Positions 1-39,573 of a stretch of DNA of 39,573 bases are shown one piece after another; position 1 is the first letter of the stretch, and every line of letters starts with the position of its first letter. The stretch lies in assembly GCA_027004715.1 (NCBI GenBank), contig JALTHG010000009.1:1-39573 (forward strand), written 5' to 3'. A model generated the notes under the pieces. The model was not told where the DNA came from. It was given only the letters and a program-made list of their open reading frames with translations, and searched no databases. The stretch comes from Deltaproteobacteria bacterium (GTDB taxonomy: Bacteria; Desulfobacterota; Dissulfuribacteria; Dissulfuribacterales; UBA3076). Made by a program: the position numbers and the translations under genes.

Positions 1-30
1 AAGACAGAAGGCAGAAGACAGAGGTATAAG

Positions 31-1338
31 GTGTTTGAAGGGATTGGGAATCTAGGCCAGATACCAGAGCTGCGTAGACGCATTGGCTTTACGTTGTTCA
101 TGTTGGCTATATATCGAATTGGTGTCCAGATTCCTACTCCTGGCATTGACGTTGCGGCCATGGCGTCTTTCTTCAATCGGGTCCAGGGTACACTGTTTGG
201 GATGTTCAATATGTTCTCTGGAGGGGCGCTCAGGAGGATGTCTGTCTTGGCCTTGGGCATAATGCCCTATATCAGTGTCTCTATCATTATTGAACTGCTT
301 GCAGTGGCCATCCCGCAGCTCGAGGCCTTAAAGAAAGAGGGTGAGGCAGGCAGGAAAAAAATCAGCCAGTATACCAGATATGGGACAGTGGTCCTGAGCC
401 TTCTCCAGAGCCTTGGCATTGCCTTTGGTCTTGAAAGAATGACCGCACCAAATGGTGCCCCAGTGGTAGCAAACCCTGGGATAGGCTTTCTGCTATTGAC
501 TTCTCTGACCTTGACGTCTGGGACCATATTTCTGATGTGGGTTGGCGAGCAGATCACAGAGAGAGGTGTAGGTAATGGTATCTCTCTGATTATCTTTGCA
601 GGGATTGTAGCAAGGACGCCTTCGGCCATTATAGATACATTTAGCCTGATACGTACAGGTGATATACATCCAGGTCTTTTCCTCTTCCTTTTGGTCATGA
701 TGCTCTTAGTGGTTGGTTTTATCTGCTTTATGGAGCAGGCCCACAGGCGCATCCCGGTCCAGTATGCGAGGAGGGTAATAGGACGTAAGGTATATGGAGG
801 CCAGACCAGCCATCTGCCCTTGAAGGTGAATACTGCAGGGGTAATACCGCCAATCTTTGCCTCCTCTATTATTATGTTCCCTGCAACTGTAGCCAATTTT
901 ATACCAATACCCTGGATGCAGAATATAGCTCAGGCATTGAGGCCTGGAAGCCTCTCTTACGAGACGATCTATGTTATAGCTATTGTGTTTTTCTGTTATT
1001 TTTATACTGCCATAACCTTTAATCCTGTAGATATAGCGGACAACTTAAAAAAGAATGGTGGTTATGTCCCTGGCCTCAGACCAGGAAAGAGTACTTCAGA
1101 TTACATAGACAGAGTACTGACAAGGATTACCCTGATAGGTGCTGTCTATGTGTCTGTGATATGTGTGTTGCCCAGTATATTGATTACAAAATTCAATGTC
1201 CCTTTTTATTTTGGCGGGACTGCCCTTTTGATTGTAGTTGGTGTAGCCATGGATACTATGGCCCAAATTGAGTCCCATCTCATTACCAGAAACTATGAAG
1301 GCTTTATGAGGGGAGCCAAGCTAAAGGCAAGAAGGTAG
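31..1338 (+). CDS. secY: Protein translocase subunit SecY
   Basis: This 435-residue protein is the central channel of the Sec translocon in the inner membrane; with SecE and SecG it passes unfolded preproteins and inserts membrane proteins. The sequence shows the usual alternation of about ten hydrophobic helices. It starts with the SecY-like [19 protein letters not shown], and it carries the conserved [11 protein letters not shown] loop and the cytoplasmic [15 protein letters not shown] segment. The length matches the family (about 430-440). A GTG start at 31 is used, preceded by a purine-rich stretch with GAGG. It is the last gene of a spc-type ribosomal protein operon whose earlier genes lie outside the window. 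Neither adk nor map stands between secY and infA, unlike many bacteria. Confidence 0.98.
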
Positions 1339-1364
1339 TAAGGCTCGATAAGGATAAGAATCAG

Positions 1365-1583
1365 ATGTCTAAAGGTGATGCGATCCAGGTTGAAGGAAAG
1401 GTACTTGAGACCCTACCCAATGCGATGTTTCGTGTCGAGTTGGAGAACGGTCATAAGGTACTTGCCCATATCTCTGGTAAAATGCGTATGCACTACATAA
1501 AGATATTACCTGGTGATAGAGTGACTGTAGAACTATCACCCTATGATCTCTCCAGAGGCCGCGTTGTCTATAGAGCAGGGTAG
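1365..1583 (+). CDS. infA: Translation initiation factor IF-1
   Basis: IF-1 binds the A site of the 30S subunit and works with IF-2 and IF-3 in initiation. The 72-residue length is exactly that of the family, and the single OB/S1-type fold is recognisable from [28 protein letters not shown] and the closing [24 protein letters not shown] start at 1365 with AAGGA about 13 bases upstream. It lies 26 bp after secY and is followed at 88 bp by rpmJ, the usual bacterial order, so it is probably cotranscribed with the ribosomal genes. Confidence 0.98.
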
Positions 1584-1671
1584 ATCTGTACTGTAGGGGA
1601 GATTGTGTTGCATATGGAATTTTTCGGAGAAGTCAGGGATTTCTGTCTGAAGAGCCAGTGAGGTGAACGCT

Positions 1672-1785
1672 ATGAAAGTCAAGACATCAGTCAAGTGCCG
1701 TTGCAGAGACTGTAAAATAGTCCGTCGTAAGGGCGTTATCAGAGTGATCTGTAAAAATCCAAGACATAAACAGCGGCAGGGATAA
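1672..1785 (+). CDS. rpmJ: 50S ribosomal protein L36 (zinc-binding form)
   Basis: This 37-codon gene is too short for the ORF track and was found by reading the infA-rpsM gap. The product starts [15 protein letters not shown] and ends [12 protein letters not shown], a near-consensus L36. The zinc ligands Cys11, Cys14, Cys27 and His32 are all present, so this is the C+ form; an extra Cys9 is unusual but need not matter. L36 sits near the peptidyl-transferase side of the large subunit. The ATG at 1672 is preceded by GTGAGGTGAACGCT, where GAGGTG is a good ribosome-binding site. rpsM follows 16 bp after the stop. Confidence 0.97.
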
Positions 1786-1801
1786 CAAAGGGGGTTGATC
1801 T

Positions 1802-2173
1802 GTGGCAAGAATTGCAGGTGTTGAACTGCCCAAGAGCAAGAGGCTTGAGATTGCGCTTACCTATATCTATGGTATTGGGCGCACTAGTGCCCAGCAGATC
1901 TTGGACAAGGCACAAATTGACAGAGATAAGAAGACTGACGATTTGACAGACCAGGATATCACTGCCTTGCGGAAGATCATCGATGCCGAATATAGAGTGG
2001 AAGGGGATCTCCGTAGAGAGGTCTCACTGAACATCAAACGCTTAATGGACCTTGGGAGTTATCGTGGACTGAGGCACCGTAGGGGTCTTCCAGTCAATGG
2101 ACAGCGCACCAAAACTAATGCCCGTACTCGGAAGGGCCCCAGGCGCTCGATTGTCAAAAAGAAAAAGAGATAG
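1802..2173 (+). CDS. rpsM: 30S ribosomal protein S13
   Basis: S13 lies in the head of the small subunit and contacts the P-site tRNA and the central protuberance of the 50S. The 123-residue product begins [26 protein letters not shown]. It carries the helix-two turn-helix region with [16 protein letters not shown] and the basic tail [18 protein letters not shown] that reaches the tRNA, all typical. The start is GTG at 1802, preceded by the strong AAAGGGGG. It is the first full gene of the alpha operon here, followed by rpsK after 22 bp. Confidence 0.98.
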
Positions 2174-2195
2174 TAGAAGCGGAGGATAGGGAGAT

Positions 2196-2582
2196 ATGGC
2201 ATCACCGAGGAGAGGTGGCCGAAAAGAAAAGAAGAATGTGCCAGAGGGGATTGTACACATACAGTCTACTTTTAATAATACAATAGTCACCATAACTGAC
2301 AGACAGGGAAATACAGTCTCTTGGGCAAGTGCTGGGTCTCAGGGCTTTAAGGGCTCTAGAAAGGGTACCCCCTTTGCTGCTCAGAGGGCAGCAGAGGTTG
2401 CTGCCAGAAAGGCAGCAGATCAGGGTATGAGAGATGTTGAGGTACAGATCATGGGTCCAGGCTCTGGGAGAGAGGCGGCCTTACGTGCCCTTCAGATAGC
2501 AGGATTTAGGATCTCAGTTATTCGGGATGTCACCCCTATTCCCCATAATGGCTGTAAGCCCCCGAAGAGACGGAGGGTCTGA
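2196..2582 (+). CDS. rpsK: 30S ribosomal protein S11
   Basis: S11 binds 16S rRNA in the platform and shapes the mRNA exit (Shine-Dalgarno) region. The 128-residue product contains [37 protein letters not shown] and the C-terminal [18 protein letters not shown], which are family hallmarks. The N-terminus is short and basic ([13 protein letters not shown]). ATG start at 2196 with GGAGG and AGGGAG upstream. It is followed by rpsD after a 36-bp gap. Confidence 0.98.
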
Positions 2583-2618
2583 GATTGCAAGGAAAGAGTC
2601 ATTTATTGGAGGTCTACT

Positions 2619-3242
2619 TTGGCTAGATATACAGGACCACGGTGTCGTCTGTGTCGTAGGGAGGGATGCAAACTCTTTCTCAAGGGCGATAAGTGTTATT
2701 CAGATAAGTGTGCCTTTGAAAAGCGTAGTTATGTGCCAGGAGAACATGGACAGGGCAGGATAAAGGTATCTGACTATGGGATCCGTCTGAGAGAGAAGCA
2801 GCGTGTTCGGCGCATGTATGGATTGCAGGAGGCACAGTTCAGGAAATATTTCGACAAGGCAGATCGCCAAAAAGGGGTTACAGGCACTAATCTGCTGGTG
2901 CTTTTGGAGAGGCGTTTTGATAATGTGGTCTATCGTCTTGGTTTTGCCGAATCCAGGGCCCAGGCCCGTCAATTGGTCCTCCATGGCCATTTTAGCATAA
3001 ATGGCAGGAAGGTAAATTCGCCGTCTTTTCTGGTGCGTCAGGGAGACAAGATTGAGGTGAGAGAGAAGAGCAAGACCATACTCCCGATAAGACAGGCCTT
3101 AGGGGCGGTTGCCCGCAGAGGTATACCAGAGTGGCTGGAACTGGACGATGACAAGATGCAGGGTAGAGTAAAGGCAATGCCTGAACGGGAGCACATAACC
3201 ATGCCTATTCAGGAGCAACTGATAGTAGAGTTCTATTCTTAG
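2619..3242 (+). CDS. rpsD: 30S ribosomal protein S4 (zinc-binding form)
   Basis: S4 is a primary 16S rRNA-binding protein that starts assembly of the 30S body and affects decoding fidelity. In many bacteria it also represses the alpha operon. The 207-residue product begins [20 protein letters not shown], with four N-terminal cysteines ([16 protein letters not shown]) that form the zinc site of C+ S4 proteins. The S4 RNA-binding domain ([24 protein letters not shown]) follows. The start is TTG at 2619, supported by GGAGG seven bases upstream and by the MARY match. A 191-bp gap with hairpins separates it from rpoA. Confidence 0.97.
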
Positions 3243-3433
3243 GTCTTTGTCCTGGAGATAGAGTTTATTGGCCTTTTAGGCTATTGGTCTAAAAGGCTAC
3301 AATTCAACCAATACCACAGTCTATAGACTGATACGCTAATCTAATAGCCTACAAGATTACAGACTGGTTTGAGATGCATTTATCCACTGTGCTAATTTTT
3401 TAGGCTATAGTTGCTATAAGAGGCCGAGACAGT
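3243..3433 (+). promoter_or_regulatory. rpsD-rpoA intergenic leader with hairpin
   Basis: This 191-bp gap interrupts an otherwise tight operon. It contains a perfect 9-bp stem, GCCTTTTAG at 3271-3279 and CTAAAAGGC at 3289-3297, with a 9-nt loop. There is no T-run behind it, so it is not a plain intrinsic terminator. The word TAGGCTAT recurs at about 3277 and 3401, and its complement ATAGCCTA lies near 3345, so alternative pairings are possible. No convincing promoter was seen, although TATAGT at 3406 resembles a -10. It could be a leader for rpoA, an RNA-processing site or an attenuator; which is not decidable from one sequence. Confidence 0.4.
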
Positions 3434-4507
3434 ATGACTGCTGAACAATTTCCATATTATCGCAATTGGCAGGCATTAATTCGTCCCAAGAGACTGGAAG
3501 TTGATAGCGATACCCATACAGGTATGTATGGCAAGTTTACCTGTGAGCCTCTAGAAAAAGGCTATGGAATCACACTGGGTAATGCCTTGCGTCGCGTGCT
3601 CCTGTCTTCTCTTCAAGGGGCTGCTATTGTCTCTGTGAGGATAGATGGGGTGTTACATGAGTTTGGGACTATACCAGGTGTGATCGAGGATGTAACAGAT
3701 ATCATACTTAACCTAAAAGGTGTACGCCTGAAGCTCTTTAAGTATGAAGAAAAGCTCCTGAGGGTGGAAAGATCTGGTGCAGGAGAATTGAGGGCTGGAG
3801 ACCTGATCGCTTCACAGGGAGATATAGAGATACTAAATCCTGACCATCACATAGCTACATTAACTGAAGATGCTGAGGTGCGGATGGAGTTACTGGTGAA
3901 GTGGGGTAAGGGCTATGTCCCTGCTGAGGGGAATAAAGACCCAGACCAGCCTATAGGCACTATAGCTATAGATGCCCTCTTCTCTCCAATCCGTAAGGTC
4001 AATTTTGCAGTCACGCAGGCACGTGTGGGACAGAGGACAGATTATGATAAGTTGACAATAGAGGTCTTGACTGATGGGGCCATTACTCCAGAGGATGCCA
4101 TTGCCTATGCTGCCAAGATCTTGAAGGAACAGTTTACGGTATTTATAAATTTTGATGAGAGTGAAGAACCTGTAGAAGAGAAACATGCACCTGATTTTGG
4201 AAGTGAGCTTGAATATCTAAATCAGAGAATTGATGAGTTAGAGTTCTCAGTACGCTCGGCAAATTGCCTCAAAAATGCAAATATTCATTATATTGGTGAG
4301 TTAGTGCAGAAGACAGAGCAGGAGATGCTTAAGACCAAGAATTTTGGTCGAAAATCTCTGATGGAGATCCAAAAGCATCTCGATGCCATGGGATTACATC
4401 TAGGGATGAAGCTTGAAGGATGGTCTCCGCCTAAAGAGGAAGAAACCGCTGTAGAAGTGGATTCTGATAATAGAGAGATAAAGGTAATTAGTCATGAGGC
4501 ATCGTAG
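3434..4507 (+). CDS. rpoA: DNA-directed RNA polymerase subunit alpha
   Basis: The alpha subunit dimerises to nucleate RNA polymerase assembly and its C-terminal domain contacts UP elements and activators. The 357-residue product is longer than E. coli alpha (329). The N-terminal domain shows [23 protein letters not shown] and the loop [19 protein letters not shown]. The C-terminal domain (about residues 265-335) shows the HhH-type [24 protein letters not shown]. The N-terminus [14 protein letters not shown] is typical of Desulfobacterota/Geobacter alphas. The ATG at 3434 has AGAGG upstream. Its 3' end overlaps the rplQ start by 14 bp, so the two are translationally coupled. Confidence 0.98.
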
Positions 4508-5099
4508 GCAGACACACAGGCTGGGTTGTAAGACAGCACACCGCAAGGCCATGCTCGGGAATATGGTTACGTCTCTGTTAAGACATGGGCGAATTGTTAC
4601 GACTGTGCCAAGGGCAAAGGAGGCCAGGCGTCTGGCCGATAAAATGATTACCCTTGCCAAGAGGGGAGATCTACATGCAAGACGCCAGGCCTTTGCAGTT
4701 ATACATGATCATAAGGTCGTTGCAGATCTCTTTGAGACTTGGGGACAGAGACTCGCCAACAGAGACGGGGGATATACAAGGATAGTGCGAATAGGCCCAC
4801 GGAGGGGAGATGCTGCCATGTTATCAGTTTTAGAGATAGCCACTGACTCTCTTAGCAGACCTGGTCCACGCCGTAGGCCAAAAAAGATAGTCTCTTCTGG
4901 GTCTGTGATCCCACAGGTCTCTCCAGGGCCGTCTGTAGCTCCTGGTGTGGAGACCAGCGAAGAGGGAAAAGAGGCTGTGGTGCCCAAAGTCGCAGAGACA
5001 GGGACTGAAGGGAATGCCGAACCTATAGGTGAACAGGTCACTGATGTAGATATGCCTGTAGAAGCTGGGCCAGAGGATAAAGAAGAGGAGAGTTCTTAG
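4494..5099 (+). CDS. rplQ: 50S ribosomal protein L17 with long acidic C-terminal tail
   Basis: L17 is a structural protein of the large subunit near the tunnel exit. Residues 1-120 are a normal L17 ([69 protein letters not shown]). After this come about 80 residues rich in Pro, Glu, Gly, Val and Ser, ending [13 protein letters not shown], which look disordered and acidic. Usual bacterial L17 is about 115-130 residues, so the protein is 1.6 times the normal size (201). The frame is open and no frameshift is needed. It is the last gene before a terminator. Confidence 0.95.
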
Positions 5100-5124
5100 A
5101 TCAGGTCCCAAGGGTCTTGCCTTG

Positions 5125-5161
5125 AATGCCCTCTGCGTCAAAAGCATCGAGGGCATTTTTT
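5125..5161 (+). terminator. Rho-independent terminator after rplQ
   Basis: The arms AATGCCCTC (5125-5133) and GAGGGCATT (5149-5157) are perfect complements, and the loop can add a TGC/GCA pair. The right arm runs into a stretch of six T (5156-5161). It lies 25 bp after the rplQ stop, so it ends the alpha operon transcript. Confidence 0.9.
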
Positions 5162-5203
5162 GTAACCTCGGGAGATATCTTGGTCTGCGTGCTCTGTGCT
5201 GGA

Positions 5204-5255
5204 AGTAACTTCTCAATAAGTTGGGCCCCATTTTGTGACCGATTGAGAAATTACT
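5204..5255. repeat. Palindromic dispersed repeat, copy 1
   Basis: The arms AGTAACTTCTCAAT (5204-5217) and ATTGAGAAATTACT (5242-5255) are inverted complements with one mismatch, around a centre holding GGGCCC. Bases 5205-5225 (GTAACTTCTCAATAAGTTGG plus one more G) recur exactly at 21926-21946. A 21-bp exact match between two intergenic sites in 40 kb is not expected by chance. No ORF lies inside. It could be a REP- or MITE-like element, or a hairpin in the RNA between the rplQ terminator and ilvB. Confidence 0.75.
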
Positions 5256-5287
5256 GCTGGAATTTTTATATGACCCTTTTTATTTCA

Positions 5288-5316
5288 TTGACAATAGAAA
5301 AATAGAGGAATAGGTT
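5288..5316 (+). promoter_or_regulatory. Candidate sigma-70 promoter for the ilv-leu operon
   Basis: A perfect TTGACA (5288-5293) is followed after 17 bases by TAGGTT (5311-5316), a weak -10. A TATTAT at 5318 is a better -10 by sequence but the spacing would be 24. The site lies between the rplQ terminator and ilvB, where a promoter for the following operon is expected. No leader peptide rich in Leu/Val/Ile codons or T-box was recognised. Confidence 0.4.
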
Positions 5317-5372
5317 TTATTATTGATCTACCTGTGGATTTCAGAATCTCATGAAGATTAGGGGTGAAGTAT

Positions 5373-7073
5373 ATGACTGAGATGGCCGGCAGAGATATGG
5401 TGATAGAGGCCCTCAAGCGTGAAGGTGTAGATCTTATCTTTGGCTTTCCTGGTGGTGCCATTATCGATGTCTACGATGCCCTGGAGAAAGATGGTACTAT
5501 AAAACATGTCCTGGTCAGGCATGAACAGGGGGCAGCGCACGCTGCTGATGGATATGCCAGGGCTACTGGAAGGATAGGTGTCTGTCTCGTCACTTCAGGG
5601 CCAGGTGCAACCAATACTGTTACTGGTATAGCAACAGCAAGTATGGACTCAGTGCCCATACTGGTATTTACTGGTCAGGTACCTACTGGTCTGATCGGAA
5701 ATGATGCCTTTCAGGAGGTAGATATAGTAGGTATTACCCGGCCCTGCACAAAACACAACTATCTGGTAAAGGACGTCAAAGACCTGCCCAGGGTCCTAAA
5801 GGAGGCCTTTTATATAGCAAGGTCTGGCCGGCCAGGTCCTGTGCTCGTAGACCTTCCCAAGGATGTCCAAAATTCCATGGGTGACTTTGAGTATCCAGAA
5901 AAGATAAGGCTTCGCTCTTATAACCCTGTGATTAGACCAAATGCCAAACAGATCGAACGGGCCTTTGAGCTGATCGAACGGGCCAGACGGCCCATCATCT
6001 ATGCAGGTGGAGGAATAATCATATCTGGTGCCCATGAGGAACTCAGGGCATTGGCCGAGGCACTTGATAGTCCAGTGACTATGACCCTGATGGGCCTGGG
6101 TGGATTTCCAGGTACCCATGAGTTGAGCCTGGGGATGTTGGGTATGCATGGCACATATGCCGCCAACATGGCCATGGCAAACAGCGATCTCATCATCGCT
6201 GCTGGTGCACGTTTTGATGACAGGGTCACTGGCAAGATTGAGGACTTTGTACCAAAGGCCAAGATAATACACCTGGATATAGATCCCACCTCTATTCAAA
6301 AGAATGTGAGGGTGGATATACCCATAGTAGGTGACTGTAGGATGGCATTGAAGGCCCTGTTGGATATGGTAAGGGATTCAGGACGTCCTGCTGAGGCATG
6401 GGCAGAACAGCACCAGGAATGGTTACAGCAGATTGAGACATGGAAGGCCCGTCATCCACTCAGATATAAAGAGGAACCAGGTGTCATCAAACCCCAATAT
6501 GTCATTGAGAGACTCTATGAAATGACAAAGGGAAGGGCCATTATAACTACAGAGGTAGGTCAGAATCAGATGTGGACGGCCCAGTTTTATAAGTTCGACG
6601 AGCCACGGACCTTTTTGACCTCTGGTGGGCTTGGGACCATGGGCTATGGTTTCCCTGCGGCCATCGGTGCCCAAATGGCCTTTCCAGATAAACTGGTGAT
6701 AGATGTGGCAGGAGATGGCAGTATACAGATGAATATCCAGGAGATGGCCACTGCCATGGAACAGCATCTACCCATCAAGATCGTTATATTAAATAATCAG
6801 TTCCTTGGTATGGTCAGACAGTGGCAGGAACTGTTTTATAATAGGCGTTATGTTGCTACAAAATTTGAGATGACTCCGGACTTTGTAAAACTGGCCGAGG
6901 CATATGGGGCCAGGGGATTCAGGGCAACCAGACCAGAAGAGGTGAATGAGGTCCTTAAGAAGGGCCTTGAGACAGAAGGCCTGGTGGTCATGGAGTTTGC
7001 TATAGCCCCAGAAGAGGGAGTATTTCCTATGGTTCCAGCCGGAAAGGCCACAACTGAGATGTTGTTGGTTTGA
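5373..7073 (+). CDS. ilvB: Acetolactate synthase large (catalytic) subunit
   Basis: This ThDP/FAD/Mg enzyme joins two pyruvates to acetolactate, or pyruvate and 2-oxobutyrate to acetohydroxybutyrate, the first common step to valine, leucine and isoleucine. The catalytic glutamate stands in [15 protein letters not shown] near residue 45. The C-terminal ThDP-binding motif runs from [12 protein letters not shown] to [14 protein letters not shown]. At 566 residues the length fits the family. The ORF track starts nine bases earlier at a GTG; the ATG at 5373 is preferred because AGGGG lies eight bases upstream and [14 protein letters not shown] looks like a natural start. It heads the ilv-leu operon, with ilvN 22 bp downstream. 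Confidence 0.97.
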
Positions 7074-7095
7074 TCTTGATAAGGAGCTTGATTCT

Positions 7096-7593
7096 ATGAA
7101 GCATACCCTCTCTGTATTGGTAGAGAATACTCCTGGGGCCCTCTCTCGCATAACTGGGCTCTTTAGTGGGCGTGGCTTTAATATCGAGAGCCTCTGTGTG
7201 GCTGCAACCCTGGATCCTACGCTCTCACACCTTACCCTGGTGACAAATGGTGACAGGCCCATAATTGAGCAGATCATCAAACAGCTCAGACGCCTTATAG
7301 ATGTCTACAAGGTGGTGGACGTCAGTGAGGGAGAGTTTGTTGAGCGCGAGATGGCCTTGATAAAGGTTCGGGCCGAAGATGAGACCAGGGCAGAGGTGCT
7401 CCGCACGTGTGATATATTCCGTTGTAAGATAGTGGATGTGAGTCCCAAGACCTATACTGTAGAGGTGACTGGTCCAGAATCAAAGCTCAATGCCGTAATA
7501 GAACTGCTGTGTCCCCTTGGCATTAAGGAGATCTCCAGGACCGGTACCATAGCCATGGCAAGAGAAAAGAAGACAGCTTTAGGAAGGAGCTAG
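7096..7593 (+). CDS. ilvN: Acetolactate synthase small (regulatory) subunit
   Basis: The small subunit binds IlvB, raises its activity and gives valine feedback inhibition. The 165-residue product has an N-terminal ACT domain ([28 protein letters not shown]) and a second half ([19 protein letters not shown] to [18 protein letters not shown]) typical of the C-terminal ALS_ss domain. ATG at 7096 with AAGGAG upstream. The stop is one base before the ilvC start, so the pair is almost certainly coupled. Confidence 0.97.
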
Positions 7594-7594
7594 T

Positions 7595-8584
7595 ATGAAG
7601 ATCTATTATGAACAGGACGCCCCTATGGACGTACTTGAGGGAAAGACTATAGCGGTAATTGGATATGGCAGCCAGGGGCATGCCCATGCACAGAATTTGA
7701 GGGACAGTGGACTATCTGTGGTTGTAGGGCAGCGTCCAGGGTCACCAAATTATGATCTTGCAGTTGAGCACGGCTTTGAACCCATGAGTGCTGCAGAGGC
7801 AGCGGCCAGGGGAGACCTCATCATGATCTTGGTGCCTGATCAGGTCCAGGGGAGGCTGTATAAGGAGGATATTGAGCCCAATCTCCAGCCAGGGAATATG
7901 CTCCTCTTTGCCCACGGGTTTAATATACACTTTGGCCAGATAGTCCCGCCTGCCAATATAGACGTCACTATGGTGGCCCCAAAGGGCCCTGGGCACCTGG
8001 TACGCAGGGAATATGAAAGGGGTGCAGGGGTGCCCTGTCTGGTGGCAACATATCAGGACCATACAGGAGAGGCCTTAAAGAAGGCGCTTGCATATGCAAA
8101 TGGCATAGGTGCTGCGCGTGCAGGCGTTATAGAGACTACATTTAGAGAAGAGACCGAGACAGACCTCTTTGGCGAGCAGTGTGTACTCTGTGGTGGTGTT
8201 GCTGAACTGATAAAGGCAGGCTTTGATACCCTGGTAGAGGCAGGTTATCAGCCAGAGATAGCATACTTTGAGTGCTGCCATGAGCTCAAGCTCATAGTCG
8301 ATTTGATCTATGAAGGTGGTCTCTCACGGATGCGTTACTCTATCAGTGATACGGCAGAATACGGTGATCTTACCAGGGGTAAACGCGTGATAACAGAAGA
8401 GACCAGGAAGGAGATGCGCAAGATCCTGGAAGAGATCCAGAGTGGTAAATTTGCCACAGAGTGGATGTTGGAAAATCAGGTCAACCGTCCTGTGCTCAAT
8501 GCCTTAAGGCGACGGGAAAAGGAACATCTTATAGAGGAAGTAGGTGCCCGTCTGAGAGGCATGATGGGTTGGCTCAAGAGATAG
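7595..8584 (+). CDS. ilvC: Ketol-acid reductoisomerase
   Basis: The enzyme isomerises and reduces acetolactate or acetohydroxybutyrate to the dihydroxy acids, using NAD(P)H and Mg. The 329-residue class I length fits. The Rossmann motif [17 protein letters not shown] is near residue 24, followed by GQRPGSPNY, the loop that sets cofactor preference. Later come [24 protein letters not shown] and the Mg-binding [20 protein letters not shown]. The loop keeps an arginine and a serine, which would suit NADPH, though this is inference. The ATG at 7595 has AAGGAG upstream inside ilvN. Confidence 0.98.
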
Positions 8585-8602
8585 CCCAGACCTTTAATCT
8601 CT

Positions 8603-9268
8603 ATGTATCCTCAGCGCATCCCGGTAGCCAGGGAAGGGGTGCCATTTATAGGTACTACTGCCCTGGGTGCTTTGATATTTGCCTTACTTGGCTGGCCTGT
8701 CCCTGCCCTGTCTGCCTTTATAGTAGCGGTCTTTTTCCTCTATTTCTTTCGGGACCCAGACAGGGTGATACCGTCAGGTCCTGGCCTGGTGGTGTCGCCT
8801 GCCGATGGTTGGGTCATAGAGGTGACTGAGGGCTGCGAGACGTCTCTCCAGGGAGGGGATGTAAGACGCATCAGTATATTCATGAATCTCTTCAATGTCC
8901 ATGTAAACAGGGCCCCAATAGGAGGCCATGTCCGAGAGGTCATATATTGTCCTGGGAGATTTTGGCCAGCTAATTGGAGGAAGGCCCTGATCAGGAATGA
9001 ACGGAATGCCCTCTTGATCCAGGCCGATGACGGTATGGAGTTGACCGTTGTGCAGGTAGCAGGCATCCTGGCCAGGAGGATCGTATGTTGGGCCGAGGTC
9101 GGTGACAGGCTCAAGAGAGGTGAACGTTTTGGACTCATCCGTTTTGGCTCACGTCTTGACGTATATGTACCAAGAAGTATCTCGGTCTTGGTAAAGAGGG
9201 GTGATAGGGTATGGGCCGGGCAGACAGTCTTGGGAAAGGTAGGATATGATGCAGAGACAGAGGACTGA
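8603..9268 (+). CDS. psd: Phosphatidylserine decarboxylase proenzyme (short form)
   Basis: This membrane enzyme decarboxylates phosphatidylserine to phosphatidylethanolamine with a pyruvoyl group made by self-cleavage. The cleavage site is Gly182-Ser183 in IRFGSRLDVYVP. The other family motifs are RDPDRVIP, VSPADGWV and FMNLFNVHVNRAP, with His100 in the last. Residues 16-49 hold two hydrophobic segments. At 221 residues it is the short PSD-B type common in Desulfobacterota, Bacteroidetes and archaea. The ATG at 8603 has only a weak Shine-Dalgarno sequence. Its end overlaps pssA by 23 bp, and together the two genes make PE from CDP-diacylglycerol and serine. Confidence 0.95.
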   Translation: MYPQRIPVAREGVPFIGTTALGALIFALLGWPVPALSAFIVAVFFLYFFRDPDRVIPSGPGLVVSPADGWVIEVTEGCETSLQGGDVRRISIFMNLFNVHVNRAPIGGHVREVIYCPGRFWPANWRKALIRNERNALLIQADDGMELTVVQVAGILARRIVCWAEVGDRLKRGERFGLIRFGSRLDVYVPRSISVLVKRGDRVWAGQTVLGKVGYDAETED

Positions 9269-10073
9269 TTTTGTGACCAGGAATCCAAGGAGGAGTATAT
9301 ATCTCCTTCCCAATCTCTTGACCTCGGCAAGCCTGTTCAGTGGGTTTTATGCCATAATTACTGGCATAGAGGGTGACTATCAGGCCTCTGCCATAGCCAT
9401 CTTGATATCTGGTGTCTTAGATGGCCTTGATGGCAGGGTAGCCCGTTTGACTCGCACCACCAGTAAATTTGGCCTGGAGTATGATTCTCTTTCAGACCTG
9501 GTGGCCTTTGGTGTGGCCCCTGGCATACTGGCCTTTATGTGGGGTCTACAGGACTATGGCAGACTGGGTTGGCTTGCTGCATTTCTATATGTGGCTACCA
9601 CTGCATTAAGGCTGGCCAGGTTCAACGTATTGAGCCATGCCGGCAATGGCAGTACAAAGCCCTATTTCCTTGGCCTGCCATGCCCTTCTGCAGGGGCCGT
9701 TGTGGCTACAACTGTCTTGGTATACCAGCATTTTGGTATATATGGGCCAGTACGTCATGTATCCATATTGATTATGGTCTATTGTCTCTCCTTCCTGATG
9801 GTCAGTAGCGTACATTACCACAGTTTCAAGGAGGTGCGCTGGCTCCAGCAACATCCCTTTTCTGGTATGGTTGCCTTGATCCTGGCCATAATGGTGGTTG
9901 CTATGGAACCCAAGGTGATGTTGTTTGTGCTTACGGTTATCTATGTGATCTCTGGACCTCTCTTGATGTTGAGGCCGAGGTCCTTGAGGCCTAAAGTGGT
10001 ATGCGAAGAGAGGAATGTCTCTTCTGTAGAGGTGGCAGGGCACAGAGAAAATGGACAGAATCATAATATTTGA
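9246..10073 (+). CDS. pssA: CDP-diacylglycerol-serine O-phosphatidyltransferase
   Basis: This multi-spanning membrane protein makes phosphatidylserine from CDP-diacylglycerol and serine, the substrate of Psd next door. The CDP-alcohol phosphatidyltransferase signature is visible as DGLDGRVARLTRTTSKFGLEYDSLSD at about residues 55-82. After it come roughly six hydrophobic helices with FNVLSHAGNGSTKPYFLGLPCPSAG typical of the PssA type. Two ATGs stand in tandem (9246 and 9249) and either may be used, with AGG just upstream. It overlaps psd by 23 bp and leuA by 23 bp, so it is firmly inside the operon. The hydrophilic C-terminal tail of about 35 residues is not conserved. Confidence 0.95.
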   Translation: MMQRQRTDFVTRNPRRSIYLLPNLLTSASLFSGFYAIITGIEGDYQASAIAILISGVLDGLDGRVARLTRTTSKFGLEYDSLSDLVAFGVAPGILAFMWGLQDYGRLGWLAAFLYVATTALRLARFNVLSHAGNGSTKPYFLGLPCPSAGAVVATTVLVYQHFGIYGPVRHVSILIMVYCLSFLMVSSVHYHSFKEVRWLQQHPFSGMVALILAIMVVAMEPKVMLFVLTVIYVISGPLLMLRPRSLRPKVVCEERNVSSVEVAGHRENGQNHNI

Positions 10074-11568
10074 TACTACATTGAGGGATGGCGAGCAGTC
10101 ACCAGGGGTGTCCCTGAACGTAGAAGAGAAGCTCCAGATAGGGAGGCAGCTGGAGAAACTCGGCGTAGATGTAATCGAGGCCGGATTCCCGGTTGCCTCT
10201 CCTGGAGACTTTGAGGGGGTACGGCGCCTTGCCAGAGAGATCAGAGGCGTAGAGATCGCTGCCCTTGCCCGTGCCAGGGAGAAAGACATCAATATTGCCT
10301 GGGAGGCTATAAAAGAGGGAGAAAATCCCAGGATACACACCTTTATTGCCACCTCAGATATACATCTCAGATATAAGTTGAAAAAGACCAGGGATCAGGT
10401 ACTGGACATGGCCTGTGCTGCAGTCAGATATGCCTCAAGGTACACTGGCAATGTAGAGTTTTCTGCAGAGGATGCAAGCAGAAGTGATCTAGATTTTGTC
10501 TGCAAGGTCTTTGAGGGAGTGATAGATGCTGGAGCCACTACGGTCAATTTCCCTGATACAGTGGGCTATGCAATACCCTGGGACTTTGGCAGGATGATTC
10601 GCTATATTGAGGATCATGTCCCCAATATCCATAAGGCAGTATTGAGTGTACACTGTCACAATGACCTTGGACTGGCCACAGCAAATGCCATTGAGGCCAT
10701 AAAGCAGGGGGCAAGGCAGGTAGAGTGTACAGTAAACGGCATAGGCGAAAGGGCAGGGAATTCTGCCCTGGAGGAGGTAGTTATGGCCATACATACCAGA
10801 CAGGACCTCCTTCCATATCAGACAGGGATCTCTACCAGATATATAGTGAGTACCAGTCGAATGATCAGCCTCCTTACTGGAATGGCAGTCCAGGCAAATA
10901 AGGCCATAGTCGGTGGCAATGCCTTTGCGCACGAGTCTGGTATCCACCAGGATGGGCTCTTAAAGGAGCGGAGTACCTATGAGATTATAGATCCAAAAGA
11001 TATAGGTCTCAGTCAAGGGCTCCTGGTCCTGGGCAAGCACTCTGGAAGACATGCCCTGAAGGCAAAGCTGGAGGACCTGGGTTACCGACTTAGCGATGAA
11101 GAGATTGATCGGGTATTTGTGAGTTTTAAGGCCATTGCAGACAAGAAGAGGGAGGTCTATCCAGAGGACCTTGAGGCATTGGTGGCTGAACAGGTACTCA
11201 GGATCCCAGATCGTTATCGTCTTGTCTACCTGCATGTTGCCGGGGGAAGCGGTATCAGACCTACTGCAACAGTAGGGGTGGAGATAGACGGGGAAGAGGC
11301 CCATGAGGTAAGTATGGGTGCAGGTCCCATAGATGCTGCCTTTAAGGCAGTGGCAAAGCTCGTAAAGACCCATAGTCGGCTACTGCGTTTTGCCGTGAAT
11401 TCCATTACAGGGGGTACAGATGCACTTGGAGAGGTCACTGTGCGTCTTGAGGAAGATGGACATGTGGTCACAGGCCAGGGGGCCGATCCAGATATCATCA
11501 CTGCCAGCGTAAAGGCCTATCTGAATGCACTGAACCGCCTCTACTATATAGAAAGTGTGGGGAGGTAA
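10051..11568 (+). CDS. leuA: 2-isopropylmalate synthase
   Basis: LeuA condenses acetyl-CoA with 2-oxoisovalerate, committing carbon to leucine. The catalytic TIM barrel opens with FDTTLRDGEQSPGVSLN and holds the metal-binding HCHNDLGLATANA and the NGIGERAGN motif. The C-terminal part (YRLVYLHVAGGSGIRPTATVGVEIDG onward) is the LeuA allosteric domain that binds leucine. At 505 residues it is a full-length bacterial type. The ATG at 10051 overlaps pssA by 23 bp and has only a weak ribosome-binding site, suggesting coupled translation. A citramalate synthase or homocitrate synthase is less likely given leuC, leuD and leuB downstream. Confidence 0.96.
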   Translation: MDRIIIFDTTLRDGEQSPGVSLNVEEKLQIGRQLEKLGVDVIEAGFPVASPGDFEGVRRLAREIRGVEIAALARAREKDINIAWEAIKEGENPRIHTFIATSDIHLRYKLKKTRDQVLDMACAAVRYASRYTGNVEFSAEDASRSDLDFVCKVFEGVIDAGATTVNFPDTVGYAIPWDFGRMIRYIEDHVPNIHKAVLSVHCHNDLGLATANAIEAIKQGARQVECTVNGIGERAGNSALEEVVMAIHTRQDLLPYQTGISTRYIVSTSRMISLLTGMAVQANKAIVGGNAFAHESGIHQDGLLKERSTYEIIDPKDIGLSQGLLVLGKHSGRHALKAKLEDLGYRLSDEEIDRVFVSFKAIADKKREVYPEDLEALVAEQVLRIPDRYRLVYLHVAGGSGIRPTATVGVEIDGEEAHEVSMGAGPIDAAFKAVAKLVKTHSRLLRFAVNSITGGTDALGEVTVRLEEDGHVVTGQGADPDIITASVKAYLNALNRLYYIESVGR

Positions 11569-11591
11569 ACGTTACTATAAGATACTGTAAT

Positions 11592-12857
11592 ATGAGAAAA
11601 TCAATGACCATAGCGGAAAAGATTCTGGCTGCCCATAGTGGTCTGGATAGCGTTGAGCCAGGTCAACTGTTAGAAGTAGATGTAGACTTTGCCTTTGGTA
11701 ATGACATCACGGCACCTATTGCCATAAAGGTCCTCAGGGAGGCAGGGGTATCTGCTGTATTTGACAGAGAGAGGATTGGCCTGGTGGCAGACCACTTTGT
11801 CCCCAATAAAGATATCTTGAGTGCAGAACAGGCCAGGATGCTCAGGGATTTTGCCACAGAGTATGGCATAGTACACCACTATGATGGTGGAGAGTCTGGA
11901 GTAGAGCACGTCTTGTTACCTGAGAAGGGGCTTGTGCTCCCAGGAGATGTAGTCATAGGGGCAGACAGCCATACATGTACCCATGGTGCCCTGGGGGCGT
12001 TTGCTACAGGCGTTGGGAGTTCTGACCTGGCTGCCACCATGATGAGTGGGAAGACCTGGTTCAAGGTGCCAGAGTCTATAAAGTTTGTATATAATGGGAG
12101 ACTTAGGCCCTGGGTCACTGGCAAAGACCTGATACTCTATACTATAGGTGATATCGGTGTAGACGGGGCCCTGTACATGGCCATGGAGTTTACAGGCCCT
12201 GTGATTGATTCCCTGTCCATGGCAGAGAGATTTACTATGTCCAATATGGCCATTGAGGCAGGCGGCAAGGTAGGGATTATTGATCCAGATAATACCACTA
12301 TGGAATATATAACTGGCCGGGCGAGCAGGGATTTTACACCATATCACAGCGATAGGGATGCCCATTATGCCAGGGTGATTGAGTATGACTGTAGTCAGAT
12401 AGAACCCCAGGTGGCATTTCCACACCTGCCTGAAAATACCAGGCCCATCTCAGAGGTAGGGAATGTACCTCTGGAACAGGTAGTGATAGGCTCATGTACA
12501 AATGGTCGAGTAGAGGACCTGGCCCTGGCTGCAGAGGTCATATCAGGGCGGCATGTGGCAAGAGGCCTGAGATTGATAGTCCTTCCTGCTACTCCCTCAG
12601 TATATCGCCATGCCATGGAGGAGGGCTATCTCCTGACTCTTTTAGACGCAGGTGCGGTGATAGGTCCGCCTACCTGTGGCCCCTGCCTTGGAGGGCACAT
12701 GGGGGTCCTTGCCGCTGGAGAGCGGGCACTCTCCACTACAAACAGGAATTTTGTCGGCAGGATGGGACATCCAGAGAGTGAGGTATATCTGGCGAATCCA
12801 GCCATAGCTGCAGCCAGTGCGGTCTTGGGTCGGATAGGGAGCCCTGATGAGCTCTAG
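11592..12857 (+). CDS. leuC: 3-isopropylmalate dehydratase large subunit
   Basis: LeuC carries the [4Fe-4S] cluster of isopropylmalate isomerase, which converts 2- to 3-isopropylmalate. The cluster cysteines are in VIGSCTNGRVEDL and PTCGPCLGGH. At 421 residues it belongs to the shorter archaeal/HacA-like branch rather than the 466-residue E. coli type. Other family motifs are GADSHTCTHGALGAFATGVGSSD and PATPSVYRHAMEEGYL. The start is uncertain: ATG at 11592 or the in-frame ATG at 11604 (MTIAEKILAAHSG), which fits homologues as well. leuD follows 12 bp later and forms the heterodimer. Confidence 0.96.
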   Translation: MRKSMTIAEKILAAHSGLDSVEPGQLLEVDVDFAFGNDITAPIAIKVLREAGVSAVFDRERIGLVADHFVPNKDILSAEQARMLRDFATEYGIVHHYDGGESGVEHVLLPEKGLVLPGDVVIGADSHTCTHGALGAFATGVGSSDLAATMMSGKTWFKVPESIKFVYNGRLRPWVTGKDLILYTIGDIGVDGALYMAMEFTGPVIDSLSMAERFTMSNMAIEAGGKVGIIDPDNTTMEYITGRASRDFTPYHSDRDAHYARVIEYDCSQIEPQVAFPHLPENTRPISEVGNVPLEQVVIGSCTNGRVEDLALAAEVISGRHVARGLRLIVLPATPSVYRHAMEEGYLLTLLDAGAVIGPPTCGPCLGGHMGVLAAGERALSTTNRNFVGRMGHPESEVYLANPAIAAASAVLGRIGSPDEL

Positions 12858-12869
12858 GAGATAAGGCAC

Positions 12870-13370
12870 ATGAAGATAAAGGGAAGAGTCTGGAAGTTTG
12901 GAGAGAATATAAATACCGATGTGATCATCCCTGCCAGGTATCTCAATACCTCAGAGCCGGCAGAACTTGCCAGACACTGCATGGAGGATGCAGATCCTGA
13001 ATTCTCTCAGAGGGTAGAGCCAGGGGACATTATAGTTGCAGGAAGGAATTTTGGTTGTGGTTCTTCCAGAGAACATGCCCCTATAGCCCTCAAGGCAGCA
13101 GGCATTGGCTGTATTATAGCCCCAAGTTTTGCCCGCATCTTTTATCGCAATGCATTTAATATGGGCCTTCCCATATTTGAGTGCAAAGATGCGGCCAGTG
13201 GCATCAGAGAGGGCGATATAATAGAGATAGATGCAGATAGCGGCAAGATATTTGACCTGACTACAGGTGACACCTTTGAGGCCCAGCCTATACCTCCATT
13301 CATGCAGGAGCTGATCTCAGACGGTGGCCTGATTCCACATGTGCTTAAGAGGCTGGATCTCAGGGCCTAA
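12870..13370 (+). CDS. leuD: 3-isopropylmalate dehydratase small subunit
   Basis: LeuD supplies the swivelling domain of isopropylmalate isomerase. The 166-residue product shows [19 protein letters not shown] and the diagnostic [22 protein letters not shown]. The short length matches the archaeal-type LeuD that pairs with the short LeuC before it. The ATG at 12870 has TAGGAG upstream. The segment ARYLNTSEP bears on substrate range, which in this subfamily can include citraconate or homoaconitate, but leucine genes on both sides support the leucine role. Confidence 0.96.
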
Positions 13371-13406
13371 TTTTTATACAATTTAAAAGATACATATCTA
13401 AAGACG

Positions 13407-14468
13407 ATGAATACATACAAGATTGCGGTGATTCCTGGAGACGGTACAGGCCCTGAGGTGATAGCCGAGGGGGTAAAGGTCCTTGAGAGTGCATCCAGGC
13501 GTTTTGGTTTTGGGCTTGATTTTACCTGGTATGACTATGGTGGAGAACGATATCTGCGGACAGGGGAGGTCCTTCCAGACGGTGCATTGGAAGAACTCAA
13601 ACAGTACAAGGCCATCTATCTTGGGGCCATTGGCAATCCAAAGGTAAAGCCAGGTATATTAGAGAAGGGCATACTCCTTGCTCTGCGTTTCGGCCTGGAC
13701 CAGTATATAAATCTCCGCCCAGTCATACTCTATCCTGGTGTAGATACACCCCTTAAGGATAAGGGGCCAGAAGACATAGACTTTGTGGTCGTGAGAGAAA
13801 ATACAGAAGGCCTCTATGCCGGTGCTGGAGGCATACTCAAGAAGGGTACTCTAGATGAAGTCGCCATCCAGGAGTCGATCAACACCAGAAAGGGGGTAGA
13901 GCGCTGTATCCGCTTTGCCTTTGATTACTGCAGACGTCGTAATAAGGGGAAGAAAGTGACTCTCTGCGGAAAGACTAATGTGCTTACATATGCCTTTGAC
14001 CTCTGGGAGCGCACTTTTTATGAAGTGGCCAGGGAGTATCCAGATATCACAACAGAGTATGCCCATGTAGATGCCACCTGCATGTGGATGGTCAAGAACC
14101 CTGCCTGCTTTGATGTAATAGTCACTGATAACCTGTTTGGAGATATCATTACAGACCTTGGGGCCATGATACAGGGGGGCATGGGTATTGCTGCAGGGGG
14201 AAATCTAAATCCTGAGGGCGTCTCTATGTTCGAGCCAATAGGTGGCTCTGCACCCAAATATACAGGTAAGGGGGTCATCAATCCCCTGGCCGCTATATGT
14301 GCAGGCCAGATGATGCTAGACTACCTGGGCGAGACTGAGGCCGCAAAGGCCGTTGAAGATGCAGTCAAGAAGACGGTCAGCCATGACCTCAAGAGTATGT
14401 CTGCAGGCAAGATGGGCCACACCACCTCTGAGGTAGGAGACCTGGTGGCTGGATATATAAGAGGATAA
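13407..14468 (+). CDS. leuB: 3-isopropylmalate dehydrogenase
   Basis: This NAD-dependent beta-decarboxylating dehydrogenase turns 3-isopropylmalate into 2-oxoisocaproate, the last step before leucine transamination. Family motifs are IPGDGTGPEVIAEG at the N-terminus, DFVVVRENTEGLYAG, the catalytic Tyr/Lys region, NLFGDIITDLGAMIQGGMG with the metal aspartates, and EPIGGSAPKYTGKGVINP for NAD binding. At 353 residues the length fits. The Asn-Leu-Arg-Pro segment YINLRPVILYPG is closer to the tartrate/isohomocitrate-type subgroup, so substrate breadth could be wider; the operon context makes leucine by far the best reading. ATG at 13407, 36 bp after leuD. Confidence 0.94.
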   Translation: MNTYKIAVIPGDGTGPEVIAEGVKVLESASRRFGFGLDFTWYDYGGERYLRTGEVLPDGALEELKQYKAIYLGAIGNPKVKPGILEKGILLALRFGLDQYINLRPVILYPGVDTPLKDKGPEDIDFVVVRENTEGLYAGAGGILKKGTLDEVAIQESINTRKGVERCIRFAFDYCRRRNKGKKVTLCGKTNVLTYAFDLWERTFYEVAREYPDITTEYAHVDATCMWMVKNPACFDVIVTDNLFGDIITDLGAMIQGGMGIAAGGNLNPEGVSMFEPIGGSAPKYTGKGVINPLAAICAGQMMLDYLGETEAAKAVEDAVKKTVSHDLKSMSAGKMGHTTSEVGDLVAGYIRG

Positions 14469-14504
14469 AGAATATCGTAGAGATATCCACATTGGAGAAG
14501 ATCT

Positions 14505-15524
14505 ATGGCGAGAGATTTTAGTGTGGCAGTAGTCGGTGCAACAGGGGCAGTGGGCCGGACCATGATAAGGGTCCTGGAGGAACGAGATTTCCCTGTGAGA
14601 GAAGTCCGTTTTTTGGCATCTGAGCGTTCTGAAGGAAAAGAACTCCTATTTAGAGGAGAAAAGATCTGTGTCCAGAGGCTTGACCATAACTCCTTTGATG
14701 GCGTAGATATAGCAATCTTTTCTGCAGGTGCAGAGAGGAGTCTCATCTTTGCCCCATCTGCTGCCAGGGCAGGTGCAGTGGTTGTAGACAACTCGAGTGC
14801 ATGGCGTATGGATCCAGAGGTCCCGTTGGTAGTGCCAGAGGTAAATCCCCATGCCATCTCTGGCTATAAGACAAAGGGCATTATCGCCAATCCCAACTGT
14901 TCCACTATCCAGATGGTGGTGGCACTAAAGCCCCTGTATGACTGTGCCAGGATCAGGCGTATAGTGGTATCCACCTATCAGGCCGTTTCAGGCAGTGGTC
15001 AAAAGGCCATCACTGAGCTAGAAGAACAGGTAAGGGCCTGGGTCGATGGCAGGTCCTCAGAGCCCAGGGTATATCCACATCAGATTGCCTTTAACTGTCT
15101 TCCTCAGATAGATATCTTTCAGGAAAATGGCTATACCAGGGAAGAGATGAAGATGGTAAATGAGACCAGAAAGATCATGGAGGACCCTGAAATCCGTGTT
15201 ACTGCAACTACAGTAAGGGTACCTGTGTTCTATAGCCACTCAGAGGCAGTCAATGTAGAGTTTGAGAAAAAGATCAGCGCCTCAGAGGCAAGAGAGCTCC
15301 TTTCTGCTGCGCCAGGCGTAAAGGTAGTAGATGATCCTCTCCACAGTATCTATCCGCTTGCCCTGGATGCTGCAGGACAGGATCTGGTCTTTGTGGGGAG
15401 GATACGCGAGGACATCTCTCAGGCCAATGGACTTGATCTCTGGGTAGTAGCTGACAATATCAGAAAAGGTGCGGCCACCAATGCCGTACAGATAGCAGAA
15501 GTCCTGGCAGAGAGATATCTATGA
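14505..15524 (+). CDS. asd: Aspartate-semialdehyde dehydrogenase
   Basis: Asd reduces aspartyl phosphate to aspartate semialdehyde, the branch point to lysine/diaminopimelate, threonine, methionine and isoleucine. The NADP motif VVGATGAVGRTMIRVLEERDFP opens the protein. The nucleophile is Cys132 in IIANPNCSTIQM, and STYQAVSGSGQKAITELEEQ and RVPVFYSHSEAVNVEFE follow. The length (339) and motifs match the Gram-positive/usg-like short Asd. ATG at 14505 with TGGAGAAG upstream. It is the second-last gene of the amino-acid operon; its product feeds isoleucine through threonine. Confidence 0.97.
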   Translation: MARDFSVAVVGATGAVGRTMIRVLEERDFPVREVRFLASERSEGKELLFRGEKICVQRLDHNSFDGVDIAIFSAGAERSLIFAPSAARAGAVVVDNSSAWRMDPEVPLVVPEVNPHAISGYKTKGIIANPNCSTIQMVVALKPLYDCARIRRIVVSTYQAVSGSGQKAITELEEQVRAWVDGRSSEPRVYPHQIAFNCLPQIDIFQENGYTREEMKMVNETRKIMEDPEIRVTATTVRVPVFYSHSEAVNVEFEKKISASEARELLSAAPGVKVVDDPLHSIYPLALDAAGQDLVFVGRIREDISQANGLDLWVVADNIRKGAATNAVQIAEVLAERYL

Positions 15525-15528
15525 TCTA

Positions 15529-15564
15529 TAACTGGCTAAATTCTGGTTTTTATTGAAGAGTTAC
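15529..15564. repeat. Candidate degenerate repeat copy (inverted)
   Basis: The complement of 15550-15564 reads GTAACTCTTCAATAA, which matches 13 of 15 bases of the arm in the repeats at 5205 and 21926. With TAACT at 15529-15533 it forms a short inverted pair across about 36 bp, close to the size of the 21926 copy. It fills the gap between asd and the aldolase gene. This is a weaker case than the other copies and could be chance. Confidence 0.35.
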
Positions 15565-15587
15565 AAATTTCTGAAAGGAGGTCTGTC

Positions 15588-16844
15588 ATGACAGGACAAT
15601 ATCCCAAAGACTTTGATAGGGCGCTGCAGATAGGACGACCACCCAATGTAGTTAAACTCTTCCCTAACTCAAGGGCCCTGCTGGTGAGTGGCAAGGTCAT
15701 TGATAGGGCAATGCGGGCCAAGGGTAAGGCAATGACAATAGCGGCCAATGGCAGGAGTTATATTATTATTCGTGGGGTGCTGGCTGCAGCGCAGAGGGCA
15801 AATGCAGCCATAATAATAGAGATAGCCAGGTCAGAAGGTGGTGCAAATCCCTACTGTGCCGTGGACTATTGGGATATAGCCAGGCAGGTCGATCAGGTCT
15901 GTAATGAGCTGGGGATCACTGTCCCTATAGCAATTCATGCCGATCACTATGGCATCAAGAAGGTAGAGGATATCGAACCGGCAAAGACAGAGATCCCTAC
16001 CCTCTTTGAGTCAGGCATGACTTCTATAGCTATTGATGCATCGCATCTCCCAGATGACAGGAATCTCCTTGCCAATCTGGAGCTTGCCCCATACATCCCT
16101 AAGTGGGCAGGTCTGGAGACAGAGGTAGGTGAGATCAAGGGAAAGGAAGGGCTCTCGACTCCAGGGGAGGCCTTGTTCCTCATCCAGGGTCTCAATGCAC
16201 ATGACGTCTTTCCGGACTGGATAGCACTCAACAACGGTTCTACACATGGTATTGAGGAGAGTGATCTTGGAATACAGGTGGGCCTGACGGCAGAGATCCA
16301 CCAGGCCCTGAGCAGATATGAGGTCTCAGGTGCACAGCACGGCACCTCTGGCAACAACTCTGACCGATTGCGTGAGATTGCGGCAAAGACCCATACTACC
16401 AAGGCCAATGTGGCTACTGCCCTACAGATGGTCTCCTGGGGCCTTGAGGTGAATGACTATGGCAATGCAGCTACAGACGAAGATGGAAATTTCATCAAGA
16501 TCTCAGGAGAGGGTGTGACAGAAGCACTGTGGGCAGAGATGCAGGCCTATGCAGAGTCTAAGGGCCTGAAGGGAGGAAATTTTAAGAAATTGAATCTTCC
16601 CTTTGAGAACAAGATACTCGGTCAGCCAAAAGAGATAAGAGAGAGGATGAGCAGGCGGGTAGAGGACTTTGTCTATAATCTCCTGGTCAATGTCTTTAAT
16701 GCCAGGGATACAGCTCCACTGGCCATAGATGCCATACTGACTGCAGGTTCATATGACCTGGGTCCCAAGGCCAGGAGGCTGGAAGACCCCTCAGATTGGA
16801 CTGAGGCAAAGATCATCGAGCGGGCACTGACTATTAACCAATAG
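15588..16844 (+). CDS. fba: Class II fructose-bisphosphate aldolase, long form
   Basis: The product resembles zinc-dependent class II aldolases, which split or form fructose 1,6-bisphosphate in glycolysis and gluconeogenesis. Metal and catalytic motifs are seen in order: IAIHADHYG (catalytic Asp and zinc His), IDASHLPDDRNL, GLETEVGEIKGKEG (zinc Glu/His region), IALNNGSTHGI and GAQHGTSGN. At 418 residues it is longer than the usual 285-360, with extra sequence at the N-terminus (first 50 residues) and a long C-terminal helical part after about residue 330. The related tagatose- or ketose-bisphosphate aldolases are an alternative for substrate. ATG at 15588 has a perfect AAAGGAGG, so it may be translated well. 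It ends the operon. Confidence 0.85.
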   Translation: MTGQYPKDFDRALQIGRPPNVVKLFPNSRALLVSGKVIDRAMRAKGKAMTIAANGRSYIIIRGVLAAAQRANAAIIIEIARSEGGANPYCAVDYWDIARQVDQVCNELGITVPIAIHADHYGIKKVEDIEPAKTEIPTLFESGMTSIAIDASHLPDDRNLLANLELAPYIPKWAGLETEVGEIKGKEGLSTPGEALFLIQGLNAHDVFPDWIALNNGSTHGIEESDLGIQVGLTAEIHQALSRYEVSGAQHGTSGNNSDRLREIAAKTHTTKANVATALQMVSWGLEVNDYGNAATDEDGNFIKISGEGVTEALWAEMQAYAESKGLKGGNFKKLNLPFENKILGQPKEIRERMSRRVEDFVYNLLVNVFNARDTAPLAIDAILTAGSYDLGPKARRLEDPSDWTEAKIIERALTINQ

Positions 16845-16853
16845 CCTTTATCA

Positions 16854-17501
16854 ATGCGGATTACCGGAGGTGTGCTACAGGGACACCACCTTATAAGTCC
16901 CAGGGGTCTCTCTCTGCGTCCTACCAGGGGTCTGGTGCGGGAGGCCCTCTTTCAGGTCCTGGCTGTCCAGATGGATATTCCATGGCAGTTGTGTCATGTT
17001 GTAGATCTATTTGCCGGCACGGGCCAGCTTGGGATAGAGGCCCTTTCCAGGGGGGCAAGAGATGTGGTCTTTGTGGATCGTTCCAGGTCATCCATTGACC
17101 TTATCAGGAGAAACCTCGAGATATGTGGTCTTATTGGGCATGCAACCTTGATCAGGGCAGAGATTGGGTCCAGGTCGAGGTCTCTCAGGCGTGTCCTCAG
17201 ATCTGGGCCCTTTGAATTGATACTGGCCGATCCGCCATATTCTCAGGGACTTGGCAGGGAGGTCCTGGACCTGGTATCTGAGGCCAGTCTTTTGTCCTGT
17301 GGAGGCTGGATGGTCATTGAGGAATTTAAGAAAGAGCCCCTTCCTTCCAGGGTGATTCCCAGACATATGGCCGGAGCAAAATTGTCCCTTCAGCTTGTGG
17401 AGAGTCGGAGATATGGTCAGACTGTACTGTGGTTTTACAGGTCAATAGATGATGTCATCAGATCACGGTCCCCGCATAGCTATATATCCAGGCACATTTG
17501 A
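16854..17501 (+). CDS. rsmD: 16S rRNA (guanine966-N2)-methyltransferase
   Basis: RsmD methylates G966 of 16S rRNA in assembled 30S particles with S-adenosylmethionine. The start MRITGGVLQGHHLISPRG and the segment LRPTRGLVREALFQVL are typical. The SAM motif is VVDLFAGTGQLGIEALSRGA at about residues 48-67, and the catalytic N6/N2 motif is DPPYSQG. The length (215) is slightly above the usual 185-200, with a longer C-terminus that overlaps coaD by 53 bp. The ATG at 16854 has little Shine-Dalgarno and sits 9 bp after the aldolase stop. The rsmD-coaD pairing is widespread. Confidence 0.95.
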   Translation: MRITGGVLQGHHLISPRGLSLRPTRGLVREALFQVLAVQMDIPWQLCHVVDLFAGTGQLGIEALSRGARDVVFVDRSRSSIDLIRRNLEICGLIGHATLIRAEIGSRSRSLRRVLRSGPFELILADPPYSQGLGREVLDLVSEASLLSCGGWMVIEEFKKEPLPSRVIPRHMAGAKLSLQLVESRRYGQTVLWFYRSIDDVIRSRSPHSYISRHI

Positions 17502-17958
17502 TCCAGTCACTAATGGCCATCTGGATCTTGTCAGGCGTGCGCTAAAGCTATTTGACAAAATAATAATTGCCATAGGCATCAACCCTGCCAAAAAGAGCCT
17601 GTTTAGTCTGGAAGAGCGTCTGGAGATGGTCCATGAGACCATAGGTATGAATGGAAGGATAGAGATAACCAGTTTTGACGGACTCCTGGTGGATCTTGCC
17701 GCCAGGTATGGGGCCTGTGCCATCTTGAGGGGCCTGAGGGCCGTATCTGACTTTGACTATGAACTCCAACGGGCCTTAATGAACCGCAAGCTGGACAAAA
17801 GGATAGAGACAGTATTCTTGATGACAGGATTCCGCTGGATATATATAAGCTCCAGTATAGTAAAAGAGGCAGCCCGTTTTGGTGGCAATCTTGAGGGACT
17901 GGTCCCACCGCTGGTAGAAGAGCGCCTGAAAAAGGCATTTGGGGTAACAGGGTCTTAA
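17449..17958 (+). CDS. coaD: Phosphopantetheine adenylyltransferase
   Basis: CoaD adenylates 4'-phosphopantetheine to dephospho-CoA, the penultimate step of coenzyme A synthesis. The nucleotidyltransferase motifs IAIYPGTFDPVTNGHLDLV (with TNGH) and YISSSIVKEAARFGG are intact, and GLRAVSDFDYELQRALMNRKL is typical. At 169 residues it has the normal size. The start is either of two adjacent ATGs at 17449/17452, inside the 3' end of rsmD. Downstream lies a 259-bp gap with a palindrome before rpsA. Confidence 0.97.
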   Translation: MMSSDHGPRIAIYPGTFDPVTNGHLDLVRRALKLFDKIIIAIGINPAKKSLFSLEERLEMVHETIGMNGRIEITSFDGLLVDLAARYGACAILRGLRAVSDFDYELQRALMNRKLDKRIETVFLMTGFRWIYISSSIVKEAARFGGNLEGLVPPLVEERLKKAFGVTGS

Positions 17959-18055
17959 TCACCTGCCTGAGTTTTATGGTGCACTATACAGCACCTCCTG
18001 CTAAGCACTGTCATACATCTTTTCATTATATGGCTGGTCCTTTGGGTACAGGGGA

Positions 18056-18118
18056 GTAACTGTTCATATCCCAGCGCAGTGGTCTAAACGGTTCAACAGA
18101 AGGGGGTTGAACAGTTAC
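18056..18118. repeat. 63-bp palindromic element upstream of rpsA
   Basis: GTAACTGTTCA (18056-18066) and TGAACAGTTAC (18108-18118) are perfect 11-bp inverted repeats. Inside, GTTCAAC (18091-18097) can pair with GTTGAAC (18106-18112), which competes with the outer right arm. A diverged copy of the whole element lies at 31819-31881 between ftsE and ftsX. The GTAACT end matches the end of the repeats at 5205 and 21926. No ORF or T-run is present. REP/MITE-type element is the best guess. Confidence 0.7.
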
Positions 18119-18151
18119 AATGGGTCTGCAGAGATTTCTTTATAGCTCTGG

Positions 18152-18180
18152 TTGTTGAATTTTGAGGATTGGGCTATTAT
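18152..18180 (+). promoter_or_regulatory. Candidate promoter for rpsA
   Basis: TTGTTG (18152-18157) and TATTAT (18175-18180) are 17 bases apart, matching the -35/-10 layout with a good -10. Transcription from here would start near 18187 and give a leader of about 30 bases with AGGGGG before the ATG at 18218. That argues against the TTG start at 18152 used by the ORF track. Confidence 0.45.
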
Positions 18181-18217
18181 AAAAAAATATTTCGTTCTTC
18201 TAGGGGGTCATTTTGTA

Positions 18218-20050
18218 ATGGAAAAAGTGGCGAGTGAGGCAACTCAGGAACAGAATTTAACTGCTACCTCTGATCAAGAGGTTGCACCTCTGCAGCTAAG
18301 TTCACAGACTGCAGGAGAAGAGGAGTCACCCAAAGAATCTGGAGATATGGGTCAGTTTGAAGACCTGTTTGAGCAGAGTCTTCGTGCCTTTCAGGAGGGA
18401 GAGATCCTCAAGGGTACTGTTGTGAGTATTGATAGAGAATTTGTTATGATTGATGTTGGATATAAGTCAGAGGGCCTGATCCCGGTCCGGGAATTCTGTA
18501 ACGAGGAGGGAGATGTAACTGTCTCTCCTGGAGACGTCGTAGAGGTATTGCTTGAGCGCTGGGACCCTGAGGGAGGGATGCTGAGGCTTTCTCACTCCAA
18601 GGCCCTGCGCCAGCAGGTATGGAAAGAGATCACAAAGGCCTTTGAAGAAGAGGTCCCTATCAAGGGGACCGTAGTCTCCAGGGTAAAGGGTGGCCTGTCA
18701 GTAAGAATAGGGGATCAAAAGGGTGGGGTGAATGCATTTTTGCCCTTTTCTCAGATCGATCTCAGACCGGTTCCTGACCCTGAAGACATGCTCAATCAGG
18801 TCATAGAGTGTTCTATCTTGAAGTGTAATCGACGTCGGGAGAATGTGGTAGTATCCCGTAGGACCCTTTTAGAAAAGGAGAGGGCCAAAAAGAGGAAGGA
18901 GACCCTGGCCTCCCTTGAAGAAGACCAGATCAGAGAGGGAGAAGTCAAAAATATTACAGACTATGGTATATTTGTGGACCTTGGAGGGATCGATGGGCTC
19001 CTCCATATAACCGATATGTCATGGGGGCATATAGAGCATCCGTCTAAACTCTTCAATGTAGGTGATAAAATTAAAGTAAAGGTCCTCACCTATGACCCTG
19101 AGACTGAAAAGGTCTCGCTGGGGATAAAGCAGCTTACAGAAGATCCTTGGCTGACTGTAGAAGAGAAATATCCAGTAGGAGAAAGAGTAAGGGGTAAGGT
19201 GGTCAGTCTGACAGATTATGGTGCCTTTGTTGAACTTGAGGAGGGCGTAGAGGGTCTGGTACATGTATCTGAGATGTCATGGACCAAGCGCATACATCAT
19301 CCCTCTCAGATGGTCAAGGTGGGTGATATTGTCGAGGCCGTGGTGCTCAAGGTGGACTCTAAGGCCAAGAGGATATCTTTAGGGCTAAAACAGACAGAGC
19401 CAAATCCCTGGGACCTGATAGAGGAACGTTATCCTGTCGGTACTGTAATAGAAGGAGCAGTGAAAAACGTCACTGACTTTGGTCTGTTTATAGGTATAGA
19501 GGAAGGGATCGATGGCCTTGTCCATATCTCAGACCTGTCCTGGAGTAAGAGGATCAAACATCCTGGTGAGCTCTATAAGAAGGGGGAAGTTATCCAGGCC
19601 GTAGTGCTCAATATTGACAAAGAGAAGGAACGTTTCTCTCTGGGCATCAAACAGCTCTATCCTGATCCCTGGAAGACAGTGCTTGAAAAATATCCAGTAG
19701 GTAGCAAGGTTACTGGCAGGGTGACAAATATCACAGACTTTGGGGTATTTGTCGAGATAGAGGAGGGAGTAGAGGGCCTGATACATATCTCTGAGCTAGG
19801 ACCTGGCAAGGTCAAGACACCAGCTGGGATGTTTCAGCTAGGAGAGGAGGTGACCGCAAAGGTCATCCATGTAGGTCCGCTGGAGAAGCGGATAGGGCTC
19901 TCTATAAAGAGGATATATCAGGATGAAGAGAAATCAAACTTTGAAGAGTATACGAATAATAACAGGGCCAGTACAACCTTTGGGAGTCTATTACAAGAGG
20001 AATTAGTACAGCAGAGTCATACCTATAAGGAAACCAAGGCCAAAAAATAG
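18218..20050 (+). CDS. rpsA: 30S ribosomal protein S1
   Basis: S1 binds mRNA and brings it to the 30S subunit, mainly for structured or weak-SD messages. The 610-residue product has six S1/OB repeats after an acidic N-terminal stretch of about 50 residues. Repeats 3-6 are near-identical in layout (KNITDYGIFVDLGGIDGLLHI, VSLTDYGAFVELEEGVEGLVHV, KNVTDFGLFIGIEEGIDGLVHI, TNITDFGVFVEIEEGVEGLIHI), each ending in SLGIKQ-DPW-like linkers. Repeats 1-2 are more diverged, as in other S1 proteins. The ORF track begins at 18152 (TTG); the ATG at 18218 is preferred because AGGGGG lies ahead of it and a promoter covers the earlier start. sppA follows 8 bp later. Confidence 0.95.
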   Translation: MEKVASEATQEQNLTATSDQEVAPLQLSSQTAGEEESPKESGDMGQFEDLFEQSLRAFQEGEILKGTVVSIDREFVMIDVGYKSEGLIPVREFCNEEGDVTVSPGDVVEVLLERWDPEGGMLRLSHSKALRQQVWKEITKAFEEEVPIKGTVVSRVKGGLSVRIGDQKGGVNAFLPFSQIDLRPVPDPEDMLNQVIECSILKCNRRRENVVVSRRTLLEKERAKKRKETLASLEEDQIREGEVKNITDYGIFVDLGGIDGLLHITDMSWGHIEHPSKLFNVGDKIKVKVLTYDPETEKVSLGIKQLTEDPWLTVEEKYPVGERVRGKVVSLTDYGAFVELEEGVEGLVHVSEMSWTKRIHHPSQMVKVGDIVEAVVLKVDSKAKRISLGLKQTEPNPWDLIEERYPVGTVIEGAVKNVTDFGLFIGIEEGIDGLVHISDLSWSKRIKHPGELYKKGEVIQAVVLNIDKEKERFSLGIKQLYPDPWKTVLEKYPVGSKVTGRVTNITDFGVFVEIEEGVEGLIHISELGPGKVKTPAGMFQLGEEVTAKVIHVGPLEKRIGLSIKRIYQDEEKSNFEEYTNNNRASTTFGSLLQEELVQQSHTYKETKAKK

Positions 20051-20058
20051 GTGAAGTC

Positions 20059-20991
20059 ATGACCAAATCATATATTCCTAAAGGGCGTGCCCACCCAGTA
20101 TTGGTGGCCCTGGCTACCATAGGTGGGCTCACACTCCTTGGTATAACGGTTATGTTCCTCATGGGGATATGGATGGCAAGGGGTCTTCTCTTTGGTCCTA
20201 CAGTCTATCACGGAGATAAGGTAGGAGTAGTGACAGTTAAGGGGATTATTGCCGACCCTGAGCCTACCCTCAAGGTACTTAGAGACTTCCAATATAATAA
20301 AGATATCAAGGCCGTAGTAGTACGCATAGACAGCCCCGGCGGGGCAGTAGGGGCATCTCAGGAACTGTATGAAGAGATAAAGAGGCTGGACAGAAAGAAG
20401 CCTGTGGTGGCATCTCTGGGCTCAGTAGCGGCATCAGGTGGCTATTATACGGCCATAGGTGCCAGGTATATCATTGCCGATCCAGGTACAGTGACTGGGA
20501 GTATAGGTGTTATTGCCAATATCCCTAATATAAAAGGCCTTATGGAAAAACTGGGGATCAGAGACACTGTGGTCAAGTGTGGCTCTTTTAAGGATATAGG
20601 GTCTATTACCAGGGATATGACCAAAGAAGAGCGTACACTGCTCCATGGGGTAATGGAAGACGTCCATCAGCAGTTTATAATGGCAGTGGCCAAGAGCCGA
20701 AGGCTCCCTGAGAAGCAGGTATTGGCCATTGCCGATGGGAGAATTATGACGGGTAATCAGGCCCTTCATGCCAGGCTGGTAGATAAGTTGGGGAACTTTA
20801 GTGTGGCAGTGGACCAGGCTGCAAAATTGGCAGGTATAAAGGGTAGGCCTGAACTCGTCTATCCCGCGAAAAATCGCCTCTCAGTCCTAAAGGAGGTCCT
20901 GGAAGGAGAGGAGACAAGGGCCATGGACAATATCCTTCATCAGGTATTAAAGGCACCTGTCAATAGGTCTATTTCTTATGAGGCCTGGTAG
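20059..20991 (+). CDS. sppA: Signal peptide peptidase SppA, 36-kDa type
   Basis: This inner-membrane serine protease of the S49 family degrades cleaved signal peptides. One hydrophobic anchor lies at residues 15-45. The Ser-Lys dyad is Ser126 in LGSVAASGGYYTA and Lys178 in CGSFKDIG, both conserved. The RIDSPGGAVGASQELYEEI motif shows the ClpP-like crotonase fold. At 310 residues it is the short single-domain form, not the double-domain E. coli SppA (618). ATG at 20059 with AGGTG upstream. The rpsA-sppA-IHF order recurs in deltaproteobacteria. Confidence 0.96.
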   Translation: MTKSYIPKGRAHPVLVALATIGGLTLLGITVMFLMGIWMARGLLFGPTVYHGDKVGVVTVKGIIADPEPTLKVLRDFQYNKDIKAVVVRIDSPGGAVGASQELYEEIKRLDRKKPVVASLGSVAASGGYYTAIGARYIIADPGTVTGSIGVIANIPNIKGLMEKLGIRDTVVKCGSFKDIGSITRDMTKEERTLLHGVMEDVHQQFIMAVAKSRRLPEKQVLAIADGRIMTGNQALHARLVDKLGNFSVAVDQAAKLAGIKGRPELVYPAKNRLSVLKEVLEGEETRAMDNILHQVLKAPVNRSISYEAW

Positions 20992-21002
20992 ATAGTGACC
21001 CT

Positions 21003-21281
21003 ATGCTGAAGCGAAATCTGGTAGCCCAGTTAGAGCAGAGATTCCCTCAACACTTCAAGAGAGACCTGGAGACTGTGGTAGATCTGGTTTTTGATGTAAT
21101 GACCTCAGCGCTCAGGGAGGGCAGGAGGATAGAGATCAGGGGATTTGGGAGCTTTGCAATACATAGACAGAAGGGACGTAGGTTTGTAAATCCAAAGACA
21201 GGCACATACACAATATGTCCATCAAGCCAGCGTATAGTCTTTAAGGCGGGTAAGGACTTGAAGACAGATTTAGGTCCTTGA
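21003..21281 (+). CDS. ihfB: HU/IHF family DNA-binding protein, IHF-beta-like
   Basis: The 92-residue product is a DNA-bending histone-like protein. The signature GRRIEIRGFGSFAIHRQKGRRFVNPKTG contains the beta-arm region. IEIRGFGSF with the arm sequence resembles IHF-beta rather than HU, and the position after rpsA and sppA supports that. The DNA-intercalating proline of the arm is seen in RRFVNPKTG. Start ATG at 21003, 11 bp after sppA, without a clear Shine-Dalgarno. It is convergent with the next gene, 5 bp away. IHF-alpha is not in the window. Confidence 0.85.
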   Translation: MLKRNLVAQLEQRFPQHFKRDLETVVDLVFDVMTSALREGRRIEIRGFGSFAIHRQKGRRFVNPKTGTYTICPSSQRIVFKAGKDLKTDLGP

Positions 21282-21286
21282 CTTTC

Positions 21287-21892
21287 TCAAAATATAGACA
21301 CATCGCCCTTACCCTTTCTGAGCACCAAGGGCACATCATCTATTAGAGATATCACGCTCGAGGGTTCAGCAGGAATAATTCCAGAATCTACAACAATAGC
21401 CACCCTCTTTCCCAAGATCCTGGCTATCTCTTTAGGGTCAGACCATATAGGCCCATCTCTTATGCTTGCAGAGGTACTTATGAGCGGATTCCCCTGGGCC
21501 TTGGTTATTGCCTCACATACTGGGTGGGCAGGGATACGGATCCCTACTGTGCGGCGTTTTGTGAGCATCATCTTGGGGACTTCCCTGGATCCTTCCAGGA
21601 TGAAGGTATAGGGACCTGGCAAAAAATGCCTCAGGATACGGTAGGCATAGTCTGTGACGTAGGCATATCTGCTGATATCCCTGAGGTCTGCACAGACAAA
21701 GCTGAAGGGGGTGCTCTTAGCCAGTCCTTTGATCTGATAGATCTGTTTGATGGCCTTTTTATTGAAGATGTCAGCCCCTATCCCATAGCAGGTGTCTGTA
21801 GGATATACGATTACTTCCCCCCTCTTTAGGGCCTCTGCCACCAGATCTATCTGACGAGGTCTGGGTCTCTGTGGGTCTATTTCCAGAAGCAA
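21287..21892 (-). CDS. yciO: YciO/Sua5 family protein (threonylcarbamoyl-AMP synthase-like)
   Basis: The family fold makes threonylcarbamoyl-AMP for tRNA t6A37; the YciO branch has weak or unknown activity. The product matches YciO along its length: EVIVYPTDTCYGIGADIFNKKAI, SFVCADLRDISRYAYVTDYAYRIL, PGPYTFILEGSREVPKMMLTKRRTVGIRIP, LISTSAS and the ending DDVPLVLRKGKGDVSIF. The ORF track starts at 21937. I choose TTG at 21892 because AGGAG lies seven bases upstream and the protein then starts MLLEIDPQRPRPRQI, as YciO proteins do. This gives 201 residues against 206 in E. coli. Upstream lies the repeat at 21925. The gene is on its own on the minus strand, convergent with ihfB. Confidence 0.9.
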   Translation of the reverse strand: MLLEIDPQRPRPRQIDLVAEALKRGEVIVYPTDTCYGIGADIFNKKAIKQIYQIKGLAKSTPFSFVCADLRDISRYAYVTDYAYRILRHFLPGPYTFILEGSREVPKMMLTKRRTVGIRIPAHPVCEAITKAQGNPLISTSASIRDGPIWSDPKEIARILGKRVAIVVDSGIIPAEPSSVISLIDDVPLVLRKGKGDVSIF

Positions 21893-21924
21893 TTTTTGAC
21901 TCCTGCATCCTCTGTATCTTCTCT

Positions 21925-21960
21925 GGTAACTTCTCAATAAGTTGGGGCTGAAAAGTTAAG
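21925..21960. repeat. Palindromic dispersed repeat, copy 2
   Basis: Bases 21926-21946 repeat 5205-5225 exactly (21 of 21). The arm GGTAACTTCTCA is answered by TGAAAAGTTAAG at 21949-21960, which pairs with three mismatches, so this copy is a shorter palindrome of 36 bp. It lies between the divergent yciO and fhs genes, just upstream of the yciO start. No T-run follows. Confidence 0.7.
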
Positions 21961-22012
21961 TCCTCAATAGGCCATGGTAAGATATCTGGATTTTGGCTCT
22001 GAAGGGCCAGGG

Positions 22013-22042
22013 TTGACAAATTCCATTTTAGCTATTTATTTA
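22013..22042 (+). promoter_or_regulatory. Candidate sigma-70 promoter for fhs
   Basis: A perfect TTGACA (22013-22018) is followed after 18 bases by TATTTA (22037-22042) in a very AT-rich stretch. The -10 is weak by sequence. Transcription would start near 22050 and leave about 90 bases before the fhs ATG. It lies in the divergent gap between yciO and fhs, where a promoter is needed. Confidence 0.4.
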
Positions 22043-22142
22043 TTAAACTGCAAGACTTTGTCTGTTCATTTCCTGTCTGTTGTCAGCAGATTTTGATAGT
22101 ATAGCTAGGGCTGTATCCAAAAATTCACAAGGAGGTTTATTC

Positions 22143-23906
22143 ATGAAGCTGGATCCAACTACAATGAAAGACTGGCAGATCTCTGAAGTAGCTGAAGAGG
22201 GGATGAAGACTGTGTATGAACTGGGAGAGGAATTGGCGCTTGAGAAAGAAGAACTTCTTCCTTATGGGCACTATGTAGCAAAGGTGGATTATGCCAGGGT
22301 CCTGGAGCGCCTCAAGGACAGGCCAGATGGGAAATACATCGAGGTGACTGCCATTACGCCCACCCCTCTGGGCGAGGGTAAGAGTACATGTACAGTGGGT
22401 CTTTTGGAAGGGCTTGGCAAGAGGGGCAAAGGTGTTATAGGTACCATGCGCCAGCCATCAGGAGGCCCCACTTTCAATATCAAGGGAAGCGCAGCAGGTG
22501 GAGGGCTTGCGCAGGTCATCCCACTCTCAAAGCTGTCTCTGGGGCTCACAGGTGATATCAATGCAGTCATGAATGCCCATAACCTGGGAATGACTGCCCT
22601 TACTGCCCGCATGCAGCATGAATCTAACTACACTGATGAACAGTTGGCCCAGAGGGGGCTAAGACGTCTAAATATAGATCCAAAGGGCGTGGAGTTTCAC
22701 TGGGTAATTGATTTCTGTGTCCAGGCGCTGAGGAATATAATCATTGGAATCGGGGGCCGGATGGATGGCCTTACCATGCAGAGCGGCTTTAATATAGCAG
22801 TCAGTTCAGAGATTATGGCAATACTTGCCGTGGCAAATGATCTAAAGGACCTCAGGGAACGTATAGGCCGTATAGTCCTCGCCTATGACCGTACAGGCAG
22901 GCCTATTACTACAGAAGACCTGGAAGTAGCAGGGGCAATGACCGCCTGGATGGTAGAGGCCATCAATCCAAACCTCATGCAGACAATTGAGGGGCAACCC
23001 TGTTTTATCCATGCAGGGCCATTTGCAAATATAGCCATAGGCCAGTCCTCAATCATTGCAGACAGGGTAGGACTAAAGCTTGCTGACTATCTGGTGACCG
23101 AGAGCGGATTTGGTGCAGATATAGGCTTTGAAAAATTCTGGAACCTCAAGTGCCGCTTTAGTGGACTCAAGCCCCTCTGTTCAGTAATAGTGGCCACCAT
23201 AAGGGGCCTGAAGTGCCATGGTGGGGCACCCATCCCCCGTCCCGGCCGCCCGATGCCAGAAGAATATAATAGCGAGAATGTAGAATGGGTAGAGAAGGGA
23301 TGTGCCAACCTGATCCATCATATCCAGACCGTAAAAAAGGCGGGCGTCAACCCGGTAGTCTGTATCAATGCCTTTTACAATGATACTAAAGATGAGATTG
23401 CCGTGGTACGCAGGCTGAGTGAAGAGGCAGGTGCACGGGTAGCTCTATCCGAGCACTGGCTCAAGGGAGGAGATGGTGCCCTGGAATTCGCAGACGCAGT
23501 GATTGATGCCTGTGAAGAAAAGAGTGACTTCCACTTTCTATATGATCTTGACATGCCGCTTGGTCAGCGGATAGAGCTGATCACCAAAGAGGTCTATGGT
23601 GGAGCTGGTGTCAGCTATAGCCCTGAGGCCGCTGCAAAGCTAAAGGCCATGGAGAAGGACCCCGAGATCTCCAGGCTCGGGACCTGTATGGTGAAGACCC
23701 ATCTCAGCCTCTCAGACGATCCGAACATCAAGGGCGTACCCAGGGGGTGGGACCTCCATGTGAGAGACATCTTGACCTATAAGGGTGCCGGGTTTGTAGT
23801 CCCTGTTGCCGGTGCCATAAGCCTTATGCCTGGGACTGGTTCTGATCCGGCCTACCGCAGGATCGACGTGGATACAGATACCGGAAAGGTCAAGGGATTC
23901 TTTTAG
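22143..23906 (+). CDS. fhs: Formate-tetrahydrofolate ligase
   Basis: Fhs makes 10-formyl-THF from formate, THF and ATP, the entry of the methyl branch of the Wood-Ljungdahl pathway or an assimilatory C1 route. The ATP site is [17 protein letters not shown] near residue 77, and [30 protein letters not shown] and [17 protein letters not shown] are family signatures. At 587 residues it is a little longer than the common 555-560, with a longer N-terminus. The ORF track starts at 22080; the ATG at 22143 is clearly better, with AAGGAGG eight bases ahead. folD and cooS follow on the same strand. Confidence 0.97.
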
Positions 23907-23992
23907 TCTGTAGATAGCACAGGGGCAAGGCCCTGGTGTCCTATGGAGCAACTTATTTCTATTATAATAACCAGGTCTTTTAAGGAGGGACA

Positions 23993-24877
23993 ATGAGTGC
24001 AAAAATCATCAGCGGAACCCAGATAGCGGAGCAGATAAGGAATGAGATCAAGGCCGAAGTCTCTGTGATGAAGGAAAGGCACGGGGTAGTCCCAGGCCTT
24101 GTAACTATACTGGTGGGAGAGAACCCTGCCTCTGTTTCATATGTGAAGGCAAAGCAGGCAGTGGCCCATAAGCTCGGGTTTAATTCCATCCAGGACAGCC
24201 AGCCTGAAGATATCAGTGAGGACCAACTTCTGGCCTTGATAGAGAAATACAATCAGGACCCATTGGTCCATGGCATACTGGTACAGCTTCCCCTTCCCAG
24301 GCACATTGACGAAGGCAAGGTCCTCTATGCCATCAACCCTGGAAAAGATGTAGATGGTTTTCACCCGGTGAATGTGGGGAAAATGGTAATAGGTGAGCCC
24401 TGTTTCCTGCCATGTACACCCTATGGTATCCTGGAGATGCTGATACGTTCAGGAGTTGAGACCAGTGGGGCCGAGGTGGTAGTCGTAGGTAGGAGTAATA
24501 TCGTTGGGAAGCCCATTGCAAACCTGTTGTTTCAGAAGAGAGAAGGTGGAAATGCCACTGTCACTATATGTCATACTCGAACCAGGGATATGGCATCTCA
24601 CACCCTGAAGGCCGATATCCTCATAGTGGCAGCAGGACATCCCAGGGTAATCACTGCCGACATGGTCAAGGAAGGGGCGGTGGTAATAGACGTAGGGATA
24701 AATCGAATCGGCAAGACCCCTGAGGGCAAGGCAATCCTGTGCGGTGATGTGGATTTTGATGGCGTAAAGGAAAAGGCCTCTGCCATAACCCCAGTGCCTG
24801 GTGGTGTCGGCCCGATGACTATAACCATGCTTATGAAAAATACGGTCCAGGCCGCAAAACAGGCCTTAAGTCTATAA
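23993..24877 (+). CDS. folD: Methylene-THF dehydrogenase / methenyl-THF cyclohydrolase
   Basis: FolD interconverts 10-formyl-, methenyl- and methylene-THF, joining formate to the folate C1 pool with NADP(H). The catalytic lysine is Lys54 in SYVKAK, four residues after Tyr50 as in E. coli. LVHGILVQLPLPRHID, NPGKDVDGFHPVNVG (substrate Asp) and VVVGRSNIVGKPIANLL (nucleotide fold) are intact, as is PVPGGVGPMTITML. A second basic residue often found two after the lysine is Ala here. The ATG at 23993 follows a perfect AAGGAGG. It lies 86 bp after fhs and 29 bp before cooS. Confidence 0.97.
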   Translation: MSAKIISGTQIAEQIRNEIKAEVSVMKERHGVVPGLVTILVGENPASVSYVKAKQAVAHKLGFNSIQDSQPEDISEDQLLALIEKYNQDPLVHGILVQLPLPRHIDEGKVLYAINPGKDVDGFHPVNVGKMVIGEPCFLPCTPYGILEMLIRSGVETSGAEVVVVGRSNIVGKPIANLLFQKREGGNATVTICHTRTRDMASHTLKADILIVAAGHPRVITADMVKEGAVVIDVGINRIGKTPEGKAILCGDVDFDGVKEKASAITPVPGGVGPMTITMLMKNTVQAAKQALSL

Positions 24878-24906
24878 AAAATTGAGCAGGCTGAGGAAAA
24901 ATAACT

Positions 24907-26877
24907 ATGGATACCAGCAGACGATTTGAGAAAAAGAGAGATAAGTGCCCCAATATCCAGTGTGAAAGCAATCGTGCAGTACTCCGCAATGAGTGTTCTG
25001 AGGGCGTAAGTACTGCGGCCCACAGGGTGGCCAGGCGTGGTGCAGTGCCCTGCCTGTTCGGCAAGGGTGGGACCTGCTGTCACAACTGTAACATGGGACC
25101 CTGCCAGATAATAGAGGGAGTAGAAGACATGCAGGGTATCTGCGGCGCTACTGCAGCAACAGTGGCAGCCCGTACCTTCTGCCGTATGGTTGCTGGTGGG
25201 GCCTCTGCACATATGGATCATGGCAGGGGAGTGGTCCTTGCCTTTCTCGCCACGGCCCGCGGTGAGACCCCATATGAGATCAAAGACACCATCAAGCTGA
25301 GAGAGACGGCCCTGAGGGTAGGGATAGACCCTGCTGAAAAGGACCCCAGAGACCTTGCAATAGAGGTAGGTAACAGGCTGCTCAGTGAGTTTGGTCAACA
25401 GAGCGGGATGCCCTCTTTTATAAAGAGGGCCCCAAAGGCCAGGCAGGAACTTTGGAGCAGGCTGGGGGTCATCCCAAGGGGTATAGACCGTGAGGTAGTG
25501 GAGATAATGCATCGTACCCACATCGGCGTGGACCAGGAACATAAGAGCCTGCTCTTCCAGGCCGCCCGTTGTTCCCTGGCAGACGGCTGGGCTGCCTCTA
25601 TGATCGCCACAGAGCTGTCTGATATCATGTTTGGCACCCCTGTCCCTATACGCAGCAGGGTAGATATTGGTGTCCTAAAGGAAGATGAGGTAAACATCAC
25701 AGTACACGGTCATGAACCAGTACTTGCCGAGGCCCTGGCAATGGCGGCCAGTGATCCAGAGATAGTTGAGGAGGCCAAGAAGGTAGGGGCCAGGGGTATA
25801 AACCTTACAGGCGTATGCTGCACTGGGACCGAGGTCCTCATGAGGAGGGGGATTCCTGTAGCCGGAAGCTTTATCCAACAGGAGGTCGTCCTGGCTACTG
25901 GTGCGGTAGAGGCCATGGTAGTGGATGTCCAGTGCATCATGCAGGGGGTATCTCCTGTGGCAGACAAGTTCCATACCGAACTCATCACCACATCTGATAA
26001 GGCCAAGATCCCAGGGGCCACACACATACAGTTTGATGACCACAGGGCCATGGACGTGGCCAAGGAAATAATAACACATGCCATCAAGAGATATCCAGAG
26101 CGGGGCAGGCACTTTATACCCAAGTTTCGTATGGACCTGGTGGCAGGCTTCAGTCATGAGACCATCAACTATCTCCTTGGGGGGCGTTTTCGTGCCTCCT
26201 ACAGGCCACTTAACGACAATATAATAAATGGCCGTATCCGTGGCGTTGCTGCCATAGTTGGCTGTGACAACTACAGGGTAATGGACGAAGTCCATGCAGA
26301 GCTTGCAAAGGAACTCATAGCCAATGACGTCCTTGTAGTGGCTACTGGCTGTGCTGCAACAGGGGCTGCCCGTGCAGGTCTGTTGGTGCCTGAGGCCATG
26401 GATATGGCAGGTGACGGCCTGAAAGAGGTCCTGGAGGCAGTGGGTTGTCCACCTGTCCTGCATATGGGTTCCTGTGTGGACAACAGCCGTATCCTTATTG
26501 CCGCTACTGAGATGGTAAATACCGGCGGCCTTGGCAATGACATCAGCGACCTCCCGATAGCAGGGAGCTCTCCTCAGTGGATGAGTGAGAAGGCGGTATC
26601 TATTGGACAATATTGTGTCACAAGTGGGGTCTATGTGGTCTTTGGACCAAATTTCCCCACCTCTGGCTCTAAGATAGTCACTGACTACTGCTTTAATGGC
26701 ATGGCCGATCTCTATGGAGGGGGATGGGGCGTGGGTGAGACATCTAATGAGATTGCCAGCAAGATGATCGACCACATAAACCAAAAGCGCCAGGACCTGG
26801 GCCTGGACAAAAAGAAGGAACGCGTGCTCTTTGACATGGCCATGAGACGTGAACTCGAGGCAACCCATCTGCAGTAA
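24907..26877 (+). CDS. cooS: Anaerobic Ni-Fe carbon monoxide dehydrogenase, catalytic subunit
   Basis: CooS interconverts CO and CO2 at a Ni-4Fe-4S C-cluster. The 656-residue product has the shared D-cluster cysteines Cys49 and Cys57 and the B-cluster cysteines Cys58, Cys61, Cys66 and Cys79. The C-cluster ligands appear as HGHEP (His), CCTGTE, VDVQCIMQG, GCDNYR, TGCAATGAARAG and MGSCVDNS. The proton-relay histidines HMDHGRG and lysine in QWMSEKAVS are present too, so it should be active. Three further cysteines (14, 19, 30) lie before the D-cluster. No cooC, cooF or acsB is adjacent; fhs and folD upstream suggest a link to C1-folate metabolism. Start ATG 24907. Confidence 0.97.
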   Translation: MDTSRRFEKKRDKCPNIQCESNRAVLRNECSEGVSTAAHRVARRGAVPCLFGKGGTCCHNCNMGPCQIIEGVEDMQGICGATAATVAARTFCRMVAGGASAHMDHGRGVVLAFLATARGETPYEIKDTIKLRETALRVGIDPAEKDPRDLAIEVGNRLLSEFGQQSGMPSFIKRAPKARQELWSRLGVIPRGIDREVVEIMHRTHIGVDQEHKSLLFQAARCSLADGWAASMIATELSDIMFGTPVPIRSRVDIGVLKEDEVNITVHGHEPVLAEALAMAASDPEIVEEAKKVGARGINLTGVCCTGTEVLMRRGIPVAGSFIQQEVVLATGAVEAMVVDVQCIMQGVSPVADKFHTELITTSDKAKIPGATHIQFDDHRAMDVAKEIITHAIKRYPERGRHFIPKFRMDLVAGFSHETINYLLGGRFRASYRPLNDNIINGRIRGVAAIVGCDNYRVMDEVHAELAKELIANDVLVVATGCAATGAARAGLLVPEAMDMAGDGLKEVLEAVGCPPVLHMGSCVDNSRILIAATEMVNTGGLGNDISDLPIAGSSPQWMSEKAVSIGQYCVTSGVYVVFGPNFPTSGSKIVTDYCFNGMADLYGGGWGVGETSNEIASKMIDHINQKRQDLGLDKKKERVLFDMAMRRELEATHLQ

Positions 26878-26966
26878 CTTTTCAGGGTCTCAGGAGCAGC
26901 CCAGGGTGAATAGCAGAGGTCTGGTTGGGCCTCATCTGTCAGGCATATGTACAACTTACAGGACTT

Positions 26967-27347
26967 TCAGCTCCTTGTGTCCTGTCCTGTTTTTTCGATC
27001 CTTATTATTGTATGTACATTTCCCCTTGGATGGAAGTCCCCTTCTACCTTGATACTGCGCGGAGATAGGACCTCTACCAGGTCTGAGAAGATCTTGTTGG
27101 TGGCCTCTTCATGAGATATATATCGATCTCTATAGGAATTAAGATAGAGCTTTAGAGACTTCAGCTCCACTATAGACCTATCTGGAACATAGGTTATCTT
27201 TATGGTGGCAAAGTCAGGATACCCAGACCTTGGGCAGAGACAGGTAAACTCTGGGAAGCTTATCTCTATAGTGTAGTCTCTCTCAGGATTTGGATTTGGC
27301 CAGGGCTCAAGGTGGGCCTTTTTTATCTCTTCTTCTCCGTATTTCAT
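26967..27347 (-). CDS. queF: NADPH-dependent 7-cyano-7-deazaguanine reductase
   Basis: QueF reduces the nitrile preQ0 to the amine preQ1 in queuosine synthesis. The 126-residue product is the short unimodular type. The catalytic Cys38 is in [14 protein letters not shown], with Asp45 as the partner acid, and the family motif [22 protein letters not shown] is seen. An extra Cys36 lies two residues before the catalytic one, where Ser is common. The stop of the upstream gene is 1 bp from its start, so it is probably the last gene of the ftsE-to-queF operon. It is convergent with cooS across an 89-bp gap in which I see no clear terminator. Confidence 0.95.
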
Positions 27348-27348
27348 T

Positions 27349-28224
27349 TTATCTCGTGAGGATCCGGTGGACTGGTACCAGCTTGACCTCTCTACTTATC
27401 TTGGGCAGCTCTTCCCTTAAGACCCTCCAGGTATTAGGCATAGGGTGTCCTATGGCAAGGACGCATCCTCTCTCCTTAGAGAGTTTTACAAGCCTCTTGA
27501 CCTCCTTCCTGATGGCCTCCTGTCGAGGGTCATGGTCCAGGAACACTCCCCTCTCAGCAGTAGGGATCCCCATAGACATGGCCGTGCTATAGGCCACACT
27601 GTCTTTAGTGGTCCTGCTGTCTACAAAGAAGAGATCACGTCTCTTGATTTCAGTCAGGATAAACCTCATGGCCTTCTTGTCTGCAGTGAATTTTGAGCCC
27701 ATGTGGTTGTTTACTCCGATTGCGCCAGGTACGGCATCCAGGTCCCTTGTGAGTATGCCCAGCATAGAATTAGGGTCCATGTCCAGACGAAGAGTGCCGG
27801 GTCCTGGGTCAATTCTGGGATTGAAGGGCTCTAGGGGCAGATGGACCAGGACATCCCTACCCATGGCCTTGGCCTTACGAGCCATCATAGGGGTATGGGG
27901 TGCCCCAGGGAGAAAGGAAAAAGACAGCGGCGCATCTAGAGCCAGAAGTGCATTGTCCATGCGGATACTATATCCCATATCATCTATAAGGATGGCCACC
28001 AGAGGTATAGAGATCTTGGTCTTGGGCCTTGACGGCCTGGGAGGTAGGGATGGCACATGGCGAAAGTCTTCAAAAAGGGGATGGGTCTTTGTTGTAGGTA
28101 GAGGCAACAGATACAACAAGGCTATTATTGCCCCGGTCATCCCCAGAGCTATTGTAGCCCATATCAGACCTGGGAATCGCCTTGAGGGCCTCTTATCCCT
28201 TCTCGATATACGTGAAGCAGCCAT
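27349..28224 (-). CDS. Divergent polysaccharide deacetylase family protein (YibQ-like)
   Basis: The product belongs to the divergent polysaccharide deacetylase family (PF04748), which includes E. coli YibQ, encoded next to envC; its exact role is not known. A positively charged N-terminus and one hydrophobic anchor (about residues 20-42) suggest a periplasmic protein tethered to the inner membrane, with a proline-rich linker after it. The catalytic-domain motifs are [58 protein letters not shown] and [13 protein letters not shown], all conserved in the family. The 291-residue length fits. It lies 27 bp after ctpA and 1 bp before queF. Confidence 0.9.
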
Positions 28225-28251
28225 CTATAGGCCTGTAAGCAGGTAGTTGCC

Positions 28252-29637
28252 TTATTTTGTGACTTCTCCAGGGTTTGCCTGGATAATCTGGGAAAAGGTA
28301 TTCCATGCCTTCAATATCCTGAGGGCCTCCTGTAACTGGTTGTCCATAGGAGGCGTCTTGACCCCTTTTGGGGCATTAGGTCCAGGAGTAGGCCGAGTTC
28401 CTTTCTTCCCTGACAGGGACGACTTATTCCTGCCTGCTGGGCCCTTGTTGGGCAGGTGACCTAGCAGATCACTCTCCTTCAGGAAGTGGAAGGGATTTTC
28501 TTGCTTTTCTATAGAGCTCAGTTTAGAAGGAGGTATAAATGGTATTACTATATCAGGGGTTATGCCTTCTGCCTGTATGGACCTGCCACTGGGTGTATAG
28601 TATCTGGCTGTAGTCAGACGTATGGCAGACCCATCCTCCAGGGGGATGATGGTCTGGACCGATCCCTTTCCAAATGTCTGTGTACCTATAATTAATGCCC
28701 TCTTTTGGTCCTGTAGGGCCCCAGCAACTATCTCTGAGGCACTCGCACTTCCTCCATTGACCAGTACTACCATAGGATAATTATGGTGATGTCTGTTTGG
28801 GTGGGCCACAAAACGCATATTCTGTTCCTTGATCCTGCCCTTTGTATAGACAATGAGCCCTTTTTCCAGGAAGGTGTCAGCCACCTTTACTGCCTGATCC
28901 AGCAGGCCTCCTGGATTATTGCGCAGGTCGAGTACCAGTCCCTTAAGGCCGCCGCCTTTTTCTAGCTTCTCTAAGGCATCTTCCATATCAGAACTGGTCT
29001 TGTCCTGGAAGTCACTTATACGTACATACCCGTAGCCCTTTTCTAACATCCTAGAGTGCACACTCTTTATAGGGATTACATCCCTTGTCAGGGTTATATC
29101 TTTGAGTTGGGTCCATCCTTCGCGGTATATAGAGATAGTGACCTTGGTCCCCTTTGGTCCCCTCAGAAGCCTTACTGCCTGGATCAAGGTCATGTTCTTG
29201 GTAGATTCACCATTTATCTTGAGGATCTTGTCATTGGCCTTCAGACCTGCCCTATATGCAGGTGTCCCTTCAATAGGAGATATCACGGTCAGTACTCCAT
29301 CTCGGAGGCTGATCTCTATGCCAATGCCAGTAAATTTGCCCTTTGTCTCTACCTGGAGCTCTTTATAGTCTTCAGGCGTCATAAAAGAGGAATGTGGGTC
29401 CAGGGAAGTAAGCATCCCCTGTATTGCCCCATAGATGAGTTTCTTGGGCTGTACCTTTTCTACATAGTTACGCTCTACTAGATCAAGCACCTTACCAAAG
29501 GTCTTGAGTTGCTCATAGGTGCCATTCTCTTTGGCAGAGGCTACATGCCGTGCCTGATAGCTACCTACAACCAGAGAGATACAGAGCAAGACAGCTATTA
29601 TAGACCATAGGTGGAAAGACCTTGAAAGATTTTTCAT
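28252..29637 (-). CDS. ctpA: C-terminal processing peptidase, S41 family
   Basis: This periplasmic serine protease trims the C-termini of proteins, often peptidoglycan hydrolases, and needs partner lipoproteins in other bacteria. A signal peptide or anchor is at residues 8-28 (LWSIIAVLLCISLVVGSYQA). A PDZ domain runs from about 95 to 175 (GIGIEISLRDGVLTVISPIEGTPAYRAG). The Ser-Lys dyad is Ser299 in GGSASASEIVAGALQD and Lys324 in TFGKGSVQT, spaced 25 as in E. coli Prc. The C-terminal tail from about 400 is low in complexity and Pro/Lys-rich. ATG with AGGAG upstream. It follows envC, the standard envC-ctpA order. Confidence 0.96.
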   Translation of the reverse strand: MKNLSRSFHLWSIIAVLLCISLVVGSYQARHVASAKENGTYEQLKTFGKVLDLVERNYVEKVQPKKLIYGAIQGMLTSLDPHSSFMTPEDYKELQVETKGKFTGIGIEISLRDGVLTVISPIEGTPAYRAGLKANDKILKINGESTKNMTLIQAVRLLRGPKGTKVTISIYREGWTQLKDITLTRDVIPIKSVHSRMLEKGYGYVRISDFQDKTSSDMEDALEKLEKGGGLKGLVLDLRNNPGGLLDQAVKVADTFLEKGLIVYTKGRIKEQNMRFVAHPNRHHHNYPMVVLVNGGSASASEIVAGALQDQKRALIIGTQTFGKGSVQTIIPLEDGSAIRLTTARYYTPSGRSIQAEGITPDIVIPFIPPSKLSSIEKQENPFHFLKESDLLGHLPNKGPAGRNKSSLSGKKGTRPTPGPNAPKGVKTPPMDNQLQEALRILKAWNTFSQIIQANPGEVTK

Positions 29638-29739
29638 TTTTTATCTCCTATCTGGATATATAAATGGATAACAGAGACCTCCATTTAAAGATCAAAGATT
29701 TTGATTCTAAAACATTATTCAGAGAGAGGCAATCTCTAT

Positions 29740-30915
29740 TTATGGCCTTAACTTATGGCCTATTTTTATCCCTGTAAGATCGAGCCATTTGGTTGGGTCT
29801 TCTTCTTGTCTTCTATGCCTTATCTCAAAGTATATGCCTTCCTGTATCCAGGGACCTCCACCAACCAGACCTATGATATCTCCCTGTACCACCCTGTCTC
29901 CAACGCCCTTAAAGAATTTTGCAGCCTGAGCGATCAGGCTAAAGTACTGGTCTCCGTGGTCTATTATCAAGACCTTTCCATAGCCCTTGAGGTATCCTCT
30001 ATATACAACTGTACCGTCAAAGATGCTCCTGATCTCAGTACCCCATGGTGCCACAAAGATCACTCCAGGGCCCTCTCTGCCTCCAATGCCCCTTTTTAAT
30101 AATCGTCCTCTTACTGGTGGATCTAGTCTGCCCTTCTGTGCCTTGAAGCTCTCTTCACTGATCTGGGCCCTCGACTGGATATCTTCGTGCCTGCTCAGCC
30201 GTGCTATAATGTCCTGGAGAGATCGTTTACTGGCCTTGAGTTCTGCCAGCATCTCTTTATATCGTCTTCCCTGCTGTCTGAGTTCATCTAAAAAGGCCTG
30301 CTTTGCCTGTTTTCGTTCTTCCAAAAGCAGGGATTCCTTCTCTATCTGCTCATCGGCCTTTTTGAGCATCTCTCTCTGTTGCTCCAGTCTGGCTGCCTTT
30401 TTGGCACTCTCTTTGATGCCAGATCTATAGAGCTCCCTCAGCTTTCTATCGTGTTCCAGGATGAGCCTGAGATAGGTCTCTCTCGACAGGAATTCTGGCA
30501 TGGTCTCTGCAGCGAATAGTACATTGAGTGTCCCTACTGTACCCATCTCCATAAAGGCCCTGAGTCTGTCTTTTACCTGACGCTGCAGTGCATTGAGTGC
30601 CTGAACCTGCCTGTTATAGTCTCTCTGTATATCGGCAAGAGCGAGTTCTTTGTCTGTCCAGTCTTTTCGAATTGCCTGAAGCCTTTCCCACTGTAGTGCT
30701 ATCTCTTTGTCCAGGTCTGCCAGTTCCTTGAGTACTGAATATTTACTTGATTCTACCTGGGCCGCCTTTTTTTCATGGATAGCTATCTCTCTTTGGATGG
30801 CCTTGAGCCTCTCCTGCTGGCCTTCAATCTCTTTCTGGAGCAACTCGTCGGCAGAGACATGGCCCTGCAGTAACAACAGTGCCAAGAGGATCAGGAGCCA
30901 TCTATAATGGGTCAC
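29740..30915 (-). CDS. envC: Murein hydrolase activator EnvC (degenerate LytM/M23)
   Basis: EnvC activates division amidases in the periplasm under control of FtsEX. The start is chosen as GTG at 30915, which overlaps the ftsX stop as GTGA and has GGAGG upstream; the ORF track's TTG at 30960 is inside ftsX. The 391-residue product has a signal peptide (WLLILLALLLLQGHVSA), a coiled-coil part of about 230 residues rich in Glu, Lys, Gln, Leu, and a C-terminal LytM domain (APWGTEIRSIFDGTVVYRGYLKGYGKVLIIDHG). The active-site HxxxD is absent (GREGPGVIF) and the HxH is replaced (IAQA), leaving only YFEIRH. It is thus probably not a hydrolase but an activator. Confidence 0.93.
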   Translation of the reverse strand: MTHYRWLLILLALLLLQGHVSADELLQKEIEGQQERLKAIQREIAIHEKKAAQVESSKYSVLKELADLDKEIALQWERLQAIRKDWTDKELALADIQRDYNRQVQALNALQRQVKDRLRAFMEMGTVGTLNVLFAAETMPEFLSRETYLRLILEHDRKLRELYRSGIKESAKKAARLEQQREMLKKADEQIEKESLLLEERKQAKQAFLDELRQQGRRYKEMLAELKASKRSLQDIIARLSRHEDIQSRAQISEESFKAQKGRLDPPVRGRLLKRGIGGREGPGVIFVAPWGTEIRSIFDGTVVYRGYLKGYGKVLIIDHGDQYFSLIAQAAKFFKGVGDRVVQGDIIGLVGGGPWIQEGIYFEIRHRRQEEDPTKWLDLTGIKIGHKLRP

Positions 30916-31796
30916 TGGCGCAGAAACCTCCACATGGAAATGGCAGTACCTGAGACACAAAATAATATACTGATTGTTATAATGGCAAGGATATAGGGCC
31001 AGGGGAGGAAATAGACATGTATTCCCCTCAACAACTCAGAACCAGATGTAAGGCCCTGTAGATACCTGTAACAGACAAAGACTATCCCTATAGCCAGACC
31101 TGAACCCAAAAGGCCCTGGATAAATGCCTCAAAGAGAAACGGGCCCTGGATAAAGCTGTTTGTTGCCCCAACCAGACGCATTACCTTTAGTTCTTCCTGC
31201 CTGGCATAGACCGTCAACTTTATGGTATTTGCCACTACAAAGGCAGCAGTGAAGACGAGGAGGACTCCACTGACCAGTACCAGTATTCGGTAAAACCTCA
31301 AGAAAGATTCCAGTCTCTCTATCCATGTCTGTCCGTATTGGACCCTGGATACCTCTGGCCAGTGGCCTATCTCTCTGGCCAATAGCCTGAGCTTCTTCAG
31401 GTGGAATATGGCCCTATTGATCTTTACCTCAAATGAGGGGGGCAAGAACTTGGGGTCTATGCCCTCAAGTACATCCTTTTCATCCTTTAGATAGTCTTTG
31501 AGCCTCTTAAAGGCCTGTTCAGGAGATATATAGGTCACCCTTTCTACCCCTGGCAGTCCTGTAAGCCTCTGATAGAGCACAGGGATCTTCTCTTGTGGTG
31601 TCTTTTCGGTGAGAAAGACTACAAGTCCGAGCTCTGTCCCAAATCTCTCAACAAATTGGTGCAGATTAAAATATATCAGGGTAAAGAAGCTAAAGATCAG
31701 AATAGAGAGGCTGACCACTACAGTGGTTACAAGCTGGGTATACAGGTGCTGCTTAAGATCAGAGAGTGTCCTGCGGCATATAATGACCAGACTCAT
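30912..31796 (-). CDS. ftsX: Cell division protein FtsX
   Basis: FtsX is the membrane partner of the FtsE ATPase and passes a conformational signal to EnvC. The 294-residue product shows the expected topology: an N-terminal helix (VVSLSILIFSFFTLIYF), a periplasmic domain of about 110 residues, then three helices (ILVLVSGVLLVFTAAFVVANTI, the GPFLFEAFIQGLLGSGLAIGIVFV region and the last near ILAIITISILFCVSG). The cytoplasmic loop KLTVYARQEELKVMRLVGATNSFI is the family hallmark. The start is ATG at 31796. The stop overlaps the envC GTG, and a 78-bp gap with a repeat separates it from ftsE. Confidence 0.97.
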   Translation of the reverse strand: MSLVIICRRTLSDLKQHLYTQLVTTVVVSLSILIFSFFTLIYFNLHQFVERFGTELGLVVFLTEKTPQEKIPVLYQRLTGLPGVERVTYISPEQAFKRLKDYLKDEKDVLEGIDPKFLPPSFEVKINRAIFHLKKLRLLAREIGHWPEVSRVQYGQTWIERLESFLRFYRILVLVSGVLLVFTAAFVVANTIKLTVYARQEELKVMRLVGATNSFIQGPFLFEAFIQGLLGSGLAIGIVFVCYRYLQGLTSGSELLRGIHVYFLPWPYILAIITISILFCVSGTAISMWRFLRQ

Positions 31797-31818
31797 AGGC
31801 TCTCAATGCTTCCTTCAG

Positions 31819-31881
31819 GTAATTTTACCTATGTTGGCCGGCGACTAAACGCTTCAACAAGAGGGTGTGAACGGTCATAAT
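31819..31881. repeat. Diverged copy of the 63-bp element, between ftsE and ftsX
   Basis: Aligned with 18056-18121, this copy shares GTAA-T-T--C-TAT at the left and CTAAACG-TTCAACA, TGAAC-GT-A-AAT at the right, about 30 of 38 bases over the right half with a single-base gap. The palindrome is degraded. It fills the ftsE-ftsX gap and runs 7 bp into the 3' end of ftsE, so it includes the ftsE stop codon. Confidence 0.55.
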
Positions 31882-32531
31882 TTTACTATCCTGCGATGGG
31901 TATTTTTATAGAGCCTGTCGTCATGGGTCGCAAATACCACAGTTGCGCCCCTGGCATTTAACTCTTCCATAAGCATCATTACCTCATTGGTCCGTTCCTG
32001 GTCCAGGTTTCCAGTAGGCTCATCGGCAAGGACTATAGCAGGCCGATTGACTACAGCCCTGGCTATGGCCACCCTCTGCTGTTCACCCCCAGACAACTGA
32101 AAGGGATACTGCCTCATCTTTCCTGCAAGACCTACTCCTTCGAGGACCTTCACCACCCTGTCTCTTGACTGTTCCCTTTTTAGACCTGTCACCTCCAGGC
32201 TGAGGGCCACATTATCAAATACTGTGTGATCTGACAGGAGCCTGAAGTCCTGAAAGATCATTCCAATCTTTCTGCGGAGGTATGGAATCTGTGAATTTGA
32301 GACAGAAGAAAGTGCTACTCCATCTATCCATATCTCACCAGATGTGGGTCTCTCTGCACAGAAGAGGAGCCGTAACATGGTAGTCTTTCCTATGCCACTC
32401 GGGCCGGTCAAGAATATAAATTCACCCCTCTCTATCTCTAGATCGATGTCAGAAAAGACGGTATTATCTGGTGGATATCTTTTTGTTACCTTTTGGAGAC
32501 GAATGATAACAGGTGATCCCTTGAAAAACAT
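31875..32531 (-). CDS. ftsE: Cell division ATP-binding protein FtsE
   Basis: FtsE is the cytoplasmic ATPase of FtsEX, which links the Z-ring to septal amidase activation. The 218-residue product has Walker A GPSGIGKT at 43-50, the ABC signature LSGGEQQRVAIARA, Walker B IVLADEPTGNLD and the FATHDDRL switch. The ORF track starts at 32588, but the ATG at 32531 gives MFFKGSPVIIRLQKVTKRY, close to the FtsE N-terminus; a later non-ATG start is possible since the Shine-Dalgarno is weak. It is the first gene of the minus-strand envelope operon and divergent from pilT. Confidence 0.95.
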   Translation of the reverse strand: MFFKGSPVIIRLQKVTKRYPPDNTVFSDIDLEIERGEFIFLTGPSGIGKTTMLRLLFCAERPTSGEIWIDGVALSSVSNSQIPYLRRKIGMIFQDFRLLSDHTVFDNVALSLEVTGLKREQSRDRVVKVLEGVGLAGKMRQYPFQLSGGEQQRVAIARAVVNRPAIVLADEPTGNLDQERTNEVMMLMEELNARGATVVFATHDDRLYKNTHRRIVKL

Positions 32532-32676
32532 AATAAAAAATATAGCCTCTATATAGTCTGGTAGCAAGCTGGGTTGTGAAAAGGCCAAGTTTCATCAATA
32601 TCCTGGCCATTTTTCATGTTATTTGACTATGTCGATATAGAGATCAGGGCTTTTATCACTAAAACAGGAGATATAT

Positions 32677-33762
32677 ATGGCCAAGATAGATGCCTTTTTT
32701 AAACTTCTACATAATCAGGGGGCTTCAGACCTCCATCTGGTATCTGGTGTCCCTCCCATGCTGCGCATCAGAGGAGACCTCCAACGGATAAAATATAAGG
32801 TCTTGGAGAACGACGAGTTGAAGGCCATGCTCTATGAGATTGCACCTGAGGAGAAGATCAAGGTCTTTGAGGAGACCGGAGATGTGGATTTCGGCTATGA
32901 AATCCCAGGACTTGCCAGGTATAGGGCCAATTTCTTTATGCAAAAAGACGGTATTGCCGCTGTATTCAGAGAGATCCCCAGCAAGGTCTTGACTGCCGAA
33001 CAGCTTGGCCTCCCAGATGTCATGACCAAGCTGGCCATGCTGCCCAGGGGTTTAGTCCTGGTCACAGGACCTACTGGGAGTGGAAAGTCTACTACCCTGG
33101 CCGCTATTATAGATCATGCCAACAGAAACCGTAGGGACCACATCATCACTATAGAGGACCCTATAGAGTTTGTGCACGAGAGCAGGAGGTGTCTGGTAAG
33201 TCACAGGGAGGTAGGGACACATACCAGGTCCTTTAGTACTGCCCTGAGAGGTGCCCTCCGTGAAGACCCTGATATAATCCTGGTAGGCGAGCTGAGGGAC
33301 CTGGAGACTATCTCTCTTGCCATTGAGGCGGCCATGACAGGACACCTGGTCATGGGTACCCTGCACACTATCAGTGCGGCAAAGACCGTTGACAGGATCA
33401 TAGAGATCTTTCCGACTCAACAGCAGCCGCAGGTGAGATCAACTCTGGCCGATGCCTTGAGAGCAGTGATATCACAGACCATGTTCAAGCGGATTGATAT
33501 AAAGGGGAGGTGTGTGGCCTTTGAGATCTTGATTGCCACTCCAGCAGTAAGAAATCTCATCCGAGAGGCAAAGACCTATCAGATCCCTTCGTCCATGCAG
33601 ACAGGAAGGAAGTTTGGGATGCAGACCCTAGACGATGCCATAATGGAGCTGCTGAAAAAGGGATGGATAGACCCGGATGAGGCCTATAGCAAGTGTGTAA
33701 ACAAGGCACTGTTCAGGCCATTTATAAAGGAAGCGCCAACAGACTTCACTGAGGTGGGTTAA
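32677..33762 (+). CDS. pilT: Type IV pilus retraction ATPase PilT
   Basis: PilT is the hexameric motor that depolymerises type IV pili for twitching. The 361-residue product shows the N-terminal SDLHLVSGVPPMLRIRG, Walker A GPTGSGKS at 131-138, the Asp box TIEDPIEFVH, Walker B DPDIILVGELRD, the His box GTLHTISAAKTVDRI and the C-terminal AVRNLIREAKTYQI, equal to the retraction motif AIRNLIRE with one change. ATG at 32677 follows AACAGGAG. The stop is immediately followed by the second PilT-type gene. Confidence 0.96.
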   Translation: MAKIDAFFKLLHNQGASDLHLVSGVPPMLRIRGDLQRIKYKVLENDELKAMLYEIAPEEKIKVFEETGDVDFGYEIPGLARYRANFFMQKDGIAAVFREIPSKVLTAEQLGLPDVMTKLAMLPRGLVLVTGPTGSGKSTTLAAIIDHANRNRRDHIITIEDPIEFVHESRRCLVSHREVGTHTRSFSTALRGALREDPDIILVGELRDLETISLAIEAAMTGHLVMGTLHTISAAKTVDRIIEIFPTQQQPQVRSTLADALRAVISQTMFKRIDIKGRCVAFEILIATPAVRNLIREAKTYQIPSSMQTGRKFGMQTLDDAIMELLKKGWIDPDEAYSKCVNKALFRPFIKEAPTDFTEVG

Positions 33763-34938
33763 ATGAGAAAGGCAGACCTGGATAATATATTGTCTGTGAT
33801 GCTCAGTGCCTCTCCCAGGGTATCTGATCTGAATTTTACAGTCGGCAGACCCTGTCAGATAGCAGCAGATGGCAGACTCCATCCTGTCTCTATAGGGCTT
33901 GCCACCAATCTATTGACCCCCTTTCAGACAGAACAGCTTGCCCTGACACTAATAAATAATGATAGGCGGCTATTGATCGAGCTCTTTCGCCACGGTTCAT
34001 GTGATTTTTCCTATAGTATGCCCGATGGCCCGAGATTTCGTGTGAATATATTTTCGCAGATAGAGGGCTACAGCATTGTAATGCGCAGGCTAGAGGGCAG
34101 GCTCCCTGATCTTGACAGGCTTGGGCTCCCAGGGTGTTTTAAGGAGATGGCAAGAGAGAAAAATGGGATCATATTATTCACAGGTGCCACTGGCACTGGT
34201 AAGACTACATCCCTTGCTGCTATATTAGAGGAGATCAATAGGACTAGACATGTCCATATAATTACCCTGGAGGATCCTGTTGAGTACGTCCATTCCCATA
34301 GAAAGGCCACCTTCAATCAGAGGGAACTCGGCAAGAACTTTGATACATTTGCCAATGGGTTGAGGGCGGCCCTGCGTCAGGCACCACATGTGATCTTGGT
34401 GGGAGAGATCCGGGATAGAGAGACCATGGATGTAGCACTCAATGCAGCAGAGACAGGCCACCTGGTATTCAGCACCTTACATACAGTGAGTGCTGCTCAT
34501 ACGATCAATCGTATCTTAGGGCTGTACACAGTAGAGGAGGAACATCAGATAAGATTCCGCCTGGCAGACTGCCTGCGTTGGGTAGTAGGACAGAGATTGT
34601 TGCCCAAGATAGGAGGTGGCAGGATAGCTATCTTTGAGATCATGCAGAGCAACATCCGTGTCAAGGACTCTATTGTGAATGGAGAGAGGGAGGGAAAGAC
34701 ATTTTATGAGATCATGGAGAGCGGTCAGGCATATAGTATGCAGACCTTTGATCAAGATATTATCCAGCTCTTCAGGCAGGGTCTGATTGACGAAGATACC
34801 TCTCTGGCATATGCTAGCAGTCGGGCAAAGGTGCGTCGTGGGATAGATCAGATCAAGAGCCAGAGGGGCGAAAAGACCTCTGATATCGATGGACTGAGCA
34901 TGGATTTGGATTGGGATCCTGGTAAGGAATATCAATAG
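33763..34938 (+). CDS. PilT/PilU-type secretion ATPase
   Basis: This 391-residue PilT-family ATPase begins directly after the pilT stop (TAAATG), so both are translated together. Walker A is GATGTGKT at 141-148, followed by TLEDPVEYVHSHRKA, HVILVGEIRDRETMDVALNAAETGH and STLHTVSAAHTINRI. The C-terminal retraction motif is weak: NIRVKDSIVNGEREGKTFYE replaces AIRNLIRE, as in PilU-like paralogues. It is therefore more likely a PilU-type accessory motor that helps PilT under load than a second stand-alone PilT. The tail after about 365 is Asp/Lys-rich and not conserved. Confidence 0.9.
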   Translation: MRKADLDNILSVMLSASPRVSDLNFTVGRPCQIAADGRLHPVSIGLATNLLTPFQTEQLALTLINNDRRLLIELFRHGSCDFSYSMPDGPRFRVNIFSQIEGYSIVMRRLEGRLPDLDRLGLPGCFKEMAREKNGIILFTGATGTGKTTSLAAILEEINRTRHVHIITLEDPVEYVHSHRKATFNQRELGKNFDTFANGLRAALRQAPHVILVGEIRDRETMDVALNAAETGHLVFSTLHTVSAAHTINRILGLYTVEEEHQIRFRLADCLRWVVGQRLLPKIGGGRIAIFEIMQSNIRVKDSIVNGEREGKTFYEIMESGQAYSMQTFDQDIIQLFRQGLIDEDTSLAYASSRAKVRRGIDQIKSQRGEKTSDIDGLSMDLDWDPGKEYQ

Positions 34939-34960
34939 GGCCTGGGATAGGGGGCCATAG

Positions 34961-35620
34961 ATGGAGATAGTCTGTGAGAACTGTGGCAGGCATTACAAGA
35001 TAGCTGACAATAAGCTACCGGCAAGGGGTAGAGTATATTTTACGTGTCCCAACTGCAGGGGACGTATAGAGGTCAAGGCACCTGTCCAAAAGGGCGGACT
35101 GATGGAGATAGGAGGGGAAGACACTATTCGGCCGCCAGACCTTGAGTCCTTTGATCCTGGTGTCAAGACTGCGCTTGTCTACTGCAGTAAGTCCCAGATA
35201 AGAGATAAATTGTGGAAGGGTCTTGAGGACTTGGGATATGAGGTGAGATCAGTCCATGACCGAGAAGAGATCAGGTCTCGCTTTAGATATCATGTCTATG
35301 ACCTTGTCTTTTTATATCAAAGTGGCCCTGATCCTGATAGCACTCTCTCTGGCATTCAAAGATATATAGATACCCTTTCTATGGACATACGCAGAAACAC
35401 CTTTGTAGTCTATATCTATCCAGGGGGAAATCGCCTTGACTCCTTGCAGGCCTTCTCCAGGGGAGTGGACATGACCCTGGGTCCTATTGAACTAAAAGAC
35501 CTTGTTACTATCCTTCCGCAGGCCCTTGAGGTCAGAGATGCATTTTACAGGGTATACCTGGAGTGTAAGGCCAGGGTGGAGGCATCTGCAGCCGAACCTG
35601 TACTTTTTGATGGGAGATAG
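34961..35620 (+). CDS. Zinc-ribbon protein with receiver-like C-terminal domain
   Basis: The N-terminal 36 residues are an MJ0042-type zinc ribbon with Cys5, Cys8, Cys29 and Cys32 (VCENCGRHYKIADNKLP, YFTCPNCRGRIEV). After a linker, residues 65-200 (KTALVYCSKSQIRDKLWKGLEDLGYEVRSV, YDLVFLYQSG, TFVVYIYPG, DMTLGPIELKDLVTIL) have the alternating pattern of a response-regulator receiver, but the phospho-acceptor Asp is not seen where expected: after YDLVF stands LYQSG. The function is not known. ATG at 34961 with AGGGGG. It lies between the pilT pair and the SOD-like gene, and its stop overlaps the next gene closely, so it may act in pilus or surface control. Confidence 0.75.
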   Translation: MEIVCENCGRHYKIADNKLPARGRVYFTCPNCRGRIEVKAPVQKGGLMEIGGEDTIRPPDLESFDPGVKTALVYCSKSQIRDKLWKGLEDLGYEVRSVHDREEIRSRFRYHVYDLVFLYQSGPDPDSTLSGIQRYIDTLSMDIRRNTFVVYIYPGGNRLDSLQAFSRGVDMTLGPIELKDLVTILPQALEVRDAFYRVYLECKARVEASAAEPVLFDGR

Positions 35621-35622
35621 TG

Positions 35623-36342
35623 ATGGATGGATATCTCTTTAACCGTCGTGATTTTTTGCTTGGACTGGCCGGTTCTACCCTTGCCTTTGCAGGTCTATCA
35701 GAGAGCATAGCAGAAGCAGCCCCATTAGATAAGGTGGCTACCAGACAGGGGGCAATTTCTGATCTCCAGAGATACAGGGGTCTGATAGGGAGTCTGAAGG
35801 GATTTTCTGCAACGATTATTCGGGAACATCTGGCCATACTTGAGAGATATAGACACAAGTTAGCTGAAGTGAGGTCGCAGGATCGGATGATTGATCTTGC
35901 CCTGGCAGATCCGATTGCCAGTAAGTGGCGAGACCATGTCCTTTCCTGTCTTGAGCTACAGAATGCAGTGAGACTGCATGAGCTGTACTTTGATGCCCTG
36001 ACTCCCAAGGATGTCCATATAGGTCAGAGGGTCAGTAATGTCCTAAAGGAGACATTTGGCTCTTTTGACCAGTGGTGGGTAAGGTTTAGGGCCACTGCGA
36101 TTGCAGTAAGGGCCTGGGGTGTATTTGCATGGGATAACTACTCGAGGCATGTGGTGATCTGTGGTCTGGACAGGGACTCAGAGTGGCCTGTAGGACTTGA
36201 GCCGCTTTTGGTAGTAGACATGGCTGAGCATGCGTATGTATTGGATTTTATTGGGCGGCCCCTGGACTATCTGGACGCCTGGTTGGCAAGAGTCAACTGG
36301 ACAGTAGTAGAGGCCAGGCTGCTTAAGGCATCAGGCTATTGA
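35623..36342 (+). CDS. Tat-exported Fe/Mn superoxide dismutase-like protein
   Basis: The 239-residue product starts with a twin-arginine signal (FNRRDFLLGLAGSTLAFAGL). It then aligns with Fe/Mn superoxide dismutase, including the C-terminal block VDMAEHAYVLDFIGRPLDYLDAWLARVNW. The four metal ligands can be assigned to His69, His119, Asp199 and His203. Several second-shell residues differ: the FeSOD His30/Tyr34 region reads LAILERYR, and the Gln four before the second ligand is Ala. It may thus be a divergent SOD or a non-dismutase with the SOD fold. The ATG at 35623 is preferred to the GTG at 35620, since GGGAGA lies six bases ahead. It follows the zinc-ribbon gene without a gap. Confidence 0.8.
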   Translation: MDGYLFNRRDFLLGLAGSTLAFAGLSESIAEAAPLDKVATRQGAISDLQRYRGLIGSLKGFSATIIREHLAILERYRHKLAEVRSQDRMIDLALADPIASKWRDHVLSCLELQNAVRLHELYFDALTPKDVHIGQRVSNVLKETFGSFDQWWVRFRATAIAVRAWGVFAWDNYSRHVVICGLDRDSEWPVGLEPLLVVDMAEHAYVLDFIGRPLDYLDAWLARVNWTVVEARLLKASGY

Positions 36343-36355
36343 AGGAGAGCTACTA

Positions 36356-37231
36356 ATGAAGATCAAGAAGGCAGTAGTCCCGGTAGCAGGGCTTGGAACC
36401 AGATTCCTGCCCGCAACTAAGGCCATCCCTAAAGAGATGCTGACTATAGTGGATCGACCTACTATTCAATATATTGTAGAGGAGATAGTGGCCTCTGGCA
36501 TAAAAGAGATAGTTTTGGTGACTGCCTCTGGGAAGTCTGCTATTGAAAATCACTTTGATTATTCCTTTGAGCTTGAGACCTTTTTGGGGCAGAAGGGAAA
36601 GTGGGATCTCTTGAGAGAGGTCAGGCATATATCCAGTCTAATTGAGGTCGTATCGGTCCGTCAGAAAGAGCCTTTAGGGCTTGGACATGCAGTCAAGGTC
36701 ACAGAGTCAGTAGTGGGAAACGAGCCTTTTGTAGTGGTGCTTGGAGACGACATGGTGGATGCTGAGGTCCCCTGTGTCTTTCAGATGTTAAGGGTATTTG
36801 AGAAGTTTCAGGAGTCTGTTGTGGCCGTACAGAAGGTCTCTCCAGAAGAGACCCATAATTATGGAATAGTAGAGGGAGAGGAGGTGGCAGACAGGGTCTA
36901 TAAGGTAAGCAGGCTGATTGAGAAGCCTGCCCCAGGTACTACCAGGTCCAATCTCGCCATAATTGGTAGGTATGTATTGAGGCCAGAGATATATGGCTGC
37001 CTTGCCAGGACCCTCCCTGGAGTAGGTGGTGAGATCCAGCTTACAGATGCCCTGGATTCTCTTAGGAGAGAAAGGGAGCTCTATGCCTATGCCTTTGTTG
37101 GGAAGAGATATGATGCAGGAGACAAGTTTGGATATCTCCAGGCCACTGTAAATTTTGCCCTGGAGCATCCAGAGCTCGGTGGGAGGTTCAAAGAGTATCT
37201 CAAGAGACTGGTCTCTGAGTTCAAGGACTAA
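36356..37231 (+). CDS. galU: UTP-glucose-1-phosphate uridylyltransferase
   Basis: GalU makes UDP-glucose from UTP and glucose 1-phosphate for lipopolysaccharide, exopolysaccharide and glycan precursors. The nucleotide-binding signature GLGTRFLPATKAIPKEMLTIVDRPTIQYIVEE covers residues 12-43. VVLGDDMVD (metal Asp), EKPAPGTTRSNLAIIGRYVL and GGEIQLTDALDSL are typical. At 291 residues it has the usual size. The ATG at 36356 follows AAGGAGAG. It lies 13 bp after the SOD-like gene, and priA starts 47 bp after it. Confidence 0.96.
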   Translation: MKIKKAVVPVAGLGTRFLPATKAIPKEMLTIVDRPTIQYIVEEIVASGIKEIVLVTASGKSAIENHFDYSFELETFLGQKGKWDLLREVRHISSLIEVVSVRQKEPLGLGHAVKVTESVVGNEPFVVVLGDDMVDAEVPCVFQMLRVFEKFQESVVAVQKVSPEETHNYGIVEGEEVADRVYKVSRLIEKPAPGTTRSNLAIIGRYVLRPEIYGCLARTLPGVGGEIQLTDALDSLRRERELYAYAFVGKRYDAGDKFGYLQATVNFALEHPELGGRFKEYLKRLVSEFKD

Positions 37232-37278
37232 TTTTTAATTGTTATATCAGGTAATTGGGCTCGAGAGGCAGAATTTAA

Positions 37279-39345
37279 GTGGTTCAACTCATAGATGTAG
37301 TAGTACCTTTACCTGTATATAAGGTATTTACCTATGTCTTGCCAGAAGGCATGCCTCTTCCTGCCATAGGTAGCCGTGTCCTTGTACCTGTGGGGCACAG
37401 GGACATGGTCGGGATGATATGGAGGTCCTCTGCCAAAAGGCCCTCTTCTATAGAGCTGAAAGAGGTCAAAAGGATACTTGATACAGCCCCTCTTGTACCT
37501 GAATCTCTTGTCAGATTTATTGAGTGGACTTCATCTTATTATTTCTACCCATTAGGACAGGTAGTAGCAGAGGCCCTGCCTCCTGGACTCCTGTCTGCAC
37601 GAAATCGACGTATATCTCAGATAACTGGTTGTCCTGAGAAGGCCAGGAGGTGTCGGCTCAATCCAGTCTCCTGGTCGTTCAAGACCCCTCTGGAACTCAC
37701 AGAGGAACAGAAGGGGGCCCTTAATCTCATCTATAGGGCCATCTCTGACAGGTCCTATCACCCTATGCTCTTATATGGTGTGACTGACAGCGGCAAGACA
37801 GAGGTCTATCTCCAGGCCGCTGCAGAGTGTCTCAGGCATGGCAGGGATGTACTGGTATTGGTACCTGAGATCGCCATGACCCTCCAGGCCGTTGCCTGGT
37901 TTATGGATAGATTTGGAGGAGAAGTGACAGTGCTTCACAGCGGCCTGACAGATGTACAGCGTAGATATCAGTGGTGGAAGATAAGACATGGAGAGAGCAG
38001 GATAGTCGTTGGCACCCGCTCTGCCATCTTTGCCCCAATATCTGATATCGGTCTCATAGTGATAGATGAGGAGCATGATCCCTCATATAAGCAGTCTGAG
38101 AGGCTTCGGTACCAGGCAAGGGATCTGGCCCTATTGCGTGGCCGCATGTCAGGTGCAAGCGTGGTCCTGGGCTCTGCCACACCTTCTCTGTCGACTTATA
38201 GAAATGCCATGTTGGGCAGATATCAACTGATCACCATGAAGAGACGGGTGGGCAAGAGGCCCCTTCCAGAGGTAGTAATAGTAGATCGAAAAAAAGAGGG
38301 AAGGGGATCAACAGGGTATGAGTGGCTCTCAGAGAGGCTTGAGGGGGCGATAAGAGATACCTTGGCCAGGAAGGAGCAGGTCCTGCTCTTTCTCAACAGG
38401 AGGGGCTTTGCAACTTATGTGTTCTGCCCTGAGTGTGGACATGTATTTAGGTGTCCACACTGTGAGGTCGCACTTACCTGGCATCGTGGAGAGACCAGGG
38501 GCAGGCCAGAAGGGGTACTCCGCTGCCACTATTGTGGTATGGAATTACCTGCCTTGCCTCTCTGTCCATGTTGTGGTGGCAAGGCAGTCAGGGCCCTTGG
38601 TTATGGCACTGAGAGGGTAGCATCTGATCTCAAAGATATCTTTCCAGAGGCAAGGATTGCGAGGCTAGATAGGGACACAGTACAGGGACGAAGGCATTTA
38701 GAGAAAATAGTCCTGGACTTTCGCGAAAGACGTCTGGATATACTGGTAGGGACACAGATGATCACCAAGGGACATCACTTCCCTGGCCTCACCCTGGTAG
38801 GGATATTGTGGGCAGACCTCTCCCTGAACCTTCCAGAATACCATGCAGCCGAGAGGACCTTTCAGCTCTTTGCCCAGGTGGCAGGCAGGGCAGGACGTGG
38901 AGAACGGCCAGGTCAGGTCTTGATTCAGACATGGTTGCCTAATCACTATGTCCTGCACCATGCCAGGGCCTATGATTTTGAGGGATTTTACAAAAAGGAA
39001 TCAGAATTTAGGCAGGCCCTTGAATATCCGCCATTTGGACATCTGATCAATCTCCGCTTCTCGGGTTATAAAAAGGCCCTTGTCTGCAGTGTCAGTGGTG
39101 ATGCAGCAAGGTTGGCAAAGAGGTTGGCGCGAGGTATCAAGGAGGAGCCCCAGGTAGAGGTCCTGGGGCCTGCGCCTGCGCCCAGGCTAAAACTCAGGGA
39201 TCGGTATCGTTGGCAGGTACTTCTCAAGTCTGCATCGCTTTCAGGCCTGAGGGCGGTCTGTTCTGGTCTCTTATCAAAGAAAGCAGATATCGTGCCTTCC
39301 AGTGTAAGGATGGAAATAGATGTGGACCCATTCAGTATGCTCTGA
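37279..39345 (+). CDS. priA: Primosomal protein N' (replication restart helicase PriA)
   Basis: PriA recognises stalled or collapsed forks and reloads the replicative helicase. The 688-residue product has a short N-terminal 3'-DNA-binding domain (to about 105), Walker A GVTDSGKT at 167-174, the DEEH box IDEEHD, and helicase motifs GSATPSLST, FLNRRGFATYVFC and QVAGRAGRGERPGQVLIQT. Zinc-binding cysteines come in pairs: FCPECGHVFRCPHC, RCHYCGMELP and LCPCCGG. The Walker A Gly often found at the fourth place is Asp, which the consensus allows. It is about 45 residues shorter than E. coli PriA (732), mostly in the N-terminal half. Start GTG at 37279. Confidence 0.96.
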   Translation: MVQLIDVVVPLPVYKVFTYVLPEGMPLPAIGSRVLVPVGHRDMVGMIWRSSAKRPSSIELKEVKRILDTAPLVPESLVRFIEWTSSYYFYPLGQVVAEALPPGLLSARNRRISQITGCPEKARRCRLNPVSWSFKTPLELTEEQKGALNLIYRAISDRSYHPMLLYGVTDSGKTEVYLQAAAECLRHGRDVLVLVPEIAMTLQAVAWFMDRFGGEVTVLHSGLTDVQRRYQWWKIRHGESRIVVGTRSAIFAPISDIGLIVIDEEHDPSYKQSERLRYQARDLALLRGRMSGASVVLGSATPSLSTYRNAMLGRYQLITMKRRVGKRPLPEVVIVDRKKEGRGSTGYEWLSERLEGAIRDTLARKEQVLLFLNRRGFATYVFCPECGHVFRCPHCEVALTWHRGETRGRPEGVLRCHYCGMELPALPLCPCCGGKAVRALGYGTERVASDLKDIFPEARIARLDRDTVQGRRHLEKIVLDFRERRLDILVGTQMITKGHHFPGLTLVGILWADLSLNLPEYHAAERTFQLFAQVAGRAGRGERPGQVLIQTWLPNHYVLHHARAYDFEGFYKKESEFRQALEYPPFGHLINLRFSGYKKALVCSVSGDAARLAKRLARGIKEEPQVEVLGPAPAPRLKLRDRYRWQVLLKSASLSGLRAVCSGLLSKKADIVPSSVRMEIDVDPFSML

Positions 39346-39446
39346 TGATCTGTTCCAGGTCGCCAATATCCGCTCATCATAGGCGATTTCTCTTTTCTAA
39401 ACAGATGACTGGAAGGGACTCTATGGGAAAGTATGGGACCATATAG

Positions 39447-39539
<93 letters not shown>

Positions 39540-39573
39540 AGAAGCCATTGATGAGATTGCACCCAAAACGGCT

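Follow-up and report, generated by a model that had tools for sequence, protein, structure and literature searches.

The closest described systems to the repeat analyzed here are the IS66 family of insertion sequences, bacterial MITEs and REP/REPIN elements. Independent IS66 insertions in Frankia are flanked by 8-bp repeats and have ends that start with GTAAGCG (PMC11946415), and the ends of Pseudomonas IS66 elements include GTAACCG and GTAACCGTCCGGGCA (PMC12888890). MITEPsy1 of Pseudomonas syringae, a bacterial MITE of 100 nt that is thought to be derived from ISPsy2, duplicates CTAG or YTAA (PMC3189936).

The 21-bp word GTAACTTCTCAATAAGTTGGG occurs in two intergenic gaps of the window (the whole stretch of 39,573 nt that was analyzed), and the elements to which it belongs resemble each of these systems in part. 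As in the IS66 family, the consensus end GTAACTTCTCAATAAG begins with 5'-GTAA, the target duplication measures 8 bp and relatives carry a PF03050 transposase between matching ends; in contrast to that family, the window elements contain no gene and the ends read GTAACTTCTCAATAAG instead of the textbook GTAAGCG. Like bacterial MITEs such as MITEPsy1, they are shorter than 300 bp, share terminal inverted repeats with an insertion sequence, are accompanied by a target duplication and lack coding capacity. They differ from MITEPsy1 in the 8-bp duplication, in having IS66 as the likely parent and in the size of the copies, the shortest of which measures 50 bp, or perhaps 20 bp. REP/REPIN elements are likewise short intergenic palindromes in many copies, but here target duplications are present and a RAYT gene was not found in the host genome (G000).

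Because shared ends, duplication length, empty sites and transposase-bearing relatives come together, an IS66-driven MITE family is the best reading. Accordingly, the 21-bp word is very probably the terminal inverted repeat of an intergenic MITE family, most likely moved by an IS66-type transposase. No description of an IS66-derived MITE was found in the open literature searched, the coverage of which was incomplete. An unexplained repeat would thereby become a mobile element with defined ends, a target rule and a likely mobilizer.

Two copies of the word in the window

The word lies at 5205-5225, in the gap between rplQ and ilvB, and at 21926-21946, in the gap between yciO (L-threonylcarbamoyladenylate synthase type) and fhs. 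Both the exact repeat and the gene names had been given in the initial annotation and are borne out: the two copies are identical, against ~0.0002 exact 21-mer pairs expected from base composition, and there is no further match with up to three mismatches elsewhere in the window (0 expected from shuffles). The following features were delineated.

5197..5204, no strand: left 8-bp target-site duplication TGCTGGAA, identical to 5255-5262; the family-wide excess of duplications is significant
5205..5254, plus strand: complete 50-bp MITE copy (copy 1), internally shortened, with left end GTAACTTCTCAATAAGTTGG, subterminal CCCCATTTTGTGACCGAT and right end ATTGAGAAATTAC
5255..5262, no strand: right 8-bp target-site duplication TGCTGGAA, identical to 5197-5204
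21926..21946, plus strand: single MITE left end (copy 2), with no recognizable right end or target-site duplication; the sister species G001 has it at the corresponding position
21949..21958, minus strand: possible degenerate right end of copy 2, TGAAAAGTTA, assigned tentatively; a weak 10-nt arm, 90% complementary, for which no target duplication was found

The word in copy 1 had been described as the left arm of a 52-bp near-perfect palindrome. The palindrome is real but imperfect: positions 5204-5217 pair with 5242-5255 (14 nt, 93%, spacer of 24 nt), yet good pairing is confined to these outer arms, and self-complementarity extends to 28 of 50 positions overall. A direct 8-bp repeat, TGCTGGAA, immediately abuts 5205-5254 on both sides and had been overlooked. 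Copy 1 is a complete 50-bp MITE with a perfect 8-bp target-site duplication, and its interior corresponds to the subterminal GGCTCCCATTTTGGTAACCGATTACAG seen in longer family copies. It illustrates to how little sequence a copy with intact target duplications can be reduced.

A conserved protein- or RNA-binding site (a regulator operator, attenuator or terminator) happening to occupy two gaps would also be intergenic and could form the hairpin of copy 1, which together with the flanking repeats folds at −18.1 kcal/mol as RNA (z = −2.7, a modest value). This explanation is extremely unlikely, as the flanks bear insertion scars, no Rfam family reaches threshold and a terminator scan calls no terminator-like site at copy 1; with both scans negative, an RNA-motif reading was dropped. 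Moreover, the element is absent upstream of ilvB in 9/9 relatives where the ilvB gene was found. Palindrome and word are both missing there, so that the word is not a conserved binding site; its conservation without the palindrome was what the initial annotation had set against a dispersed element. The ilvB gaps of these relatives are too divergent, or in G001 too shortened, for an empty site to be located to the base. No role of GTAACTTCTCAATAAGTTGGG as a regulator of ilvB or fhs is demonstrated.

A promoter-like TTGACAA...AATAAG is located upstream of ilvB (window 5287-5323) and is conserved in most family members examined; judged by its form, it is likely a promoter. It is still present beside the copy 1 insertion. 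Within the proposed MITE family, an internally shortened 50-bp copy would have landed between the end of rplQ and the ilvB promoter region.

Copy number and distribution

The genome from which the window comes (G000, 1.44 Mb; a draft of 100 contigs, 92.8% complete) contains 51 ends with at most three mismatches and none of a reversed control pattern. The possibility raised in the initial annotation that only two copies exist in the genome is thereby set aside. For the sister species of the same genus (G001; a draft of ~410 contigs, 89% complete) 276 ends within one mismatch were counted, for G006 of the same family 167, and the remaining members of genus g3 mostly have from 1 to 47 each. Within the order, family copies reappear in G032 and G039. 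The exact 16-mer is present in 13 of 395 genomes of an even sample of the phylum, representing 12 genera and several of them with 5 to 48 copies; the distribution in the phylum is patchy, and mostly multi-copy where the family is found. This 16-bp signature may serve as an annotation aid for such repeats in a phylum with many draft genomes. A search of viral contigs with an exact 17-mer gave two isolated single matches in unrelated sequences, which were judged to be due to chance.

The comparison of intergenic with coding sequence that had been proposed was carried out and indicates that the ends avoid genes: 4 of 62 fall inside open reading frames of at least 150 aa, compared with 711 of 869 (82%) random control positions at the same loci.

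Structure of the elements and insertion scars

Many family copies are inverted pairs of ends. G000 has 20 such paired elements of 20-242 bp; they are non-coding, carry terminal inverted repeats and stay below the 300-400 bp typical of MITEs. The commonest form, of 143-171 bp, has the structure GTAACTTCTCAATAAGTTGG-GGCTCCCATTTTGGTAACCGATTACAGGCTGCTTC...-hairpin CCCTCACCC...GGGTGAGGG-...CACTGTATTGCCAGAACTTATTGAGAAGTTAC, and parts of the middle are missing from shorter forms of 125, 105, 59 and 50 bp, the last being copy 1. A 20-bp insertion, GTAACTTATTGAGAAGTTAA, at G000:C53:7241-7260 (L065:642-661) is flanked by a 7/8 duplication (GAGATACT/GAGATATT). Judging from these flanks, it may represent the family's shortest member, consisting of little beyond one end.

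Target-site duplications are of constant length, 8 bp, and were scored when at least 6 of 8 positions matched. They flank 13 of the 20 paired elements of G000 (5 perfect), against a mean of 0.8 expected with permuted right flanks. The corresponding figures are 14 of 18 elements in G001 (12 perfect; 1.5 with permuted flanks) and 8 of 11 in other relatives (6 perfect; 0.9 with permuted flanks). In each of the three sets, 0 of 10,000 permutations reach the observed count. The same ends likewise come with perfect 8-bp duplications in G168, G360, G324, G325 and G245, which represent another five genera of the phylum. An apparent element of 319 bp in G194:C32 was rejected as an assembly artefact, its flanks being mutually inverted copies at a contig end.

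These duplications bear on the possibility that the copies are REP/REPIN elements mobilized by a RAYT, a Y1 tyrosine transposase. The family copies are indeed short, palindromic, intergenic, numerous and often arranged as inverted pairs. Duplications of 8 bp fit DDE-type insertion and not the single-strand movement of REPs, which, to our knowledge, are not expected to create target-site duplications; here, perfect 8-bp duplications are observed. In addition, a profile search of G000 for the Y1 domain (PF01797) found no RAYT/TnpA-Y1 gene, and in full-length elements with these ends the transposases are of the IS66 family. The REP/REPIN explanation is therefore given hardly any credence. Of the two kinds of small dispersed element initially considered, REP and MITE, the second has strong support, from copy number, the pairing of inverted ends, 8-bp duplications, an empty/filled site and the existence of transposase-bearing elements with these ends, and the first is not supported.

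The yciO-fhs gap

The partner arm of copy 2, initially described as closer and weaker than that of copy 1, corresponds to the weak arm at 21949-21958. Another end-like word, near 21956, runs in the same direction with 4 mismatches and was not accepted as part of copy 2. A short form of ~34 bp was also considered, without any duplication in support.

Between yciO and fhs, G001 has a counterpart of copy 2 at the matching position and with identical orientation; no counterpart was found at yciO-fhs in genus g3. Based on this distribution, copy 2 probably goes back to an earlier insertion within the genus and has decayed since, its left part being what would remain between yciO and fhs.

The same gap in G001 contains an extra 202-bp copy directly before fhs, with flanks AAAAAATT/AAAAAATC that form a 7/8 duplication. 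At the corresponding position, the window reads an uninterrupted CCAAAAATTCACAAGGAGG, that is, the empty site. The 202-bp copy of G001 and CCAAAAATTCACAAGGAGG of the window are a filled/empty site pair. The family thus combines dispersal in multiple copies with empty sites in relatives, as MITEs do.

Candidate mobilizer

A profile search for IS66 transposases (PF03050) gave no hit in G000 (draft, 92.8% complete, 100 contigs), and none was found in G001 (draft, 89% complete, ~410 contigs). Draft genomes easily lose repeated elements, and a transposase in G000 itself would be needed for present activity, not for descent.

A transposase with the same ends, which the initial annotation had suggested looking for, was encountered in other genomes. 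In G005, of the same family, contig C59 has an exact end and after it an IS66 transposase gene represented by its N-terminal half; contig C34 carries a C-terminal half of an IS66 transposase, a DruA gene and an exact end in inverted orientation. The G005 transposase was used as the query for a search of named genomes. Family ends enclose 2,771 bp with a transposase and DruA in a Bacillota MAG (L115) and 1,730 bp with an IS66 transposase in a Desulfobacteraceae MAG (L118). Elements with an IS66 transposase and family ends are also present in a further Desulfobacteraceae MAG (L119), a Nitrospiraceae MAG (L121) and a member of the same bacterial family as G000 (L105, PF03050), and an element of the same phylum, L176, has an IS66 transposase with 16/16 ends. 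Two further loci of this phylum show perfect duplications: L174, 1,916 bp long, with nearly the same ends (GTAACTTCTCAAAAAG), an intact transposase frame of 564 aa and the 8-bp duplication TCAAAAGA, and L177, with IS66 and DruA genes, a more distant end and the duplication GTCTTTGT. The full-length elements L115, L119, L121 and L176 were checked for target duplications and none was found. The best-matching ends (L115, L118, L121 and L176) come with no readable duplication, and the perfect duplications of L174 and L177 with slightly different ends. Ends shared with an autonomous transposon are found in L105, L115, L118, L121, L174 and L176. MITEs and parent elements have ~25 bp in common, at the ends, and their interiors are unrelated.

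The tested transposases are recognized by PF03050 and, with scores short of its cut-off, by the NCBI IS66 model; for this reason the parent transposases, some of them accompanied by DruA, seem to form a divergent branch within the IS66 family.

IS families other than IS66 also give 8-bp repeats, and no IS66 transposase was found in the host genome itself. A MITE moved by such a family, with IS66 sharing the ends for another reason, is nevertheless very unlikely, since the end word was seen at both termini, or at the single terminus that could be read, of six or more IS66 elements (from Bacillota, Nitrospiraceae, Desulfobacteraceae and the phylum of the window), the loci examined being those with IS66 matches.

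Returning to IS66 as the mobilizer, and given the negative searches for its transposase in G000 and G001, we infer from the other species that such a transposase moved the G000 copies and that no active one remains in that genome. The transposase would recognize ends beginning with 5'-GTAACTTCTCAATAAG and could move any DNA between two inverted GTAACTTCTCAATAAG ends. Reinsertion elsewhere would generate the 8-bp target duplication, and the copies that survive would be mostly those between genes.

The IS66 transposase genes are repeatedly followed by a gene for DruA (PF14236, Druantia defence protein), located at L115:4634-5509, L177:3105-4031, L109:425-1300 and L110:810-1727. In L115 and L177, DruA lies within the same terminal repeats as the transposase. 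No paper combining DruA and IS66 was found in the open literature. A contig of an ANME-2 MAG (L122, PQXF01000122.1) encodes part of an IS66 transposase that shares 91% identity with the one of G005, and a DruA-like gene lies further along. Either the sequence was transferred horizontally to the archaeon, or the contig belongs to a bacterial partner and was misbinned.

Element interiors and probable recent activity

The 202-204-bp copies of G001 with the same loop orientation have a mean identity of 96%, and most have perfect duplications, which together suggest recent movement; the family has probably been active recently in that species. Copies in G000 have a mean identity of 87% as aligned, an approximate value given that one copy was left unturned in the alignment, and the family is probably older in G000 than in G001. 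The near-identical copies of G001 offer a natural system for the origin of MITEs with palindromic interiors.

Between the same ends, different lineages hold different palindromes. The interior hairpins are CCCTCACCC...GGGTGAGGG in G000, GGCCAGCGGTAGC... in the sister species, and GTCATTCCGGCGAAAGCCGGAATC and CATTGCGAGGAGC...GCAATGACA in relatives. MITE interiors of relatives (L096:1501-1647, L085, L088 and L199) contain another palindrome, of the CATTGCGAGGAGC...GCAATGACA or ATTCCGGCGAAAGCCGGAAT type.

The hairpin CCCTCACCC...GGGTGAGGG, found inside most of the longer G000 MITEs, also stands without IS66 ends at G000:C65:54740-54784 (L182) and several other places, and therefore is a separate repeat sitting inside the MITE. 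Some interior hairpins, those of L096, L085, L088 and L199 among them, look like palindromic repeats that are widespread in many bacteria. That IS66-type ends of 16-20 bp are a general vehicle for palindromes, enclosing unrelated hairpins across lineages, seems rather unlikely. If such ends repeatedly captured and spread hairpins, this would account for some of the dispersal of common palindromic repeats in bacteria that is so far unexplained.

Two further observations concern the G001 elements. Of 13 MITEs of 202-204 bp, two (L133 and L145, compared with L128 and L130-L132) have the loop of the internal hairpin turned around with respect to the ends, and both ends are of the same subtype in L136 and L137. 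Together, loop inversions and same-subtype ends suggest exchange between elements.
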